DNA from: Salinibacterium sp. G-O1
Lineage (GTDB): Bacteria > Actinomycetota > Actinomycetes > Actinomycetales > Microbacteriaceae
Direction of reading: 5' to 3'
Assembly: GCF_030063305.1 (NCBI RefSeq)
Contig: NZ_JASISV010000003.1
Location: 248,001 to 312,000, forward strand
DNA: 64,000 nt
The number at the start of each line of letters is the position of its first letter. The stretch's first letter is position 1. The notes below the pieces were generated by a model that was given only the letters and a program-made list of their open reading frames with translations, made no database searches and was not told where the DNA came from. A program made the translations under genes and the position numbers. Shown here piece after piece: positions 1 through 64,000 of this stretch.

Positions 1-612
1 TCGACCGGGTTCGGCATCATGCTCGCCGTCTCCATCAGCTTCTTCCTCGAGCAACCACTGCTGTTGATTCCGGTGCAGGTGTTGTGGATCAACGTCGTCA
101 CGAGCGGCCTGCAGGATGTGGCGCTCGCGTTCGAGCCTGCCGAGGGTGACGAGCTGACGCGACCTCCGCGGGCCGCGCGCGAGGGCATCCTCTCTCGCGA
201 ACTGTGGCTGCGCACCGTCATCTCGGCGAGCTGGATGGCCGGCGTGCTGCTCATCACCTTCCAGCTGGCGCTCGCCGCAGGCTACGACATCGAGCGCGTG
301 CGCACGATCACCATGACGGTGTTCGTCATCATGAGCTTCTTCCAATCGGGCAGCGCCCGAACCGAACGCCGCTCGCTCTTCACCGTCAGCCCGTTCAGCA
401 ACCCGTTTCTCATCATCACGGCCCTCGGCGCCCTCGGGTTGCAGTGGCTGGCCATGACCTGGCCCGTCAGCGCGGCGGTGCTGGGGCTGGTGCCGCTCAC
501 CCTCGGTCAGTGGGTGGGTTGCGCGCTCGCCGCGTCGAGCGTGCTGGGGCTCATCGAGGCCGAGAAGTTTGTGCGGCGCGTGCGTGCGTCGGCACGAGCC
601 CGCGCCGAATAG
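1..612 (+). CDS. P-type cation-transporting ATPase, C-terminal part (5' truncated by window)
   Basis: The reading frame is open from the first base, so only the C-terminal ~203 residues are present. They hold about four to five hydrophobic segments and the signature PVQVLWINVVTSGLQDVALA, which matches the C-terminal transmembrane domain (Cation_ATPase_C) of type II/III P-type ATPases, where a WxNxxTD/SG-like stretch contributes to the ion path. The phosphorylation and nucleotide domains lie upstream, outside the window, so the transported ion (Ca, Mg, Na/K or H) cannot be decided. It does not look like a P1B copper ATPase. The gene ends about 120 bp before the GH15 gene. An unrelated upstream copper role is therefore not implied. 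Confidence 0.85.
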   Translation, partial: STGFGIMLAVSISFFLEQPLLLIPVQVLWINVVTSGLQDVALAFEPAEGDELTRPPRAAREGILSRELWLRTVISASWMAGVLLITFQLALAAGYDIERVRTITMTVFVIMSFFQSGSARTERRSLFTVSPFSNPFLIITALGALGLQWLAMTWPVSAAVLGLVPLTLGQWVGCALAASSVLGLIEAEKFVRRVRASARARAE

Positions 613-731
613 CGTTGCCGAGCGTCGCACCGCCCGAGGACGTCGCTCTGTGATCTGCCATGCTGACGATTCGCAGACGGCTGACCTACCGTGGAGTACC
701 ACCCGGAGCCGATCGACGCGGAGAAACTGCC

Positions 732-2570
732 ATGAGTGACATCCCGATTGCCGATCACGCGCTGCTCTCTGATCGGCATTCCGCAGCCCTGGTGACCCGG
801 GATGGCTCGATCGACTGGTTGTGCTTCCCGCGGTTCGACAGCGAATCGGTGTTCGCGTCGATCCTTGACGACGATGCCGGGCACTGGTCGATCCGGCCCA
901 CGGCGCCGAGCACGTCAACGCGCTCCTACGTGGAGGGATCGATGGTGCTGCAGACCACCTTCCACACCGATGAGGGAACCCTCGAACTGCTCGACGCCCT
1001 CGAGCTGGGCGACTCGACCGACCCACACAGCCTCGGCGAGAACGCCCCACATGCGCTGCTGCGCGGCGTTCACTGCACCGCCGGACGGGTCACCATCGAG
1101 ATGATCTGCCGGCCCCGCCCCGAATATGGGCTGGTGGTGCCGATTCTTGCCGAGATCGAATCCGGGGTCATCGCCACGGGCGGTTCGGGCCGGCTTACCC
1201 TGTCGCTTCCCGATGCGGCAACCATCATCGATGGTGAGGTCCGGATGCAGCTGACCCTCGACGCGGGACAACATCAGTACTTCGCGCTGCAGCGCACACC
1301 CCTCGGCGAGCCGCTGCCCGGCGCGCGTACCCAGGATGAGATCGCGGCCGGCCTGGCGACCACGACCGCGAGCTGGCAGGAGTGGTCCGAGATCCACCAG
1401 AGCTACGACGGACCCTGGCGCGAGCTGGTGCACCACTCCGGACGGGTGCTGCAGGCGCTGAGCTACCAGCCCACGGGGGCGATCGTGGCCGCAGCCACAA
1501 CATCCCTGCCCGAAGAGATCGGCGGCGAACGCAACTGGGACTACCGCTACGCCTGGGTTCGCGACGCCAGCTTCACCATGAAAGCCCTCTGGGTTGCTGC
1601 CTGCCCCGACGAGGCCCACGAGTTCTTCGCCTTCATGACGGCGGCCGCCGCGCACTCCCAACCCGACCGTCACCTGCAGATCATGTTTGGTGTCGGCGGT
1701 GAACACGACCTGTCTGAGCGGCTGCTTCCACAGCTCTCCGGATGGCGGGGGAGCGCACCGGTGCGGGTCGGCAACGGGGCCTGGGATCAGCCGCAACTGG
1801 ACGTCTACGGCGAACTGCTTGACGCGGCATTCCGACTGCGGGAACAACTGGGTGACATCGAGCCGGCCACGCGCACCTTCCTGGTCGCTCTCGCCGACGC
1901 GGCCGCAGCGCAGTGGGAGCAGCCCGACAACGGCATCTGGGAGGTTCGAGGTGAGCCGCGCCACTTTCTCTACTCGAAGCTCATGTGCTGGGTCGCTCTC
2001 GACCGGGCGATCGCCCTGGCCGACCAGCTGCACGCCACCGACCGGGTCGCCGAGTGGTCGGCAACGGCAGCCCGAATCCGCGCTGCCATCCTCGAGGAGG
2101 GGTGGAACGAGGAGGCCGGCGCCTTCACCCAGTCCTTCGATTCGGCCGATTTGGATGCATCGTCACTGATGATCCCGATCGTCGGGTTCCTGCCGGCATC
2201 CGATCCACGCGTGCTCGCCACCGCTGACGCGATCATCGAGCGGCTCACCGACGACCGAGGACTCGTCTTCCGGTACCAGACTCACACCGGTGTCGACGGA
2301 CTGGACGGCAACGAGGGCACATTCCTGCTGTGCACCTTCTGGCTCGCCCGGGTGCTCGCATCCGGCGGCCGGGTGGACGAGGCCCGAGACGTGTTCGAGA
2401 GGGCAGTAAGCCACATCAGCGACGTCGGTCTGCTCGCCGAGGAGATCGACTCGGAGACCGGCGAACAGCTGGGCAACTTTCCCCAGGCTTTCAGCCACGT
2501 CGGTCTGGTCAATGCGGCGTGGGCGATCGACCAGGCCGAGCGCGGTCATCCCGCCGACGGCGATCACTAA
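732..2570 (+). CDS. Glycoside hydrolase family 15 protein (glucoamylase or trehalase)
   Basis: 612 residues. The N-terminal part (IADHALLSDRHSAALVTRDG, then DWLCFPRFD) is the beta-sandwich domain found at the start of actinobacterial GH15 enzymes. The catalytic (alpha/alpha)6 barrel carries GGERNWDYRYAWVRDAS near residue 280, the family signature with the substrate-binding W-R-D, and LGNFPQAFSHVGLVNAA near the C-terminus, which includes the usual second acidic/His region. The family releases glucose from alpha-1,4-glucans or splits trehalose; several actinobacterial members are trehalases, so the substrate is open. There is no signal peptide, so it is cytosolic. I chose ATG 732 over ATG 660 because the conserved N-terminus begins at 732 and a GCGGAGA purine run precedes it. 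It is followed closely by the hydrate epimerase gene. Confidence 0.9.
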   Translation: MSDIPIADHALLSDRHSAALVTRDGSIDWLCFPRFDSESVFASILDDDAGHWSIRPTAPSTSTRSYVEGSMVLQTTFHTDEGTLELLDALELGDSTDPHSLGENAPHALLRGVHCTAGRVTIEMICRPRPEYGLVVPILAEIESGVIATGGSGRLTLSLPDAATIIDGEVRMQLTLDAGQHQYFALQRTPLGEPLPGARTQDEIAAGLATTTASWQEWSEIHQSYDGPWRELVHHSGRVLQALSYQPTGAIVAAATTSLPEEIGGERNWDYRYAWVRDASFTMKALWVAACPDEAHEFFAFMTAAAAHSQPDRHLQIMFGVGGEHDLSERLLPQLSGWRGSAPVRVGNGAWDQPQLDVYGELLDAAFRLREQLGDIEPATRTFLVALADAAAAQWEQPDNGIWEVRGEPRHFLYSKLMCWVALDRAIALADQLHATDRVAEWSATAARIRAAILEEGWNEEAGAFTQSFDSADLDASSLMIPIVGFLPASDPRVLATADAIIERLTDDRGLVFRYQTHTGVDGLDGNEGTFLLCTFWLARVLASGGRVDEARDVFERAVSHISDVGLLAEEIDSETGEQLGNFPQAFSHVGLVNAAWAIDQAERGHPADGDH

Positions 2571-2586
2571 CAGCGACGGACAGACG

Positions 2587-3339
2587 ATGACGGTGGATGC
2601 CTTTTCAGCCCTGACCGGGCTCGTCGTGCCTGCCATCACGACCGAGCAGATGCGGGAGGTCGATCGGGTGGCGGTCGAGGAGGTGGGGCCGAATCTGCAC
2701 CAGATGATGGAGAACGCCGGCAGAAACCTCGCATCGCTGTGCGTGGAGCTGCTGGGTGAGCGGTGGCCTGCCGCACCGATCGTCGTTCTGGCCGGCACCG
2801 GAGGCAATGGCGGCGGAGGTATTTGCGCTGCCCGCCATCTGGCCAACCACGGGGCCAATGTCACGGTGGTGGTGTCTGATCCGTCACGTTTGACAGGCGT
2901 GCCTGCCGACCAGCTCGCGCTGTACCGAGCAACCGACGGGCGACTCGCGGGCATTCGTGACCTCGGGACGCTGGATGCCGAGCTGGTGGTCGACGCTGTG
3001 CTGGGCTACAGCCTCGGAGGTGCTCCCCACGGCGCTGCCGCCGAGCTCATCACGTGGGCATCGGGCCGCACCGGCCCGGTGGTCTCGCTCGACGTGCCAT
3101 CCGGGGTCGACTCCACGACGGGTGCAACCCCTGGGGTCGCCGTGCGCGCGACCCACACGATGACCCTCGCCCTACCCAAGACCGGCCTGGACGTCGACGC
3201 GGTCGGCGAGCTCTGGCTGGCAGACATCGGCATCCCCAGGGAGGTCTACCGGCGGGTCGGCATCGACCTGCCGGATGCTCTCTTCACCCCCGGCTATCGG
3301 GTGCGCCTTACCCGCGGTCCGGATGGCGGGGATCACTGA
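2587..3339 (+). CDS. NAD(P)H-hydrate epimerase-like protein (YjeF_N domain only)
   Basis: 250 residues. It starts 16 bp after the GH15 stop and is likely co-transcribed. The YjeF_N fold is recognisable from ITTEQMREVDRVAVE, the GTGGNGGGGICAARHLANHG loop and SLDVPSGVDSTTG with the conserved Asp. The family epimerises damaged R-NAD(P)HX to S-NAD(P)HX. Two points are unusual: the C-terminal ADP-dependent dehydratase domain (NnrD), fused in most bacteria, is absent, and the usual GNNGGDG loop reads GGNGGGG, so the loop Asp is lost. That variant suggests either a divergent subfamily or a changed substrate. ATG 2587 is preferred; an ATG at 2512 would overlap the GH15 gene by 59 bp. Confidence 0.75.
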   Translation: MTVDAFSALTGLVVPAITTEQMREVDRVAVEEVGPNLHQMMENAGRNLASLCVELLGERWPAAPIVVLAGTGGNGGGGICAARHLANHGANVTVVVSDPSRLTGVPADQLALYRATDGRLAGIRDLGTLDAELVVDAVLGYSLGGAPHGAAAELITWASGRTGPVVSLDVPSGVDSTTGATPGVAVRATHTMTLALPKTGLDVDAVGELWLADIGIPREVYRRVGIDLPDALFTPGYRVRLTRGPDGGDH

Positions 3340-3442
3340 CGGTCGATGGATGATCGTGCCAGTGTGTCCCAGCTCACCGAGCCCACTGTGCCGACTCGTC
3401 TAACCTCCACTGAAGAGGTCTGCCCGACGGAAGAGGCACCGC

Positions 3443-3898
3443 ATGAGACTGCTCCTGATCGGCATCATTGTGGCGGTGCTGGCCGCCGTCGTCGCCATCG
3501 TTGCGCTGCCGCGCGGGGCTGAGCCGAGTGCGGCACCATCCAGTTCGGCACCGTCGAGTGCGGCTGAGCTGGCCGGGTCGTCTGAGCGGTATCAGCCATA
3601 CAGCGAGCAGGCGCTGGCCGCGGCAGGCCCTGACGACACCGTCGTCCTGTTCTTCAGCGCCGCGTGGTGCTCGACGTGCAAGGTTCTGCGTGATGACATC
3701 GCCGCCAACCAGCAGAGCATTCCCGACGACGTGCGCATTCTGGTTGTCGACTACGACGACTCCACCGACCTCAAGCAGCAGTACGGCGTAGTGCGCCAGC
3801 ACACCCTGGTGCAGATCGACCTCGACGGCGCGGGCATCGCCCGCTGGGAGCTCTCACGCTCGCTTGACGAAGTGCTCGCCACCATCGTCACGGAGTGA
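3443..3898 (+). CDS. Membrane-anchored thioredoxin-fold protein
   Basis: 151 residues. An N-terminal hydrophobic helix (RLLLIGIIVAVLAAVVAIVA) is followed by a Ser/Ala/Pro-rich linker and a thioredoxin domain from about residue 50. The active site is AAWCSTCK, a CxxC with the normal preceding Trp. The domain should face outside the membrane. A GGAAGAG ribosome site precedes ATG 3443. The stop codon is directly followed by the GTG of the CcdA-DUF3179 gene, so the two form an operon: CcdA-type proteins pass electrons from cytosolic thioredoxin to outside thiol proteins, and this protein is the obvious acceptor. TlpA/DsbE-like function is inference. Confidence 0.85.
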   Translation: MRLLLIGIIVAVLAAVVAIVALPRGAEPSAAPSSSAPSSAAELAGSSERYQPYSEQALAAAGPDDTVVLFFSAAWCSTCKVLRDDIAANQQSIPDDVRILVVDYDDSTDLKQQYGVVRQHTLVQIDLDGAGIARWELSRSLDEVLATIVTE

Positions 3899-5572
3899 GT
3901 GGCGTTCATGGAACTGTTACCGCTTTCGCTGCTCGCCGGGATACTGACCGTGCTCTCGCCGTGCGTGCTGCCGCTGCTTCCCGTCATCCTGGCCGGGTCT
4001 GCCGCAGAGTCGGGGCGTCGCAGCACCTACGTAATCATCGCGAGCCTTGCCGTCTCGGTTGTGGCATTCACGCTCCTGATTCGCGGAGCGACCGCGCTGC
4101 TCGGCGTGCCGACCGACGTCTGGCTCATCGTGTCGGGCTCGCTGGTCGTGTTCATCGGGCTCACCCTGGCGTTCCCAGCGCTGTGGGAGCGCATCTCGGT
4201 CGGCTCTGGCCTGCAGCGAGCCACCGGTGAGCTGGTCGACTCGTCGTCCCAGCGGACCGGCACCGCGCGCTCGCTGCTGCTCGGACTTTCGCTTGGGCCC
4301 ATCTTCACGAGTTGCAGCCCCACCTACGGACTGATTCTCGCCGCCGTGCTGCCCACAAGCTTCGCGGTCGGGTTCGTGAACCTCCTCGCCTACACGGTCG
4401 GCCTGAGCGCCGTGATGCTGCTGATCGCGCTCGGCGGGCAGTCGGTGACCCGGCGCATGAAGTGGGCGGTCAACCCCAGCGGCGTGTTCCGGCGCTCGCT
4501 CGGCGGCGTGCTCATCGTCGTCGGGATCCTCACCGCCACCGGGGTGGTCAAAGACATCGAGGCCTGGTTGGTCGAGCGGGGCATCCTCGGGGCGGTTCTG
4601 CTGGAGCAGGACATTCTCGACAACGTCGACACCGGGGTGGATGCGCCAGACCCCGTGCGCATCGACGGCAGCGCGCCGGTTGAGCCGCCCGCCTTTCTCG
4701 AGCAACAGTTTGCCGGGATCGACTGGCAGAGCGCCGACCCCGCCATCTTCCAGGCGGTATCCGGCGGGCCGGCCCGTGACGGCATCCCCGCCCTGAACGA
4801 TCCCGGGTTCCTGCCGATCAACCAGGTGACGTGGGGCGACGACGTGCAGGCCATCGTGCTCGCGGATGGCGCCAATCCCGTGCGTGTCTACAGCTACAAC
4901 GTGCTGGTGTGGCACGAGACCGTCAACGACACGATCGAGGGCGTTCCCGTCGCCGTGACCTTCTGCCCGCTGTGTGGCAGCGCCATCGTGTTCGAGCGCA
5001 CGCTGCCCGACGGCACAGACACGACCTTCGGGGTGAGCGGGGGGCTCATCGACAGCAACATGATCATGTTTGACCGCGCCACAGAGGGGCTGTGGCAGCA
5101 GAGCACAGGCCGCGCGCTCGCCGGTGAGTTTGTCGGAACCGAGCTGGCGCTGCATCCGTTCCAGCTGCTCTCGCTCGGCGACGTGCGCGAGTCATACCCC
5201 GACGCCCTGGTGCTGAGTTCCAACACCGGTCATGCGCGCGACTACGAGAACAACCCGTACGGAGACTACGACCAGAGCAACCAGTTCTACTTCACCCCAT
5301 CGACAGTAGACGAGCGTTACCCCGCCAAGATGATCGTGGCCGCGTTCATTGTCGACGAGCAGCGCGTCGCCGTACCGTGGCTTGCCTTGCGAGAGGCGGG
5401 TTCACTCCAGGCCGACGTGGGCGGCGCGCCGGTGAGCCTGACGGTGACCGGCGGGGAGCTTGACGTGCGCGACGGGGACGGGCGCTCGCTGCCCTTCTAC
5501 TTTGAGATGTGGTTCAGCTGGGCAGTCCAGAACCAGGAGTCGGGCATTGTGCTTGATCCGTCAACCCGCTGA
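3899..5572 (+). CDS. CcdA/DsbD-type thiol transporter fused to DUF3179 domain
   Basis: 557 residues, starting at GTG 3899 directly after the upstream stop (ATG 3908 is an alternative). Residues ~1-225 form a six-helix CcdA domain with the two expected membrane cysteines: C22 in LSPCVLPLLP and C139 in GPIFTSCSPTYG. Residues ~290-550 are a DUF3179 domain with the hallmark TFCPLCGSAIVFER (C356, C359) and later GLWQQSTGRALAG and NPYGDYD motifs. DUF3179 has no assigned function. Known: CcdA relays electrons across the membrane. Inference: the CxxC of DUF3179 lies on the receiving side and is a substrate, or a redox enzyme that is kept reduced in cis. The 3' end overlaps the convergent radical SAM gene by 12 bp. 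Base use is like the neighbours. Confidence 0.85.
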   Translation: MAFMELLPLSLLAGILTVLSPCVLPLLPVILAGSAAESGRRSTYVIIASLAVSVVAFTLLIRGATALLGVPTDVWLIVSGSLVVFIGLTLAFPALWERISVGSGLQRATGELVDSSSQRTGTARSLLLGLSLGPIFTSCSPTYGLILAAVLPTSFAVGFVNLLAYTVGLSAVMLLIALGGQSVTRRMKWAVNPSGVFRRSLGGVLIVVGILTATGVVKDIEAWLVERGILGAVLLEQDILDNVDTGVDAPDPVRIDGSAPVEPPAFLEQQFAGIDWQSADPAIFQAVSGGPARDGIPALNDPGFLPINQVTWGDDVQAIVLADGANPVRVYSYNVLVWHETVNDTIEGVPVAVTFCPLCGSAIVFERTLPDGTDTTFGVSGGLIDSNMIMFDRATEGLWQQSTGRALAGEFVGTELALHPFQLLSLGDVRESYPDALVLSSNTGHARDYENNPYGDYDQSNQFYFTPSTVDERYPAKMIVAAFIVDEQRVAVPWLALREAGSLQADVGGAPVSLTVTGGELDVRDGDGRSLPFYFEMWFSWAVQNQESGIVLDPSTR

Positions 5573-7036
5573 CTGTCGGCTTTCCACGCGGGAGCCGGTG
5601 CGCCGCACCGCGGTCAACCCGGCGGGTCGGCTGCTCGCCTCCACCGGGGTGAGCGGCAGAAGATCGCGCAGCTGCCGTGTCTCCGCAAGATCCAGAACGG
5701 AGTGCTGCACGCACGCAGGCACGAGACGCCCGTCATCCGGATGGCTCATCGCATAGGAGCACGATTGCAGTCGCACCTGCGTCTCGCGCACCGACGCATC
5801 GTCGCTCATCACGCCGCGCTGCAGCAGATCCCAGGCGGGCGCAACCTGCTCGGCATCCATAAAGCTGTGCACCACGAAGGTTCGAAATGACACTCGCCGT
5901 GCAAGTGCAGCCCGGAGAAGCAGGCGGATGCCGCCCGCTCGCCTGACGATCCGGCGAAGCTGGCCGACCGCGACCGCCACGTCACCGGGGTGACGCAGTG
6001 CCGCTCGAACGAGCTTCACCGCCAACACCGGCCAGGGTGTGCCCCCGAAGACCATCCCCCCGGCATGCGCCAGAAGCGTGTCGCGCGCCGCGATATCCCG
6101 GGCATTGTCGGGATCCAGGGCGACCGTGAATCGCCCGTCGACCTGCACGCCGGTCGTGTAACGGTTGCAGGAGGGATGCCCGAATTGCGTGGCGCGCCAC
6201 GGCAGGGACTGCCCGGCGCCCGCCTCCACCTGCGACCACACGGCGTCGATCGACACGTCGGAGAAGTCTTCCTTCCAGCGGCGATCGTCGCCGATGTAGG
6301 CGGCCGGCTGAAACGACATCATGTCGAACGGCATGTCGAGCACCGCCCGAACCGTGTCTGCGACCTCTGGCAGGTTCGACGGGGTGACCGTCATGTTGTG
6401 CGCCAGGTAGGAGCGCACACCGTGCTGGCGCCTCAGGTCGGTGAACATCCGGGCGAACCGCGCTCGGGACGGGTTCAGCTCGGCTTCGCTGTGGGGTCGC
6501 ACGGCCCCTCTGCGGCCGCGCATCAACGAATCGAAGTGGGCGGCGAAAGACACGCGATCGAAACGACGTCGTCCCTGATCGTCGAGCACCACATCGAGGA
6601 GGTAGTCGTAGTCGAAATCGCCGTGCGTCATCGACATGGGTTCACGCCCATGACGCCGCATGATCGCCAGGGCGGCGGCGTGGTCGGCGGCGGGGAGCAG
6701 GCTCACCTCACCGCCGATGAGCTGCGCATGGGCCCGCGGGCCCCGCATTTGGCGGGCGAACGCCATCTGCTTCTCGACCTGCTCGAGCGTGTGGCCCCCG
6801 TCAACGCTCACCTTGTTCGCGTCAGCGGAGTGATAGCAGGGCGAGCAGGTCAGGTTGCACTTCGGAAACACACCATGTGTTCCCTCACACCCGATCGCGC
6901 TGCGCCCCAGAAGCTGGTTGTCGGTCTGCACTTCCGCCGGCAGCTCGGACCATCGCCGTTGCATTGCCAGCCGACTTTCGGGATGGATCGGGCGGGTCGA
7001 CAGCTCCCACCTCGCCAGAGATCCCCACACCGTCAT
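5561..7036 (-). CDS. Radical SAM protein of unknown substrate
   Basis: 491 residues. The 4Fe-4S/SAM motif is PKCNLTCSPCYHSADANKV (Cx3Cx2C, residues ~58-76), followed by a GGEVSLLP stretch corresponding to the GGE SAM-binding motif. A second conserved Cys/His set sits near HPSCNRYTTG and near the C-terminus (LQSCSYAM, VPACVQHSVLD), which may bind an auxiliary cluster or metal. The substrate is not recognisable. The gene is convergent with CcdA-DUF3179 (12 bp tail overlap) and divergent from the alpha/beta hydrolase at 7183. No maturase, peptide precursor or cofactor genes adjoin it, so peptide modification cannot be claimed. Confidence 0.8.
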   Translation of the reverse strand: MTVWGSLARWELSTRPIHPESRLAMQRRWSELPAEVQTDNQLLGRSAIGCEGTHGVFPKCNLTCSPCYHSADANKVSVDGGHTLEQVEKQMAFARQMRGPRAHAQLIGGEVSLLPAADHAAALAIMRRHGREPMSMTHGDFDYDYLLDVVLDDQGRRRFDRVSFAAHFDSLMRGRRGAVRPHSEAELNPSRARFARMFTDLRRQHGVRSYLAHNMTVTPSNLPEVADTVRAVLDMPFDMMSFQPAAYIGDDRRWKEDFSDVSIDAVWSQVEAGAGQSLPWRATQFGHPSCNRYTTGVQVDGRFTVALDPDNARDIAARDTLLAHAGGMVFGGTPWPVLAVKLVRAALRHPGDVAVAVGQLRRIVRRAGGIRLLLRAALARRVSFRTFVVHSFMDAEQVAPAWDLLQRGVMSDDASVRETQVRLQSCSYAMSHPDDGRLVPACVQHSVLDLAETRQLRDLLPLTPVEASSRPAGLTAVRRTGSRVESRQSAG

Positions 7037-7182
7037 GCCGCTTCTCTCATCGAAAAATTGTCTACGTCGACCCTGCGCCCCAGTAGAACACCACCGACCG
7101 TGTCGCTTCTGTATCCCACGTCACCAAGACTCGATGTCGTAGGGGTCACGAACAATGACCACCCGACCTCAGGGAGCCCTCC

Positions 7183-7977
7183 GTGGAGATACAAACGTTT
7201 GAGGCGAGTGCCGCCGGTGGCACCGGCCCCGCAGAAACCCTCGTGTTCCTCCACGGCGGCAACGTCGCGGGCTGGATGTGGGGGCAGCAGGTTCCCGCCT
7301 TCGCCGACTACCGGGTGCTGGTGCCCGACCTGCCGGGTTTCGGGGCCAGCAACCACCTGCCGTGGCGATCGCTCGAAGCAACTGCCGATGATCTTGCCAA
7401 CCAGATTCCTGACGGCGCCCACGTCGTCGGCCTGTCGCTCGGCTCGAGCGTCGCGCTGCACCTCGCGGCTCGACACCCGCACAAGGTGGCGAGCCTGTTC
7501 CTGGCCAGCGCCCAGGTGACGAAGCCCGCCGGACGGCACGTCGTGCTCGGTCGCCTCATGATGCTGTTCTGGAACCAGCGCGGCTTCTGGACAAGCACTG
7601 CCCGAAGTTACGGTCTCACCGGAGACGACGCCGACCTCTTTGTCGAGACGGGACTCGGGATCAGGCGAGAAACTGCCCGATCCATTCTGGATGAGGTGGC
7701 GCGCGGAATTCCCTCGGCCGTCCTGGAGGGCGTCACCGTGCCGACTATCGCCGTCGCGGGTGGAGCGGATTCTGCTGCGATCGCCGTCGGCTCGTTGCGC
7801 CGGCTCTCGGCGGGCATCCCCGGCAGCGTCGTCGCCACGGCGCCCGGCCTGCACCACCAGTGGAACATCGAAAACGTGGACCTGTTCAACGAGTCGCTGC
7901 GTCACTGGCTGGAAACCCGTCGCGCTGCAGCTGGGCTCTCAGCAGCTCGGCCCGATGCGCAGAAGCCGCAGAATTGA
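7183..7977 (+). CDS. Alpha/beta hydrolase
   Basis: 264 residues from GTG 7183, with a CAGGGAG ribosome site 5-6 bases upstream. The fold is clear: FLHGGNVAGWMW (oxyanion HG), LVPDLPGFGASN, the nucleophile elbow VVGLSLGSSVALHLAA (Ser in GLSLG) and a C-terminal GLHHQWN His. The catalytic acid is probably in VAGGADSAAI. It is a cytosolic serine hydrolase of unknown substrate. It is followed by about 196 bp of comparatively AT-rich DNA without a credible gene, before the EAL gene. Confidence 0.85.
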   Translation: MEIQTFEASAAGGTGPAETLVFLHGGNVAGWMWGQQVPAFADYRVLVPDLPGFGASNHLPWRSLEATADDLANQIPDGAHVVGLSLGSSVALHLAARHPHKVASLFLASAQVTKPAGRHVVLGRLMMLFWNQRGFWTSTARSYGLTGDDADLFVETGLGIRRETARSILDEVARGIPSAVLEGVTVPTIAVAGGADSAAIAVGSLRRLSAGIPGSVVATAPGLHHQWNIENVDLFNESLRHWLETRRAAAGLSAARPDAQKPQN

Positions 7978-8173
7978 CCCGTTGCGCAATGAATACTCGA
8001 GTTGTATCATCCCTCGACGTCGCGGTATATCGGCCAATTTTTCGAGCCTGCGAAGCCTATTAGGCACCATTTGCGCATTATAGACACGCTTTTCATCGTC
8101 GCGCGCGCCTTGTCGACGTGAGGTCGCAGCGGCACGATCTATTCATGCTGATTCACCCAACCACGAGGGACTG

Positions 8174-8959
8174 ATGACCACAGACGAGCGCACACGACTG
8201 CAACTGGCTGCTGACCTGCCAGGGGCTGCGGCGCGCGGTGAGATCGTCGCGTACTACCAGCCGTTGGTCGGGATTGCAGGCGGCGCGGTCGTCGGGGCTG
8301 AAGCCCTCGCCCGCTGGTTCCACCCGCGGCTCGGCCTGATAGCGCCCGACGTGTTCATCCCGCTCGCAGAAGCCGTAGGCAACATCGTGGAGATCGGCGA
8401 CTTCATGCTGGACACCGCGTGCGACTTCGCCGCAATGTGCTGCCGCAGCGGTTCAGATGTTGACATTGCAGTGAACGTGTCGGCCATCCAGTTGCGCGAC
8501 GAGTCGTACGCCGCGCGCGTGCTCGAGACGGCTGCCCGGCATGGCCTTGATCCCCGGCATCTCACCATCGAAGTTACCGAGTCCGAGGTTGTGCACAACA
8601 TCGTCGACGTGGGCGAAAGGTTTGCGGTGCTCCGCGCCGCTGGCGTCACCGTCTCGATCGACGATTTCGGCACCGGCGAATCGTCGATCGAACAACTGCT
8701 GGCCCTCCAGGCGAGCGAGCTCAAAATCGATCGGAGTCTCGTGAAGGATCGCACTGCAAGCTCCAAGACCCTGCTCGCTGCTGTCATCTCCTTCGCCCAC
8801 GACAAGGGCCTTCGCGTCGTGGCCGAAGGAATAGAGACAAGTACGGAGCTCGCTGCGGTGTCAGCGCTCGGAGTCGATCGCGTGCAGGGTTTCCTCACCG
8901 GCAAGCCGATGCCAGCAGAGGAGTTCCTCCAGTTCATCACGGCATCGCGGTCGACGTGA
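8174..8959 (+). CDS. EAL-domain c-di-GMP phosphodiesterase (stand-alone)
   Basis: 261 residues made almost entirely of one EAL domain. The motif is GAEALARW (E43-A-L45), with YYQP at 27-30, NVSAIQL, EVTESE, SIDDFGTGESS, LKIDRSL, VAEGIET and QGFLTGKP. The residues that bind metal and activate water in active EAL enzymes are therefore present, so hydrolysis of c-di-GMP to pGpG is likely. There is no sensory domain or membrane segment. The 3' end overlaps the GTG of the kinase gene (GTGA), so the two are translationally coupled. With the GGDEF gene at 11324 it gives the locus both synthesis and breakdown of c-di-GMP. Confidence 0.92.
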   Translation: MTTDERTRLQLAADLPGAAARGEIVAYYQPLVGIAGGAVVGAEALARWFHPRLGLIAPDVFIPLAEAVGNIVEIGDFMLDTACDFAAMCCRSGSDVDIAVNVSAIQLRDESYAARVLETAARHGLDPRHLTIEVTESEVVHNIVDVGERFAVLRAAGVTVSIDDFGTGESSIEQLLALQASELKIDRSLVKDRTASSKTLLAAVISFAHDKGLRVVAEGIETSTELAAVSALGVDRVQGFLTGKPMPAEEFLQFITASRST

Positions 8960-9807
8960 CGGTCAAGGATCGCAGCATTGTGGATGCTCCGCTGCTGCTC
9001 AATCGCTACCGCCCGCTACAGATTCTCGCCCGCGGCGGGTCGTCATCTGTCTACCGCGGACGGGACGAAATTCTCGGGCGGGACGTTGCCATCAAGCTCT
9101 TCAAGGCGGGAGCCGTCGCAGACGTCAGGACGCAAAAGGAGGAGCTGCGGCTCCTTGCGGGCCTCAGCCATCACGGCGTTGTTGCCGTCATCGACGCAGG
9201 GATCGACGACTCGACCCCCACCGATCCGCGTCCCTTCATCGTGATGGAACTCGTGCAGGGCCACACGATCCGCCAGATCATCAACAAGCGCCAACTTTCG
9301 ACGCGCGAAATCGGCGAGATCGGTTTCGAGATTGCGGAGGTTCTCGAATACATCCACTGGCGAGGAGTCATCCACAGCGACATCACGCCATCCAACATCA
9401 TGCTCGTCGACTACGGCACCCTGCATTCGCGCCCGCGGGCGAGGCTCACCGACTTCGGGATAGCCATCGACACGCTGACTCGCGAAAACCAGGTGAAGGG
9501 CCTCGCCGGCACCATCGCGTACATGAGCCCCGAGCAGGCCGTGAGCAAACCGATCACCCCCGCATCCGATATCTATTCGCTCGGACTCGTCTTGCTCGAG
9601 TGCTTCACCAACGAGTTGGCGTTCCCGGGCAGCCCGATCGAGTCGACCGCGGCCCGGTTGGCGCGTGGGCCCGAGATTCCTTCATCGGTGGATGCCGGTT
9701 TCGCGCCGGTACTCGCCGCGATGACCGAGCGTCAGCCCACAGATCGACCCACCGCTGGCGAGCTGATCGAGGCTCTGCGAAACGCTCTGCGAGTTCCGCA
9801 GGGCTAA
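8956..9807 (+). CDS. Soluble Ser/Thr protein kinase (PknB-like catalytic domain)
   Basis: 283 residues from GTG 8956, overlapping the EAL stop. Kinase motifs are in order: Gly-rich ARGGSSSVYRG (25-35), VAIK (K47), catalytic loop HSDITPSNIML (H140, D142, N147), LTDFGIA (DFG 166-168), AGTIAYMSPEQ activation/APE segment, and ASDIYSLGLV. The HRD Arg is Ser and the usual Lys after the catalytic Asp is Thr; such variants occur in actinobacterial kinases, and all core catalytic residues are present. There is no transmembrane helix or PASTA domain, so it acts in the cytosol. Coupling with an EAL protein suggests that phosphorylation and c-di-GMP turnover are linked (inference). Confidence 0.9.
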   Translation: MTVKDRSIVDAPLLLNRYRPLQILARGGSSSVYRGRDEILGRDVAIKLFKAGAVADVRTQKEELRLLAGLSHHGVVAVIDAGIDDSTPTDPRPFIVMELVQGHTIRQIINKRQLSTREIGEIGFEIAEVLEYIHWRGVIHSDITPSNIMLVDYGTLHSRPRARLTDFGIAIDTLTRENQVKGLAGTIAYMSPEQAVSKPITPASDIYSLGLVLLECFTNELAFPGSPIESTAARLARGPEIPSSVDAGFAPVLAAMTERQPTDRPTAGELIEALRNALRVPQG

Positions 9808-9813
9808 AGCTCG

Positions 9814-10062
9814 CTACAGCCCTTCGGCGTCAAAGCTCTGTTCGACGAGCGGAGTCGCGGTCTCGGCGACCTCGATCTGTGCCCACACCACTGGCATTCC
9901 GGGGGAGAACAGGATGTCCAGCCCGGGGCCACCACGCAGCGGGGGCACGGTCACGTAGCCGCCGCCGGCCTTGATCGCGTCGAGGATGCTGTTCTTCAGC
10001 GCATCGACGGGGGAAGGGAGAAAGTAGTCCTTACCGTCGACGGTAAGCCGGTGAATGATCAT
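9814..10062 (-). CDS. Small conserved protein of unknown function
   Basis: 82 residues, beginning MIIHRLTVDGKDYFLPSPVD and containing GGGYVTVPPLRG and GMPVVWAQIEV. It is a compact, soluble mixed alpha/beta protein with no cysteine. It lies tail to tail with the kinase gene (6 bp apart) and is the only minus-strand gene in the signalling block. I recognise the general sequence style of small Microbacteriaceae proteins but no named function. The start follows a weak AGG run. Confidence 0.6.
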   Translation of the reverse strand: MIIHRLTVDGKDYFLPSPVDALKNSILDAIKAGGGYVTVPPLRGGPGLDILFSPGMPVVWAQIEVAETATPLVEQSFDAEGL

Positions 10063-10212
10063 CGAGAGCCTGTCTGCTGCAGTGCGGGTTCGCCCCTCTA
10101 CGTTATCGCGATTTGAATTTCGTCTGCGACGTGACGTTATTGCCTGATCAGACCGGGTATGTTCGATAGCGTCGGCTTTTTGTGTGCCGCGAAACTTACC
10201 GGAGGTTCACCA

Positions 10213-10512
10213 GTGGGATACCTGCACTACGGCGGGGAAGAGTTTGAGTTCGATGATCGGGTTCTCACTCACCTGCAGGTCGTTATCAGCACGAAGCTGC
10301 GTCGCAAAGAGGATTTCTTCTTCACGTGGCTCGTGCCAGCGGATCGCGGAAGCGGCCGCCATGCGATCTGGATCGACAACGGTGTGCCCATCCACTTCTT
10401 CTACAGCGGGTCGCGCAATGTGGCGATCAACCGTGAATGGATCGAGTTGATGGTCGCGGGCGCCAGCAGGGCATCCGGTTTGCTGCTGGCGGATGAGCCG
10501 GCACAGCAGTGA
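10213..10512 (+). CDS. DUF7882-like small protein
   Basis: 99 residues from GTG 10213. A perfect GGAGG at 10201-10205 fixes this start rather than the ATG at 10159. The sequence VGYLHYGGEEFEFDDRVLTHL, then VVISTKLRRKEDFFFTW, resembles a family common in Microbacteriaceae (named DUF7882 to my recollection), which has a tyrosine/acidic N-terminus and a predicted lipocalin-like small fold. The function is unknown. The stop overlaps the GTG of the RsbQ-like gene by 4 bp, so it is the first gene of a three-gene coupled unit with the hydrolase and the diguanylate cyclase. Confidence 0.75.
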   Translation: MGYLHYGGEEFEFDDRVLTHLQVVISTKLRRKEDFFFTWLVPADRGSGRHAIWIDNGVPIHFFYSGSRNVAINREWIELMVAGASRASGLLLADEPAQQ

Positions 10513-11327
10513 CGATCACCCAACCGGCACCCACGAGTGCGGTGCTGCGCAACAACGTCCAGGTGTCGGGCGACCTCGATGCACGTCCCATGGTCTTTGC
10601 CCACGGCTTCGGCTGCAGCCTCGAGTCGTGGCGGGACGTCACCCCGCACTTCACCGAGTCGAACATGGTGGTCACGTTCGACCTGGTTGGCTCTGGCGGA
10701 TCAGACCTTTCTGCCTACGACCGCGGCAAGTACGACTCCCTCCATGGTTACGCCGACGACCTGATTGAGATCATCGACGAGTTGGGTCTCACCGATGTCG
10801 TGTTCGTCGGACACTCGGTGAGCGCCATGATCGGCGTGCTCGCTTCCATTCGTCGCCCCGAACTTTTCGGTGCGCTCATCCTCGTCGGCCCCTCGGCGCG
10901 CTACGTTGACGCCGACGAATATGTCGGCGGGTTCTCTCAGCCCGACATCGACGCGCTGCTCGACTCGCTCGATTCCAACTACCTCGGCTGGTCGTCCGCG
11001 ATGGCTCCGGTCATTGCGGGCAACGCCGAGCGCCCGGAGGTCGGCGAGCGTCTCACCACGAGTTTCTGCAGCGTGGATCCAGCCATCGCGAGCCACTTCG
11101 CCCGCGTCACGTTCCTCTCCGATAACCGGGACGACCTCGCGCGGGTTTCAACTCCGACGCTCGTGCTGCAGTGTTCCGACGACGTGATCGCGCCGCTGCC
11201 GGTCGGCAACTTCGTGAACGAGCACATCCCGGGAAGTCGCATGGTCGTTATGGCGGCCCGTGGCCACATGCCGAACCTGTCAGATCCAGACGAGCTTGCG
11301 GGAGAGATCCAGGCTTTCCTGTCGTGA
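10509..11327 (+). CDS. RsbQ/KAI2-like alpha/beta hydrolase
   Basis: 272 residues from GTG 10509. It matches the RsbQ family closely: AHGFGCSLESWRDVTPHF, DLVGSGGSD, the nucleophile elbow FVGHSVSAMIGVLASIRRPE (S103), LVGPSARY, LVLQCSDDVIAP (acid D224 or D225) and AARGHMPNLSDP (H253). In Bacillus subtilis RsbQ acts with the PAS domain of RsbP to signal energy stress; plant KAI2/D14 are homologous hormone receptors. Here the stop overlaps the start of a PAS-GAF-GGDEF protein instead of a PP2C phosphatase, so the output would be c-di-GMP (inference). All three triad residues are intact. The cap region, with many aromatic and small residues, should form the ligand pocket. Confidence 0.88.
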   Translation: MTITQPAPTSAVLRNNVQVSGDLDARPMVFAHGFGCSLESWRDVTPHFTESNMVVTFDLVGSGGSDLSAYDRGKYDSLHGYADDLIEIIDELGLTDVVFVGHSVSAMIGVLASIRRPELFGALILVGPSARYVDADEYVGGFSQPDIDALLDSLDSNYLGWSSAMAPVIAGNAERPEVGERLTTSFCSVDPAIASHFARVTFLSDNRDDLARVSTPTLVLQCSDDVIAPLPVGNFVNEHIPGSRMVVMAARGHMPNLSDPDELAGEIQAFLS

Positions 11328-12709
11328 CGACCGACGTGTCGTTCGAGGAGCTGTACCAAAATGCGGCGTGCGGTCAGTTGTTGACGGATGCCAGCGGCAT
11401 CATCACCATCGTCAACGAGACGTTCCTCAACTGGAGTGGACGATCGCGCGCCGAGGTTGTGGGTGTGCAGTTTCGTGACCTCCTCACGCGCGGAAGCCTG
11501 CTGTTTTACGAGACGCGTTACCTGCCGGTGTTGCGCCTCAGCGGTGAGGTTCGAGAGGTTGCCCTCGAACTGAGCAAGACCGACGGATCTGTGCTGCCCA
11601 TCCTCGTCAACGCGATCGAGGTGGGAGGATCGACCAGGATCGCCGTCTTCGATTCAACCCAGCGGCAGGATTACGAGCGAGCACTGCTTGCTGCTCGCCG
11701 CGCCGCTGAGGTCTCCGAGGCCCGGGTTCGCGTGCTTCAGGACGTGTCGACCGCCTTCTTTGCGACCTCGACCGAGGAGTCCCTCGCCGAAGCATTGCTG
11801 GGGATCGCCCGTGACGCTTTCAGCGCAACCGACGGTGCGGTCGTTCTGGTCGATGGCGCGGGGTCGCTGCGCATCGTGGCTGGTGCACACCTGCTTGAGC
11901 CGTTGGTTGGGGTGTGGGTCGGGCGTCCCAACCCCACTAAGCCCTCGGCCGAGCAGCTGACGGTAGTCGCAAACCTGCGCGAGGCGGAGGCGCTGTTTCC
12001 CGCGGCAGCCGACATCCTCCGGTCTATCCGGATGGAGGCGCTCACCGCGACGCCGCTCATCGGCGCGAATGGTTCACTCGGTTCCCTGGTGCTGTTGTTC
12101 GGCCGCGAGAGAACGTTCGATGAATCGACCCTCGAGTTGCACCGCGCGCTGGCTCGACAGGCCTCACAGGTTTTCGAGCGCATCCAGCTCCAAACGGAGC
12201 TTGAGCAGATGGCGCTCCACGATCAGCTCACCGGCCTCGCAAACCGAAACCTCCTGCGAGAGCGGCTGTCGCACGCACTTTCGCAGGCCGACCGCACCGG
12301 GCGTGCGATGTCGGTGATCTTTCTCGATCTGGACGGCTTCAAGCCGGTCAACGACGAACTGGGGCATCGTGTCGGAGATGCAGTTCTGCAGATTGTTGCC
12401 AAGCGTGTGCACGGCGTCGTGCGCGAAGCAGACATTGTGGGCCGCTTCGGCGGCGATGAGTTTCTGATCGTCTGCGAAGAAGCGGACGTGGATGTCGCCA
12501 ACCTCATTGCCGAGCGCGTGGTCAGTGCCATCGCTCAACCGATGACGGAATTGCCGGGCGACAGAACGATCAGTGCCAGCGTCGGCGTCGCCTGCTTTAT
12601 GCCAGGTGACCTCGTACCGACCGGCGATGCTCTCGTACGAGCGGCTGACGCGGCCATGTACGCCTCGAAATCCGCGGGTTCGGGCCGAATCACCGCTGTG
12701 CGCGTCTAG
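11324..12709 (+). CDS. PAS-GAF-GGDEF diguanylate cyclase
   Basis: 461 residues from GTG 11324, overlapping the RsbQ-like stop (GTGA). PAS is at ~5-120 (YQNAACGQLLTDASGIITIV and GSLLFYETRYLPVL, like the RsbP-type PAS), with a short coiled linker ~115-140, GAF ~140-285, and GGDEF ~290-461. The active site is GRFGGDEF (376-380), with R367-E-A-D370 exactly five residues before it, which is a product-inhibition I-site. HDQLTGLANR and FLDLDGFKPVND are also canonical, so it should be an active, feedback-inhibited enzyme making c-di-GMP. It is cytosolic, with no transmembrane helix. Gene order implies that the PAS domain is the partner of the upstream hydrolase. Its tail overlaps the cupin gene by 4 bp. 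Confidence 0.93.
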   Translation: MTTDVSFEELYQNAACGQLLTDASGIITIVNETFLNWSGRSRAEVVGVQFRDLLTRGSLLFYETRYLPVLRLSGEVREVALELSKTDGSVLPILVNAIEVGGSTRIAVFDSTQRQDYERALLAARRAAEVSEARVRVLQDVSTAFFATSTEESLAEALLGIARDAFSATDGAVVLVDGAGSLRIVAGAHLLEPLVGVWVGRPNPTKPSAEQLTVVANLREAEALFPAAADILRSIRMEALTATPLIGANGSLGSLVLLFGRERTFDESTLELHRALARQASQVFERIQLQTELEQMALHDQLTGLANRNLLRERLSHALSQADRTGRAMSVIFLDLDGFKPVNDELGHRVGDAVLQIVAKRVHGVVREADIVGRFGGDEFLIVCEEADVDVANLIAERVVSAIAQPMTELPGDRTISASVGVACFMPGDLVPTGDALVRAADAAMYASKSAGSGRITAVRV

Positions 12710-13200
12710 CTCCGCACCTCCGCCGACAGGAATGGTGGCGGGCCGACAAGTCTCATGGTGCCGGAGGCAATGGCCGCCTGCCTGATGCGATCGAAGTCGA
12801 CGGGGGCCGCGGGTTGCCCATCGAGCGCAGGTTCGCTTGCCATCCGGTAGAAGTTCTCGCCGCCGCCAGGGGTGTGCAGGCACAGCATCCGCGCCCCATT
12901 CGGCCCGGCCAGAAATGCATGTGGTGTGTTGCGGGGGATGACCGCTACGCCGCCGGCCCGCAGCTCGCTTTCGGCACCATCGACATGCAGGAGTATCGAT
13001 CCCGCCAGCAGATAGAAGGTCTCTTCGGCCTCCGGATGCGTGTGCAGCGGGGTGGGCTTTCCGGGCTCCACCTCGTCTTCGAACATGAGGAACCCCTTGT
13101 TCACCTCATCTTCGCGTACGAGCCAGGTGTGCAGCCCTCCGCCGGAAAACCAGCGGCGCTCTGCTTCGTCAGCATTTCGGATCAAGGACGTGGTTGTCAT
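12706..13200 (-). CDS. Cupin-domain protein
   Basis: 164 residues. The double cupin motif is PGKPTPLHTHPEAEETFYLL (metal ligands H, H, E) followed by GGVAVIPRNTPHAFLAG with the final His. Single-domain cupins of this kind are quercetin-dioxygenase-like or isomerase-like; the substrate is unknown. The gene is divergent from the TetR gene, and the 52 bp between them contains a perfect palindrome, so it is almost certainly repressed by that regulator. Its 3' end overlaps the GGDEF gene by 4 bp on the opposite strand. Confidence 0.85.
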   Translation of the reverse strand: MTTTSLIRNADEAERRWFSGGGLHTWLVREDEVNKGFLMFEDEVEPGKPTPLHTHPEAEETFYLLAGSILLHVDGAESELRAGGVAVIPRNTPHAFLAGPNGARMLCLHTPGGGENFYRMASEPALDGQPAAPVDFDRIRQAAIASGTMRLVGPPPFLSAEVRS

Positions 13201-13213
13201 GGGATGCCCATCT

Positions 13214-13239
13214 CGTTATGGGACACTAGTCCCATAACG
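13214..13239. promoter_or_regulatory. Perfect palindromic operator between cupin and TetR genes
   Basis: Arms CGTTATGGGAC and GTCCCATAACG are exact reverse complements of 11 bp separated by ACTA. The site is 14 bp from both start codons and fills the core of the divergent promoter region, which is the normal position and size for a TetR-family dimer site controlling its own gene and the neighbour. Confidence 0.85.
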
Positions 13240-13252
13240 AAACTACGGTACC

Positions 13253-13894
13253 GTGAGTATCGTGTCAACGAAATATCATGAGACTGGTCGCGCCGGGCAG
13301 AAGAGCCGCACACGATCGGCGCTGATCGCCTCGGCGCGCGAACTTGTCGCCCGGGCGGGGCGCCCACCGACGGTAGCCGAAGCCGCGGAGGCCGCGTCGA
13401 TTTCCCGAACGACTGCCTACCGCTACTTTCCGACGCAGCGCTCCCTATTGATTGCGGCGCATCCTGAGACAGAGGCGACCTCGATGCTGCCCTCCAACAT
13501 CGGGGACGATCCCGAGCAGAGGCTGGAGGCTGCTGTGCGGGGCTTCCTCGCCATGGTGATCGACACCGAGGCGCAACAGCGGACGATGCTGCGGCTCTCG
13601 CTGGAAGCCGACGCGACACTGCGGGATCTTCCTCTGCGTCAGGGTCGGGCGATCGGCTGGTTCACAGAGGCGCTTGATCCGCTCATCCCGCAGCTCGGAG
13701 TCGACGGCGTGCACAAGGTCGCCGTCGGGGTGCGTGCTGTGGCGGGTATCGAGGCACTGGTCTGGTTGGTCGACATCGCGGGGATGACCAAGGGCGACGC
13801 GGTCGAGCAGATGGTGTGGTCATCCATCGCGGTGCTTCGGCGCGCGCTTTCAGAATCGCCCGCATCGCAGGTTCAGACTCGACGCCGGCTCTAA
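13253..13894 (+). CDS. TetR-family transcriptional regulator
   Basis: 213 residues from GTG 13253. The N-terminal helix-turn-helix reads RSALIASARELVARAG, then VAEAAEAASISRTTAYRYF, the classical TetR pattern ending in a Tyr-rich recognition helix. The C-terminal ligand domain is not assignable. It probably binds the 26 bp palindrome immediately upstream, repressing itself and the divergent cupin gene; the inducer may be the cupin enzyme's substrate (inference). The 3' end overlaps the universal stress gene by 4 bp. An in-frame GTG at 13262 is an alternative start. Confidence 0.88.
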   Translation: MSIVSTKYHETGRAGQKSRTRSALIASARELVARAGRPPTVAEAAEAASISRTTAYRYFPTQRSLLIAAHPETEATSMLPSNIGDDPEQRLEAAVRGFLAMVIDTEAQQRTMLRLSLEADATLRDLPLRQGRAIGWFTEALDPLIPQLGVDGVHKVAVGVRAVAGIEALVWLVDIAGMTKGDAVEQMVWSSIAVLRRALSESPASQVQTRRRL

Positions 13895-14334
13895 GAGTCG
13901 CGGTCGCGCACGATCAGCACCGGGCAGTGTGCGTGCTGTGCGCAGGCCGAGCTCACCGATCCCATGAGCATGCCGACGAACCCGCCGTGCCCGCGGCTGC
14001 CCAGCACGAGCATCTCGGCCCGCTTGCTCTCATCGAGGAGGACTCGGGACGGGAGCCCCTCGACTGCAGCGCTGGTGAGGTGCGGGGGAGGATCGCCATG
14101 AAACGCCCTCTCGAGCGTCGTCGAAAGGATCTCCCGGGCATCTCTTTCGGGAGACCAGCCGTTCATCGCGTATCCGCCGTCGAGCGTGGTGGGGTGACTC
14201 CAGGTCGTGACAACGCGTAGCGGCAGGTCCAAAGCCTTCGAGAGCCTGACGCCCTGATGCAGCGCAGCAAGCGACGCGTCAGACCCGTCGACACCGACGA
14301 CGATGGGCAGTGCGGTCGTGTTTTCCATAGACAC
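13891..14334 (-). CDS. Universal stress protein, UspA family
   Basis: 147 residues. It begins with the family's PIVVGVDGSDASLAALHQGV and ends with the ATP-binding signature VLGSRGHGGFVGMLMGSVSS followed by CPVLIVRD. ATP binding (Gx2Gx9G-S/T) is therefore expected. It lies divergent from the transhydrogenase operon; the ~150 bp spacer carries the promoters for both. A second Met at residue 3 may be the true start. The cellular role is stress survival by unknown means. Confidence 0.9.
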   Translation of the reverse strand: MSMENTTALPIVVGVDGSDASLAALHQGVRLSKALDLPLRVVTTWSHPTTLDGGYAMNGWSPERDAREILSTTLERAFHGDPPPHLTSAAVEGLPSRVLLDESKRAEMLVLGSRGHGGFVGMLMGSVSSACAQHAHCPVLIVRDRDS

Positions 14335-14487
14335 AGCATGCGCGCGCTGTGACGGGCATCGCTAGGGCCGAAAGTCACAATCCCCGACCGAAATGCCCTG
14401 TTTACCGGCTGTTTCCTCATGATACTGTCCAGCTAACCGGTCACATCGTCAGTGGCGGAGCCCGCGTGGATCAGACAAAGGAAACCA

Positions 14488-15684
14488 ATGGCTGAAGGCA
14501 CCCCACTTTCTGTCGGTGTTAGTGCCGAACACGACGCTCGCGAACATCGCGTTTCGCTTGACCCCTCCGCGGTCGCCAGTCTCGTGAAGAGCGGTTATAG
14601 CGTGGTGGTGCACAGCGGGGCTGGTGTGCCCGCCAGCTTTTCAGACCAGTCCTATGTGACGGCAGGTGCGTCGCTCACCGCTGAGGCAAACGTGCAGCAG
14701 GTCAGCGACATCCTGCCGCTTCTTGCGCTGCCGACGGGTGCCGTGATCGACGCGCTGCGGCCGGGGCAGCTGCTCGTCGGTCTCGTCGATCCTGCCAACA
14801 ACCTCGAGGCCATCGCGGCGCTGGCTCGGCGGGGAGTCACCGTCGTTGCCCTCGATCTCCTTCCCCGCACCCTCAGCCGGGCGCAGGCGATGGATGCGCT
14901 GAGCTCCCAGTCGAGCGCCGCAGGCTATCGGGCGGCGATCGTCGCCGCCGATCGATTCGGTCGGTACCTGCCCATGATGATCACGGCGTCGGGCACCGCA
15001 ACTCCCGCAAAAGTGATTGTGATCGGCACGGGGGTGGCCGGACTTCAGGCCATCGCCACCTCCCGGCGTCTCGGCGCTGTCGTCACGGGCTACGACGTTC
15101 GCCCCGCCTCGCGGTCCGAGGTCGAGTCGCTCGGGGCGCGCTTCCTGACCTCGTCTGTCGCAACCGGCGCGGGGGAGGGTGGATATGCTCGCGCGTTCAC
15201 CGAAGCCGAGCAGGCCATCCAACAGCAGGAACTGGCATCGGCGCTGCCCGGCTTCGACATCATCATCACCACGGCCAGGGTTCCCGGCCGCACGCCGCCA
15301 GTGTTGGTGTCGGAAGAGACGCTTGCGAGCCTGAAGCCCGGATCGGTCTGCATCGACCTCGGGGCCAGCGACCGTGGCGGAAACGTTGTCGGGTCGGTCG
15401 ACGGTGAGACGGTCACCACCGCGAACGGCGTCACCATCGTCGGCGCCGGCAACCTCGCCGCAGACCTCCCCACCTCCTCGTCAGAGATGTACGGCCGCAA
15501 CATCGTTGCCGCGCTCACCTCCGTGGCGCCGTCAGGGCAGATCGTCATCGATCCGACAGACGAGATCCACCGTGCGATCGTCGTCTGCCACGGCGGCGAG
15601 GTCACCAACGTGGCCATCCGCGCAGCCCTCAACCTCGACCCGCTGCCCACAGAAGCTTCAACGACGAAACCACAGGTGGCATGA
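14488..15684 (+). CDS. pntAA: Proton-translocating NAD(P) transhydrogenase, alpha subunit part 1
   Basis: 398 residues. This is domain dI, which binds NAD(H): SVGVSAEHDAREHRVSLDP, the RQD-like loop region SSQSSAAGYRAAIVAADRFG, and the Rossmann VIVIGTGVAGLQAIATSRRLGA. I chose ATG 14488 because GACAAAGG lies just before it; the in-frame ATG at 14452 lacks both similarity and a ribosome site. The soluble dI is a separate chain, as in Rhodospirillum and many actinobacteria. The stop overlaps the start of part 2 by 4 bp. Confidence 0.93.
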   Translation: MAEGTPLSVGVSAEHDAREHRVSLDPSAVASLVKSGYSVVVHSGAGVPASFSDQSYVTAGASLTAEANVQQVSDILPLLALPTGAVIDALRPGQLLVGLVDPANNLEAIAALARRGVTVVALDLLPRTLSRAQAMDALSSQSSAAGYRAAIVAADRFGRYLPMMITASGTATPAKVIVIGTGVAGLQAIATSRRLGAVVTGYDVRPASRSEVESLGARFLTSSVATGAGEGGYARAFTEAEQAIQQQELASALPGFDIIITTARVPGRTPPVLVSEETLASLKPGSVCIDLGASDRGGNVVGSVDGETVTTANGVTIVGAGNLAADLPTSSSEMYGRNIVAALTSVAPSGQIVIDPTDEIHRAIVVCHGGEVTNVAIRAALNLDPLPTEASTTKPQVA

Positions 15685-16001
15685 TGCAGGCGCTTTTCGG
15701 AAACCTCGCGATCTTCGTTCTCGCCCTGCTGGTGGGAGTCGAAGTCATCGGAAAGATCCCGTCGACCCTTCACACACCGATGATGTCCGGCGCCAACGCG
15801 ATCCACGGCGTCGTCGTCGCTGGCGCGGTCGTCACGGCCTCGCTAGCTAACAGCCCGGTCGGGTACGTTCTGACGTTCATCGCCGGGGCGCTCGCCGCGG
15901 CAAATGTGTTCGGCGGTTACGTCGTGACCGACCGCATCCTGAAAATGTTCACGAAGCCCAAAGGTCCGGCAGCTGTCGCGACCGGTAAGGACGAATCATG
16001 A
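15681..16001 (+). CDS. pntAB: NAD(P) transhydrogenase, alpha subunit part 2
   Basis: 106 residues with three to four membrane helices. The conserved LHTPMMSGANAIHGVVVAGA stretch marks the membrane domain (dII) N-terminal half. It starts at ATG 15681 overlapping the previous stop, and its own stop overlaps the beta-subunit start. With the beta subunit it forms the proton channel. Confidence 0.93.
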   Translation: MMQALFGNLAIFVLALLVGVEVIGKIPSTLHTPMMSGANAIHGVVVAGAVVTASLANSPVGYVLTFIAGALAAANVFGGYVVTDRILKMFTKPKGPAAVATGKDES

Positions 16002-17419
16002 CCGGGTTCGAGTTCGCGGTGGGGTTGCTCTACCTGGCGTCCGCGAGCCTGTTTGTGGTGGGACTGCACCAGATGCGCGCTCCGTCGACCGCGCGAACCG
16101 GCAACCTGATCTCGGCGGGGGGAATGGTGATCGCCGTGCTGACGACGGTCGTCTATTCGCTCGTCGCGGCCGGGGGTGACTGGATCGCGTGGGTGGCCCT
16201 GGCCGCGGGATCGATTGTCGGCGCCGTCTTCGGAGTGAGTCAGGCGCGCACGATCAGGATGACGGCCATCCCTCAACTGGTGAGCGTCTTCAACGCGGTC
16301 GGTGGTGGAGCGGCCGCGGCCGTCGCGTTCGCCGCGTTCGTGCTGCCGACAACCAACGCCCGGCTTGAGCTGACGGTGTCGATTCCCGTCACGCTCGATG
16401 TGCTGATCGGCTCGGTCACCTTCTCTGGTTCGTTGATCGCTGCGGCGAAACTTCAGGGAATCATTTCTGGCAAACCCGTCACGTTCCGCGGCGCTGCCGT
16501 CGTGAATGTGATTGTTGCCCTCATCGCGATCGCGTCGGGTGTTGCCGCGATCGTTTTGCCGCGCAACACCGCCCTGCTGGTGGTGATGCTCGTCGCGTCG
16601 CTTGCCCTGGGAGTGCTCATGGTGCTTCCGATCGGCGGGGCGGACGCGCCGGTGGTCGTCTCGCTCCTCAACGCCTTCACGGGTCTCGCCGTCGCGATGG
16701 CCGGATTTGCGATCGACAACCAGGCCCTCATCATCGCTGGCGCCCTCGTCGGCGCCGCCGGCACGATCCTGACGCTGCAGATGGCCGCAGCGATGAATCG
16801 CTCGGTGCTGTCGATCATCCTGGGCGGTTTCGGCACCGGCGATGCCGAGGTTGGTGCAGGCTCAGACGACGACGACCTCAGCCAGATCAGAAGTCTGAGC
16901 AGCGACGATGTCGCGATCCAGCTGGCCTACGCGCGGCACGTGCTCATCGTTCCGGGCTACGGTCTCGCTGCCGCGCAGGCACAACACGAGGTCGCAGCCC
17001 TTGCCGCGCTTCTGATCGCTCACGGCGTCGATGTGAAATACGCCATCCATCCGGTCGCTGGCAGGATGCCGGGCCATATGAACGTGCTGCTCGCGGAGTC
17101 CAACGTGCCCTACGAGCAGATGCTGCAACTCGACGACGCAAACGCCGCCTTCGACAATTGCGACGTCGCCCTCGTCATCGGAGCCAACGACGTGTGCAAT
17201 CCCGACGCCCGCACGCCGGGAAATGTGGTGTCGGGGATGCCGATCCTCGACGCCGACCACGCGAAAGCAGTCGTCGTGATCAAGCGATCGATGCGACCGG
17301 GGTATGCCGGAATCAACAACCCGTTGTTCACAAACCCCAAAACCGGGATGTTCTTCGCCGATGCGAAGAAGGGTCTCGCTGACATCACCGCGTCTGTCAA
17401 GGAGTATGTTTCCGCCTGA
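15998..17419 (+). CDS. pntB: NAD(P) transhydrogenase, beta subunit
   Basis: 473 residues. The N-terminal two-thirds holds eight to nine membrane helices (IPQLVSVFNAVGGGAAAAVA, SGSLIAAAKLQGIISGKP). The C-terminal NADP(H)-binding dIII carries VLIVPGYGLAAAQAQHEVAAL, HPVAGRMPGHMNVLLAE, GANDVCNPDAR and KRSMRPGYAGINNPLF, all diagnostic. The complex couples inward proton flow to NADPH formation from NADH. This fits the redox genes that follow. Confidence 0.95.
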   Translation: MTGFEFAVGLLYLASASLFVVGLHQMRAPSTARTGNLISAGGMVIAVLTTVVYSLVAAGGDWIAWVALAAGSIVGAVFGVSQARTIRMTAIPQLVSVFNAVGGGAAAAVAFAAFVLPTTNARLELTVSIPVTLDVLIGSVTFSGSLIAAAKLQGIISGKPVTFRGAAVVNVIVALIAIASGVAAIVLPRNTALLVVMLVASLALGVLMVLPIGGADAPVVVSLLNAFTGLAVAMAGFAIDNQALIIAGALVGAAGTILTLQMAAAMNRSVLSIILGGFGTGDAEVGAGSDDDDLSQIRSLSSDDVAIQLAYARHVLIVPGYGLAAAQAQHEVAALAALLIAHGVDVKYAIHPVAGRMPGHMNVLLAESNVPYEQMLQLDDANAAFDNCDVALVIGANDVCNPDARTPGNVVSGMPILDADHAKAVVVIKRSMRPGYAGINNPLFTNPKTGMFFADAKKGLADITASVKEYVSA

Positions 17420-17458
17420 TGGATTCGCGAACAATTTACACAAGAGAGAAGCTGCACC

Positions 17459-17905
17459 ATGTCGCATGACGTGAGCGAGGATGGCTGGTCTCCGCAGGGG
17501 CCGGTTACCGAATTGTCGGATGCCGCGAGCTGGGACCTGCTCAGAGGACGCACCTTCGGGCGTCTGGGGCTCAGCCAGGATGATCGGCCCGAGATCTATC
17601 CGGTCAACTTCATCTGTGATGGCGAATCCATTTTGTTCCGCACGGCGGAGGGATCGAAACTTCGGGAACTCACGCACAATCGCCACGTCGTCTTCGAGGC
17701 CGATGCCGAGACGAATGGAGGTGTGTGGAGCGTCATATTGAAGGGACAAGCCGAGGTGCTCACGGTCGACCCGGTTCTGACGGAGGAGGCTCTCGCGGCT
17801 TTCCCGGCCTGGGTTCCCACCCAGGCTTTCGTCTACGTCAGGATCACCGCTGACACGCTTCGCGGCCGGTTGTTCGAACATCACCTACCGATCGGGCATC
17901 TCTAA
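17459..17905 (+). CDS. Pyridoxamine 5'-phosphate oxidase-like flavin-binding protein
   Basis: 148 residues. The split-barrel FMN-binding fold is indicated by GRLGLSQDDRPEIYPVNF, ILFRTAEGSKLREL, VVFEADAE and WSVILKGQAEVL. It belongs to the Pyridox_ox_2 group, whose members bind FMN, haem or F420; the true reaction is unknown. It sits 39 bp after pntB behind an AAGAGAGAAG ribosome site and may be co-transcribed, which would place it near the NADPH source. Confidence 0.8.
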   Translation: MSHDVSEDGWSPQGPVTELSDAASWDLLRGRTFGRLGLSQDDRPEIYPVNFICDGESILFRTAEGSKLRELTHNRHVVFEADAETNGGVWSVILKGQAEVLTVDPVLTEEALAAFPAWVPTQAFVYVRITADTLRGRLFEHHLPIGHL

Positions 17906-17963
17906 CGCCGCCGCTCTGCGCTGTCGAAGGAATATCACGCACCACAGGCCCGTTATAGCCTCA

Positions 17964-18488
17964 ATGAGCATTAAGCCCGGCACCCTTGCCCCCCAGCTGA
18001 CCCTTCCGCTTTCTACTGGCGGGGTGACGGACGACCTGCTCCTCGGCACCGGCGAAGGCGGTCGCTTCACCCTCGTCGTGTTCTTCCGCGGATTGCACTG
18101 CCCGTCGTGCCGCCGCCAGCTGGTCGAGCTTGACCAGCGCCTGGGCGAGCTTCAGGACGCCGGATTCGGGCGCGTTGTCGCCGTGAGCATGGAATCGGCC
18201 GAGCGCAGCCAGAAAATCGTCGAACGATGGGGCATTAGCGAGCTGCCGGTCGCGTATGGGCTCGGCGAGACCGCCGCCCGGGACTGGGGACTCTTCATCT
18301 CCCACGCCATCAAGGAGGGCGAGCCCGACGTCTTCAACGAGCCGGGCACCTTCATCCTCGACTCTGACGGCACTGTGTACTGGAGCAGCGTCGCGTCGAT
18401 GCCGTTCAGCCGCACCTCCATCGATGACGTCATCAAAGGCATCACCTGGGCCGCCGAGAACTCCTACCCCGCCCGCGGCGCAGCCTGA
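17964..18488 (+). CDS. Peroxiredoxin-like protein (AhpC/TSA family)
   Basis: 174 residues with a thioredoxin fold: TLAPQLTLPL, the active site VVFFRGLHCPSCRRQLVELD (Cx2C) and EPGTFILDSDGTVYW. The presence of a CxxC rather than the single peroxidatic PxxxTxxC motif suggests a thiol-disulfide or redoxin role instead of a classical peroxidase. The next gene follows after 2 bp and is a second relative, so the pair is an operon. Confidence 0.82.
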   Translation: MSIKPGTLAPQLTLPLSTGGVTDDLLLGTGEGGRFTLVVFFRGLHCPSCRRQLVELDQRLGELQDAGFGRVVAVSMESAERSQKIVERWGISELPVAYGLGETAARDWGLFISHAIKEGEPDVFNEPGTFILDSDGTVYWSSVASMPFSRTSIDDVIKGITWAAENSYPARGAA

Positions 18489-18490
18489 CA

Positions 18491-19042
18491 ATGCGGCTCA
18501 GCGCAGGAGACACTCTGCCCGCGCTGGAGCTGGTGGGCGCCATCGGCGGTTCGGCCAGCATCCCGCCAGCACAGGGCTACGTGCACCTTCAACTGCGCCG
18601 ATTTTCCGGCTGCATGGTCTGCAACGTGCACCTGAAACAGGTCGTGCAGCGTCTGCCCGAGATCACTGCCGCTCACGTGCAGGAGGTTGTCGTGTTCCAC
18701 TCGACGGTCGCCGAGGTGAAGCGGTACGAGAGCGAACTGCCGTTCGTGGTTGTGGCGGATCCCGACAAGAACCTCTATCGGCGCTTCGGGGTGGAGCGGT
18801 CATCCACCGCCCTCCTGGCGGCCTGGCGCACGCTACCCAGGGCCGTGCTGGGCGCAGCGATAACCGCCATTCGCACCCGCAGGCTACCGCCGCTGAAACC
18901 CGTGGGTGGGGAACTCGGATGCCCGGCAGACGTCCTGATCGACAGCACCGGTCGCGTGGTCGCCGTCAAGTACGGCACCCACGCCGCCGATCAGTGGTCG
19001 GTCGACGAGCTTCTGGAGCTGGTGGACGCGGCCGGATCCTGA
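18491..19042 (+). CDS. Second AhpC/TSA-like redoxin
   Basis: 183 residues. The redoxin fold carries RRFSGCMVCNVHLKQV (Cx2C) and later GCPADVLIDSTGRVVAVKYG. It resembles the AhpC/TSA_2 (PRX-like2) group, which has poorly known physiology. It starts 2 bp after the previous redoxin and overlaps the membrane gene on the other strand by 52 bp at its 3' end, a longer than usual convergent overlap that makes antisense interplay possible. Confidence 0.78.
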   Translation: MRLSAGDTLPALELVGAIGGSASIPPAQGYVHLQLRRFSGCMVCNVHLKQVVQRLPEITAAHVQEVVVFHSTVAEVKRYESELPFVVVADPDKNLYRRFGVERSSTALLAAWRTLPRAVLGAAITAIRTRRLPPLKPVGGELGCPADVLIDSTGRVVAVKYGTHAADQWSVDELLELVDAAGS

Positions 19043-19422
19043 GTCGCCGGCTTGTCGCCGAACGGGACGCTCGCGATCACCGCTCCCAGCACGCCACCCA
19101 CCGCGATCAGCACGACCAGCTCGGTCAGTGGCGTGATGCTCGGGCTGAAGGAGGGGCCTTGCGCCCAGCCGGCGACCTGAATCAGCACGGCGGCGACGGT
19201 GGTCACGGCGACTCCGACCGCGACGGTCGCGACGCTCAGCGGCGCCCGCAGCCGGGTGGTGGTCGTCATCCTCGCCGTCGTGGGGGCGGCGAGCACCGCC
19301 ACGAGCGGGGCCAGATGGTAGTTGGTCGTCGGGGTGACGGCCGCCAGGATTATCCACAGCAGGGAGATAGCGGCCACGCCGAAGGCCGCGTACGCGATCA
19401 CGCGCCTGTCTGTCTTAGTCAC
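18991..19422 (-). CDS. Small integral membrane protein of unknown function
   Basis: 143 residues with four predicted membrane helices (VIAYAAFGVAAISLLWIIL, LAPLVAVLAAP, VATVAVGVAVTTVAAVLI, LVVLIAVGGVLGAVIASV) and a Ser/Thr-rich tail. No family recognised with confidence. Its start overlaps the stop of the hydrolase-OsmC gene by 8 bp, so it is translated from that operon. Confidence 0.65.
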   Translation of the reverse strand: MTKTDRRVIAYAAFGVAAISLLWIILAAVTPTTNYHLAPLVAVLAAPTTARMTTTTRLRAPLSVATVAVGVAVTTVAAVLIQVAGWAQGPSFSPSITPLTELVVLIAVGGVLGAVIASVPFGDKPATQDPAASTSSRSSSTDH

Positions 19423-20665
19423 TGATCACGCCGGATTCGATGCGGGTGGTGAGCCGCACGTCGGAGTGCAGGGTGCGATGCACCGGACACTTGTCGGCGA
19501 TAGCAAGCAGCGACTCCCGTTGCTCAGGCGTGAGGTTACCGACGACCACGATGTTTCGGTCGATCTGCTCGTACCCGACCGTCGGCGGCTCGGTGCTGGC
19601 GTCATCGCGCACCCGGCTGAAGCTCAGAGTCACCTCGACTCGCTCCAGCGGCAGCTTCTTGCGGGTGGCGTACATGCGCAGCGTCATCGTGGTGCAGGCG
19701 CCCAGTCCCGCCAACAGCAGGTCGTAGGGAGACATCCCCGTGCCTTCGCCGAGCGGCTCAGGCTCGTCGGAAAGAATGGTGTGCTCGTTCGTCGTGACGG
19801 TCTGGCCATACGGACCTTTTCCGTTCTCCGTGACCCGAACGACCCCCGGCTCCAGAGCTGCGGCGGAGGGATCGGTCGCGGCCGCGGTGGTCAGCGCCGG
19901 AACATAGCGCCGCGCCCAGGCTCCGATCACATCGGCGGCGAACTGGGCATCCGCTGGCGCCGTGAGCAGATGATCGGCGCCATCCAGCGCGACGAATGAT
20001 TTGGGATGACGCGCCGCGTCGAAAATTTGCCGGGCGTTGTCGACCGAAACCGTCTGGTCGATCGGGGAATGCAGCACCAGCAGGGCGGCGGAAAGCTGGG
20101 CTACCTGCTTCAGTTGCTGCTGCTCCTCCAGATCCCGAAGAAACTGCCGCTGGATGCGGAACGGTCGCCCGCCAAGCGAAATCTCAGCGCTGCCGTCGGT
20201 GCGCACATCGGCGACGCTGTCACCCAGGAGCTCGAGCACGTGTGTGGGGTCGGCGGGAGCGCCAATGGTGACGACGGAACGAACCTCGGGCAGCTGGGCT
20301 GCGGCGACGAGCACGGCCGCGCCGCCCAGGGAATGACCGATCAGGATGCTCGGCGCCTCGCGGTTGTCGCGGAGGTATGAGGCCGCGCGCACCAGGTCGT
20401 CCACGTTGGAGGTGAAGTTCGAGTTGGCGAAATCTCCGCCGGACTGACCCAGCCCGGTGAAGTCGAAGCGAAGCACGGCGACTCCCACATCGGTCAGGGC
20501 GCGGGAGATGCGGGTCGCTGCAACGGCATCCTTGCCGCAGGTGAAACAGTGAGCGAAGAGCGCGTAGGCGAGAGGTTCACCCTCGGGCAACTCCAGCCGT
20601 CCGGCAAGCAGCTCGTCCAGTGATCCCGGGAATTCCACGCGCACCGGGGCGCGGCTGGCCGCCAT
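19415..20665 (-). CDS. Bifunctional alpha/beta hydrolase-OsmC protein
   Basis: 416 residues. The N-terminal half is an alpha/beta hydrolase (AHCFTCGKDAVAATRISRAL, FDFTGLGQSGGDF, ILIGHSLGGAAVLVAA with the Ser nucleophile, VLHSPIDQTVSV, LDGADHLLTA). The C-terminal ~140 residues are an OsmC/Ohr domain with GLGACTTMTLRMYA and DKCPVHRTL, the two Cys that reduce hydroperoxides. This fusion is a known bacterial type. Organic hydroperoxide removal, with the hydrolase perhaps freeing the peroxide from an ester, is a reasonable inference. The Crp/Fnr gene lies just upstream in the same direction. Confidence 0.9.
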   Translation of the reverse strand: MAASRAPVRVEFPGSLDELLAGRLELPEGEPLAYALFAHCFTCGKDAVAATRISRALTDVGVAVLRFDFTGLGQSGGDFANSNFTSNVDDLVRAASYLRDNREAPSILIGHSLGGAAVLVAAAQLPEVRSVVTIGAPADPTHVLELLGDSVADVRTDGSAEISLGGRPFRIQRQFLRDLEEQQQLKQVAQLSAALLVLHSPIDQTVSVDNARQIFDAARHPKSFVALDGADHLLTAPADAQFAADVIGAWARRYVPALTTAAATDPSAAALEPGVVRVTENGKGPYGQTVTTNEHTILSDEPEPLGEGTGMSPYDLLLAGLGACTTMTLRMYATRKKLPLERVEVTLSFSRVRDDASTEPPTVGYEQIDRNIVVVGNLTPEQRESLLAIADKCPVHRTLHSDVRLTTRIESGVISD

Positions 20666-20667
20666 CC

Positions 20668-21435
20668 CTAGCCCATCTGCTTCGAGAGAATGGCGAGACC
20701 GTCAAGGTCGGTGAGGATAATCCTGCCGCGGGCCTGGCGGATGAGTCCGCGGGAGGCGAGGTCGGCCATCGTCTTGCTCGTTGACTCCCTGGTGGCGCCG
20801 AGCAGCCCGGCCAGCTGGTCGTGGGTGAGACGGATGGTCACATACCCGAGTCGGGAGACCCGCTGCGACCCCGAGAGGCGCACGAGGGTGCTTGACACGC
20901 GGGCGATGAGCGGCCGCAGCGCCAGGTCGGTCAGTCGCTCCTCGAGTCGAGCCACCTCCTCGCCGAGATGGCGAGAGATACGAACAGCGATGCGAGGGTC
21001 TGACAGCAAATGACGCTCGACATCCTGCACGCTGAGCTGGCAGATCTGGGTCTCTTCGATGGCTTCGGCGTAGTTGTCGTACATGCGCTGGCCGACGAGC
21101 AGCATTTCGCCGAACACCGCACCCGGCTCGAGGATCGCCATCGTAAGGGCCTTGCCATCCTCGGTGACCCTGAAGATCCGAACGCGGCCCTCCTTGAGGA
21201 TGAACAGCGCGGTGATGGGCTGGCTCTGGCTGAAGACGATGTCGCCGTTGTGAAAGGTCTTCGAGGGCGCCATGCGGTCGATAGCGGCGATCTCAGCTGC
21301 GGTCAGATCGGAGAAGAGTTCCACCGAACTGAGGCAACTGAAGGGCTCGGGACTACTGGCCTGCAATGGATTGGTCTCCCGCCCGTCTGGTGACCACGGG
21401 CGTCGGCTACCTGTCGGTGCCGACGCCACGCCCAT
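20668..21435 (-). CDS. Crp/Fnr-family transcriptional regulator
   Basis: 255 residues. I chose the ATG at 21435 because GAGGAG lies 6 bases upstream; the ATG at 21453 has none. The cyclic-nucleotide-type beta barrel is at ~40-150 (FSDLTAAEIAAIDRMA, KEGRVRIFRVTEDGK, LEPGAVFGEMLLVGQ). The C-terminal winged helix carries LTHDQLAGLLGATRESTSKT, a typical Crp recognition helix. There is no N-terminal Cys cluster, so it is not an Fnr-type iron-sulfur sensor; ligand unknown. It ends 2 bp before the hydrolase-OsmC gene and probably controls it. Confidence 0.9.
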   Translation of the reverse strand: MGVASAPTGSRRPWSPDGRETNPLQASSPEPFSCLSSVELFSDLTAAEIAAIDRMAPSKTFHNGDIVFSQSQPITALFILKEGRVRIFRVTEDGKALTMAILEPGAVFGEMLLVGQRMYDNYAEAIEETQICQLSVQDVERHLLSDPRIAVRISRHLGEEVARLEERLTDLALRPLIARVSSTLVRLSGSQRVSRLGYVTIRLTHDQLAGLLGATRESTSKTMADLASRGLIRQARGRIILTDLDGLAILSKQMG

Positions 21436-21449
21436 GGCGCACTCCTCAA

Positions 21450-21905
21450 TCATCGACTATTTTTGAGGATCTTGACTGCTATTGCACCCAGAATCGCGCC
21501 ATAAATAAGGTGACCCATCAGCGAGAACAACGCTGGCGTGTCAATGGTGAACAGTGGCATGCCGAACATCATCGGCATCACCATCAGCGGGCCCAGTACC
21601 CACCAGACCGCGCCGTAGCCCAATCCGACGACGATTCCGCGCGGGTAGGTGGTGAGCAGAAGATTGCCGAAGATGACAGTGAGGCCGAGGCCGATCATGA
21701 TCGACATTCCGATGTGAACGATGAAGCCGACCACAGCCGAGCTAGATCCCACCATGGAGGCGATCATGGGCAACATGCCCATCATCGCCATCAAAATGCC
21801 GAACGCGATACCGCCGGCGACACCGCCGACGAGCCCGGCGAGAGCCCGGCGTCCGATGGTCGCCCCGGAGTGACTGACGGTTGGCATATGAGTTGCGGTA
21901 GTCAT
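21450..21905 (-). CDS. Small multi-pass membrane protein
   Basis: 151 residues from the ATG at 21905, preceded by AAGAGGGG. Four hydrophobic segments are visible (ALAGLVGGVAGGIAFGILMA, VGFIVHIGMSIMIGLGLTVI, GIVVGLGYGAVWWVLGPLMV, LFSLMGHLIYGAILGAIAVK). Met- and Gly-rich (MMGMLPMIASM, MPMMFGMP), which occurs in copper-linked membrane proteins but is not proof. No family name. It is followed on the same strand by the Crp/Fnr gene. Confidence 0.7.
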   Translation of the reverse strand: MTTATHMPTVSHSGATIGRRALAGLVGGVAGGIAFGILMAMMGMLPMIASMVGSSSAVVGFIVHIGMSIMIGLGLTVIFGNLLLTTYPRGIVVGLGYGAVWWVLGPLMVMPMMFGMPLFTIDTPALFSLMGHLIYGAILGAIAVKILKNSR

Positions 21906-22003
21906 TATTTTCCCCTCTTCAGTGGATGTTGCGTTGCCTGACGCTATTCCCGCGACGTCCCGAAGTTTTGCGACCCAGGACACACTGCGCGAAACCGCTG
22001 TGG

Positions 22004-22621
22004 TCAGGGGATGGTCGCTGCCGCGGCCACGATGTGACCGCCGCGAACCGACACCTCGCTCAGGTCGCTGCCTGCCTCCCTCAGAATGGTCCACGGATGT
22101 GCGGTGATGTCTGAACCGCCCATCGCGCAGGCCAGTCGCGCGAGAGGAGACAGGATGGCTGCCGCTCCGGTCGGCAACTGCATGTCGACGATCCCGGCGC
22201 GCCCGCCGGGCCGGAGCACCGCCCGCATCCGCTCCCAGGCAGCACGCCAGTCGTCGATGACGCTCAGGGAGTATGTGGCGAAGACGGCATCCACCTGCTC
22301 CTGCCCGAGGTCGCTGGCGGTGAATTTCGCGGCGTCTGCGCTCACCGTCGTGACGTTTGACCATCGGTTGCTGGCGATGCGCCGATCGGCCATCCCCAGC
22401 ATCGCCGGGCTGCGGTCGACACCGATCACCCGGCCGGTGGGCCCAACGGCGGCGAACAGAAGCGGAAAGTTCAGCCCAGTGCCGCAGCCGAGATCGAGAA
22501 CCGTGTCGCCCTCATTCAGCCCCAGCAGCTCGACGCCGACGACGCGGCCGCGTCGGTACACCGGCCATTCCCCGGAGATGGCGTCATAGAACGGTGCGCC
22601 GCGTTCGTAGGTTCCGTTCAC
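22004..22621 (-). CDS. SAM-dependent methyltransferase
   Basis: 205 residues from GTG 22621, whose GTGA overlaps the stop of the flavodoxin-type gene. Class I Rossmann motifs: TVLDLGCGTGLNFPLLFAAV (motif I), VIGVDRSPAML (acidic end of beta 2), VDAVFATYSLSVIDDW and LRPGGRAGIVDMQ. It is similar to the Methyltransf_11/25 groups that act on small molecules or lipids (UbiE-like). The coupled expression with a flavodoxin-type reductase hints at a quinone or aromatic substrate, but this is inference. Confidence 0.85.
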   Translation of the reverse strand: MNGTYERGAPFYDAISGEWPVYRRGRVVGVELLGLNEGDTVLDLGCGTGLNFPLLFAAVGPTGRVIGVDRSPAMLGMADRRIASNRWSNVTTVSADAAKFTASDLGQEQVDAVFATYSLSVIDDWRAAWERMRAVLRPGGRAGIVDMQLPTGAAAILSPLARLACAMGGSDITAHPWTILREAGSDLSEVSVRGGHIVAAAATIP

Positions 22622-23340
22622 CGATATTCGGGATTGGAGTCGAAGCCGAAGTGCTCGCCCTTGTCCCACTCTTTGCGGAGGTTGCCCTGGGCGGGAATGC
22701 CGCCGGCATCCTTCAGCATCCTCGCCATGTGCAGCAGGTTCCAAGTCATGAAGGTGGTGTTGCGGTTGGTGAAGTCGTTCTCCGGGCCGCCGGAACCCTC
22801 ATCCAGATAGCTCGGACCGGGCCCGACCTCGCCGATCCAGCCGGCATCAGCGGCCGGAGGAATGACGTAGCCGATGTGCTGAAGGCCATACAGCAGCGAC
22901 ATGGCGCTGTGCTTCACGCCATCCTCATTGCCGGTGATCAGCACGCCGGCGGTCTTGCCGTAGAAGATGTACTGGCCGCGGTCGTTGAACATGCCGCTCA
23001 TCGCATACAGTCGCTCGATGAACTGGCGAGTAACCGACGAGTTGTCGCCCAGCCAGATCGGACCGCCGATCACCAGCACATCGGCCTCGAGGATCCGCGG
23101 CCAGATGTCGTCGGGCCAGGCATCCTTATCCCAACCGTGCTCGCGCATGTCCGGGTACACGCCGGTCGCCACGGGATGATCGATGAGCCTGACCGCTTCG
23201 ACAGTCACCCCGAGCTGCCGCATCAGGTCGATACTGCGATCCATCAGCCCCTGGGTGTGGCTGATTTCTGGCGACTTCTTGAGGGTGCAGTTGACGTAGA
23301 CGGCGCGCAGGTCTGAGAAATCGGGCGTGGATGTGGTCAT
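22618..23340 (-). CDS. NADPH-dependent FMN reductase / flavodoxin-fold protein
   Basis: 240 residues. The fold is indicated by LRAVYVNCTLKKSPEISHT (phosphate loop region), ADVLVIGGPIWLGDNSSVTR (FMN loop with the GGPIWLG pattern) and YGKTAGVLITGNEDGVKH. Members bind FMN and reduce quinones, azo dyes or metals using NAD(P)H. It is the first gene of a two-gene operon with the methyltransferase. Confidence 0.83.
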   Translation of the reverse strand: MTTSTPDFSDLRAVYVNCTLKKSPEISHTQGLMDRSIDLMRQLGVTVEAVRLIDHPVATGVYPDMREHGWDKDAWPDDIWPRILEADVLVIGGPIWLGDNSSVTRQFIERLYAMSGMFNDRGQYIFYGKTAGVLITGNEDGVKHSAMSLLYGLQHIGYVIPPAADAGWIGEVGPGPSYLDEGSGGPENDFTNRNTTFMTWNLLHMARMLKDAGGIPAQGNLRKEWDKGEHFGFDSNPEYR

Positions 23341-23455
23341 ACCTCGACACTACGGCGGCGGCATCCGCTGTTGTGTGTTTTCGATCACCGAGGCTCCCGC
23401 CCTCCGCTGATAAACATGACCGAGTACGCGCACGTGCGCAATGAGGGGGAAAGCT

Positions 23456-24889
23456 TTGGCTGATTCATCGATGTGGGACCTGATTGTCATCGGCGGGGGG
23501 AGTGCAGGGCTGGTCGCCAGCAAGGCGGCAGCAAACTTCGGCGCCAGGGTCTTGCTGATCGAGAAGGATCGCCTCGGCGGCGACTGCCTGTGGACGGGAT
23601 GCGTGCCGTCGAAAACTCTCATCGCTGCGGCGCACTCAGCCGCAGCCGCAGCGCGAGTCCAGGGCGTTGACCCCGGTGCTCACCGGTCTGTAGCGAGTTT
23701 CGCCGACACCATGCACGCGGTGCACGATGCCATCCAGACCATCGCCCCGGTCGATTCCAGTGAGGCGCTCGAGGCCGAGGGGGTCGCCGTGGCCCACGGC
23801 CATGCGCGATTCCTGTCTCGCCGCAGTCTCTCGCTTGATGGACAGGAAATCCGGTTCGCGCAGGCCATCATCGCCACCGGAACCACCCCGAGCGTGCCAG
23901 AGTTCCCGGGAGCCGCTGGCCTGAACATCGTCACCAGCGAAACCTTTTGGGAGTTGCGGGAGCTGCCGGAAGAGCTCGTGATCCTGGGCGGCGGAGCAAT
24001 CGGGTGCGAGCTCGGGCAGGCGATGGCCCGTCTTGGCTCCCGCGTCACCATTGTGCAGCGCGGCGGCCGCATCCTGCCCAAGGAAGAGGATGCGGCCGCG
24101 CGCATCGTGCACGAAGCTCTCATTGCGGATGGGGTGACCATCCTCACCGGCCGCTCGGCGGTCGCCGCGTCATCCACGGATGACCTGGCGGGAACCATCA
24201 CCCTCGACGACGGCCAGGTGCTGCGGTTCGATCGACTCGTCGCTGCCCTCGGACGTCGGCCCGAGACATCCAGCCTGGATCTTGCCGCAGCCGGGGTCAC
24301 CACCGATGAGGCCGGATACGTGCGCGTTGATGCCGCGCTGAGAACCGAGAACCGCCGCATTCTGGCTTCCGGTGACATCACGGGACTGGCACAGTTCACC
24401 CACGTCGCCGGGGTGAACGGCAGCGTCGCCGCGACCAACGCCATCCTGGGCCTGCGTCGCAAGGCCGAGACCCGGGTGATTCCGCGCGTCACCTTCACCT
24501 CACCCGAGGTCGCCGCCGTCGGCATCGAGGCATCCGCCGCAGACCCCCGACGCCACCGGGTCTTCACTCAGCAGCACAGCCACTCCGACCGGGCGATCAC
24601 CGAGAAGGCCACGTCCGGGTTCACCCAGATCGTGGTCGAGAAGAGCGGACGCATCGTGGGTGGCACGATCGTCGGGCCCAGAGCGGGCGAGACGGTGGGA
24701 GAACTCGCGCTCGCCGTGCAGAGCAAACTTTCGACGAGCAGCATCGCCAGCACCATCCACCCGTACCCGACCTACAACGACCCGCTGTGGAACGCCGCGG
24801 TCAGCGACGTGAAGCACCGTCTCGGCGCGGGTGCCATCGCCATCGCGATAAGGGTCTTGCGGAAGGTGCGGAACGCCCGAATGGCGTGA
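23456..24889 (+). CDS. MerA-like FAD/NAD(P)-dependent disulfide oxidoreductase
   Basis: About 477 residues. FAD motif LIVIGGGSAGLVASKAAANFG, redox-active RLGGDCLWTGCVPSKTL (Cx4C), NAD(P) motif LVILGGGAIGCELGQAMARLG, and C-terminal dimer domain ending ASTIHPYPTYNDPLW. There is no N-terminal HMA domain and no C-terminal Cys pair, so it is not a true mercuric reductase; other members reduce disulfides or keep flavin redox balance. TTG 23456 is chosen because GAGGGGG sits at the right distance; ATG 23441 is possible but lacks a ribosome site. Confidence 0.85.
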   Translation: MADSSMWDLIVIGGGSAGLVASKAAANFGARVLLIEKDRLGGDCLWTGCVPSKTLIAAAHSAAAAARVQGVDPGAHRSVASFADTMHAVHDAIQTIAPVDSSEALEAEGVAVAHGHARFLSRRSLSLDGQEIRFAQAIIATGTTPSVPEFPGAAGLNIVTSETFWELRELPEELVILGGGAIGCELGQAMARLGSRVTIVQRGGRILPKEEDAAARIVHEALIADGVTILTGRSAVAASSTDDLAGTITLDDGQVLRFDRLVAALGRRPETSSLDLAAAGVTTDEAGYVRVDAALRTENRRILASGDITGLAQFTHVAGVNGSVAATNAILGLRRKAETRVIPRVTFTSPEVAAVGIEASAADPRRHRVFTQQHSHSDRAITEKATSGFTQIVVEKSGRIVGGTIVGPRAGETVGELALAVQSKLSTSSIASTIHPYPTYNDPLWNAAVSDVKHRLGAGAIAIAIRVLRKVRNARMA

Positions 24890-24904
24890 GAGCCAATGAG
24901 GGGG

Positions 24905-25534
24905 CTACCGCAGCAGGCGGTAGCCCACGATCATCCGCTGCACGGCACTGATCATGACGATCGCAGCCCAGCCGACCGCGATCTGCCAGGCGAAGGCCGG
25001 CACGATCAGCCACGCGGAATGCACGGCAATGGTTTCGCCGCCCTCAGCCACCCGACCGAGGAATGACAGCGACCGGCCGTCGTCGACCTGGCGACCCGTG
25101 CGTTCCGCGATCGAGGAGAAGGCCAGGAACGTCGCCCCGTTGATGTAGTACGCGAGGAGCACGGCGAGGAACGGCCACCACGGGGCTTCAGCTCCCGCGG
25201 TTGCGCCGACGGCAACCCCGACGACCGTCGCGCCGTACACAACGAAGTCCGCGGTGATATCGAGAAACCCGCCGGCTTCGCTCGTGGAGCCCTGAGGGTT
25301 CCGCGCCCGGCGCCGTCGAGCAAGCGACCCGTCCAGCCCATCGAGCACCCTCGACACCAACCAGGCCGCGAGGGCCAGCCACCACCACTGGGCAGCCGCG
25401 AGCCCCGCGCTCCCCAGGCCGACCACCAGCCCGGCCACCGTCAGGCGATCGGGCGTTATCCACGGCACGTCGATGCGCGCCGCCATGATTGCCACCGGGC
25501 GTTCCATGGCGCGACGCAGCTGCGCGTCGATCAT
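24905..25534 (-). CDS. CDP-alcohol phosphatidyltransferase family protein
   Basis: 209 residues with about six membrane helices. The family motif is complete: DGLDGSLAR followed by an insert and GGFLDITADF, giving D-x2-DG-x2-AR...G-x3-D-x3-D with all four metal-binding Asp. It transfers a phosphoalcohol from a CDP-activated donor; donor and acceptor are unknown. ATG 25534 overlaps the TVP38 gene's stop (ATGA), so the pair is coupled, suggesting a joint role in making and moving a membrane lipid (inference). Confidence 0.88.
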   Translation of the reverse strand: MIDAQLRRAMERPVAIMAARIDVPWITPDRLTVAGLVVGLGSAGLAAAQWWWLALAAWLVSRVLDGLDGSLARRRRARNPQGSTSEAGGFLDITADFVVYGATVVGVAVGATAGAEAPWWPFLAVLLAYYINGATFLAFSSIAERTGRQVDDGRSLSFLGRVAEGGETIAVHSAWLIVPAFAWQIAVGWAAIVMISAVQRMIVGYRLLR

Positions 25535-26202
25535 TCCGCTGCCTCCCCGTCGATCCGGGTGTGACGTCGGCGGGCGCGCACGCTGTAGACGACGCCGGCG
25601 ACCGTCAGCAGCCCGAGGGCTCCCGCCGCGATGTAGAACGGCCACCCGAGCGTGGTTCCGAATGCGCCCACCGCGACGTAGGCGATGGTTCCGGGCAGGA
25701 TGCCCAGCATCGTGCCGATCGCGTAGTCGCGGCGGCTGACGCTGGTCAGTCCGGCCGTGTAGTTGATCACGGTGAACGGCAGCACCGGCACCAGACGTAC
25801 GCCGATGAGCGCGATGAGGCCCCGGTGCTCCAGGATCTCGTCGACCCGGGCGACGCGCGCTCCGGTGAAACGCTCGACTGCCTCGCGGCCCAGCGCACGC
25901 CCGATCGCAAATGCCAGCGCGGCTCCGATGAGAGCTCCCAGATAGACGAGCACAACTCCCAGCGCCCATCCCCAGGTCAGGCCGGCGGCAATGCTGACGA
26001 CGATCTTCGGGATGGGGGTGAGCGTGGCGACGCCGTATCCGAGAACAAACAGCACAGCGCCCAACCATCCGGCATTCGTGGCGGCTGCCCTGATGTCGTC
26101 AACGCTCGGCAGGGGGACCGTGAATCCAACGATGACCACGGCGCCGATAAACGCGAGGAAGAATGCAGCCCGCCAGATGACGGCACGGCGAGATGACTGC
26201 AT
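25531..26202 (-). CDS. TVP38/TMEM64 (VTT/DedA-like) membrane protein
   Basis: 223 residues with five to six hydrophobic stretches and the VTT core: GYGVATLTPIPKIVVSIAAG, WGWALGVVLVYLGALIGAAL, FAIGRALGREAVERF, VRLVPVLPFTVINYTAGLT and GTMLGILPGTIAYVAVGA. The family is associated with lipid scrambling or undecaprenyl-phosphate/phospholipid transport in other organisms. First gene of the coupled pair with the CDP-alcohol transferase. Confidence 0.9.
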   Translation of the reverse strand: MQSSRRAVIWRAAFFLAFIGAVVIVGFTVPLPSVDDIRAAATNAGWLGAVLFVLGYGVATLTPIPKIVVSIAAGLTWGWALGVVLVYLGALIGAALAFAIGRALGREAVERFTGARVARVDEILEHRGLIALIGVRLVPVLPFTVINYTAGLTSVSRRDYAIGTMLGILPGTIAYVAVGAFGTTLGWPFYIAAGALGLLTVAGVVYSVRARRRHTRIDGEAAE

Positions 26203-26322
26203 TTGCCTAATGATAGGGATCGCTCGGCCGACTCTTGTGTGATCTGGGGTACCGAGCGGTGGGTCGCGCTGCCCGTAGCGTCAGAGGCTCCACCTGCCGA
26301 TTGCCGACAGAATTGCTGACCA

Positions 26323-27582
26323 GTGCACTTCACGCCACCCTCATCCCGCCGAAAGTGGCGAACATTCGCCACCGCGACACTCGCACTGGGTGCACTCGTT
26401 GCGCTCGCCGGGTGCGCCGCCCCCTCCGCCGAGGCCACATCCGCGTTCACAGACTGGGACAGCGTGGTGAGTGACGCCCAGGGGCAGACCGTCAACCTGT
26501 GGATGTACGGCGGCGACGAGCAGGGCAACAGCTATGTCGACGATGTTCTCGCGCCGGCGGCCGCGGCAGAGGGTGTCACCCTGAACAGGGTCCCGATCGT
26601 CGACACCAAGGATGCGCTCAACCGGGTGCTCACCGAGCTGCAGGCGGGTCGAACCGCCGACGGCAGTGTCGATCTGGTGTGGGTCAACGGCGACAACTTC
26701 CGCACCGGCAGCGAAGCAGGGGCGTGGCTGTGCGAATGGACGCCGCTGCTGCCGAATATGCGCAACGTCTCGGCGACCGACCCGCTGCTGGGCAGCGACT
26801 TCGGCACTCCGGTGAACGGCTGTGAAGCCCCGTGGAACAAGGCCCAGTTCAGCGTCGCCTACAACTCGGACGTGGTCGCAGACCCGCCGTCGACCGTCGC
26901 CGGAATTCTGGAATGGGCCGCCTCGCATCCCGGCCGGTTCACCTACCCCGCCCCGCCGGACTTCACAGGTTCCGCGTTCGTCCGGCAGGTGCTGTACAGC
27001 GTGTCCGGCGGTTACGAGAATGTTCCTGCCGCGTATTCCGCAGAGAGCTTCGACCAGCTCACCCCCGACCTGTATACGGCGCTGTCGGATGTCGCGCCGT
27101 CACTGTGGCGTGGCGGCGACACCTATCCGGCCGACGTCGACCAGCTCAACCAGCTCTACGCCGACGGCCAGATCGACATGACGCTGACGTACGGGCCCGC
27201 GACGCTGACCAGACTCGTGGAGGACGGCACGTTCCCCGCGGCGACGAAAGTGCTGTCCATCGCCGAGGGCACCCTCGGCAATGCCAGCTTCCTCGCGATA
27301 CCGGCCAATGCTGCCCACGCCGCCGGGGCGATGGTGGTTGCGAACCTTGCCCTGTCGGTGGAGCAGCAGGTCGCCAAGGCCGACCCGACGCGCTGGGGTC
27401 AATTCACGGCACTGGATGTCGCCGCACTGACGCCAGCTGAACGACAGCAATTCGCCGATCTGCCGCAGTCGACGGTCGTGCCCTCTTTCGAGGTGCTGTC
27501 CCGCAATGCCAATCCTGAGCTCTCGGCGGAATGGGTTCCCGCGGTAAACGAGGGATGGCGAACCCGAATCCCGACCCGGTGA
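26323..27582 (+). CDS. ABC transporter substrate-binding lipoprotein (YnjB-like)
   Basis: 419 residues from GTG 26323. Signal peptide with lipobox LVALAGCAAPS. The mature protein matches the YnjB group of type II binding proteins: VNLWMYGGDEQGNSYVDDVL, DLVWVNGDNFRTGSEAGAWL, PWNKAQFSVAYNSD, RFTYPAPPDFTGSAFVRQVL and LTYGPATLTRLVEDG. The substrate of YnjBCD systems is unproven; thiamine-like or polyamine-like ligands have been suggested. It heads the four-gene transporter operon. Confidence 0.85.
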   Translation: MHFTPPSSRRKWRTFATATLALGALVALAGCAAPSAEATSAFTDWDSVVSDAQGQTVNLWMYGGDEQGNSYVDDVLAPAAAAEGVTLNRVPIVDTKDALNRVLTELQAGRTADGSVDLVWVNGDNFRTGSEAGAWLCEWTPLLPNMRNVSATDPLLGSDFGTPVNGCEAPWNKAQFSVAYNSDVVADPPSTVAGILEWAASHPGRFTYPAPPDFTGSAFVRQVLYSVSGGYENVPAAYSAESFDQLTPDLYTALSDVAPSLWRGGDTYPADVDQLNQLYADGQIDMTLTYGPATLTRLVEDGTFPAATKVLSIAEGTLGNASFLAIPANAAHAAGAMVVANLALSVEQQVAKADPTRWGQFTALDVAALTPAERQQFADLPQSTVVPSFEVLSRNANPELSAEWVPAVNEGWRTRIPTR

Positions 27583-28418
27583 ACCGCCTGCGAGGGGCCC
27601 GGCTCCTCCTCATCGTCGGCATGATCCCGGTGGTCGTCGTCGTGGTGGGCGGACTGGGATCGACCATCCTGCAAAGCATTGGGCTGATGCCGCTCGTGGG
27701 GCCAGTCCGCCTGAGTGTCGACGCCTACGTCTCGACAGCGCCCGCTCTGCTCAGCTCCATCGGCACGTCGCTCTGGATCGCGGCCGCCTCCACCGCGGTC
27801 GCCATCGTGCTCGGTGCCACGACGGCATTCGTGGTGGTCTCCGGCGGCAGGCTCGGGAGAATCGTCGGGGCCATCGGCGCGGTGACCGTGAGTGTGCCGC
27901 ACCTCATCGGGGCCGCCACGATGGGACTGCTCCTCGCCGACTCCGGGGTGCTGCCCCGGCTGCTCGGGATCGACGCAACGGCCTGGCCGGCGCTCGTCGC
28001 TGGACCGTGGTGGGTTGCGGTCATCGCGGAGTATGCATGGAAAGAATCTGCCTTCATCGCACTGGTGGTTGCCGGAACCCTCCTCACCCGCGTCGCCCAG
28101 TTCGATGAACCAGCAGCGATGCTCGGTGCGAGCCGCGGCGCGCGGCTGCGGATGGTCTTCCTTCCGCTCGCTGCACCCGCACTGATTGTCTCCGCGACGA
28201 TCGTCTTCATCTACACCCTCGGGTCGTACGAGGTCGCCTGGCTGCTCGGCCGCACCTATCCCGAGCCGCTCGCGGTAATGGCCATTCGCCTGTTCAACGA
28301 CGTGAGCCTGTCGTCGCGCACGGAGTCGGCAGCGATCGCCGTGCTGACCGTCGCGATCTCCCTCGCGGCCGTCGCGGTGGCAGCCGTAGCGATGCGCCGA
28401 AGCGCGGTGTGGCGGTGA
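27555..28418 (+). CDS. ABC transporter permease 1 (YnjC N-half-like)
   Basis: 287 residues if started at ATG 27555; GTG 27579, overlapping the previous stop, is equally possible. About six helices, with the BPD permease EAA loop visible as EPAAMLGASRGARLRMVFLPL. In Enterobacteria YnjC is one long protein with two permease halves; here this half is a separate chain. It pairs with the next gene in the membrane. Confidence 0.82.
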   Translation: MANPNPDPVNRLRGARLLLIVGMIPVVVVVVGGLGSTILQSIGLMPLVGPVRLSVDAYVSTAPALLSSIGTSLWIAAASTAVAIVLGATTAFVVVSGGRLGRIVGAIGAVTVSVPHLIGAATMGLLLADSGVLPRLLGIDATAWPALVAGPWWVAVIAEYAWKESAFIALVVAGTLLTRVAQFDEPAAMLGASRGARLRMVFLPLAAPALIVSATIVFIYTLGSYEVAWLLGRTYPEPLAVMAIRLFNDVSLSSRTESAAIAVLTVAISLAAVAVAAVAMRRSAVWR

Positions 28419-29287
28419 CCATCTCGACGCGAGAGGTTAACCCTTCCCTCGCGGCACAGCGACCTCGGCGGCTTCCCGGCGATCCCGGGCGACCGCTGAC
28501 CACGTCGCGGGCGTCGAGCAGGATCGGCCGATGCGTGCTCGCGGTGCTGCTCATCGTGTGGTTCGCGCTTCCTCTCGTTCCGCTCGCGCTCTGGGCCTTC
28601 GCCGACCGGTGGTCGTTTCCTTCAGCGATACCGACCGTGTGGGGGGTCGACGGACTCGACGCGGCCATCGCCGCAGGCGGCCCCGCAGCATCCGGACGCT
28701 CGTTCCTGCTCGGCCTGACAGTCGCGCTGATCGCCACGCCCATTGGTGCGCTGGCGGCGCGCGGGTTGGTTGCCGGCTGGGCGCCCCTGCCGAAAATCCT
28801 GCCGGTGCTGCTCTTCGCACCCGTCGCCATCCCGCCGTTCGCGGCGGTGCTGGGAACCAACGTGCTCCTGCTGCGTGCTCACGTTCCGCCGATGCTGGGG
28901 CTGGTCGTGGTGCTTGTCGCGGCCGCGGTTCCCTACACGACGTTCATGCTCCGCACGGCCTATGCGGCGCACGACGTGGGATTCGAAGAAGAGGCACGAA
29001 CGCTCGGTGCCTCTGCCGGCCAGGTGTTGTGGCGAGTTCACCTGCCGTTGATGGCGCCCGCCCTCGCGCGTGCCGCGTTCCTCGCGTTCCTCGTCGGCTG
29101 GAGCGATTACCTCGTCACACTCATCGTCGGCGGAGGCCAGTTCGTCACCCTCCCCATGATCACCGCATCGCTGGCGGCGGGGATAGGCAACGACTCCGTT
29201 GTTGCCGTGCTCTCGCTGACCGCGGTTCTCCCCCCACTCATCCTGCTGGTCCTGCTGGCTCGAACAGGAAGCCACCGTCGCCCATGA
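28415..29287 (+). CDS. ABC transporter permease 2 (YnjC C-half-like)
   Basis: About 290 residues from GTG 28415, overlapping the previous stop (GTGA); GTG 28409 is in frame. Six predicted helices; EAA loop as EEEARTLGASAGQVLWRVHL, followed by PLMAPALARAAFLAFLVGWS. Its stop overlaps the ATPase start. A basic, Arg-rich N-terminal tail (RPRRLPGDPGRP) precedes the first helix. Confidence 0.82.
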   Translation: MTISTREVNPSLAAQRPRRLPGDPGRPLTTSRASSRIGRCVLAVLLIVWFALPLVPLALWAFADRWSFPSAIPTVWGVDGLDAAIAAGGPAASGRSFLLGLTVALIATPIGALAARGLVAGWAPLPKILPVLLFAPVAIPPFAAVLGTNVLLLRAHVPPMLGLVVVLVAAAVPYTTFMLRTAYAAHDVGFEEEARTLGASAGQVLWRVHLPLMAPALARAAFLAFLVGWSDYLVTLIVGGGQFVTLPMITASLAAGIGNDSVVAVLSLTAVLPPLILLVLLARTGSHRRP

Positions 29288-30333
29288 CCTCCGCCATCGC
29301 CCTGCGCCAGATCACCAAGCGGTTCATCGATCACCGCCCGCCCGCATTGAGCGGGGTAAATCTCGACGTGCTCCCTGGCACGTGCACAGCCCTGCTCGGC
29401 CCCAGCGGTTCCGGCAAGAGCACGATCCTGCGCATCATCGCCGGGCTCGAAGACCCGAGCGGCGGGCGCATCCTCCTGGGCGGCCGGGACATCACCGATG
29501 TGCTCCCCGAGAAGCGCAACGTCGGCCTCGTCTTCCAGCGACCGCTGCTGTTCCCGCACCTGTCGGTCATCGATAACGTCGCCTTCGCGGACCGCGCGGC
29601 GGGACAGACTCGACGGCAGGCTCGCGACCGTGCCCGGCCGTACCTGGACATGGTGCAGTTGGGTGATCTGGGTGACCGGGGTGTCGGCTCGTTGTCTGGA
29701 GGACAGGAGCAGCGCGTCGCGATCGCCCGTGCGCTTGCCGCGCAGCCCACGATCCTGCTGCTTGACGAACCCTTCAGTGCACTCGACGCGACGTTGCGCC
29801 ACGAAATGCACGAACTGTTGCTGCGGATCCGCCGCGAACTCTCACCCACGATCCTGATGGTCACCCACGATCGCGACGAGGCCACTGTCGTTGCAGACCG
29901 GATCGCCGTGCTCGAGAACGGTCAGCTACTGCAGCACGACACGGTGGATCGCGTGTATCACCGACCCGCGTCGCTCGATGTTGCCCGGCTAATGGGCGGC
30001 GAGAACGTCGTCAGCGGGGTCGTGAGGGGCGGCGTTCATCACTCCGGACTCGGGGCTGTTCCCGTCGACGAGAGCGCCGAGGAAGGCCCAGGGGCGCTCG
30101 TCTTCCGCCACGAGTCGGCGGGCCTGATCCCCGGTCACGCGTCGCCGGCTCCGGCGGGTGCGTTGCACGCCACCGTCGTCGCCGTAATTCGCAGTGGGCT
30201 TCGCCAGCGGGCGACGGTTCGCGTCGGCACCGAGCTTCTCCAGGTTGAGGTCCCCGGGACCATGACCGTCACTGCTGGTGATGCCGTCACGATCATCCTC
30301 CCCGAACAGATCCTGTGGGTCGTAGCGACCTGA
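29284..30333 (+). CDS. ABC transporter ATP-binding protein (YnjD-like, TOBE tail)
   Basis: 349 residues from ATG 29284, overlapping the permease stop (ATGA). Walker A LLGPSGSGKST, Q-loop VGLVFQRPLLFPHLSV, signature SLSGGQEQRVAIARALAA, Walker B ILLLDEPFSALD and switch His VTHDRDEA are all present. A C-terminal TOBE-like domain (~250-349) may sense substrate or regulate. Apparent longer upstream reading is only the shadow of the permease gene. Confidence 0.92.
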   Translation: MTSAIALRQITKRFIDHRPPALSGVNLDVLPGTCTALLGPSGSGKSTILRIIAGLEDPSGGRILLGGRDITDVLPEKRNVGLVFQRPLLFPHLSVIDNVAFADRAAGQTRRQARDRARPYLDMVQLGDLGDRGVGSLSGGQEQRVAIARALAAQPTILLLDEPFSALDATLRHEMHELLLRIRRELSPTILMVTHDRDEATVVADRIAVLENGQLLQHDTVDRVYHRPASLDVARLMGGENVVSGVVRGGVHHSGLGAVPVDESAEEGPGALVFRHESAGLIPGHASPAPAGALHATVVAVIRSGLRQRATVRVGTELLQVEVPGTMTVTAGDAVTIILPEQILWVVAT

Positions 30334-30388
30334 CGGGTGTGTGACCCGCGATACCGACCACGGAGCTACTCGGGCGCACAATGGTGAG

Positions 30389-30706
30389 ATGAAGATCGAC
30401 ATACTCCACATCGACGCCTGCCCCAACTGGGAAGATGCGGGTCGCGTCATCACCGAGTTGATTGACGAGCTCGGCATCGCTGGGGCCGAGCCCACCTATA
30501 CCCTCATCCGCACCCCGGAAGACGCAGCGAAGGTCGCGTTTGCCGGTTCGCCGACGATCCTCATCGATGGAGTGGATGTCGACCCAGGGTCGGCACCGAC
30601 GACCGACCTCGCGTGCCGCATCTACCGCAACGGTCAGCGCACGGCGGGACTTCCGACCAAAGATGCACTACGCGAGGCGATTCTCAGCCACCAGTCGCCG
30701 CAATGA
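30389..30706 (+). CDS. Small thioredoxin-fold protein (alkylmercury-lyase-associated type)
   Basis: 105 residues. It begins MKIDILHIDACPNWEDAGRV and contains FAGSPTILIDGVDVDP, including the cis-Pro region of the thioredoxin fold. Active-site Cys is single (DACPNW). Homologues of this layout are often found beside merB or metal genes, but function is unproven. The stop overlaps the ceramidase-fold gene's ATG (ATGA), so the two are co-translated. Confidence 0.75.
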   Translation: MKIDILHIDACPNWEDAGRVITELIDELGIAGAEPTYTLIRTPEDAAKVAFAGSPTILIDGVDVDPGSAPTTDLACRIYRNGQRTAGLPTKDALREAILSHQSPQ

Positions 30707-31506
30707 CACCGGGCGCGCTGTCACCGGTCGCCCGCGTCGTCGTGGCGCTCGCCGGTGGCATCGCGCTCTCGGTGCTGATCTATCTGTTGGCTCTCTGGCT
30801 GGATGTCAGCACCCTCGCCGAGCGACCGGCAACGTGCACGGAGACTGGCTGCTTCTGCGAAGCCCCGCTGGGCGTTGTGCCGATGCAGTTCGCCAATTCC
30901 GTCAGTTCGCTCGGCTTCGTGTTTCTCGGCGTGTGGACCCTGGTGGCCGCCCGGCGGCCGGCCGTGGGATCACCCGAACGTCGACTCACCCCGCTCTTCG
31001 GTGCCGCGCTTGTCTTCATCGGCGCCTCGAGTTTTCTCTACCATTCGACGCTGTCGTTCTTCGGTCAGTTTCTCGACATCTTCTCGATGTACATCTTCGG
31101 CATCCTGCTGGCGCTCGGGGCGCTGTACCGCAGCGGCAGGCTCGGCGCCCGCACGGCGTTGGCGCTGTTCATCACACTCAGCCTGTCGATGGCCGTCGTG
31201 CAATTTTTGGTGCCGGATGCCCGGCGCGTGCTCTTCGTGGTGCTGCTGCTGCCGGGAATCGTGCTCGAACTGATGCCGTTTGTCACCGGCAGCAGACCGC
31301 GCTCGCGACACGTGCGCTTCATCTGGATCGGGGTCGCCGCCATGGTCGTGGCCTACGTGATCTGGATTCTCGACCAGACGACGTTCTTCTGCTCGGCACA
31401 GTCACCCATCCAGGGCCACGCGATCTGGCATCTGCTCGGCGCTGTCGCCGCCGTGATGATAGTGGCGCACTATCGGGACACGCAGCACGGGGCTAGTCCA
31501 GGATGA
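30703..31506 (+). CDS. Ceramidase-fold membrane protein (CREST superfamily)
   Basis: 267 residues with about seven membrane helices. Ceramidase family features: CFCEAPLGVVPMQFANSVSS near residue 50, IGASSFLYHSTLSFFGQFLD (His of the metal site followed by Asp) and QGHAIWHLLGA near the C-terminus (two His). These His/Asp/Ser residues form the Zn site in eukaryotic alkaline ceramidase. Actinobacteria do not usually make ceramide, so a different amide or lipid is the likely substrate. Coupled with the small thioredoxin-like gene. Its 3' end overlaps the broken SGNH gene. Confidence 0.82.
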   Translation: MTPGALSPVARVVVALAGGIALSVLIYLLALWLDVSTLAERPATCTETGCFCEAPLGVVPMQFANSVSSLGFVFLGVWTLVAARRPAVGSPERRLTPLFGAALVFIGASSFLYHSTLSFFGQFLDIFSMYIFGILLALGALYRSGRLGARTALALFITLSLSMAVVQFLVPDARRVLFVVLLLPGIVLELMPFVTGSRPRSRHVRFIWIGVAAMVVAYVIWILDQTTFFCSAQSPIQGHAIWHLLGAVAAVMIVAHYRDTQHGASPG

Positions 31507-32240
31507 CCGGCTGAAGGGTCGCACTTTTCGGCTCGCGGTTGTCTCCGGACGACCGTCCGGTGAGCCGCCGTCCGATCCACGGCAACACGTACTCCCGCCA
31601 GTAGGCCGAGGTGCGCGGCCGCGCGATGTCGTTCTCGTCGTCGGCGGGGGAGAGGATCGGCACCCCGAGGGCGGCGAGCACATTTCCGGCGACGCAGGCG
31701 TGGCCGGCGCCGTTGAGGTGCAGCTTGTCGATCGACCAGTAGCGCAGTTGCGCGAGCTCGGCATCCGCCCAGTTGTCGACCCAGGTGACGCCGTCACGCG
31801 GCAGACGCTCGCGCACGGCCAGCGCGAGCTGGTCGCCGCGCTTCTCGATGGCCGCCCCGAGCGGGATGTGCCGGGTCGGGTTTGCGCCGCTGGCCAGCAC
31901 AACGTGGATTCCGGCGGTGGTCGCCGAATCCACGGCTGCGAGAAGCTGGTCGGCGACAGCGGCGATCGAGACACGGGGGCGCATGATGTCGTTGCCCCCG
32001 CCGGTTGATGCTGATCAGTGCGGGGTTCAGGGCGATCGCGGCATCCATTTGTCCTGATGCGATGGGGGCGAGGAGTCGCCCGCGGATCGCAAGGTTCGCG
32101 TAGGTCACCGTGTCGGGGGATGCGAGCGCGAGCCCACGCGCCACCAGGTCGGCCCATCCCCGAACCGATCCGTCCGGCAGGTCGTCGCCGACCCCTTCAG
32201 TGAAGCTGTCGCCGATGGCGACGTAGCTGGAATAGACCAT
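31493..32240 (-). pseudogene. SGNH/GDSL hydrolase interrupted by a frameshift
   Basis: Two overlapping minus-strand frames complement each other. The upstream one (from ATG 32240) encodes SSYVAIGDSFTEGVGDD (block I Ser) and VTYANLAIRGRLL, then turns to nonsense after ALISIN. The downstream one (frame open to 31493) starts at MRPRVSIAAVADQL and ends with WSIDKLHLNGAGH (block V Asp and His). Removing one G from the CCGG at 32001-32004 rejoins them as SINGGGNDIMRPR, which restores block III (GGND). So it is a single-base insertion in a catalytic motif: either a recent pseudogene or a base-calling error. The intact protein would be about 248 residues, cytosolic, of esterase/lipase type. Confidence 0.85.
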
Positions 32241-32341
32241 GCCTCCATCTTCGCCTACCCGGCGGGACCAATGGCTCTGTCGAATGCGAGCGGAGCCGCC
32301 AAGGATTGGGGCAGACCTAATGAGAAAGTTGAGGTGGCGAG

Positions 32342-32563
32342 ATGAATTGGGGCTATAGCGGCATGGCCGGGTGGGCGTGGGGCTTTGGCGCGCTGGTGGT
32401 CGTCGGGGTTGTGATCCTGGTCATCGTGCTAATTCGGTTGCTCGGCAAACCGAGCAGCTCAACGTCATCGCCAAAGCGGATCCTCGACGAACGCTACGCA
32501 CGAGGTGAGGTAACAACTGAGGAGTATCGGGAGCGGCTTTCCGCGCTCGGGCTGGACACCTAA
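32342..32563 (+). CDS. Small membrane protein with SHOCT domain
   Basis: 73 residues. An N-terminal helix (WGFGALVVVGVVILVIVLI) is followed by a SHOCT tail with KRILDERYARGEVTTEEYRE. SHOCT tails mediate oligomerisation or binding to other proteins. The TAATG overlap (stop TAA at 32561-32563) couples it to the multicopper oxidase. Small proteins of this type regularly sit in copper-resistance operons. Confidence 0.85.
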   Translation: MNWGYSGMAGWAWGFGALVVVGVVILVIVLIRLLGKPSSSTSSPKRILDERYARGEVTTEEYRERLSALGLDT

Positions 32564-34017
32564 TGGAACCCATCAGCCGCCGCACCGCTCTGGCTTTGGG
32601 CGGGGTTGGTGCCCTCGTCGTCGTTGCGGGGGGTGCGGGCCTCGTGACGGTGCTTTCGTCGACGCCCGGTGCCCCGCCGCTCGCACCGGACGGGTCCGAG
32701 CTTGCCCAGCCGAAACTGCTTCGAAGCGTCGACGGCCTGCTCGCGGTGGATCTCGTCGCGGCCCGATCCCCGGTGGTCATCGGCGGCATCCGGGTCAACG
32801 CCCTGACCTACAACGGCACGCTGCCCGGTCCGACACTCGTGGTGCGGCCGGGAGACACGCTGGCGGTGACACACACGAACCTCCTCGACGATCCGACGAA
32901 TCTGCACACTCACGGGCTCCACGTGTCGCCGGAGGGAGCGAGCGACAACGTGCTCATCCGCATCGACCCGGGAGCGACCTTCGACTACCGCTACGAAATT
33001 TCCTCCGACCATCCGCCGGGGATGTACTGGTACCACCCTCACCACCACGGGATGGCCGCCGAGCAGGTATTCGGCGGACTCTACGGCGCCATCATCGTGG
33101 AAGAGGCCGAGCCTATTCCTGCGTCTGTCGAACGGGTGCTCATCGTGTCGGACGTCAGTTTCGATGCATCCGGCACCATCGCGACGGCCTTCGCGATGGA
33201 TCAGATGCAGGGACGCGAGGGCTCGACCATGCTGCTGAACGGCCAGGTCGGGGCGACCATGAGTGCGCGGCCGGGAAACCGGGAACGCTGGCGCATCGTC
33301 AACGCCTGCAGCTCGCGCTACCTCGACCTGCGACTCGACGGCCAGGCGCTTCAGCTGCTGGGCGTCGACTCCGGTCGGTTCGCCGCGCCTCGCGACGTGG
33401 AGTCGATCGCATTGATGCCCGGCAACCGGGCCGACGTTCTCGTGACCATGGCGGAGGGCATCTCCGTGCTGAAAACGCACCCCGTGGATAGAGGTTCCCC
33501 GGCGGGCATGATGGGCGGAAGCACCCAGACCGGCGGCGTCGTGGACCTGGCCACACTGACCGTCTCCGGCTCCGCGGTGGCCTCGTTCCCGAGCGCTCCG
33601 AGCGCTGTCGAGCGAGACCTGCGATCCGAGCCGCTCGACGGCGCGAGGACGCTCACCTTCGCGATGGGTGGAGCGGGGATGGGCGGCGCGATGATGCGAT
33701 TCACCATCGACGGACGTTCCTTCGATCCCGAGCGCATCGATCAGTCCGTTGTCGCGGGCACAATCGAGGAGTGGACGATCGTCAACACGAGCCCGATGGA
33801 TCATCCGTTTCACCTGCACGTCTGGCCGATGCAGGTCATCGAGGTCGGCGGCCAGGCCGTCGAGACACCCGCCTGGCAGGACGTCCTGAACGTGCCGGCG
33901 CAGAGCAACTCACGGGTGCGCATCGCCTTCGACGGCATCACCGGCACCACCGTCTATCACTGCCACATCCTTGACCACGAAGACCTGGGGATGATGGGCA
34001 TCATCTCGGTGGGCTGA
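32563..34017 (+). CDS. Multicopper oxidase (CueO-like), Tat-exported
   Basis: 484 residues. Twin-arginine signal SRRTALALGG (R6-R7), with hydrophobic helix to ~30. Copper ligands: NLHTHGLHVS (H115, H117), WYHPHHHG (H158, H160), HPFHLHVWP and the C-terminal YHCHILDHEDLGMM (T1 Cys and Met axial ligand region). Met-rich patches (MGGAGMGGAMMRF) fit copper-stimulated cuprous oxidases. The enzyme oxidises Cu(I), and often phenols or siderophores, outside the membrane. ATG 32563 overlaps the SHOCT stop. First major protein of the copper cassette. Confidence 0.93.
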   Translation: MEPISRRTALALGGVGALVVVAGGAGLVTVLSSTPGAPPLAPDGSELAQPKLLRSVDGLLAVDLVAARSPVVIGGIRVNALTYNGTLPGPTLVVRPGDTLAVTHTNLLDDPTNLHTHGLHVSPEGASDNVLIRIDPGATFDYRYEISSDHPPGMYWYHPHHHGMAAEQVFGGLYGAIIVEEAEPIPASVERVLIVSDVSFDASGTIATAFAMDQMQGREGSTMLLNGQVGATMSARPGNRERWRIVNACSSRYLDLRLDGQALQLLGVDSGRFAAPRDVESIALMPGNRADVLVTMAEGISVLKTHPVDRGSPAGMMGGSTQTGGVVDLATLTVSGSAVASFPSAPSAVERDLRSEPLDGARTLTFAMGGAGMGGAMMRFTIDGRSFDPERIDQSVVAGTIEEWTIVNTSPMDHPFHLHVWPMQVIEVGGQAVETPAWQDVLNVPAQSNSRVRIAFDGITGTTVYHCHILDHEDLGMMGIISVG

Positions 34018-34048
34018 GATTGAGTAGATCGCTAATGGGTGTTACCAT

Positions 34049-34067
34049 ATACCCCATGGGGGTATAC
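34049..34067. promoter_or_regulatory. CsoR/RicR-like copper operator
   Basis: TATACCCC-ATG-GGGGTATA is a perfect 8 bp inverted repeat. TACCC...GGGTA is the core of the operators bound by CsoR-type copper sensors. It lies 37 bp before the HMA-protein start codon, the expected place for repression of that gene. No csoR gene is visible in this window. Confidence 0.65.
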
Positions 34068-34103
34068 CTCCCTCGCTACTACCGTGAACACAAGGAGCTC
34101 CAC

Positions 34104-34433
34104 ATGTGCAATTCCCCCAGCGTTGGCGCAGACCTTGGCCTCACCGACAAGAATCATGCCTGCAATTGCGGTCACGCCAGCACCCCGGCGCCCGCTCCCG
34201 AGGCCGCGGCCGATGCGATCCGTGAGCATTACCTCGTCGAAGGCATGACCTGCAGCCACTGCGTGGCGAGCATCACCGAAGAGGTGTCAGCCGTCGACGG
34301 TGTCGACAGCGTCAGCGTAGAACTGAACGCCGGGGGAGCCTCCCGGATTATGGTCGTCAGTTCCGCACCGATCGAACCCGGCGCCATTCGGGATGCCGTG
34401 ACCCAAGCCGGGTATTCGCTCGCAGCTGGCTAG
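34104..34433 (+). CDS. HMA copper chaperone (CopZ-like) with extra N-terminal Cys/His
   Basis: 109 residues from ATG 34104, behind AAGGAG. The C-terminal ~68 residues are a heavy-metal-associated domain with GMTCSHCVASITEEV (MxCxxC). The N-terminal ~35 residues add MCNSP and HACNCGHAS, a second potential metal site seen in a family of actinobacterial chaperones. It probably carries Cu(I) to a P1B ATPase outside this window. The upstream CsoR-like palindrome suggests copper induction. Confidence 0.88.
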   Translation: MCNSPSVGADLGLTDKNHACNCGHASTPAPAPEAAADAIREHYLVEGMTCSHCVASITEEVSAVDGVDSVSVELNAGGASRIMVVSSAPIEPGAIRDAVTQAGYSLAAG

Positions 34434-34496
34434 CCCGCTGTCCCGGCCACATCGTTCAGGGTGCTGACTTATGCTGATTCCGATGAGGTGCACAGA

Positions 34497-34934
34497 ATGA
34501 GTGTGAGCGCGATCCGCCGTGCGCTGCGGCCCCGCCGAGCTCTGTGGCGCAATCTTCTGGTCAGTCTGCTGGCGGTGACGGCCATTATGGCTGGGCTGCT
34601 GACCATGCACTCTCTGAACCTTGAACACGGCGGAAGCGCCAGCACCGTGTCGTCCACCGCCGCTCTGAGCCACCACGACGCGACCGTGGTCGCTGGCGAC
34701 CCGGCGATGGCCGCAACCGATAGTTGCGGGGATCCGTGCGCACCCGAGCACTCGATGACGGTGATGGCGTGCATCCTGGCACTGTTGGTCTCCGTGTTGC
34801 TGATCGGCGCGATGCGCGTAATCACCTCCTGGGCGCCCGTGCGCAGACGCATCGCCGCGATTGTCGACCAGGCGGTGGCCCTTTCGCTGCCCGCCCCACC
34901 CTCTCTTCACGCTCTGTGCATCAGTAGAACCTGA
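34497..34934 (+). CDS. DUF6153-like exported/membrane protein
   Basis: 145 residues. Two hydrophobic segments (LVSLLAVTAIMAGLLTMHSL and VMACILALLVSVLLIGAM) flank a His-rich loop with SLNLEHGG, ALSHHDATVV and Cys CGDPCAPEHS, well suited to metal binding. It resembles the group often found next to DUF305 genes (DUF6153 to my recollection). Lies between the HMA chaperone and a DUF305 gene, all same strand. Confidence 0.72.
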   Translation: MSVSAIRRALRPRRALWRNLLVSLLAVTAIMAGLLTMHSLNLEHGGSASTVSSTAALSHHDATVVAGDPAMAATDSCGDPCAPEHSMTVMACILALLVSVLLIGAMRVITSWAPVRRRIAAIVDQAVALSLPAPPSLHALCISRT

Positions 34935-35022
34935 TTCCGCCTGCTCTGGCGCGCCCAGAACACGCATGAAACCCCGGATCGGGGTCACCGAATCAGCTCC
35001 ACCTACTGAACGAAGAAAGACG

Positions 35023-35628
35023 ATGATGAAACTCCGCACTATCGCGCTAATTTCCAGCGCCCTCGTAAGCGCCCTTGTTCTCGCCGGATGCTCGGCCGCA
35101 GACTCGGCGTCCAGCCCCAGCCCCAGCTCCTCCGCGGAAGCATCGGCGGTGTTCAACTCGGCCGACGTGATGTTTGCCTCCGGCATGATTCCTCACCACC
35201 AGCAGGCTGTCGAAATGGCAGACGTCGTATTGGCGAAAGACGGCATCGACACGCGTGTGATCGAGCTGGCGCAGCAGATCAAGGCGGCCCAGGATCCCGA
35301 AATCACCACGATGAAGGGCTGGCTCACTGAGTGGGGCATCGAGTACGACGAGTCCGCTATGGAGGGCATGGTCGGCATGGAGGGGATGGATCACGGCGAC
35401 GGGCTGATGTCGCAGAGCGACATGGATGAACTCGACCGGGCCACCGGTGACGAGGCCAGCCGACTCTTCCTCGAGCAGATGATCGTGCACCACGAGGGCG
35501 CGATCATGATGGCCGGGCTCGAGATCGACAATGGAAACAACCCCGCCGCGATCGAACTGGCAGAGGCGATCGTGTCCGGTCAAACCACGGAGGTCACGAC
35601 CATGAACACGCTGCTCGGCTCGCTCTAG
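35023..35628 (+). CDS. DUF305 lipoprotein
   Basis: 201 residues. Signal peptide with lipobox LVLAGCSAAD. The DUF305 four-helix fold has its paired His motifs: GMIPHHQQAVEMADVV and QMIVHHEGAIMMAGLE. A Met-rich linker (MEGMVGMEGMDHGDGLM) lies between. DUF305 proteins are surface proteins commonly found in copper and metal resistance loci; direct metal binding is inferred from the His and Met residues. Start ATG 35023 (or 35026). Confidence 0.9.
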   Translation: MMKLRTIALISSALVSALVLAGCSAADSASSPSPSSSAEASAVFNSADVMFASGMIPHHQQAVEMADVVLAKDGIDTRVIELAQQIKAAQDPEITTMKGWLTEWGIEYDESAMEGMVGMEGMDHGDGLMSQSDMDELDRATGDEASRLFLEQMIVHHEGAIMMAGLEIDNGNNPAAIELAEAIVSGQTTEVTTMNTLLGSL

Positions 35629-35716
35629 CTGATGCCACTGTGCGCGCTGCGGCGATCCTTCACGGGTCGCCGCAGCGCGCACCACACCGACCTCCGAACT
35701 GTGAAACGGAATCCTC

Positions 35717-36616
35717 ATGCTCCACCGAAACAGCAATCACGCTCTCCTGGCCGGCTCCGGCCTCGCGGCCATCCTCAGCGCCACCCTTCTTCTCACCGGC
35801 TGCACCTCCGCCAGCACAGTGCCCACCGCGTCACCGACGGCAGGCGCCCCGTTCCAGCACATCCACGAACTCCAGCCTGATGAGCGCGACGGCACACTGC
35901 TGGTCGCCACGCACGACGGGCTCTACCGGCTCACCGTCGGCCCGGACGGCGACTCCACGGCGGCGGGACCGGTCGGCGGTCTGGACTTCGACCCGATGGG
36001 CTTCGCCGTTGCAGACGGTATTGCGTACGCCTCGGGACATCCCGGGCCGACCACCCCCGACGAGTTCGGCAGCCCGAACCTTGGGCTGATCACGAGCACC
36101 GATCTCGGCGAGACCTGGACCAACGTGTCGCTAACCGGCGAAACCGATTTCCACGCCCTCACCGTGATGACGGATGGTGGTGGCTCGCCGCGGGTGTTCG
36201 GAATCGACTCATCCAGTCAGAACCTCCAACGCAGTCTGGATGGCGGCCTCACCTGGAGCGACGGTGCCGAACTGGTCGCCCGCGACATCCTTGCCGCAGG
36301 CGACGTGCTCTACGCCACCACCGCCGAGGGCCTCGCCGCCAGCATGGATGATGGAGCCACCTTCACCGTCGACACCTCTGCCCCCGCGCTGTACCTCCTG
36401 GCGACAGACTCGGTGGGCGCGCTCGCCGGGGTGGACACCGCCGGCAGGATCTGGGTGCATGACGCTGCCGGCACGTGGACCATGGGCGGCGCGGTGACCG
36501 GGATGCCGCAGGCCCTCGCCACCGACGGTGAGCGTGTGTACGTAGCAGATGACCGCGGCATCTCTTTCACCGAGGATGCCGGAGCCACGTGGGTCGCGGT
36601 GACCGTAGTTGCGTAA
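35717..36616 (+). CDS. Beta-propeller lipoprotein (F510_1955-type glycosylhydrolase family)
   Basis: 299 residues. Lipobox LLLTGCTSAS. The mature part is a propeller with Asp-box repeats: TSTDLGETWTNV, QRSLDGGLTWSDG, AASMDDGATFTV and SFTEDAGATWVAV. It also contains HIHELQPDERDGTLLVATHD, the N-terminal signature of the F510_1955 group named in curated annotation, often next to DUF305. Enzyme activity is unproven; a sensing or binding role in the copper cassette is equally likely. Confidence 0.82.
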   Translation: MLHRNSNHALLAGSGLAAILSATLLLTGCTSASTVPTASPTAGAPFQHIHELQPDERDGTLLVATHDGLYRLTVGPDGDSTAAGPVGGLDFDPMGFAVADGIAYASGHPGPTTPDEFGSPNLGLITSTDLGETWTNVSLTGETDFHALTVMTDGGGSPRVFGIDSSSQNLQRSLDGGLTWSDGAELVARDILAAGDVLYATTAEGLAASMDDGATFTVDTSAPALYLLATDSVGALAGVDTAGRIWVHDAAGTWTMGGAVTGMPQALATDGERVYVADDRGISFTEDAGATWVAVTVVA

Positions 36617-36698
36617 AGCCGCGGTTCAGTCAACGCCTTGAGCGATGAGGCTGGCGCGGCGAAAGATCGAAGAACCGGACAAGCGAAAGGACATTTCG

Positions 36699-37286
36699 AT
36701 GAACCCCGAAAGCAGTAGCGAGCAGAGCAAGACAACCGCCGACAAGCATCAGGGCGGCGAACACAACCAGCGGCGGATGTACCTGCTGTTCGGAGCCATG
36801 ATTCTCACCTCGACGACGGTGATGTTTCTGCTCACGTACACCAACGTTTTCAGCATCGATCACGTGCGGTGGAGCGAGGAGCGCTTTTACATGGCTCTGC
36901 TGATGGGCTCGGCAATGGCGATCATCATGCTGAGTTTCATGTGGGCCATGATGTACCGCAACGTCAAGGTCAACATCGCGATCATCCTGGTCGCATTGGT
37001 TCTGGGCGGGGCGGGCCTTGGGCTGTCCCGGTCGCAGGCACTGGTCGGCGACGTGGCTTACATGGATGGGATGATTCCTCATCACTCAATCGCCATCCTG
37101 ACCAGTGGGCGGGCCAACCTCGACGACGTGCGGGTTCGCGAGCTTGCTGACGGGATCATCGACGCGCAGGAGAAGGAGATCGCCGAGATGAATTGGCTCG
37201 TCGACGACATCGCTGCCAACGGCAAGGCCACCACACAGGAGGAGGCCGACCAGCGCCCAGTCCCCGACTTCAGTTCCGCGCGCTAG
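36699..37286 (+). CDS. DUF305 membrane protein
   Basis: 195 residues. Three N-terminal helices (MYLLFGAMILTSTTVMFLL, FYMALLMGSAMAIIMLSFMW, VNIAIILVALVLGGAGLGL) precede a shortened DUF305 domain with one GMIPHHSIAILTSGR motif. ATG 36699 follows GCGAAAGG. It closes the metal cassette and meets the methyltransferase gene tail to tail with no spacer. Confidence 0.87.
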   Translation: MNPESSSEQSKTTADKHQGGEHNQRRMYLLFGAMILTSTTVMFLLTYTNVFSIDHVRWSEERFYMALLMGSAMAIIMLSFMWAMMYRNVKVNIAIILVALVLGGAGLGLSRSQALVGDVAYMDGMIPHHSIAILTSGRANLDDVRVRELADGIIDAQEKEIAEMNWLVDDIAANGKATTQEEADQRPVPDFSSAR

Positions 37287-37946
37287 CTAGTTACGCCGCA
37301 GCTTCAGCACGCCATCGACCATCGTGGCGGCGGATCCGTCCGTCGCCACGGTCGGCCGTTCGATGAGGCCGTTTGTGAGCACCGTCCAGTCGGACAGCGC
37401 GAGGCGCGGGTTGTCGTCGAACAGCACGGCGAGCACCTCGTCGGGCGTCGGCAGCTCTTCGGCGGCGGCGTGGTGGTGGTTTGCGGCATCGGCATCCACC
37501 CAATGCGGCACACCGGAGTGGCCCACAATCAGCAGCAGCCCACCGGGAGCCACGGCCTCGGCAGCCCGCCGCAGAATCTCGTCGCGCGGCAGCTCGACGC
37601 TCGAGTGCAGGAAGCAGGCGGTGACGAGGTCGTAGGTGGTCGGTGGATGCCACGCGCCGAGGTCTGCGGCCACCCACGTGATGTCGTCGCCGGGTTGCTG
37701 GGCCGCGGCACCAATCGCGAGCGCTGCTGGCGCGATGTCCACCGCCGTCACGGACCAGCCGTTTCGGGCCAGCCAGAGGGCGTCGCCACCCTCGCCGCTG
37801 CCGAGGTCGAGGGCGGTGCCGGGCGCGACTCCGCCGACCTCACGCTGCAGCGCGGCGTTGACGTTGCCGCTCCACGTCTTGCCGCCCTCGAGGTAGCGAT
37901 TCTCCCAATACTCGGCGGCTGTCGGAGTGCGGTCGGCTGTGCTCAT
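37287..37946 (-). CDS. Class I SAM-dependent methyltransferase (TehB-like)
   Basis: 219 residues from the ATG at 37946. EYWENRYLEGGKTWSGNVN is typical of TehB/Tpmt-type enzymes, then motif I TALDLGSGEGGDALWLARNG, AVDIAPAAL, and YDLVTACFLHSSVEL. TehB-type enzymes methylate tellurite or thiols; substrate here unknown. It is next to the metal cassette but on the opposite strand. Confidence 0.83.
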   Translation of the reverse strand: MSTADRTPTAAEYWENRYLEGGKTWSGNVNAALQREVGGVAPGTALDLGSGEGGDALWLARNGWSVTAVDIAPAALAIGAAAQQPGDDITWVAADLGAWHPPTTYDLVTACFLHSSVELPRDEILRRAAEAVAPGGLLLIVGHSGVPHWVDADAANHHHAAAEELPTPDEVLAVLFDDNPRLALSDWTVLTNGLIERPTVATDGSAATMVDGVLKLRRN

Positions 37947-38016
37947 GCTCCCATCGTGGCCGGGCGCCCGTTCGAGGGCAATTCGCGGCTGTCGGCGGGG
38001 GAGTACGATTCCCACC

Positions 38017-38388
38017 GTGACCCCCGGTGAAGAGATCGACAACCTGATCGCGAACAACCCAGACTGGCGCGGCGACATGCTGGCAAAGCTGCGCGCGACG
38101 ATCCTGGCGACAGACCCGCAGATCGTCGAAACCTGGAAGTGGATGGGCTCTCCCGTCTGGGAGCTCGGCGGCATCATCTGCGTCGGCAACATCCACAAAA
38201 ACAAGGCGAAGCTGGTCTTCATGGATGGCGCGGCTCTCGCCGACCCCGACGGGCTCTTCAACGCCGAATTAGAGGGCAACAAGCGCCGGGCCATCGACTT
38301 CTTCGAGGATGATGCGACCTCCGCCGAGTCGCTGCAGAATCTCATCCGCGCCGCCATCGCGCACATTCAGGAGCGCGCGAAGAAGTAG
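38017..38388 (+). CDS. DUF1801-domain protein
   Basis: 123 residues from GTG 38017. The domain is recognised by IVETWKWMGSPVWELGGIIC, GNIHKNKAKLVFMDGAALAD and a helical C-terminus. It is a small soluble protein with a YdhG-like fold and unknown function. A GTG start is used because no ATG lies in the conserved N-terminus. Confidence 0.72.
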   Translation: MTPGEEIDNLIANNPDWRGDMLAKLRATILATDPQIVETWKWMGSPVWELGGIICVGNIHKNKAKLVFMDGAALADPDGLFNAELEGNKRRAIDFFEDDATSAESLQNLIRAAIAHIQERAKK

Positions 38389-38412
38389 CAGCCGAGGCTG
38401 CGGTAGGCCAAA

Positions 38413-38448
38413 ACCGTCACGGCGTCAACGCCCCCGGCGGGTGACGGT
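38413..38448 (+). terminator. Hairpin downstream of DUF1801 gene
   Basis: ACCGTCAC and GTGACGGT form a perfect 8 bp stem around a 20-base GC-rich loop, 25 bp after the DUF1801 stop. It lacks a T run, so its role as terminator is a guess. Confidence 0.35.
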
Positions 38449-38503
38449 GTCGAACCTAGTGTGAAGGTACGGAATTCTCCGTGACACCGAAGGATGGTCA
38501 TCC

Positions 38504-39361
38504 ATGAAGCAACGCACCATTGGCGACGTACAGGTCAGCTCGATCGGACTGGGCGGCATGCCCATGTCGATCGAGGGGCGGCCCGATCGTGAGCGCTCGA
38601 TTGCCACGATTCACGCCGCTCTCGATGCTGGTGTGACGCTCATCGACACCGCAGACTCGTACCACCTGGTTGGTGTAGACGTTGGGCACAATGAGTCGCT
38701 CATCGCGGAGGCGCTGGCGTCGTGGGGCTCGGACACGTCCGGCATTCTCGTGGCGACCAAGGGCGGACACCTGCGACCGACCGCCGGCCCCTGGGCGCAG
38801 GACGGGCATCCCGAGTATCTGAAGGATGCCGCGAAAGCCTCAGCGAAACGCCTCGGAGTCGAGTCGATCGGGCTGTACCAGTTTCACCGCCCCGACCCGG
38901 AGGTCGACTACGCGGACTCGGTCGGTGCGATCCGCGACCTGCTCGACGACGGCACGATCCGCATGGCCGGGATCTCGAATGCAGATCCCGATCAGATTCG
39001 GCTGGCCAGCGACATCCTCGGCGGTCGGCTGGTCTCGGTGCAGAACCAGTTCTCGCCGAAGTTCCGCTCCAGCGAGCCCGAACTCAGGCTGTGTGCGGAG
39101 CTCGGCATCGCCTTCCTGCCGTGGAGTCCCCTCGGCGGCATCTCCGGAGCGAAAGAGCTCGGCGGAAAGTGGGCGCACTTCCAGGACGTGGCCGACGCGC
39201 ACGGCGTGAGCCCGCAGCAGGTCTGCCTCGCCTGGGAGCTCGCCCTTGCGCCGGTCGTCATCCCGATTCCGGGTGCATCGCGCCCCGAGAGCATCCTTGA
39301 CTCCGTGAAGGCAGCCGAACTCCAGCTCACCGACGACGAGGTGGAGCGGCTCTCGCGCTAG
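38504..39361 (+). CDS. Aldo/keto reductase
   Basis: 285 residues. The catalytic tetrad is visible: DTADSYHL (Asp, Tyr), LVATKGGH (Lys) and YQFHRPDP (His). NADPH-binding IPIPGASRPESILDSV is near the C-terminus. Reduces carbonyl groups with NADPH; substrate unknown. Start ATG 38504. The gene ends 7 bp before a bidirectional hairpin shared with the minus-strand gene at 39384. Confidence 0.9.
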   Translation: MKQRTIGDVQVSSIGLGGMPMSIEGRPDRERSIATIHAALDAGVTLIDTADSYHLVGVDVGHNESLIAEALASWGSDTSGILVATKGGHLRPTAGPWAQDGHPEYLKDAAKASAKRLGVESIGLYQFHRPDPEVDYADSVGAIRDLLDDGTIRMAGISNADPDQIRLASDILGGRLVSVQNQFSPKFRSSEPELRLCAELGIAFLPWSPLGGISGAKELGGKWAHFQDVADAHGVSPQQVCLAWELALAPVVIPIPGASRPESILDSVKAAELQLTDDEVERLSR

Positions 39362-39368
39362 GCGGTGC

Positions 39369-39400
39369 CCCTGCCACCGCGGACTACCGCGGCGGCAGGG
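39369..39400. terminator. Bidirectional hairpin terminator
   Basis: CCCTGCC-A-CCGCGG pairs with CCGCGG-C-GGCAGGG around an ACTA loop; 13 of 14 positions pair. The loop holds the stop codon of the minus-strand 87-residue gene, and the stem begins 8 bp after the aldo/keto reductase stop, so it can end transcripts from both sides. Confidence 0.6.
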
Positions 39401-39647
39401 TGAGCCGTGCAGAGCGTTCCCACGCGAGCTCGCGCGACCGGATCGCGAGGGCCTGCTCGACGCGATGGGCACCGTGCTCGTGCGTCAGGCTGGAGTGCGA
39501 TCGGCGACCCCACCTGATCAGGGCGAGACCAACGTGCAGGGCAAACCTGTCGAGCAACGCGACCCTTTGTGGCGGCAGCGGTCGGGCGACGGGTTGAGGT
39601 GATGGGTGGATGTGACGACCGTGGACGGTCGTCGTGGTTGTACGCAT
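39384..39647 (-). CDS. Small basic protein of unknown function
   Basis: 87 residues from the ATG at 39647, with AGAAAG upstream. MRTTTTTVHGRHIHPSPQPV leads to a helix LLDRFALHVGLALIRWGRRS and an Arg/His-rich helical tail. This general architecture (short basic head, amphipathic LALIRWGRR helix, Arg-rich tail) recurs in small Microbacteriaceae proteins, but no function is known to me. Its last six codons lie in the terminator stem. Confidence 0.55.
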   Translation of the reverse strand: MRTTTTTVHGRHIHPSPQPVARPLPPQRVALLDRFALHVGLALIRWGRRSHSSLTHEHGAHRVEQALAIRSRELAWERSARLTLPPR

Positions 39648-39790
39648 GAGCGTGCTTTCTGTGTGCAACTGCGCGCCCACCCAGTGCGAGTGCCCGGGGT
39701 GACGCTGGGATGCCGAACGAGCGGCCGGAAGAGGATGCGGCTCGCAGACTGCAAAAATGCTGTGCTGATCTGGGGGCTGGTTCGGGGCGA

Positions 39791-39806
39791 GCCACCTGCG
39801 GGTGGC
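39791..39806 (-). promoter_or_regulatory. Hairpin after the small leader-like ORF
   Basis: GCCACC and GGTGGC form a perfect 6 bp stem with a 4-base loop, just after the stop of the 30-codon frame and before the 87-residue gene on the same strand. The arrangement resembles an attenuator, though no alternative structure could be computed. Confidence 0.35.
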
Positions 39807-39814
39807 CGAGTTCG

Positions 39815-39907
39815 CTAGCCGAGGGGGCGGGGTGCGCGGCGAATGTCGCCTGCGCTCCGCAGGAAGCCTGGGGTGCGAGTTGATGCCGAGAATCGGATCA
39901 TGAACAT
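39815..39907 (-). CDS. Possible 30-residue small protein or leader peptide
   Basis: The ATG at 39907 is preceded by AAGGGAGGCCACC, one of the best ribosome sites in the window, and the frame runs 30 codons (MFMIRFSASTR, then TPGFLRSAGDIRRAPRPLG). It is Arg-rich without obvious domain. The strong ribosome site and the hairpin downstream suggest a leader for the gene at 39384, or a small protein of its own. The rest of 39648-40130 holds no other credible gene. Confidence 0.45.
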   Translation of the reverse strand: MFMIRFSASTRTPGFLRSAGDIRRAPRPLG

Positions 39908-40130
39908 GGTGGCCTCCCTTCGCTGGTCGCGTGAAACTACGGTACGACTGGGTGCAGTCGAGCGCAAGAAAAATATCGCGACCGTTGAAATTCACCACGC
40001 CCGTGCGCCCACCTCGCGAACATGTGTATCCCCTCCGAGTCTGGCTCTCAGCTTGAGGCTCGTCGCCAAGTGCGGAAGCGTGGCTGACTTCACAGCACGA
40101 CAATGCTTGCCAAACGGGAGGACGAATTCC

Positions 40131-40412
40131 ATGCTCACACTCACAGATACAGCCACGACCGTCGTCAAATCCATCGTCGAGAAGGCGCCAGAGGCCGATG
40201 CGGCCGGCCTGCGCATCCACGGCACCGCCGAGGACGCCACCAACTTCACCGTCGCGGTCGTCGCCGCTGCCGAGCCCGGTGACTCGGTTGTCGAGACATC
40301 CGGAGCCCGCGTGTTCCTCGAGCCGAACGCCTCCAAGGCTCTCGATGACAAGGTGCTCGACGCCGAGGTCACAGCCGAAGGCGCTGTCACCTTTGCGCTG
40401 ACTTCCCGCTAA
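40131..40412 (+). CDS. HesB/IscA-fold protein lacking cysteines
   Basis: 93 residues starting at ATG 40131, with GGGAGGAC upstream. The IscA-type fold is suggested by MLTLTDTATTVVKSIVEKAP, GLRIHG and VFLEPNASKALDDKVLDAEV. The three Cys that bind Fe-S in IscA/ErpA are all missing; there is no Cys in the protein. So it is not a cluster carrier. It resembles the annotated 'HesB/IscA family' small proteins common in actinobacteria, with unknown role. Confidence 0.75.
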   Translation: MLTLTDTATTVVKSIVEKAPEADAAGLRIHGTAEDATNFTVAVVAAAEPGDSVVETSGARVFLEPNASKALDDKVLDAEVTAEGAVTFALTSR

Positions 40413-40425
40413 AGCTCCCACCCCC

Positions 40426-40491
40426 GAGCGCGCCGGTTCGGCGTCGCCGCGGCCGTGCGCACGCACGCCGTGGCGCCCAACCGGCGCGCTC
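40426..40491. terminator. Long inverted repeat between convergent genes
   Basis: GAGCGCGCCGGTT and AACCGGCGCGCTC are perfect 13 bp arms with a 40-base spacer that itself holds CGGCGT...ACGCCG. It lies between the stops of the convergent genes at 40131 and 40504 and can work as a bidirectional terminator. Confidence 0.65.
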
Positions 40492-40503
40492 GACCCGGAA
40501 CGC

Positions 40504-41790
40504 CTAACTTCTGTAGCGCGCCAGGGCGTCCGCATCGCGCGCGAGCGTGACGGCGCGGCGAACCGCGTCGAGCGCCTCGACGGGATCTGTCTCCGCCTGG
40601 GCGAGCGCGTACTGCCGCTCGGCCTCGGCGAGTTTCGTGCGCGCACTCACCCCGCCACCCCGCGAGCCGATCAGTTCCCGCGTGACGGCGATCTGGCTGG
40701 CGGCCGACACGAGCGTTCCCGCATACGCGGCGCGAGCGTGCGTGAGGCGATCTGCCTGGTTGCGTGCGCTTGCCAGCGCGAGGTCGAGGTGGGCCACGGC
40801 CGCCCCCAATCTGTCCAGCTCTGAGACCGGATCCCGCGGGCCGCCCTGCGCCTCGATGACACCGTCGACCTCCGCCATCGCGTTGATGATCGCGCGACCC
40901 GTTTCGGCGTCGGGCGCGGTGTCTCGTTGCCGCCGCGCTTCGTCCAGGTCGGAGCGCGTGGAGGCACGCAGCGCCTCCAACGCCTGGTCTGCGGCCGCGA
41001 GGTCGCGCTCGGCGAGGTCGATCGCGTCGAGCAGCTCTTCGGCGCGGTGGGCTGCCTGCGAGGCATCCTGAAGCGTGGCCGAGACCGCACTGACCCCGGT
41101 CTCCGTCACGGCTGGTGCCGCGGAATCCGCCAGCGACGTCGCCTCCGCCAGCACCGTTTCGGCCCGCGAGACATTGGTGGAGACCCCAGCCACGACCGCG
41201 GGGGAGTAGCGGGATGCCAGCCGCTCAACGGTCGCACGTGCCGGTGGGAGCCGCTCACGTGTGGCCGCGATGCGCGACCGCAGCTCGGTCAGGGCGTCGG
41301 CCGCGCCCACCTCGCGCTGGCGCAGAACAGTGAACGCGGCATCCTGATCGGAAAGAATCTTTTCCGCCTGGTCGCACAGGGCGATGATCTGCAGGGTCCA
41401 CTCCCGCTGCTGGCGCTCGCTGTCTGGCGTGCTGTCGTCGAGTGCCTGGCGCAGACGGAATGCCTCGGCGAGTTTGGCCCTGGCTGCGGCGATCGACCGT
41501 CCGAACTCTCGCGACTGCTCGGCGCCGAACTGCGCGATCGCGAATCCGAGCTCGTGATCGGCGGTGCGCACCGCGTCATCCAGTCGCACCAGCGCGCTGC
41601 CGGCCCGCGTGCTCAGCTCCGCGATGGAGGCCGACCCGAAGCCGAACGCGGGCGAGCCAGTGGATGTCGACGCGGCAATGCTGCGATCACCGCGCCGGCG
41701 AAAAAGGGCGGTGAAACCGACGGCGACACCGCCGCCAACCAACAACAGTGCTGTCACTACGGCTACCACGATGCCCGTGACCACATCCAT
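40504..41790 (-). CDS. Membrane-anchored long coiled-coil protein
   Basis: 428 residues. One N-terminal helix (VVTGIVVAVVTALLLVGGGV) with RRR stop-transfer, then ~380 residues of Ala/Glu/Arg-rich predicted helix and coiled coil, with no enzyme motif. It resembles the helical part of actinobacterial TPM-domain proteins that sit near pspA, but the TPM domain is absent. Likely scaffold or envelope-stress role, unproven. It is divergent from the large helicase-like gene (84 bp apart). Confidence 0.72.
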   Translation of the reverse strand: MDVVTGIVVAVVTALLLVGGGVAVGFTALFRRRGDRSIAASTSTGSPAFGFGSASIAELSTRAGSALVRLDDAVRTADHELGFAIAQFGAEQSREFGRSIAAARAKLAEAFRLRQALDDSTPDSERQQREWTLQIIALCDQAEKILSDQDAAFTVLRQREVGAADALTELRSRIAATRERLPPARATVERLASRYSPAVVAGVSTNVSRAETVLAEATSLADSAAPAVTETGVSAVSATLQDASQAAHRAEELLDAIDLAERDLAAADQALEALRASTRSDLDEARRQRDTAPDAETGRAIINAMAEVDGVIEAQGGPRDPVSELDRLGAAVAHLDLALASARNQADRLTHARAAYAGTLVSAASQIAVTRELIGSRGGGVSARTKLAEAERQYALAQAETDPVEALDAVRRAVTLARDADALARYRS

Positions 41791-41874
41791 GATTCGTATT
41801 GTACGGCGCCACGGTTATGCGAAACCCGGGTGTGCCAGCGGGCTTTTCGCGCAGAGGCGACTTAAGGTTGCGAT

Positions 41875-44800
41875 GTGTGGCGCGCCAACAAACCTTCCGA
41901 AGATTTCACTGTTGACCCTGATGAGCAGCAGGCGGGCTCCAACGACCCCGCCGCGAATCACGTTGTCGTTCCGCCGCAGGTGACTGCGCCGCACGTCGTC
42001 AGTCTGGGTGATCCGAACCTCGTCGCCGGCAATGTGGCCGAGCCGGTGTGGACCGAGTGGCGTGCCGAACTTGCCGACGTGGGTGGCCGCAACCCCCTGC
42101 TGCAGTTCGACGACTCGCCGCGCACGCACATCGAACTTTCGGCGACGCATCCGGGTGGGCTCGCGCAGTTCATCACCGGCAAGACGACGCTGCTGTCGAA
42201 TCTGATTCGGGATGACCTCGCCCTTCGGGCGGCGAAGCTCGCCGCTGGCGCTATCGCGGCCAAGGGTCTGGAGCTGCAGACCGCGCGTGGCATCGATTCG
42301 GTTCACCTCGGCATCGGCATCGCGGAGTGGCGTCACGGCGTCAGCGACTTCCGTGCTCCTGTGCTGCTGCGGCCACTCGCCATCCGACGCCACGGTCGCG
42401 ACTTCGAGGTCAAGCTGCGAGGCTCCGCTTACCTCAACCCCGCCCTCGCGAAGGCGCTGGATGACCAGTTCGACCTGCGGCTTGACGCGCACGCCTTTGT
42501 TGCGCTGACGGACGACGACGGCACCTTCAAGCCAAATCCGGTCATCGATCGCCTTCGAGGGCTGACCTCGCACCTCGAGCGTTTCACCGTCAGCCCCCGG
42601 CTCATCGTCTCGTCGTTCGCCGACGTCGCAAGCGGCCTCAGCTCTGACGCGGTGCTCCTCGACCACCCGGTGCTCGACGCGCTCGCCGGCAACACCTCCG
42701 CCCGCTGGACCATCGAAGAGGGCTACGCCCCCGTGCAGTCGATCGCCGCAGACGAGCGCGCTCCGCAGACCGACAGCCTGCTGCTGGATGCCGACTCCGA
42801 GCAGGAGAACGTGATCGCCCAGATCGCCGCGGGCAACTCGATCGTCGTGAAGACCCTGCCCGGCACCGGCGGCACGCAGACGATCGTGAACGTGATCGGC
42901 ACCCTGGTGGCGCAGAACAAGCGTGTTCTCGTCTCCAGTGCGCGCCGCGCATCCCTTCTGTCGATTTCCGACCGCCTCAGCGACATCGGGCTTCCCGGCA
43001 TCGCCGTGTCACCGCGCACGCTGCGTCGCGACATCATCCGCTCGATCTCGCGCAGCGAGAAGGCCACGCATCCGGCCGTCGGTGAGGTCGATGAGGCGTT
43101 GGTCAGGCTGCGCAAGGTGCTGCTCGACTACCGTCTCGGGTTGTCGAAGAGCGATCCGGGGCTCGGAATTTCGGTGCTCGATTGCGTTACCGAGTTGAGC
43201 AGACTCGCGTTGCTGCCCAACCCGCCGGCCACCACCGCGCGACTGTCACGCCGCTCTGTCGAGCTGCTGGCGGGCGATCGTTCCCGAGCGGCAGAGATCA
43301 TGGTCGCCGCCGCCAGGCTCGGCGAGTTCCGCTACGGTCCCGGCGATTCGCCGTGGTACGGAGCCCAGTTCTCCAGCGGCGAAGAGGCCCTCCGTGCGCA
43401 CGAGATCGCCAAGCGGCTCCACCTGAGCGTGCCGGAGCTCGTGGAGGCCGGGATGCACCTCATCTCGAAAACCCACATGCGCCCGTTCCAGAACATCAGC
43501 GAGCTCGGCATCTACCTGCGACTGCTCACCGACCTGCGCGACACCCTCGACAAGTTCCTGCCCCGGGTTTTCGACCGATCGATCACCGAGCTGATTGCGG
43601 CCACCGCCCCCAGGAAAGATTTCCCTGACATGGCTCGCGGCAACCGTCGCAGGCTCAAGAAGCTCGCCATGGAGTACGTTCGCCCCGGCGTTCGAGTTCC
43701 TGACCTCAACCAGGCTCTGGTGCGCATCCAGCAACAGCGTGTGCTCTGGCACCGGTTCGTGGCAGAGGGCGCGACGCCGGAGGTTCCGGTCGGTATCGGT
43801 CACGTGCAGGCCGCGTTCAACGATGTCGCGCACGACCTGTCCGAGCTCGATCAGCCACTGGGGCTCTCCAGTCGCGAAGCCCAGCTTGGTGCGCTGCAGA
43901 TTCCTTTCCTGCTCGAGAAGCTGTCGAGCCTGGCCGCCGAGTCTGATGTGCTGCACAACCTGCAGGAGCGCACCACCCTGATGGCGTCGCTGCGGGAGCT
44001 CGAACTCGACCCGTTGATCGAGGATCTTGCCCGCCGCCACGTGCCCGAGAACGACGTGGCCGCCGAACTCGAACTCTCGTGGTGGAAGTCGGCGCTTGAG
44101 TCGATGCTCGAGAGTGAGAAAGCGCTGCTGGGTGCAAACACCCCGGTGCTCGACCGTCTCGAGGCCGACTTCCGGCTCGTCGATGAGGCTCACGCGCAGA
44201 GCAACGCGCAGCAGTTGAGCTGGCAGCTGGCCGAGAACTGGAAGATCGGTCTCGTCGACTGGCCGGACGAGGCCACGCTGCTCAAGCGCATGCTCGCGCG
44301 CGAGACGGTTTCGGCCTTCGACCTGCAGACGACGGCGCCCCACCTATCGCGCACGGTAGCGCCCGTGTGGCTCGCCTCGCCGTACGAGACACCGTCGATC
44401 GTCGACACCATGCCGTTCGACGTGGTCATCGTGGTGGATGCCGGAGCCACGACGATCGCAGAGAACGCCGGTGCCATCCGCCGTGCCAAGCAGGTCATTG
44501 CGTTCGGTGACCCCGTCACGCAGACCCCGGCCGCGTTCGAGATCGGCATCTTCGATCGGGCAGCGGATGACGCTGACGCGGCCACAGACACCGACGAGTC
44601 TCGCGATGAGTTGCACTCCAACTCCGCCCTCGCCCGCCTCGGCGGGCTGTTGCCGACCCTGTCGCTCACCCGCAGCTACCGCCCGGGCGGCGAGGATCTC
44701 GCCGAGCTGGTCAACCGCCGTTTCTACGGTGGAAAGATCGTCTCCCTCCCGTGGGCCGGCAGCTTCCTCGGTCACGGCAGCCTGGCGCTCGACTACGTGG

Positions 44801-45675
44801 TTAATGGTCATGGCATGCCCGACCCTGACTCCGGCGCTGTGGAGAGCCCCGACGCCGAGGTCGAGCGGGTCGTCGACCTGGTGCTCGACCACGCGATGAA
44901 GCGCCCGCACGAATCACTGATGGTGATCACGGCGAGCCAGAAGCATGCCGACCGGGTGATGCAGGCGGTGCTGGATGCCGCGGGAACCCGTTCAAGCCTG
45001 GTCGACTTCGTCATCAACGACCGCCCGGAGCCGTTCGCCGTGTCGACGATCGACCATGCCGTCGCGCAGAGCCGCGACCGGGTGATCTTCTCCATCGGCT
45101 ACGGCCGCACCCCGCACGGTCGGGTTCTCTCAGACTTCGGCGCGCTGGGCGAGCCTGGCGGCGAGCGTCTGCTGGCCGTCGCCATGACTCGGGCACGCCG
45201 CTCGATGGTCATCGTCAGCTCGTTCAAGCCGGATGACCTCGACGACGGCCGCATGCGTCACGGCGCGGTTGCCCTGGCAGAAATCCTCGGCGAGGTCGGC
45301 GCACGTCAGGCGGCAGTGCCCGTTCCTGACGACAGCGAGCCGATGCTTGTCGATCTGGCCCAGCGACTCAGAGTTAGAGGGCTCAACGTCGCACTCGGGC
45401 ATCGGGGAAAACTGGGGCTGGTGGCATCCCGGGGTGGGATGTGTGTCGCGATCGAAACCGACACCGTGCTGCACAAGTCGAGCCTGCGCGAATCGCTGCG
45501 CCTGCGCCCTGAGTTGCTTCGGCGACTCGGATGGCACTACCTGCGCGTGCACGCTTTCGAGCTGTTCAGCGACCCGGAGGCTGTGGCCGCCAAGGTCGCG
45601 GTGCTGCTCGGTGCTGACCCGTCGCCGGTGACCGAGCCGATCACGGTGATCGGTCCCGCCCCCAAGAACTCCTGA
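41875..45675 (+). CDS. DUF4011/SF1-helicase-like protein with degenerate ATPase motifs and C-terminal nuclease-like domain
   Basis: 1266 residues from GTG 41875. Residues ~58-270 are a DUF4011-like domain (WTEWRAELADVGGRNPLL). The SF1 core follows: Q motif LLLDADSEQENVIAQIAAG, then the Walker A place KTLPGTGGTQTIVNV, where the catalytic Lys is Gly (G333). Walker B reads DVVIVVDAGATT (849-860), in place of DxxIxDEAS. Motif IV SYRPGGEDLAELVNRRFYGG and motif VI LLAVAMTRARRS are normal; motif V (STIDHAVAQSRDRVIFSIGY) has lost the usual Q-G-D/E. The last ~110 residues (LVASRGGMCVAIETDTVLHK) resemble an MTES_1575-type nuclease. ATP hydrolysis is doubtful, yet the frame is intact. The TGATG overlap couples it to a 61-residue protein. 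Confidence 0.82.
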   Translation: MWRANKPSEDFTVDPDEQQAGSNDPAANHVVVPPQVTAPHVVSLGDPNLVAGNVAEPVWTEWRAELADVGGRNPLLQFDDSPRTHIELSATHPGGLAQFITGKTTLLSNLIRDDLALRAAKLAAGAIAAKGLELQTARGIDSVHLGIGIAEWRHGVSDFRAPVLLRPLAIRRHGRDFEVKLRGSAYLNPALAKALDDQFDLRLDAHAFVALTDDDGTFKPNPVIDRLRGLTSHLERFTVSPRLIVSSFADVASGLSSDAVLLDHPVLDALAGNTSARWTIEEGYAPVQSIAADERAPQTDSLLLDADSEQENVIAQIAAGNSIVVKTLPGTGGTQTIVNVIGTLVAQNKRVLVSSARRASLLSISDRLSDIGLPGIAVSPRTLRRDIIRSISRSEKATHPAVGEVDEALVRLRKVLLDYRLGLSKSDPGLGISVLDCVTELSRLALLPNPPATTARLSRRSVELLAGDRSRAAEIMVAAARLGEFRYGPGDSPWYGAQFSSGEEALRAHEIAKRLHLSVPELVEAGMHLISKTHMRPFQNISELGIYLRLLTDLRDTLDKFLPRVFDRSITELIAATAPRKDFPDMARGNRRRLKKLAMEYVRPGVRVPDLNQALVRIQQQRVLWHRFVAEGATPEVPVGIGHVQAAFNDVAHDLSELDQPLGLSSREAQLGALQIPFLLEKLSSLAAESDVLHNLQERTTLMASLRELELDPLIEDLARRHVPENDVAAELELSWWKSALESMLESEKALLGANTPVLDRLEADFRLVDEAHAQSNAQQLSWQLAENWKIGLVDWPDEATLLKRMLARETVSAFDLQTTAPHLSRTVAPVWLASPYETPSIVDTMPFDVVIVVDAGATTIAENAGAIRRAKQVIAFGDPVTQTPAAFEIGIFDRAADDADAATDTDESRDELHSNSALARLGGLLPTLSLTRSYRPGGEDLAELVNRRFYGGKIVSLPWAGSFLGHGSLALDYVVNGHGMPDPDSGAVESPDAEVERVVDLVLDHAMKRPHESLMVITASQKHADRVMQAVLDAAGTRSSLVDFVINDRPEPFAVSTIDHAVAQSRDRVIFSIGYGRTPHGRVLSDFGALGEPGGERLLAVAMTRARRSMVIVSSFKPDDLDDGRMRHGAVALAEILGEVGARQAAVPVPDDSEPMLVDLAQRLRVRGLNVALGHRGKLGLVASRGGMCVAIETDTVLHKSSLRESLRLRPELLRRLGWHYLRVHAFELFSDPEAVAAKVAVLLGADPSPVTEPITVIGPAPKNS

Positions 45676-45860
45676 TGACGGGCGACGTCACGCCCGACGA
45701 GGGTGACGAAGCTACGCCAGCCCCGCGCATCCGTCGTCGCCGTGCCAGCACGAAACCGCCGCCAGGATCAGACCCGACACCGCTGCCGGAGCCTCCGCGC
45801 CACGCGTCGACGGAGAACGACGAGCAGTTGCGCCGCGACAAGCCACCCCACTGGGGCTGA
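45675..45860 (+). CDS. Small disordered partner of the helicase-like protein
   Basis: 61 residues; ATG 45675 overlaps the helicase-like stop by one base. Acidic N-terminus (TGDVTPDEGDEATPAPR), basic RIRRRRAST, Pro-rich centre and the tail NDEQLRRDKPPHWG. Tails of the type LRxDKPPHW recur in short actinobacterial proteins to my recollection. No cysteines or enzyme motif. The fixed coupling suggests binding to the upstream protein, probably through the C-terminal tail. Confidence 0.65.
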   Translation: MTGDVTPDEGDEATPAPRIRRRRASTKPPPGSDPTPLPEPPRHASTENDEQLRRDKPPHWG

Positions 45861-45866
45861 GCCTGC

Positions 45867-45924
45867 CGAGACCTCCACTTTTGCGGTCTGGGATCAGGAT
45901 GACGCAACAAAAGTGGAGGTCTCG
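45867..45924. repeat. 17 bp perfect inverted repeat (REP-like or terminator)
   Basis: CGAGACCTCCACTTTTG (45867-45883) and CAAAAGTGGAGGTCTCG (45908-45924) are exact reverse complements with a 24-base spacer. It lies in the 85 bp between convergent genes. There is no T run outside the stem, so a typical terminator form is incomplete. Interspersed palindromes of this size often are REP elements. Confidence 0.75.
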
Positions 45925-45945
45925 ACGCCGTCTGGCGGCGCGAAC

Positions 45946-46389
45946 TCAGCTCTCGGTGTGCTTGCCCGAATCGACGACGGGCCTGGCGAGAAGGTCGCGG
46001 ATCTCGGTAAGAAGAGCGACCTCGGCCTCAACAGGGGTCTCGACAACTTCTCCACCGACGGCTTTACGGGCTTCAGCGCGCTTCTTGAGCACGTTGACGG
46101 GCACGATGAGCCCGAAGTAGACGACGAAGGCGACCAGCAGGAAGTTGATGACCGCCGCGAGCACGGCGCCGAAGTAGATGACCGCCGGTTCGCCGCCGGA
46201 CAGAGTCGGGATGGTGAGCGGGAAGGCCTTGGCCAGATCCGACGCGTTGAACAGTGCGCCGATCGCAGGATTGATGACACCGTCGACGATTGCACTGACG
46301 ATTGCGGTGAAAGCAGTTCCGATAACGACGGCGACGGCGAGGTCAATGACGTTGCCGCGAAGGATGAACTCCTTGAAACCCTTCAGCAT
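45946..46389 (-). CDS. mscL: Large-conductance mechanosensitive channel
   Basis: 147 residues from the ATG at 46389. LKGFKEFILRGNVIDLAVAV is the diagnostic N-terminal amphipathic helix and first membrane helix; the second helix is FGAVLAAVINFLLVAFVVYF, and the cytosolic helix ends ALLTEIRDLLARP. Releases solutes under hypo-osmotic stress as a homopentamer. The fmdB-like gene lies 8 bp upstream, same operon. Confidence 0.95.
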   Translation of the reverse strand: MLKGFKEFILRGNVIDLAVAVVIGTAFTAIVSAIVDGVINPAIGALFNASDLAKAFPLTIPTLSGGEPAVIYFGAVLAAVINFLLVAFVVYFGLIVPVNVLKKRAEARKAVGGEVVETPVEAEVALLTEIRDLLARPVVDSGKHTES

Positions 46390-46397
46390 GGTGCTTC

Positions 46398-46712
46398 CTA
46401 ACTTGTTGTGCTCCCCGAGGAGCTGCCTGTGGATGCGGCCGGCTTGGTCGCATCCTTCTTGGGCGCCGACTTCTCGGTGGACGAGCTCGACGATTCGGTC
46501 TTGGGGGCAGCGGAGGTTGCGCCGCCGGTTGATCCCGACCGCGAATCGGTGCGGTAGAAGCCCGACCCATTGAACGAGACGCCCACCGGCGAGAACACCT
46601 TCCGGAGTTTGCCTCCGCAGGTCGGGCAGACCGTCAGGGTGTCGTCGGTGAAGGCCTGCACGATGTCGAACGCGCGCTCGCACTCGGTGCAGCGGTAAGA
46701 GTATGTGGGCAC
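46398..46712 (-). CDS. FmdB-family zinc ribbon protein
   Basis: 104 residues. MPTYSYRCTECERAFDIVQA and VCPTCGGKLRKVFSPVG give the Cx2C...Cx2C zinc ribbon of putative regulatory FmdB proteins. The C-terminal half is low-complexity Ser/Thr/Lys. Function of the family is unknown (named for formamidase regulation). Between mscL and the cyclo-ligase gene. Confidence 0.9.
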   Translation of the reverse strand: MPTYSYRCTECERAFDIVQAFTDDTLTVCPTCGGKLRKVFSPVGVSFNGSGFYRTDSRSGSTGGATSAAPKTESSSSSTEKSAPKKDATKPAASTGSSSGSTTS

Positions 46713-46729
46713 ACGAAATCCTTAGAAAA

Positions 46730-47308
46730 TCAGAGGTCTACGATGCCTGAGGGGGTCACCACGCCGTTGATGCGCTGGTCGTGCCGTTCGCTGGGGACGG
46801 CATCCACAAGCTCATCGTCGAAAATCACAGCATAGACCGGTGGGCACTGCTGCATCGATCCGAGGGTCTTGTCGAAGTAGCCGCGACCCCAGCCCATGCG
46901 CATTCCTGTGCGGTCGACGGATGCCGCGGGCACGATGATCAGATCCATCTCGTCGAGCGCATTGGGGCTGAGCGGTTCGCTGGTCGGCGCCGGCATGCCG
47001 AGGTCGTCCTCGAACTCGTCCGAGCCATCGAACTCGGCCCAGTCGAGCAGCCCGTCGGAGCGGGAGATGGGCAGAAGAACCCTGATCGACTGGGAGTGAG
47101 CCCACGCCAGGAACTCGCGGGTGCTCGGCTCATCCGGTGTCGACAGGTATGCGGAGAGTGAGCGCGCCTCCAGCCTGGTTGCGAGGGCGATGAGGTTCTG
47201 CGTAATCGCGGCATTCGCATCGGTGCGGCCGGTCGTCGTCAGGATGCGACGACGCTCGCGAAGTTCCGCGCGCATCGCGCGCTTTTCGAGACTGAGGTCA
47301 TCGGACAC
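46730..47308 (-). CDS. 5-formyltetrahydrofolate cyclo-ligase
   Basis: 192 residues. EKRAMRAELRERRRIL (N-terminal basic helix), VLLPISRSDGLLDWAEF, LIIVPAASVDRTGMRMGWGR and GYFDKTL (the GxGGGYYD-like ATP site) identify the enzyme, which makes 5,10-methenyl-THF from 5-formyl-THF with ATP. Divergent from galU, 39 bp apart. Also called ygfA/fthC in other species. Confidence 0.93.
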   Translation of the reverse strand: MSDDLSLEKRAMRAELRERRRILTTTGRTDANAAITQNLIALATRLEARSLSAYLSTPDEPSTREFLAWAHSQSIRVLLPISRSDGLLDWAEFDGSDEFEDDLGMPAPTSEPLSPNALDEMDLIIVPAASVDRTGMRMGWGRGYFDKTLGSMQQCPPVYAVIFDDELVDAVPSERHDQRINGVVTPSGIVDL

Positions 47309-47347
47309 CCACTCATACTATGAGCAGACTGCCGGTAACCTGTGCTC

Positions 47348-48238
47348 ATGGCATTTCGCATAACAAAAGCAGTGGTCCCCGCAGCGGGCCTTGGAACAAG
47401 GTTTCTACCCGCAACGAAGGCGATGCCGAAAGAGATGTTGCCGGTGGTCGACAAGCCGGCAATCCAGTACGTAGTAGAGGAAGCCGTCGCGGCCGGCCTC
47501 ACCGACGTACTCATGATCACCGGCCGCAACAAGAACGCGCTCGAGAACCATTTCGACCGGATGACCGAGCTCGAGGCCACGCTCGAAATGAAGGGCGACA
47601 CCCAGCGCCTCAAGCAGGTCGAGTTCTCCAACGACCTCGCCGACATGCACTACGTGCGCCAGGGCGACCCTCGCGGGCTCGGCCATGCCGTCCTGCGGTC
47701 GAAGATGCACGTCGGCCGCGAGCCGTTCGCCGTTCTGCTCGGCGACGACCTCATCGACAGCCGCGACGTGCTGCTCTCGCGGATGATCGAGGAGCAGAAC
47801 AGCCGCAACGCGAGCGTGATCGCGCTGATGGAGGTCGATCCTTCGTCGACCCATCTGTATGGCATCGCCACCGTCGAAAACACGGGAACGCCCGACGTCG
47901 TCAAGATCACCGGGCTGGTTGAGAAGCCGGCACCGGGCACGTCCCCCTCCAACTACGCCATCATCGGCCGCTATGTGCTTCAGCCGGACGTGTTCGATGT
48001 GCTCGAGCACACCGCGCCCGGTAAGGGCAACGAGATCCAGCTGACCGACGCCCTGCAGACGATGGCGACCGATAACATCGCTGGCGGCGTGTACGGGGTC
48101 GTCTTCCGCGGACGACGCTACGACACGGGTGACCGGGTCGACTACATCAAGGCGATCGTGCAGCTCGCCGTTGAGCGTGACGACCTGGGACCGGAGCTCC
48201 GGCCGTGGCTCAAGCAGTTCTCGGCCGATCTCGACTGA
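47348..48238 (+). CDS. galU: UTP-glucose-1-phosphate uridylyltransferase
   Basis: 296 residues. KAVVPAAGLGTRFLPATKAM and PKEMLPVVDKPAIQYVVEEA are the nucleotide-binding signature; also VLLGDDLIDS, GLVEKPAPGTSPSNYAIIGR and GRRYDTGDRVDYIKA. Makes UDP-glucose for glycans and envelope; it may serve the exopolysaccharide genes at the end of the window. ATG 47348 is preferred to GTG 47342. The RimJ-type gene starts at GTG 48240. Confidence 0.95.
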   Translation: MAFRITKAVVPAAGLGTRFLPATKAMPKEMLPVVDKPAIQYVVEEAVAAGLTDVLMITGRNKNALENHFDRMTELEATLEMKGDTQRLKQVEFSNDLADMHYVRQGDPRGLGHAVLRSKMHVGREPFAVLLGDDLIDSRDVLLSRMIEEQNSRNASVIALMEVDPSSTHLYGIATVENTGTPDVVKITGLVEKPAPGTSPSNYAIIGRYVLQPDVFDVLEHTAPGKGNEIQLTDALQTMATDNIAGGVYGVVFRGRRYDTGDRVDYIKAIVQLAVERDDLGPELRPWLKQFSADLD

Positions 48239-48239
48239 C

Positions 48240-48890
48240 GTGGCCTCAAATATCCCCACGCTGACCGAGGGCCGGACGACGATTCGCCCGATCCGGCTGC
48301 GCGACGCCAGGGCTCTCGAGCGTGAGCTCTCAGAGAACCGCGCCTGGCTGCGCAAGTGGGAGGCCACCAACCCGCACGGCCCGATGTCGTTCGACGTTCG
48401 GTCGAGCATCCGGAGCCTGCAGCAGAATGCGCGCGCCGGTTTCGGGCTGCCGTTCGTCATCGAGTACAACGGTGAGCTTGCCGGGCAGCTGAACGTGTCA
48501 TCCATCGCCTACGGATCGCTGTCGTCGGCCACCATCGGTTACTGGGTCTCTGAGCGGTTCGCCGGAAAAGGCCTGACCCCGACCGCGGTGGCGCTGGCGA
48601 CCGACCACTGCTTCTTCGGCGTGGGGCTTCACCGCATGGAGATCTGCATCCGGCCCGAGAACGAGCCGAGCCTGCGCGTCGTCGAGAAGCTCGGCTTCCG
48701 ATACGAGGGGCTTCGGCGGCGCTACATCCACATCAACGGTGACTGGCGCGACCATTTCTGCTTCGCGCTGACCGTGGATGAGCTGCCCACCGGCGTGCTT
48801 CGCCGCTGGCTCGACGGCAAGGCCGTGCCGGCCGACGCCGAGGTTCCTGCGGCCGACCGCGCCAGGGCAGCGCGACCGCTGCTTCCCTGA
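48240..48890 (+). CDS. GNAT-family acetyltransferase (RimJ/RimL-type)
   Basis: 216 residues from GTG 48240, one base after the galU stop. Motifs: TTIRPIRLRDARALERELSE, IGYWVSERFAGKGLTPTAVA (acetyl-CoA pyrophosphate loop Q/RxxGxG-like) and CIRPENEPSLRVVEKLGFRY. N-terminal protein acetylation (RimJ) is the usual reaction; target unknown. The galU-rimJ order is common in actinobacteria. Confidence 0.9.
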   Translation: MASNIPTLTEGRTTIRPIRLRDARALERELSENRAWLRKWEATNPHGPMSFDVRSSIRSLQQNARAGFGLPFVIEYNGELAGQLNVSSIAYGSLSSATIGYWVSERFAGKGLTPTAVALATDHCFFGVGLHRMEICIRPENEPSLRVVEKLGFRYEGLRRRYIHINGDWRDHFCFALTVDELPTGVLRRWLDGKAVPADAEVPAADRARAARPLLP

Positions 48891-49075
48891 CGTTCCGCCC
48901 CGCCGCACTCGCCGCCGCGCGATGTTCGTAACTCTCGCCGAGCCGGCCGCACCACCGCGGGCCCAAAATGCCGGGGTAGTGCGCTGCGCCATCCCGCGAT
49001 TTGCAGGAGTTATGAACGAAGGTGCGTGTTGCATCCGCGTGGTGCCGCGTCAAGAGGCCTCCCGGCTCGTACCGT

Positions 49076-49942
49076 ATGGCTATGGAACTTACGGGTGCAG
49101 GCGGCGGGCTCATGCTCGCGATCGCCGCTGCCCTCTGGCTGGCTTACCTCGTGCCCAACTGGTTCAAGCGCCGCGAATACCTGGCCACCGAGCGCAACGC
49201 CGTGCGCCTGCAGCAGACCATCCGTGTGCTGGCTGAGAGTGCCGAGATTCCGGATGCCGTCAGGGCCAACCTTGCGGCGAAGCAGCTTGCCCAGGCTCAG
49301 CGTGCCGAGCTGAGGCAGGGCCCGGTTGCGGTCGGACCGGTGCGCCCTGCACAACCGGCAGAGGATCCTCGTGCGCTCGCCGCGCGCCGCCTGCGCCGCA
49401 GTCGTGCCGTCTTCGCGGCGGTGCTGCTGGTGGCGATCGTGGCGACGGTGGTGCAGCTCGCGCTGATCGTCACGGCCGGCGCTGTTGTCGCGTCCTGGGT
49501 CGTTCTTGCCGTGAGCACGGCTGCTGGCCTCGGCTCGCTGTCGCTCCTGGGTCGCCTCGCAGCGGCCGCCCACGACCGGGAGATCGTCAGCACTCCGCGG
49601 GCCCGCCGCACGTCGATGAGCCGTGCACCTGCTCGCACCGAGGTGGTTGCCGAGCGTGAGGCGAGCTGGACACCGGTTCCCGTTCCCAAGCCGCTGTACC
49701 TCTCGCGTTCGCTCGCGCCGACGGCGGCCGTCGCCGACCCGTCTGCCGCCCTCAAGCTCGCGTCGGCGCAGGCTGAGCATGCGGTGCGCTCGGCCCAGCA
49801 GGAGGTCACGACCGTCCAGGTCGAACCGCCCGCCCCGGTCGCCGCACCCAGCCGCTTCGCCCGCATGGGCATCGTGGATGACGCCACCACCGCCGCGCCG
49901 GATATCGACGCCGTGCTCGCTCGCCGTCGCGCCGTCGGCTGA
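49076..49942 (+). CDS. Conserved actinobacterial membrane protein of unknown function
   Basis: 288 residues from ATG 49076 (ATG 49082 also possible). One N-terminal helix (LMLAIAAALWLAYLVPNWF) is followed by a cytosolic basic linker, then two further helices (AVFAAVLLVAIVATVVQLALI, VVASWVVLAVSTAAGLGSL) and a long disordered Pro/Ala-rich tail. It lies just after galU-rimJ and before the tRNA. The first helix plus KRREYLATERNAVRLQQTIRVL is characteristic of a widespread actinobacterial group with no known role. Confidence 0.7.
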   Translation: MAMELTGAGGGLMLAIAAALWLAYLVPNWFKRREYLATERNAVRLQQTIRVLAESAEIPDAVRANLAAKQLAQAQRAELRQGPVAVGPVRPAQPAEDPRALAARRLRRSRAVFAAVLLVAIVATVVQLALIVTAGAVVASWVVLAVSTAAGLGSLSLLGRLAAAAHDREIVSTPRARRTSMSRAPARTEVVAEREASWTPVPVPKPLYLSRSLAPTAAVADPSAALKLASAQAEHAVRSAQQEVTTVQVEPPAPVAAPSRFARMGIVDDATTAAPDIDAVLARRRAVG

Positions 49943-50011
49943 GGTTCGGGCTGATTCGTCGGTCCGTCGGCAGGTGATAACCTTGCTAACGCACTGCTCC
50001 GCAAGGCGCAG

Positions 50012-50084
50012 GGGCCCTTGGCGCAGTTGGTAGCGCGCCTCGTTCGCATCGAGGAGGTCAGGAGTTCAAATCTCCTAGGGTCCA
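50012..50084 (+). tRNA. tRNA-Ala (anticodon CGC)
   Basis: 73 nt cloverleaf: acceptor GGGCCCT/AGGGTCC (one G-T pair), D-stem GCGC/GCGC, anticodon stem CCTCG/CGAGG with loop TTCGCAT (CGC at 50045-50047, reading GCG), T-stem AGGAG/CTCCT with TTCAAAT. The CCA end is not encoded. GCG is a frequent Ala codon in this genome's genes. Confidence 0.95.
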
Positions 50085-50091
50085 CCGCATA

Positions 50092-50124
50092 AAAGAACGC
50101 CGCCAGGCTCTGGCGGCGTTCTTT
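50092..50124. terminator. Strong hairpin terminator between tRNA-Ala and SorC gene
   Basis: AAAGAACGCCGCCAG and CTGGCGGCGTTCTTT are perfect 15 bp arms with a 3-base loop. T and A runs on both ends give U tracts for both strands, so it serves the tRNA and the convergent regulator gene. Confidence 0.9.
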
Positions 50125-50155
50125 GCTTAACCCCTGCGAGGTCGTAGTGGGCCCC

Positions 50156-51112
50156 TCAGCTCCCAGCATCCAGCTGCACGAGTTTGGTCGCCGTCAGCTC
50201 GTCGACGACGAGGTGCGTGATGACTCCGGCGCGAAGGGCAGCCAGCAGCGGCACGACCTTGCTGTCGCCGGCGACGGCGCATACCCGCCGCGGCACTCGC
50301 CTGAGCTCGGCGGGGGTCGGCCCGGTTGCACGTTCGTTCAGCGAGAGGTCTTCGTACGTTCCGTCGGCACGCAGAAACACCGTGCACACGTCGCCCACGA
50401 CGCCCTCGGCTTCGAGGGTCCGGATGTCGTCGCTCTCCAGGTACCCCGCGGAGTAAACGTGGCTGGGCACCTCGCCGGCCACCGCCCCGATCGAGAACAG
50501 CGCAATGTCGGCGCGGCGCTGCACGTCGAGCACGCGCGCGATGGAGCGCTCGCGCCACATGGCTTTGCGGGTTTTGGCGTAGTCGAAGAACGCGGGAACG
50601 GGGAACAGATGCACGCTCGCGTCGAACGCTTCCCCGAATCGTGAGATGAGACTTCCGACGTATTCCACTCCGGATGTTCGGTTGTTGGCCGCGCCGTTGA
50701 GCTGCACGATCGCGCTCCCCAGTGTCGGTTTCCGCCCCAAATGCTGGGCAATGGCACTCAGAGTGGTGCCCCACGCGACGCCGAGGATCATGTCGGAGTC
50801 CATCCACCCGGTGAGCATTCGCGCGGTGGTCATGGCGACCTGTTCGAGCCGATCCTCCACGGTCGCGGTATCGAGCACCGGCACGACATAGACCTCCACG
50901 GCGAACTGGGTTGAGATGTACTGGCCGACTCCTGGGGCGCGGCTGGGCGTGGGGCGGAGGGTGATCTCGACGAGTCCGCTCGCCCTCGCCTGCTTCAGCA
51001 GTCGCGAGACGCTCGAGCGTGACATGTGCAGCCGGCTGGCGATCGTCTCCATCTTCAGGTCCTGCAGGTAATACATGGATGACGCGGCCAGCAGAGTCTC
51101 TTCGCGGTCCAT
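50156..51112 (-). CDS. SorC/DeoR-type sugar-phosphate-responsive regulator
   Basis: 318 residues from the ATG at 51112 (ATG 51130 is in frame). N-terminal HTH: MYYLQDLKMETIASRLHMSR, then SSVSRLLKQARASGLVEI, typical of the SorC family. The C-terminal effector domain contains LGVAWGTTLSAIAQHL and CAVAGDSKVVPLLAALRAGV. It is divergent from glpD and is likely to control the glpD-glpK-hydrolase operon in response to a phosphorylated compound (glycerol-3-phosphate or DHAP; inference). Most bacteria use GlpR (DeoR) or GlpP here. Confidence 0.85.
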   Translation of the reverse strand: MDREETLLAASSMYYLQDLKMETIASRLHMSRSSVSRLLKQARASGLVEITLRPTPSRAPGVGQYISTQFAVEVYVVPVLDTATVEDRLEQVAMTTARMLTGWMDSDMILGVAWGTTLSAIAQHLGRKPTLGSAIVQLNGAANNRTSGVEYVGSLISRFGEAFDASVHLFPVPAFFDYAKTRKAMWRERSIARVLDVQRRADIALFSIGAVAGEVPSHVYSAGYLESDDIRTLEAEGVVGDVCTVFLRADGTYEDLSLNERATGPTPAELRRVPRRVCAVAGDSKVVPLLAALRAGVITHLVVDELTATKLVQLDAGS

Positions 51113-51123
51113 CGGGCCCTTTC

Positions 51124-51137
51124 TGCACATACGTGCA
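51124..51137. promoter_or_regulatory. Candidate operator between SorC and glpD genes
   Basis: TGCAC-ATAC-GTGCA is an inverted repeat with 5 bp arms, 11 bp upstream of the regulator's start. Position suits autoregulation. Evidence is only symmetry and place. Confidence 0.4.
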
Positions 51138-51152
51138 AGTTAGCTGCTCAAT

Positions 51153-51180
51153 TTGCCAAGCAGTGGGTACAGCGTAGTAC
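51153..51180 (+). promoter_or_regulatory. Candidate glpD promoter
   Basis: TTGCCA at 51153-51158 and TAGTAC at 51175-51180 are 16 bases apart, giving a plausible sigma-70-type -35/-10 pair 56 bp upstream of the glpD ATG. Not tested. Confidence 0.4.
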
Positions 51181-51236
51181 GGTGGGCAACGGCGCCGAAG
51201 ACGGCGCACCTTGATTTGACGTTCAGGATCTTCCCC

Positions 51237-52994
51237 ATGACTGACAGCCGCCTCACTTCAGAGTCGCGTGACCGGGCTCTCGCCCGTCTCGTGGCGAGCT
51301 CAACGCCCGGCGAAGAGCTCGACATCCTCGTCATCGGTGGGGGAGTGACCGGCGCCGGTATTGCACTGGATGCCGTGAGCCGTGGTCTGTCGACCGCGGT
51401 CGTCGAGGCGCAGGACTGGGCGTCCGGCACCTCCAGCCGCTCGAGCAAGCTCATGCACGGTGGCCTGCGCTACCTGCAGATGCTCGACTTCAAGCTCGTG
51501 CTCGAGGCGCTCAAGGAGCGCGACCTGCTGCTGACCGAGATCGCGCCCCACCTCGTGCGCCCGGTGCCGTTCCTGTACCCGCTGCGTCGCAGGGTGTTTG
51601 AGCGCATCTTCGTTGGTGCCGGCATCCTGCTCTACGACCTGCTCGCCACGATCAGGACGGGCAAGCGGGCGCTTCCGTTCCACCGCCACCTGTCACGCGC
51701 TGCCCTCACCGAGACGTTCCCGGACTTCGCCCAGACCGCTGCGGTCGGCGCCGTTGAGTACTGGGACGCGAACGTCGACGACGCCCGCTTCGTGCTGACC
51801 GTGATGCGCACGGCGGTTGAGCGCGGCGCCCACGCTGCCTCGCGCACCCAGGTGGTTGAGCTCACGCGTAACGCGGCAGGGGCCGTCGACGGAGCCATTC
51901 TGATGGACCTCGAGACTGGCGTCACCTTCCCCGTCAAGGCGAAGTCGGTCATCAGCTCGACCGGTGTCTGGACCGAAGAGTCGCAGTCACTCGCCGATAA
52001 GGACGGCGGGCTGCGGGTGCTGGCGTCCAAGGGCATCCACATCGTCGTTCCCCGCGACCGCATCGACGGCAACGCCGGGCTCATCCTGCAGACCTCCAAG
52101 AGTGTGTTGTTCGTCATCCCGTGGTCGCGGTATTGGGCCATCGGCACGACCGACACCCCGTGGACCGAAGACCTGATGAACCCGGTGGCCACCGCCGCCG
52201 ACATCGACTACGTCATCGCCGAGGCCAACAAGGTGCTGGCCCGTCCGATCAGCCACGACGACATCGTCGGCACGTGGGCCGGGCTTCGACCGCTGCTGCA
52301 GCCGGGCACCAAATCGGGCACCCAGTCGGCGAAGGTCTCGCGCGAGCACACCGTCGCCTCGACAGTTGCCGGGTTTGTCTCGATCGCCGGCGGCAAGTTC
52401 ACGACCTACCGGGTGATGGCCAAGGATGCCGTCGACTTTGCGATCGGATCAGATGCGAAGCGCCTGAAGTCGGTCACCCGCCACATCCCGCTGGTGGGCG
52501 CCGAGGGTTTCCTTGCTGCCAAGAGCGAGCTGAAGTCGATCATTACCGGCCTCGGCTGGAGCGCCGCCATGACCGATCACCTCTTCCACCGCTACGGTGC
52601 GAACATCCGCGACATCGCCGAGATCGCCCTGCGCGACCCCGACCTCGCCACGCCCCTCGAGCACGCACCCGCCTATCTGCGCGCCGAGCTCGTCTACGCG
52701 ATGACCCACGAGGGTGCCCTGCACCTGGACGACCTCATGATGCGCCGCACGCGCATGGTCTACGAATACCTCAACGAGGGCATGGATGCCCTGCCCGAGG
52801 TTGCCGAGCTGGCCAGGGTCACGCTGGGCTGGAGTGACGAGCAGGCCGCGCGCGAGACCGAGCTTTACCGCCTCAGGGCAGCCGCCGATGCGGACGCCGC
52901 CACCCAGCCGGACGACGCAAGCGCCTCCCGCGCCAGGGCGGCCGCCGTCGAGATCGTGCCGATGGTCGACCTGGGCGCCACCGCGCACCACTAA
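51237..52994 (+). CDS. glpD: Aerobic glycerol-3-phosphate dehydrogenase
   Basis: 585 residues from ATG 51237. FAD motif LDILVIGGGVTGAGIALDAV, then TSSRSSKLMHGGLRYLQ (GlpD signature), YWDANVDDARFVLTV, WAIGTTDTPW and FVSIAGGKFTTYRVMAKDAV. Oxidises glycerol-3-phosphate to dihydroxyacetone phosphate and feeds the quinone pool from the inner membrane face. First gene of the glycerol operon; glpK follows after 42 bp. Confidence 0.95.
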   Translation: MTDSRLTSESRDRALARLVASSTPGEELDILVIGGGVTGAGIALDAVSRGLSTAVVEAQDWASGTSSRSSKLMHGGLRYLQMLDFKLVLEALKERDLLLTEIAPHLVRPVPFLYPLRRRVFERIFVGAGILLYDLLATIRTGKRALPFHRHLSRAALTETFPDFAQTAAVGAVEYWDANVDDARFVLTVMRTAVERGAHAASRTQVVELTRNAAGAVDGAILMDLETGVTFPVKAKSVISSTGVWTEESQSLADKDGGLRVLASKGIHIVVPRDRIDGNAGLILQTSKSVLFVIPWSRYWAIGTTDTPWTEDLMNPVATAADIDYVIAEANKVLARPISHDDIVGTWAGLRPLLQPGTKSGTQSAKVSREHTVASTVAGFVSIAGGKFTTYRVMAKDAVDFAIGSDAKRLKSVTRHIPLVGAEGFLAAKSELKSIITGLGWSAAMTDHLFHRYGANIRDIAEIALRDPDLATPLEHAPAYLRAELVYAMTHEGALHLDDLMMRRTRMVYEYLNEGMDALPEVAELARVTLGWSDEQAARETELYRLRAAADADAATQPDDASASRARAAAVEIVPMVDLGATAHH

Positions 52995-53036
52995 CGCGCG
53001 ACACCACATACACGCTCAACGGAGAGATAAGAACTT

Positions 53037-54554
53037 ATGCAGAAGTACGTGATGTCGATCGACCAGGGAACCACGAGTTCCCGGGCAGTGGTGTTCGATC
53101 ACTCCGGAGAGATCGTCTCCGTCGGCCAGCTCGAGCACGAGCAGATCTTCCCCCGCGCCGGGTGGGTCGAGCACGACCCGCTCGAGATCTGGGCGAAGGT
53201 GCGGGAGGCGACCGGCATCGCCCTCACCCGGGGCAACCTGACCTCAGACGACCTCGTAGCCGTGGGCATCACCAACCAGCGTGAGACGACGGTGGTGTGG
53301 AACCGGCACACGGGCGTCCCGGTCACCAATGCCATCGTCTGGCAAGACACCCGCACCCAGAAGATCGTCGAGACACTCGCCGGCGAGCACGGCCCCGATC
53401 GCTACAAGAAGATCGTCGGGCTGCCGCTGGCCACCTACTTCGCCGGCCCGAAGATCGCGTGGATCCTCGAGTTCATCGACGGCGCCCGCCAGGCGGCCGA
53501 GAAGGGCGAGCTGCTGTTCGGCACGATGGACACCTGGCTGCTGTGGAACATGACGGGCGGCACCGAAGGTGGCATCCACGTCACGGACGTCACCAACGCG
53601 TCGCGCACGATGCTCATGGATCTCGACACCCTGCAGTGGCGCGAGGACATCGCCGCAGACATGGGCATCCCGATGTCGATGCTGCCCGAGATCAGGTCGT
53701 CGTCCGAGGTGTACGGCGTGGGTCGCCAGCACGGGATGCTTCCGGGTGTGCCGATCGCGGGCATCCTGGGCGACCAGCAGGCGGCCACCTTCGGCCAGGC
53801 GTGCTTCAGCGAGGGCATGGCGAAGAACACCTACGGCACCGGCAATTTTCTGCTGTTGAACACGGGCACGCGTCGCGTCGACAGCACCAACGGCCTGCTT
53901 ACTACTGTCTGCTACAAGATCGGCGACGCCCCCCAGGTCTACGCGCTCGAGGGCTCCATCGCCGTCACGGGCTCTCTCGTGCAGTGGCTGCGCGACAACC
54001 TCGGCATGTTCGCCGATGCGCCGGACATCGAGAAGCTGGCCCGCGAGGTCGACGACAACGGCGGCGCCTACTTCGTGCCGGCCTTCTCCGGCCTGTTCGC
54101 ACCATATTGGCGACCGGATGCCCGAGGCGCGCTGCTCGGACTGACCCGGTACGTCACCAAGAACCACATCGCCCGTGCCGCGCTCGAGGCAACCGCGTTC
54201 CAGACCCGTGAGGTGATGGACGCGATGAACGCGGACGCGGGGGTGGACCTCGCCGAACTTCGGGTCGACGGGGGAATGGTCGCCAACGAACTGCTCATGC
54301 AGTTCCAGGCCGACCAGCTCGGGGTGGATGTCATCCGCCCCCGTGTCACCGAGACCACAGCTCTCGGTGCTGCGTTTGCTGCCGGAATCGCCGTCGGCTT
54401 CTGGAAGGGGCAGCAGGACGTCATCGATATTTGGACGGAAGGAAAGCGATGGACGCCCGAGATGCCCGGATTTGAGAGAGACCAGCTCTACCGGAATTGG
54501 AAGAAAGCCGTGACCAAGACCATGGGCTGGGTCGACGACGACGTGGAAATCTAG
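53037..54554 (+). CDS. glpK: Glycerol kinase
   Basis: 505 residues from ATG 53037 with GGAGAG upstream. [18 protein letters not shown] (phosphate loop), [42 protein letters not shown] and [15 protein letters not shown] identify the FGGY-family glycerol kinase. Phosphorylates glycerol with ATP. No glpF facilitator follows; instead a membrane hydrolase begins 12 bp downstream. Confidence 0.96.
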
Positions 54555-54566
54555 AGGAATTTTGCA

Positions 54567-56432
54567 ATGACCCAATCACAAAGGAGTGGAATGAAACCCG
54601 CACTGTATAAAAAGAACAAGTTCTGGCTGGCCTTATCGCTGGTGTTGGTGCTGCTGTCTGCGGTCGGGGCATCCCTCGTCCAGACCTCGGCGTACACCAT
54701 CACGGTCAAGGACATGAGCTGGGAGACCTCCACCGGTGAGTCGCTCAGCGCGCTGCTCTACAAGCCGAATGGCGTGTCCGCCGACAACCCTGCCCCCGCG
54801 ATCATCGTCTCCCACGGGTGGTGGAACAACAAGGAGATGCAGGATGCCAACTTCGTCGAGCTCGCTCGTCGCGGCTACGTCGTGGTCTCCATCGACATGT
54901 ACGGCCACGGTGACTCCGACTACCTGGTGAACTCAGATATCACCGCCGGTGGTACCGGAATGTACGACGCGGTCAAGCTGGTCGCAAACCTGCCGTACGT
55001 GGAGCAGGACAAGATCGGTGTCTCAGGTCACTCGAACGGTGCGCGTGCTGCGAACTTCTCGATCCCGCTGGATGACGCGGCAGACAAGCCGCTCATCGCC
55101 GCAGTGCTGCTCGTCGACAACGACGGTGTCTACACCGACGCCGACGGTGCGTACACGAACGTGTACGGCACCCGCGATGTCGGAATCGTCGCCGACCAGT
55201 ACGACGAGTTCTTCTTCCGCAGCTACAGCCCTGAGGGAGCGGTTCTCACCCCGCCGCGCGAGTACATCGACACCCCGAACGCCCAGTCGTTCCTGAACTT
55301 CGGCGCCGAGGGCACAGAGACCCGCGAGGCCGGCACGTTCTACGACGACAAGGTCGACGGCAAGGATGCATTCCGCGTCGTCTACACCCCGGCCGAAACT
55401 CACCCGTGGGGAACCATCTCGAAGACGACCGTCGCCAGCCAGATCGAGTTCTTCAACGAGGCGTTCGGTGCGCCGAACCCCATCGCGTCCGGAAGCCAGA
55501 TCTGGCAGGTCAAGGAAGCCTTCACGACCCTGGGAATCATCGGTTTCTGGATCTTCGTGCTCGCCTTCGCTCGCGCCATGCTTCACACGCGCGCTTTCGC
55601 CGGCTTGCGGATCGCAGAACCCCGCGCCATCGTCGCCAACACCCGCAAGGGCCTGACCTGGTTCTGGGGCGGTCTGGTTGTTCTCGCCTTCATCTCGGGC
55701 GCCAGCTGGGTGCTGATGAGCCAGACGCCGTGGATTCAGGGAATCGCGTTCAACGCGACGCCGACCATCTTCACCCAGGGTGCCGTGTTCTTCGTGGCGC
55801 TATGGGCCTTGATCAACGCCGTCGCAGTGGCCATCGTGCTCGCGGTCTCGTACTTCGCGTACGGCCGCAAGAACGGTATGGATCTGCGCGCTGCCGGACT
55901 GCTGCCGGGATGGCGCACGTTCTTCCACGGCATCGGTCTCGCCGCCGTGGTGGTGGCCGCCTCGTTCAGCCTCGTCTTCATCGTCGACTACTTCTTCAAG
56001 ACCGACTTCCGGTTCTGGGTTATCGCGATCAAGGCGTTCGGTCCTGACAAGCTGTGGATCGCGCTGCTCTACGTGCCGTTCTTCCTGGCGTACTTCGTGG
56101 CAAGCTCCGTCGCGGTCAACGTCTTCAACCGGTTCACGATTCGTGGCAAGGAGTGGGGCAACACGGCGGCGATCGCACTGTTTACCGCTCTCGCGGCGAT
56201 CGTGCTCGTCATCGTGCAGTACATGACGTTCTTCATCACGGGTCAGACCATCCCGGGCTTCGGCGGCATCTTCAGCATCTGGCTGTTCCCCGTCATCCTG
56301 ATCCTGATCCTGACGGTCGTCATCTCGCGCAAGCTCTACCGCGTCACCGGAAACCCGTACATCGCGGGCTTCATCAACGCCGCGATCGTGACCATCATCT
56401 CGGTCACGAACACGTTGACGGTTACGTACTAA
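54567..56432 (+). CDS. Alpha/beta hydrolase with multi-pass membrane domain
   Basis: 621 residues from ATG 54567 (GAGGA at the right spacing). N-terminal helix FWLALSLVLVLLSAVGASLV, then an alpha/beta hydrolase at ~50-300: AIIVSHGWWNNKEMQ, SIDMYGHGDSDY, the elbow KIGVSGHSNGARAANFS and AETHPWG. The C-terminal half has about eight membrane helices from ~320 on. The active domain should lie outside the membrane. It is transcribed with glpD-glpK, so it may free glycerol from an ester or lipid, or help glycerol entry (inference). No named family for the fused architecture comes to mind. Confidence 0.82.
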   Translation: MTQSQRSGMKPALYKKNKFWLALSLVLVLLSAVGASLVQTSAYTITVKDMSWETSTGESLSALLYKPNGVSADNPAPAIIVSHGWWNNKEMQDANFVELARRGYVVVSIDMYGHGDSDYLVNSDITAGGTGMYDAVKLVANLPYVEQDKIGVSGHSNGARAANFSIPLDDAADKPLIAAVLLVDNDGVYTDADGAYTNVYGTRDVGIVADQYDEFFFRSYSPEGAVLTPPREYIDTPNAQSFLNFGAEGTETREAGTFYDDKVDGKDAFRVVYTPAETHPWGTISKTTVASQIEFFNEAFGAPNPIASGSQIWQVKEAFTTLGIIGFWIFVLAFARAMLHTRAFAGLRIAEPRAIVANTRKGLTWFWGGLVVLAFISGASWVLMSQTPWIQGIAFNATPTIFTQGAVFFVALWALINAVAVAIVLAVSYFAYGRKNGMDLRAAGLLPGWRTFFHGIGLAAVVVAASFSLVFIVDYFFKTDFRFWVIAIKAFGPDKLWIALLYVPFFLAYFVASSVAVNVFNRFTIRGKEWGNTAAIALFTALAAIVLVIVQYMTFFITGQTIPGFGGIFSIWLFPVILILILTVVISRKLYRVTGNPYIAGFINAAIVTIISVTNTLTVTY

Positions 56433-56467
56433 CCTTCAGCCGGTCGTGGTGGCCGGTTGATGACAGG

Positions 56468-56499
56468 AGGCCTCGGCCCGCTCACGCGGGTCGGGGCCT
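56468..56499 (+). terminator. Hairpin terminator after the glycerol operon
   Basis: AGGCCTCGGCCCGC pairs with GCGGGTCGGGGCCT around a TCAC loop; all 14 positions pair when two G-U wobbles are allowed. Located 36 bp after the hydrolase stop. T-run is weak (TTCGTCGTG). Confidence 0.7.
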
Positions 56500-56575
56500 T
56501 CGTCGTGTGGAATAGGGGAGCGGCCTCCGCGGTTGTCAGGAACGATACATTTGCATAGAAACTTTGGGAGCGACG

Positions 56576-57607
56576 ATGGCACAGCAGATTGAGTTCGGAT
56601 TAGACACCTTCGGAGACGTCACGATGGACCTGGATGGTGCCGCGGTGAGCCAGGCGCAGGTCATCCGAAATCTGGTGTCTGAGGCGGTGCTGGCCGACGA
56701 ACTCGGCATCGACTTCATCGGGCTCGGTGAGCATCACCGGCAGGATTTCGCGGTCTCGGCCCCCGAGGTCGTGCTCGCCGCCATCGCCTCCGTCACAAAG
56801 AACATCCATCTCGGGTCGGCCGTCACAGTGCTCAGTTCTGATGACCCGATCCGGGTGTACCAGCGTTTCGCTACCGTCGACGCGCTCTCGAACGGCCGCG
56901 CCGAGGTCATCCTGGGGCGCGGATCGTTCACCGAGTCCTTTCCCCTGTTCGGCTTCGATCTCAGCCGTTACGAGCAGCTCTTCGAGGAGAAGCTCGACCT
57001 GTTCTCCGAGCTGCTGAAAGAGCAACCCGTCACCTGGAGCGGCGAGCTGCGCCCGCCGCTCACCGAGCAGAACGTCTACCCGCGTACCGAGGGTGGTCAC
57101 ATCAAGACGTGGATCGGAGTTGGCGGCAGCCCCGAATCGGTGGTGCGGGCCGCGCGCTACGGCATGCCGCTGGTGCTGGCCATCATCGGGGGAGACCCCG
57201 CCCGCTTCGCGCCATACGTCGACCTGTTCCACCGTGCGCTCGCCCAGCTCGAGAAGCCAGACCTGCCGATCGCCGTGCACTCGCCCGGCTTCATCGCCGA
57301 CACCGACGACGAGGCGGCCGAGCAGTACTGGTCGCACCACAAGGTCATGCGCGACCGCATCGGTGCCGAGCGTGGCTGGCCGGAGACGAGCACAGCCGAG
57401 TACGCGGGCGAGATCGAGCATGGTTCGCTGTACCTCGGTTCACCCGAGACCGTCGCCCGCAAACTGGCGACGACGATCTCGACTCTCGGCATCCAGCGCT
57501 TCGACCTCAAGTACAGCGCCGGCACCCTTCCGCACGAGCTGATGATGCACTCGATCGAGCTCTACGGGTCGAAGGTCATCCCGATGGTCAAAGACATGCT
57601 GGCCTAG
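56576..57607 (+). CDS. LLM-class flavin-dependent oxidoreductase
   Basis: 343 residues from ATG 56576, with GGGAG five bases upstream (TTG 56564 rejected). QIEFGLDTFGDVTMD, FIGLGEHHRQDFAVSAPEVV, IHLGSAVTVLSSDDPIRVYQ and GRGSFTESFPLFGFD are of the bacterial luciferase-like group (FMN or F420 dependent). Substrate unknown. Overlaps the DUF4349 gene's stop by 4 bp on the other strand. Confidence 0.9.
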   Translation: MAQQIEFGLDTFGDVTMDLDGAAVSQAQVIRNLVSEAVLADELGIDFIGLGEHHRQDFAVSAPEVVLAAIASVTKNIHLGSAVTVLSSDDPIRVYQRFATVDALSNGRAEVILGRGSFTESFPLFGFDLSRYEQLFEEKLDLFSELLKEQPVTWSGELRPPLTEQNVYPRTEGGHIKTWIGVGGSPESVVRAARYGMPLVLAIIGGDPARFAPYVDLFHRALAQLEKPDLPIAVHSPGFIADTDDEAAEQYWSHHKVMRDRIGAERGWPETSTAEYAGEIEHGSLYLGSPETVARKLATTISTLGIQRFDLKYSAGTLPHELMMHSIELYGSKVIPMVKDMLA

Positions 57608-58440
57608 GCCTTCCTGGTGCGTCGCCTGACGATCACCACGATGACCAGGGCGATGAGCCCCAGGAAGACCAGCCACGGCAGCGCCACACCGAGGGCCACC
57701 AGCAGACCGGCGAAGAATGCCACGAATGATGCCCAGCCTGCGGCGATCCCATCGAAGAAGTTGTCGGGATCAGGGGTGGGCGCGATGAACTCCGAGATCA
57801 GGTTCACCGTGATCGTCGAGAGGCTGACCTGGTCTGCGTAATAGCGACGCTGGCTTTCCATGCTCTCCAGCTGGGCCTGCCGGTCTGAGATCGCGGTCTC
57901 GAGGGTGATCAGGTTCTCGGTGTCGGTGGCCGTCGACAGCAGGGCGAGCAGGCGGTCGACGGATGCCGACATCGCCTTGATCCTGGCGTCAAGATCCTGG
58001 GTCTCCATGGTCACATCCGCGGAGTTCAGCGACACCTCCTGCACGGCGCCCAGTGCCCTCAGCTTGTCGAGGGTGGCGGTGAGGGTGCTCGACGGGATGC
58101 GCAGGGTGAGGGTGGCGCTGCCGGCGTTGCCGTTGACGGGAGCGGATTCGGAGCGGCCGTCGACCCGGCCTCCAGACTGCTCGACGATGCGCACGGCCTC
58201 TGCCGCGGCATCCACCGGCTTATCGACCGTGATGGTGACGTATCCGGTGGTGATGACCTGGCGGGGCGACTCTGCGATCGAGTCTGACACCATCTTGTCG
58301 CCCTCGACGGAGATCATGGGCGCGCCTTCGCTCGACATCGAGCCGCCGCTTTGGTCGCTGGCGCCGGAGTTTGCTGTGCACCCCGCCAAGGCAAGAGTGG
58401 CCAGGATTGCTGCTGCTGGGAAGATCAGTATTCGCCTCAT
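57604..58440 (-). CDS. DUF4349-domain lipoprotein
   Basis: 278 residues. Lipobox LATLALAGCTANS. The DUF4349 domain covers ~60-240: QVITTGYVTITVDKPVDAAA, LTLRIPSSTLTATLDKLRAL, VTMETQDLDARIKAMSASVD and a coiled-coil SDRQAQLESMESQRRYYADQ. One C-terminal helix (FVAFFAGLLVALGVALPWLV) and an RRRTRKA tail. Function unknown; envelope protein. Confidence 0.9.
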   Translation of the reverse strand: MRRILIFPAAAILATLALAGCTANSGASDQSGGSMSSEGAPMISVEGDKMVSDSIAESPRQVITTGYVTITVDKPVDAAAEAVRIVEQSGGRVDGRSESAPVNGNAGSATLTLRIPSSTLTATLDKLRALGAVQEVSLNSADVTMETQDLDARIKAMSASVDRLLALLSTATDTENLITLETAISDRQAQLESMESQRRYYADQVSLSTITVNLISEFIAPTPDPDNFFDGIAAGWASFVAFFAGLLVALGVALPWLVFLGLIALVIVVIVRRRTRKA

Positions 58441-58533
58441 GGCATCACCGTACTGAGGCGGCGCGGAAGGTACTACCCAACGTTTTTGCCGATTCGAGCG
58501 TCACCTGTCGGGGCGAGATGGCCCGCCGTGACG

Positions 58534-59244
58534 CTAGGCGGCCAGAGCGAGCGCGATAACCGAGCCGTTGAAGACGACGTGTGCGGTGATCGCGCCACCG
58601 AGCCTATTGGTGGTGACTGCCAGAGCGCCCGCTCCGAGCGCGAACAGGAACGTTGACAAGCCGATGGTAAGAGCTGACGCGGCCGTCGAGGTGCCGAGGA
58701 CGTGCATCAGGGCGAAAACGAGCGAGCTGATGACCACCGCAATCGACTTGGAGGTTGCTGTGTCTCCTCGGAGGGCACCGAGAACGGTGCCCCGGAAGAA
58801 CATCTCCTCGATCACAGGCCCGAGTACGAGCGGTGCGATGAAGGCAGTCAATGCGAAAAAGACGATAGCGCCGGCGCTGTTATCTGCCGGGCTGCCGAGG
58901 TAGCTGGATCCCGTCGTCCCGTACACCGTCAGATCGATCCCGGTTGAGATCGCCCGCGCCAGAAGGCCGACGCTAAGTCCCCACAGCCCGTCGATCCAAC
59001 GAAACCGGAATGGGATCGCAGCCCCCGTGCGGCCCACAATCACAATGGCTATGACGAGAGGCGCCCAGAACACGAGGTAGCTGAGCGACTCGATCGCGAA
59101 TCGGTCGGTCACCACACTTGAGCTGTGCAGCGCAGTAAGAAGGGCCGACAGCAGAACCGCTGATACCAACGCCAGCAGGGCCACCGCAACGGCGCGGGGG
59201 CTATTCGCCGGGCGTGCGGTCTCAGCCTCGGTGCGTTGCATCAT
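58534..59244 (-). CDS. CPBP-family intramembrane protease
   Basis: 236 residues from the ATG at 59244 (or 59241). Six to seven helices. CPBP motifs: VIEEMFFRGTVLGAL (EExxxR), LVFALMHVLG (FxxxH) and AHVVFNGSV (HxxxN). Intramembrane metal protease of the Abi/CAAX type; substrate unknown. Divergent from the polysaccharide genes; they share a 150 bp spacer. Confidence 0.9.
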   Translation of the reverse strand: MMQRTEAETARPANSPRAVAVALLALVSAVLLSALLTALHSSSVVTDRFAIESLSYLVFWAPLVIAIVIVGRTGAAIPFRFRWIDGLWGLSVGLLARAISTGIDLTVYGTTGSSYLGSPADNSAGAIVFFALTAFIAPLVLGPVIEEMFFRGTVLGALRGDTATSKSIAVVISSLVFALMHVLGTSTAASALTIGLSTFLFALGAGALAVTTNRLGGAITAHVVFNGSVIALALAA

Positions 59245-59393
59245 TCGAGAATAGGGGAGCGCGGCGAGTGAGCGAGTTTTTGTCGGAAAACGCTCCTCCT
59301 CGCCCTGAACAGATAAATATCTATGACACGATGGTCGCGAGCCTGACGCCGGTAACCGCGTGGGCATCTCCCATGACTCTGAAAGGCAGCCGC

Positions 59394-60776
59394 GTGGAAC
59401 TTCGCGACTACATCCGCATCCTCCGCAAGAGTTGGGTGCTGATCGTGCTTCTCACGCTCGTTGCAGTCTCAGCCGCCGCCGTCTATTCGATAGTGAAGAC
59501 CCCGGAATACAGCGCGTCGACGCGCGTTTTCGTCTCCAGTCAGTCCGCCGACTCGACCACGGAGCTGCTTCAGGGCAGCTCATTCACCCAGTCCAGGGTC
59601 AAGACCTATTCCTCGCTGGTCACCACGCCGATCGTGCTGCTGCCCGTCATCGCCTCACTCGGGTTGGATGTCACGGCCGAAGAGCTGGCGCAACGGGTGA
59701 GCGCCTCCGCGCAACTCGACACCACGCTGATCGAGATCAACGTGACCGACGAAGATCCCGTGGTCGCGGCGGACATTGCCAATGCCACGTCGCAGAGCCT
59801 GACGGCCGTTGTGTCCAAAATCGAAACTACCGAGGGGAGCACCGGCTCGCCGGTAAAGCTCACGAGGGTCGAAGATGCGACGGTCTCCACCATCCCGGTC
59901 AGCCCCAACATTCCGCTGAACATCGCCCTTGGTGCACTGGTCGGACTTGCCATCGGAGTAGGGCTGGCCGTGTTGCGGGAGGTTCTCGACACCCGGATCC
60001 GCAACGAGCGGGACATGGAACAGCTGACCGACACGCCCATCATGGGCGGGATCGTATTCGACCCCAAGGCCGCCGAACGCCCTCTGATTGTGCAGGTTGA
60101 CCCCCGCAGCCCACGCGCAGAATCATTCCGCACGCTGCGCACCAACCTGCAGTTTCTGGAGATCGACGGCGCGCGCAGCTTCGTGGTCACCTCCTCGATC
60201 CAGGGTGAAGGCAAGAGCACCACGGCCACCAACCTCGCCATCGCGATGGCGGATGCAGGCATGCGGGTGCTGCTCGTCGACGCCGACCTGCGCCGTCCGA
60301 AGGTGGCCCAATATCTCGACCTTGAGGGCGCGGTGGGGCTGACAGACGTGCTCATCGGGCAGGCGACTCTTGGCGACACCGTGCAGCGCTGGGGACGCGC
60401 ATCCCTGTATGTGCTGCCCGCGGGGCAGATCCCGCCCAACCCGAGTGAATTGCTGGGATCCAAAGCGATGCAGCAGCTCGTTGTCACAGTTGAAAAAGAG
60501 TTCGACGCCGTGATCTTCGATTCGCCGCCACTGCTGCCGGTGACCGATGCCGCCATCCTGGCCAAGCGTGCGGGCGGCGTGATTCTCGTCGTTGCCGCCG
60601 GTTACACGCGCAAGAACCAGGTGGTTGGGGCGTTCGCCGCCCTGCAAAATGTCGACGCGCGTGTCTCTGGCGTGGTGCTCACCATGCTGCCCGTTAAGGG
60701 GCCAGACGCCTACGGCTACGGCCACTATGGCTACACATACGAAACCCCCGACAAGAAGACCACACAACGCGCCTAG
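59394..60776 (+). CDS. Wzz-domain / BY-type tyrosine autokinase fusion for polysaccharide export
   Basis: 460 residues from GTG 59394 (GAAAGGCAGC upstream). The conserved start VELRDYIRILRKSWVLIVLL fixes it; the open frame upstream is not conserved. Wzz helices at ~15-35 and ~180-200 bracket the outside domain. The BY-kinase part has Walker A SSIQGEGKSTTATNLAIAMA, Walker A' LLVDADLRRPKVAQYL and Walker B AVIFDSPPLLPVTDA. The C-terminal YGYGHYGYTYETPDKK is the Tyr cluster that is autophosphorylated. AT-rich AGATAAATATCT at 59311-59322 marks the likely promoter zone. The phosphatase follows. Confidence 0.93.
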   Translation: MELRDYIRILRKSWVLIVLLTLVAVSAAAVYSIVKTPEYSASTRVFVSSQSADSTTELLQGSSFTQSRVKTYSSLVTTPIVLLPVIASLGLDVTAEELAQRVSASAQLDTTLIEINVTDEDPVVAADIANATSQSLTAVVSKIETTEGSTGSPVKLTRVEDATVSTIPVSPNIPLNIALGALVGLAIGVGLAVLREVLDTRIRNERDMEQLTDTPIMGGIVFDPKAAERPLIVQVDPRSPRAESFRTLRTNLQFLEIDGARSFVVTSSIQGEGKSTTATNLAIAMADAGMRVLLVDADLRRPKVAQYLDLEGAVGLTDVLIGQATLGDTVQRWGRASLYVLPAGQIPPNPSELLGSKAMQQLVVTVEKEFDAVIFDSPPLLPVTDAAILAKRAGGVILVVAAGYTRKNQVVGAFAALQNVDARVSGVVLTMLPVKGPDAYGYGHYGYTYETPDKKTTQRA

Positions 60777-60817
60777 CCGTGCCTCTCGGCCAGACGCATG
60801 AGTATGGGAGTGAAGAC

Positions 60818-61453
60818 ATGAGCGAGGACGAGCCGTTTCGCATTCTGGTGGTGTGCACGGGAAATCTCGTGCGGTCGGCGGTGGCAGCCCAACTGCTGAG
60901 AGTGCGCCTGGCCGAGCTGGGTGCGGGGATTGCGATCATCGGTGCCGGCACGATGGCAACAGAGGGTGATCGCATGCCGGTCGAGGCCGAGCGGGTGTCG
61001 ATTCGCTATGGCGGTGACCCCGAGGGCCACCGTGCCCATCCACTCACCGCCGAGCTGGTAGCTGCCGCTGATCTGATTCTGACGGCCGAGCGCGAGCACC
61101 GCGCAAAGGTTGTGTCCCTCGCGCCCAAAGCATCGCGAACGACTTTCACGCTGAAACAGTTTGCACGTCTCATCCGCTCGCTCGAGGGGGATGCGGCCGC
61201 AGCCCAGCCGGTCCGCCCGCCAGCCGTCTCGATCAGAGAGTTGCTGATGGGGGCGACTGCCGATGCCGCGGACCAGCGAGGGTATCTGCCGCCCCCCGAC
61301 GATGCGGCACACGACGACATCGCGGACCCGTACCGTCGACCGCAGCAGGAATACGACAAAGCTGGAGTGGCCATCGACGCCGCGATCACCACCATCGCGA
61401 AGGGGCTGCTGGCGCCGGTTCATAGGGCAAGAAGGCGCGACGATGGCACGTAG
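60818..61453 (+). CDS. Low-molecular-weight protein-tyrosine phosphatase
   Basis: 211 residues from ATG 60818 with GGGAG before it. P-loop VVCTGNLVRSAVAAQLL gives Cx5R (C-T-G-N-L-V-R), and the general acid is in DDIADPYRRP (DP). Cys normally found before Arg is Val, an allowed variation. It reverses autophosphorylation of the adjacent BY-kinase, the usual pairing. The ~20-residue insert IRSLEGDAAAAQPVRPPAV is longer than in typical 150-residue LMW-PTPs. The end overlaps the next gene by 11 bp. Confidence 0.9.
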   Translation: MSEDEPFRILVVCTGNLVRSAVAAQLLRVRLAELGAGIAIIGAGTMATEGDRMPVEAERVSIRYGGDPEGHRAHPLTAELVAAADLILTAEREHRAKVVSLAPKASRTTFTLKQFARLIRSLEGDAAAAQPVRPPAVSIRELLMGATADAADQRGYLPPPDDAAHDDIADPYRRPQQEYDKAGVAIDAAITTIAKGLLAPVHRARRRDDGT

Positions 61454-62381
61454 CGGATCGCGGGAAGGGCAGGGCCGGCGCAGGCCCCGCGCCGTGGTGA
61501 TCGCGGTCGTGGTGGCGATGTTCGTCATCGTCGACGTCGCCCTCATTGGCTATGCCGTCATGCGCAGCGACCCACCCAGCCCCGGTGCAACGCCCGGCCC
61601 GATCCCGACGTACGGCTCGTCCGATCCGAACACCACCGCACCAACGCCGACGGCCGACCCAGTGGCAGTACCGGCCGAGCCTCGCCACCTCGTGGTCACA
61701 GGTGCGAGCGCTGGGTGGCGGTCCACTACAGGCACCTGCCAGGGGCAAAGCGCGGCCGTGGAGTCAACAAACGACGGTGGCGCAACCTGGAAGCACGTAA
61801 ACCCGCCCGGTGTACACGAGGTGTTGTATTTGTCGGCCAACGCTTCGCTGGTCACGGTCGTGGCGAAAACGGGTGATGCCTGTGCGCTGGAGGTGCTCAA
61901 GAGCTTCACTGGAGGACAGTTTTGGAAGTCCTACCCCGATGAGATTGCCAGCTACACGTATCTCGATCCCGCCGAGCCCGCGTCTGTGCAGACTCCTGGA
62001 GGTTCGGTGAGCGCGCCGTGCGCAGCGATAAAGGAGGTCGAGCGGCGCGATGACGCGATACTTGCTGCCTGCGATAACGAACTGTTTGAGAAACCTAATG
62101 CCAACGCCGACTGGTCCGTTGCGGCCGTGCCCGGACTGCTGAGTGTCACAGTGAGCGATGCTGGCTACACGCTGGCAGTGTCCGGCGATGCCGACTGCGC
62201 CGGTGTGTCGATCAAGACCCTGCCGGCCCCCATTGGAACAGGTCCGCCCGCAGCGGTGGGATGCGTCGAGTTGGAGGTCGCGCCAACGCAGGTAAGCGTC
62301 GCGCAGGCGGGGAGCGACGTCTGGCTCTGGACCAGTGACCGCGTATTTGTGTCATCAGACGGTGGAGCGAGCTGGAGCTGA
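61443..62381 (+). CDS. Membrane-anchored Asp-box/beta-propeller-like protein
   Basis: 312 residues from ATG 61443. N-terminal basic tail, one helix (AVVIAVVVAMFVIVDVALIG) and Pro/Thr linker, then an outside domain with Asp-boxes ESTNDGGATWKHV and VFVSSDGGASWS at the two ends and Cys pairs (GTCQGQS...DACALEV, SAPCAAI...LAACDNE). Likely a single small propeller. It probably binds glycan or helps assembly of the polysaccharide locus. No enzyme motif is visible. Confidence 0.72.
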   Translation: MARSGSREGQGRRRPRAVVIAVVVAMFVIVDVALIGYAVMRSDPPSPGATPGPIPTYGSSDPNTTAPTPTADPVAVPAEPRHLVVTGASAGWRSTTGTCQGQSAAVESTNDGGATWKHVNPPGVHEVLYLSANASLVTVVAKTGDACALEVLKSFTGGQFWKSYPDEIASYTYLDPAEPASVQTPGGSVSAPCAAIKEVERRDDAILAACDNELFEKPNANADWSVAAVPGLLSVTVSDAGYTLAVSGDADCAGVSIKTLPAPIGTGPPAAVGCVELEVAPTQVSVAQAGSDVWLWTSDRVFVSSDGGASWS

Positions 62382-62408
62382 GCAACGCTCGCGATGCCCG
62401 GTATAGTG
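62380..62408 (+). promoter_or_regulatory. Candidate promoter of the sugar transferase gene
   Basis: TATAGT at 62403-62408 is a near-consensus -10. TGAGCA at 62380-62385 lies 17 bases upstream as a weak -35. It is followed by a 13-base palindrome before the gene. Confidence 0.4.
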
Positions 62409-62421
62409 GATTCCTCAGGTC

Positions 62422-62434
62422 AGGGCGGCCCTGT
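62422..62434. promoter_or_regulatory. Palindrome downstream of the candidate promoter
   Basis: CAGGGC-G-GCCCTG is a perfect 6 bp inverted repeat 13 bp after the -10 and 24 bp before the ATG. Possible operator or RNA hairpin; only symmetry supports it. Confidence 0.35.
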
Positions 62435-62458
62435 CCATCAGATGGAGCAGGGAAATAG

Positions 62459-63931
62459 ATGACCGAGCAGGTGCGGGTGAGCAGGTCGCGTGTGGCGCGC
62501 GACTGGCGTGACCGCTACGCATACCGGTTGGTCATCACCGACGCGCTCGTGCTGATCTGGGTCGTCTTCGGAGTGCAGATCGCGTGGTTCGGCATCACCG
62601 TCGCCGACGTGCAATTTCGAGGCGACTTTCACGAGGTTGCGCTCAACTACACCGTCGTGTCGGTGGCGATCATCGGCTGCTGGATGCTCGCGCTGAGCAT
62701 GTACGGAACGCGTGGCTATCGCGTGGTGGGCACCGGCAGCACCGAATACAAGTTGATCGCCGATGCCACCCTGCGCCTGTTCGGACTGCTGGCTATCGTG
62801 TCATTCCTTTTTCAAGTCGAGTTCGCCCGCGGCTACATTCTCATCGCCTTCCCGATGGGGCTCCTCGTGCTGATGTTCTCCCGCTGGATGTGGCGGCAGT
62901 GGCTGGGCGCCCAGCGCGCGGATGGCAACTACTCGTCGACCGTGCTGCTGATCGGGTCTGAATCGTCTGCGCTGCACTTCGCAACGGAGCTGGCTCGGTA
63001 TCCGCGGGCGGGGTATCGGGTCGTCGGTGCCTGCGTGCCACGGGGACAACTCGCCGATACTCTGCCGGGCACGCTCGTCCCCGTGTACGGCGATGTCAAC
63101 AGCCTCCACGACGCGCTGGCAGCGAGTGGCGCCGACACGGTTGTGATCACCAGCAGCGCAGAACTGCCTCCGCAAAAGCTGCGCGAACTCAGCTGGTCGC
63201 TTGAGCCCGGCCGCCAGCATCTGGTGATGGCCCCGGCGCTCACGGATGTCGGTGGCCCCCGCATCCACACCCGCCCGGTGGCGGGCCTTCCGCTCATCCA
63301 TGTCGAAACGCCGCGGTACGAAGGTTTCAAAAATTTCGCGAAGCGCGCGTTCGACATCGTGGGTTCGGCGCTGCTCATCGCGATCGGGTCGCCGATCCTG
63401 GCGGGCATCGCGGTGGCCGTGCGGTTGGGCACCTTCGGCCCGGTTCTCTTCCGCCAGGAGAGGGTGGGCATCGGCGGCACCACCTTCACGATGCTCAAGT
63501 TCAGATCCATGGTCACCGACGCCGAAGAGCGTCTGGAGGCTTTGCGGGATCAGGACCGCGCTGCAGGCAACAGTGTCATGTTCAAGATGAAGAATGACCC
63601 CCGTGTCACACCGATCGGTGCGTTCATGCGTCGGTTCAGCCTCGACGAACTGCCTCAGCTCTTCAATGTGTTCCGCGGCAACATGTCGTTGGTCGGCCCT
63701 CGTCCACCTCTCGCGCGGGAGGTTGATGTTTATGAGAATCACGTGCATCGCAGGTTCCTTGTGAAGCCGGGTATCACCGGGCTCTGGCAGGTGAGCGGCC
63801 GCTCCAACCTGTCATGGGAAGACACTGTTCGTCTCGACCTCTACTACGTAGAAAACTGGTCGATGACGGGCGACCTGATGATCCTGTGGCGCACGGCACG
63901 TGCCGTGCTGGGTCGAGCAGGCGCCTACTAG
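62459..63931 (+). CDS. Exopolysaccharide polyprenyl glycosylphosphotransferase (WbaP/CpsE-type)
   Basis: 490 residues. Four N-terminal helices, then a CoA-binding-like Rossmann domain (VLLIGSESSALHFATELARY), then the catalytic part from ~300: KRAFDIVGSALLIAIGSPIL, LFRQERVGIGGTTFTMLKFR, FKMKNDPRVTPIGAFMRRFS, LDELPQLFNVFRGNMSLVGP and RRFLVKPGITGLWQVSGRSN. These are the signature steps of the Bac_transf family, which loads sugar-1-phosphate on undecaprenyl phosphate and starts repeat-unit synthesis. The remaining 69 bases of the window hold nothing recognisable. Confidence 0.95.
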   Translation: MTEQVRVSRSRVARDWRDRYAYRLVITDALVLIWVVFGVQIAWFGITVADVQFRGDFHEVALNYTVVSVAIIGCWMLALSMYGTRGYRVVGTGSTEYKLIADATLRLFGLLAIVSFLFQVEFARGYILIAFPMGLLVLMFSRWMWRQWLGAQRADGNYSSTVLLIGSESSALHFATELARYPRAGYRVVGACVPRGQLADTLPGTLVPVYGDVNSLHDALAASGADTVVITSSAELPPQKLRELSWSLEPGRQHLVMAPALTDVGGPRIHTRPVAGLPLIHVETPRYEGFKNFAKRAFDIVGSALLIAIGSPILAGIAVAVRLGTFGPVLFRQERVGIGGTTFTMLKFRSMVTDAEERLEALRDQDRAAGNSVMFKMKNDPRVTPIGAFMRRFSLDELPQLFNVFRGNMSLVGPRPPLAREVDVYENHVHRRFLVKPGITGLWQVSGRSNLSWEDTVRLDLYYVENWSMTGDLMILWRTARAVLGRAGAY

Positions 63932-64000
63932 CGGGGCAGCGCCGCGTCGGGGGAGCGCTATTATCGGCAACTGGACCGCTCGCTGCGAAGCGTCAGCACG

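What the first reader, a model, noticed from the sequence alone, without database searches (positions are those of the whole stretch)
10213..12709. RsbQ/KAI2-like hydrolase coupled to a PAS-GAF-diguanylate cyclase
Seen: three genes with 4 bp overlaps encode a small DUF7882-like protein, an intact RsbQ-type hydrolase (S103, D224/225, H253) and a PAS-GAF-GGDEF protein with a complete GGDEF and I-site. Known: in Bacillus RsbQ works with the PAS domain of the PP2C phosphatase RsbP; plant KAI2/D14 are homologous small-molecule receptors. Inference: here the hydrolase product or hydrolase itself signals through PAS to set c-di-GMP, a receptor-to-second-messenger pathway with a third, unknown component.
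Basis: partly seen in the sequence, partly recalled or inferred. Interest (0 to 1): 0.82.

Follow-up and report, generated by a model that had tools for sequence, protein, structure and literature searches.

The report
RsbQ-gated sole c-di-GMP synthase cluster
Next to an RsbQ-type receptor-like enzyme lies the only recognisable gene for making the second messenger c-di-GMP in this bacterium, and a few kilobases away the only recognisable EAL gene for breaking it down; the receptor-cyclase pair is a known kind, but the gene cluster around it seems not to have been described.

Summary
The window holds a DUF7882 gene, an intact RsbQ-type hydrolase (S103/D225/H253) and a PAS-GAF-GGDEF protein, with 4-bp overlaps. 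The core idea is not new: Nadezhdin, Brody & Price 2011 (PMC3183031) described adjacent RsbQ/PAS genes driving PP2C, histidine kinase or diguanylate cyclase outputs. I reproduce that split: of 76 named partners, 40 SpoIIE/PP2C, 18 GGDEF, 18 HisKA. In Microbacteriaceae the pair's hydrolase is in 45 of 249 genomes; 48 of 49 other hydrolase places have a GGDEF gene next door. What looks new is the setting. The own genome (99.95% complete) has one GGDEF gene (this one), one EAL gene (8174-8959) and no PilZ match. Both lie in a cluster with a Ser/Thr kinase, DUF7882 and an unnamed 82-aa protein distantly related to DUF7882. DUF7882 belongs to this neighbour cassette rather than to the pair; elsewhere the cassette sits beside phytochrome-GGDEF genes, and some DUF7882 copies beside rhodopsins. 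Best reading: RsbQ docks on the PAS domain and switches the cell's only diguanylate cyclase. The ligand, the docking, and the roles of DUF7882 and the small protein are inferred.

The parts
8174..8959 (+). stand-alone EAL phosphodiesterase; the only EAL gene found in the genome
   Evidence: Pfam EAL 205 bits; 1 EAL match in the own genome, at this place; 4-bp overlap with the next gene
8956..9807 (+). soluble Ser/Thr protein kinase (STK)
   Evidence: Pfam Pkinase 131.5 bits; a related kinase within 5 kb of 10 of 50 hydrolase places
9814..10062 (-). SMALL: unnamed 82-aa protein, distant relative of DUF7882, no Pfam or NCBIfam match
   Evidence: no match; 36 close orthologue places (E below 1e-27) in 35 genomes, any match in 53 of 249 genomes; hhalign to DUF7882 prob 70%, E 4.1e-5 (only 0.7% with the smaller alignments); AlphaFold2 beta-beta-alpha-beta-beta-beta
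10213..10512 (+). DUF7882 (PF25355), the family of putative CryoRhodopsin transducers
   Evidence: family origin; AlphaFold2 model pLDDT 91
10509..11327 (+). RsbQ-type alpha/beta hydrolase, triad S103/D225/H253
   Evidence: phmmer to RsbQ 1wom E 1.4e-82
11324..12709 (+). RsbP-type PAS + GAF + GGDEF diguanylate cyclase; the only GGDEF gene found in the genome
   Evidence: Pfam; 1 GGDEF match in the own genome, at this place; RsbP-PAS class residues

Best explanation
An RsbQ-PAS bipartite sensing module coupled to a diguanylate cyclase. The hydrolase (or its substrate/product complex) contacts the Falpha side of the N-terminal PAS domain. The change passes through the helical linker (FDSTQRQDYERALLAARRAAEVSEARVRVLQ) and the GAF domain to the paired GGDEF domains, which make c-di-GMP with I-site feedback. 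Two kilobases away an EAL phosphodiesterase breaks c-di-GMP down. Since these are the only GGDEF and only EAL genes found in a 99.95% complete genome, this cluster probably carries most or all of the cell's c-di-GMP turnover, so RsbQ would gate global c-di-GMP. The STK, DUF7882 and SMALL genes next door form a conserved cassette that probably regulates or reads out the two enzymes. Shown here: genes, domains, triad, class residues, pair conservation, single GGDEF and EAL, linkage counts. Inferred from RsbQ/RsbP work: direct docking and activation by it. Unknown: the ligand, and the roles of STK, DUF7882 and SMALL.
For: RsbQ is the best PDB match by a wide margin, E 1.4e-82 against 7.7e-57 for the next. 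Pair conservation: 48 of 49 other hydrolase places in Microbacteriaceae; 80 of 80 named loci have a downstream RsbP-like PAS ORF. PAS class residues C10, L13, L48, F55, P62, E72 and P86 (RsbP numbering) are kept in the window; three of the four residues whose loss was null in B. subtilis, L48, F55 and E72, are among them. Output domains of 76 named partners: 40 SpoIIE, 18 GGDEF, 18 HisKA, the published trichotomy. One GGDEF, one EAL and no PilZ in the own genome. In 9 of 45 hydrolase-bearing genomes the coupled cyclase is the only GGDEF found. A separate EAL gene lies within 5 kb in 22 of 50 places, DUF7882 in 21, SMALL in 20, STK in 10 (gene calls; by ORFs 23, 22, 20 and 10 with the window).
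Against: The fourth such RsbP position, Y59, is R in the window and in 42 of 48 Microbacteriaceae partners (the rest G2, A, T, Q, H), whereas all 59 PP2C and kinase partners have H, so the contact may differ. Positions 53 and 56 also differ (L, Y). The hydrolase is found in none of the 4 other same-genus genomes, so the module is dispensable or mobile. HD-GYP phosphodiesterases and non-PilZ receptors were not searched genome-wide. No activity, binding or expression data exist. More than half of the 50 hydrolase places have no separate EAL gene within 5 kb (28 by gene calls; 27 by ORFs; four of the loci are cut at contig ends), so the pair does not need the cassette. Two GGDEF partners lack a GG[DE]EF motif (L102, L107).
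Confidence: 0.72

Rival explanations
1. The hydrolase is an enzyme that delivers a product to the PAS pocket, and PAS is the true sensor (Model 1 of the 2011 paper), rather than a receptor that signals by occupancy and docking (Model 2).
For: The triad is kept in 129 of 130 hydrolases; the paper reports that RsbQ triad substitutions are null (discussion).
Against: One otherwise intact pair has Cys for the nucleophilic Ser (L073), and docking residues of PAS are conserved; neither excludes the model.
Confidence: 0.35
2. The pair is a stand-alone module, and its nearness to EAL/STK/SMALL/DUF7882 only reflects c-di-GMP genes clustering, with no shared pathway.
For: The pair occurs without the cassette in most places (SMALL in 20 of 50), and the cassette without the pair (16 of 36 close SMALL orthologues lie elsewhere, one of them at a contig end).
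Against: The two meet too often for chance: genomes looked at hold 1 to 4 GGDEF genes each and 1 to 9, yet 26 of 34 gene-called close SMALL genes lie within 5 kb of a GGDEF gene and 31 of 34 of an EAL gene, against 0 and 0 of 11 weak SMALL paralogues (some of those loci reach only 3.5 kb). The own genome has no other GGDEF or EAL gene.
Confidence: 0.3
3. The GGDEF domain is mainly a c-di-GMP- or GTP-binding regulator and not a cyclase.
For: Some relatives have lost the GG[DE]EF motif (L102, L107).
Against: The window protein has an intact GGDEF and I-site and is the only GGDEF gene of a genome that keeps an EAL gene.
Confidence: 0.08

Closest known systems
RsbQ-PAS bipartite sensing module (Nadezhdin, Brody & Price 2011, PMC3183031)
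   Same: RsbQ homologue directly upstream of an N-terminal RsbP-type PAS domain, helical linker, no DIT motif (by eye), output including GGDEF
   Different: A GAF domain lies between PAS and GGDEF (the word GAF does not occur in the paper's main text); position 59 is R instead of the paper's neutral aromatic; the neighbourhood carries EAL, STK, SMALL and DUF7882; it is the genome's only GGDEF gene
B. subtilis RsbQ/RsbP (energy-stress branch of sigma-B)
   Same: Closest solved hydrolase (1wom), same triad, same gene order
   Different: Output is GGDEF rather than a PP2C phosphatase
Plant KAI2/D14 receptors
   Same: Same hydrolase family (best plant chain 7f5w, 190 bits, E 4.8e-55)
   Different: Clearly less similar than RsbQ (280 bits); plant partners are not PAS proteins (recalled)
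CryoRhodopsin-DUF7882 pairs (PMC12227055)
   Same: DUF7882 beside a sensory gene; the own genome also has a rhodopsin gene right after another DUF7882 gene
   Different: Here DUF7882 is beside c-di-GMP genes and an RsbQ hydrolase, not a rhodopsin
Bacteriophytochrome-GGDEF proteins
   Same: In 6 of 36 close-SMALL places a PAS_2-GAF-PHY-GGDEF gene lies beside the same small genes
   Different: Light-type input instead of RsbQ-PAS

Membership tests
RsbQ hydrolases | Closest to RsbQ with Ser-Asp-His triad | tested here: met
RsbQ-PAS module | Hydrolase gene immediately upstream of a gene with an N-terminal RsbP-type PAS | tested here: met
RsbQ-PAS module | The nine distinguishing PAS residues of the 2011 paper | tested here: inconclusive
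   6 of 9 identical to B. subtilis (C10, L13, L48, F55, E72, P86); 53, 56 and 59 differ (L, Y, R); P62, also conserved, is kept. Mapped from the residue letters in the paper's text, not from an aligned RsbP sequence; the paper itself lists a consensus, not nine fixed letters
RsbQ-PAS module | Direct hydrolase-PAS contact | not testable with these tools
   No complex prediction is offered
Diguanylate cyclase | GGDEF motif in a GGDEF domain | tested here: met
   Pfam PF00990 142.5 bits; motif in the translation
Diguanylate cyclase | Makes c-di-GMP | not testable with these tools
   No assay
DUF7882 (PF25355) | Match over the Pfam cut-off | tested here: met
   112.9 bits against 27
DUF7882 as CryoRhodopsin transducer | Gene adjacent to a CryoRhodopsin gene | tested here: not met
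   This copy is not beside a rhodopsin; the only rhodopsin gene found in the genome is beside another copy

The most novel reading that the evidence does not exclude
DUF7882 and the related SMALL protein are shared read-out or adaptor proteins of Microbacteriaceae sensory systems. One orthologue set is devoted to a compact c-di-GMP circuit (one EAL, one cyclase, a kinase) whose input can be exchanged between an RsbQ hydrolase receptor and a phytochrome; other copies serve rhodopsins. In genomes without PilZ, such as this one, DUF7882/SMALL would be a new kind of c-di-GMP effector.
Probability: 0.2. Interest if true: 0.82.

Novelty: new variant of a known kind. Interest (0 to 1): 0.55.

Why it matters
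The signal of RsbQ is unknown (the 2011 paper calls the cue mysterious). A genome where the RsbQ-coupled protein is the only GGDEF gene found and one EAL gene sits beside it gives a clean readout: total cellular c-di-GMP would report RsbQ state, with no other cyclase found to confuse it. It also links DUF7882, a family put forward as rhodopsin transducers, to c-di-GMP genes, and suggests that light and RsbQ inputs are alternatives on one cassette.

Tried and rejected
DUF7882 as a conserved third gene of the RsbQ operon: rejected; only the window has it directly 5' of the hydrolase among 50 places.

EAL-DUF7882 fusion in L253: rejected; the long ORF seems to read antisense through SMALL between the two (read by eye).

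A c-di-GMP riboswitch in the window: none at Rfam gathering score; the only match is a tRNA.

R59 as a marker of hydrolase-PAS co-variation: hydrolase columns 37 (S against D) and 39 (E against N) separate the same groups, but the R59 members are nearly all Microbacteriaceae, so shared ancestry may explain it. The hydrolase tree is the quick one, the careful search not finished; it puts the window in a clade of 49 rows (48 GGDEF-type, one unclassified; SH-aLRT 99) and needs three changes for the GGDEF label, with the seven GGDEF-EAL rows labelled apart. One tree label is wrong: L105, drawn as HK, is a SpoIIE protein.

DUF7882 as mainly a sensor-linked gene: not supported. In 89 surveyed loci (86 from 25 genomes, one per genus, mostly +/-3.5 kb, plus 3 own-genome copies; 79 with DUF7882 called) 13 hold SMALL, 4 a rhodopsin, 2 EAL, 1 GGDEF and 0 the RsbQ hydrolase. 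That survey left out five loci of the same 25 genomes that I already held as hydrolase neighbourhoods (L060, L065, L069, L079, L085), each with hydrolase, GGDEF, EAL, SMALL and DUF7882. With them it reads 18, 4, 7, 6 and 5 of 94. Most copies still stand alone.

Left out of counts: the Pfam tally used 76 of 80 named partners, four being cut at contig ends (L106, L109, L134, L142). The motif classes (40 PP2C, 19 HK/other) differ from Pfam by L105 (SpoIIE) and by L109 (cut, counted as PP2C); all 59 have H59 either way. Five of the 18 named GGDEF partners repeat family genomes; without them and the unmotifed ones 13 of 13 have R59. The gene caller missed 2 of the 36 close SMALL genes (L253, L264), hence 34. 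Four hydrolase loci are shorter than 10.7 kb because of contig ends (L037, L038, L075, L076). The weak-SMALL control has only 11 loci.
Full report
OBSERVATION. The window carries, on the + strand, DUF7882 (10213-10512), an alpha/beta hydrolase (10509-11327) and a PAS-GAF-GGDEF protein (11324-12709) with 4-bp overlaps. The hydrolase matches B. subtilis RsbQ (1wom) at E 1.4e-82; the next chain is a bacterial protein at 7.7e-57 and the best plant D14/KAI2-type chain stands at 4.8e-55. It aligns its triad as S103, D225, H253. The cyclase has an intact GGDEF motif and RxxD I-site in the translation. Upstream, also on the + strand, lie an EAL gene (8174-8959) and a Ser/Thr kinase gene (8956-9807); between them and DUF7882, on the - strand, is an unnamed 82-aa gene (9814-10062), here called SMALL. 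The hydrolase start is the least certain boundary.

THE PAIR IS CONSERVED. The family is Microbacteriaceae: unnamed 'same family' genomes share contigs of equal length with named Mycetocola, Salinibacterium, Herbiconiux and Subtercola records (that these genera belong there is partly recalled). In 249 of its genomes the hydrolase occurs in 45 (E <= 1e-40; 24 of 85 genera), but in none of the 4 other genomes of the window's genus. Counting the window there are 50 places; of the other 49, 48 have a same-strand GGDEF or GGDEF-EAL ORF across or at the hydrolase stop, and one second copy (L055) has none. Gene calls put 34 of the 44 junctions that could be measured at exactly 4 bp of overlap; 5 of the 49 were not measured. 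In public named genomes, 80 of the 80 best loci (of 518 confirmed relatives) have a downstream ORF with an RsbP-like PAS. Pfam on the 76 that are not cut gives SpoIIE/PP2C in 40, GGDEF in 18 and HisKA in 18. By the record titles, 17 of the 18 GGDEF cases are Microbacteriaceae and one is an unnamed actinobacterium (L095).

PRIOR ART. Nadezhdin, Brody & Price 2011 (PMC3183031; I read the abstract, sections 5, 6 and 7, part 1 of the discussion, and passages) reported 45 RsbQ/RsbP-PAS pairs with these three outputs, direct RsbQ-PAS contact in B. subtilis, and two models of sensing. A 2025 eLife paper (PMC12143880, passages only) models RsbQ at the PAS-linker interface of an RsbP dimer and repeats that the module is coupled to GGDEF cyclases. 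So the receptor-to-c-di-GMP idea in the finding is already published as a proposal. The full-text library holds 4 papers with RsbQ, RsbP and 'diguanylate cyclase' and 2 with RsbQ and c-di-GMP.

PAS RESIDUES. Mapped by the residue letters in the paper, the window keeps C10, L13, L48, F55, P62, E72 and P86, and differs at 53 (L), 56 (Y) and 59 (R). Of the four positions that are null when changed in B. subtilis (L48, F55, Y59, E72) it keeps three. Position 59 is R in 42 of 48 Microbacteriaceae partners (the others G, G, A, T, Q, H) and in 17 of 18 named GGDEF partners, five of which repeat the 48. It is H in all 59 non-GGDEF partners, which I classed by motif as 40 PP2C and 19 HK/other; one of the 19, L105, is a SpoIIE protein by Pfam. 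Hydrolase columns 37 and 39 separate the same groups. Shared ancestry may explain this; the quick hydrolase tree puts the window in a clade of 49 rows, 48 of them GGDEF-type (SH-aLRT 99), and needs three changes for the GGDEF label.

THE WHOLE GENOME. The own genome (99.95% complete) has one GGDEF match and it is this cyclase, one EAL match and it is the gene at 8174-8959, and no PilZ match. The same GGDEF search over the 45 hydrolase-bearing genomes (41, the other 4) finds the coupled cyclase as the only GGDEF gene in 9: G000, G021, G039, G040, G068, G076, G103, G107 and G219. In G113 the only match is a weak one on another contig. Seven of the nine are at least 90% complete. The other 35 have two to nine matches. 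HD-GYP was not searched.

THE CASSETTE. Within 5 kb of the 50 hydrolase places there is a separate EAL gene in 22, DUF7882 in 21, SMALL in 20 and STK in 10 by gene calls; counted by ORFs and with the window, 23, 22, 20 and 10. SMALL has 36 close orthologue places in 35 of the 249 genomes (E below 1e-27). Compared with the places, 20 lie within 5 kb of the hydrolase. Of the 16 others, 6 lie beside a PAS_2-GAF-PHY-GGDEF phytochrome gene and 2 beside a GAF-GGDEF gene. For 8 I found no GGDEF gene in the stretch held or, where the genome was searched, within 5 kb; one of these is at a contig end. Of the 28 phytochrome (PHY) places in 27 of 249 genomes, 8 lie within 10 kb of a close SMALL gene by the coordinates, including G025 and G102, where the RsbQ pair is also nearby. 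Of 34 gene-called close SMALL genes, 31 have EAL, 26 GGDEF, 29 DUF7882 and 13 STK within 5 kb; of 11 weak SMALL paralogues, none has EAL or GGDEF, 10 have DUF7882 and 1 STK. So one SMALL/DUF7882 set goes with c-di-GMP genes, and SMALL with DUF7882 more generally.

DUF7882 AND SMALL. Pfam received DUF7882 from the CryoRhodopsin paper, which calls its members putative cytoplasmic transducers predicted to form pentamers (PMC12227055, section 13 read). The own genome has four DUF7882 genes; one is directly upstream of its only rhodopsin gene, whose helix-C residues fit the D-T-E variant of the CryoRhodopsin motif by eye. DUF7882 is in 158 of 249 genomes, up to 17 per genome, mostly as single scattered genes (its 89 loci leave out five hydrolase neighbourhoods already held, see Tried and rejected). 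AlphaFold2 models are confident for DUF7882 (pLDDT 91) and fair for SMALL (80.5, disordered tail), with the same order of strands and first helix. Profile comparison supports distant kinship with large alignments (prob 70%, E 4.1e-5; the same alignments in global mode give prob 14%, E 4.5e-4) but not with small ones (prob 0.7%). Neither has a PDB fold match at E <= 0.001.

MECHANISM. Most likely the hydrolase docks on PAS and, depending on a bound or processed ligand, changes the linker and the pairing of GGDEF domains. This is carried over from RsbQ/RsbP and not tested here. The conserved linker residues across PP2C, HK and GGDEF partners (R145, Y148, E149, L152 in alignment A2) fit one shared relay. 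The nearby EAL would set the decay. What STK, DUF7882 and SMALL do is open; with no PilZ found, the two small proteins are candidates for the read-out.

VERDICT. Known module, new variant and setting. Searches that found no print on the setting: DUF7882 (only the rhodopsin paper), Microbacteriaceae + diguanylate cyclase + bacteriophytochrome (none), Microbacteriaceae + GGDEF + EAL domain (none), karrikin + diguanylate cyclase (none). These cover only the held open-licence library.

Noticed in passing
L089:4998-6310: In the window's own genome a second DUF7882 gene lies directly upstream of the only rhodopsin gene found, a CryoRhodopsin-like pair.
   Followed up: partly
L174, L175, L176, L185, L191, L200, L202: Weak SMALL paralogues overlap a DUF7882 gene by 4 to 8 bp, with no c-di-GMP gene in the stretch held: a recurrent DUF7882-SMALL pair.
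   Followed up: partly
L073: RsbQ-type hydrolase with Cys at the nucleophile position in an otherwise intact pair.
   Followed up: no
L102, L107: RsbQ-coupled GGDEF domains without a GG[DE]EF motif.
   Followed up: no
L055: Diverged RsbQ-type hydrolase without a GGDEF neighbour in a genome that also has a normal pair.
   Followed up: no
G025:C1:1656042-1667366 and G102:C1:203512-215829: RsbQ-coupled cyclase and phytochrome-GGDEF lie about 10 kb apart on either side of the same SMALL gene.
   Followed up: partly
L093, L094, L095, L097, L098, L099, L104, L133, SMALL C-termini: SMALL proteins end in a mostly acidic tail, most closing with Leu (such as DEL, IDLGL, FSDL); the window's tail is disordered in the model. 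A possible docking strand.
   Followed up: no
window 50012-50084 +: tRNA gene, the only Rfam match in the window.
   Followed up: no
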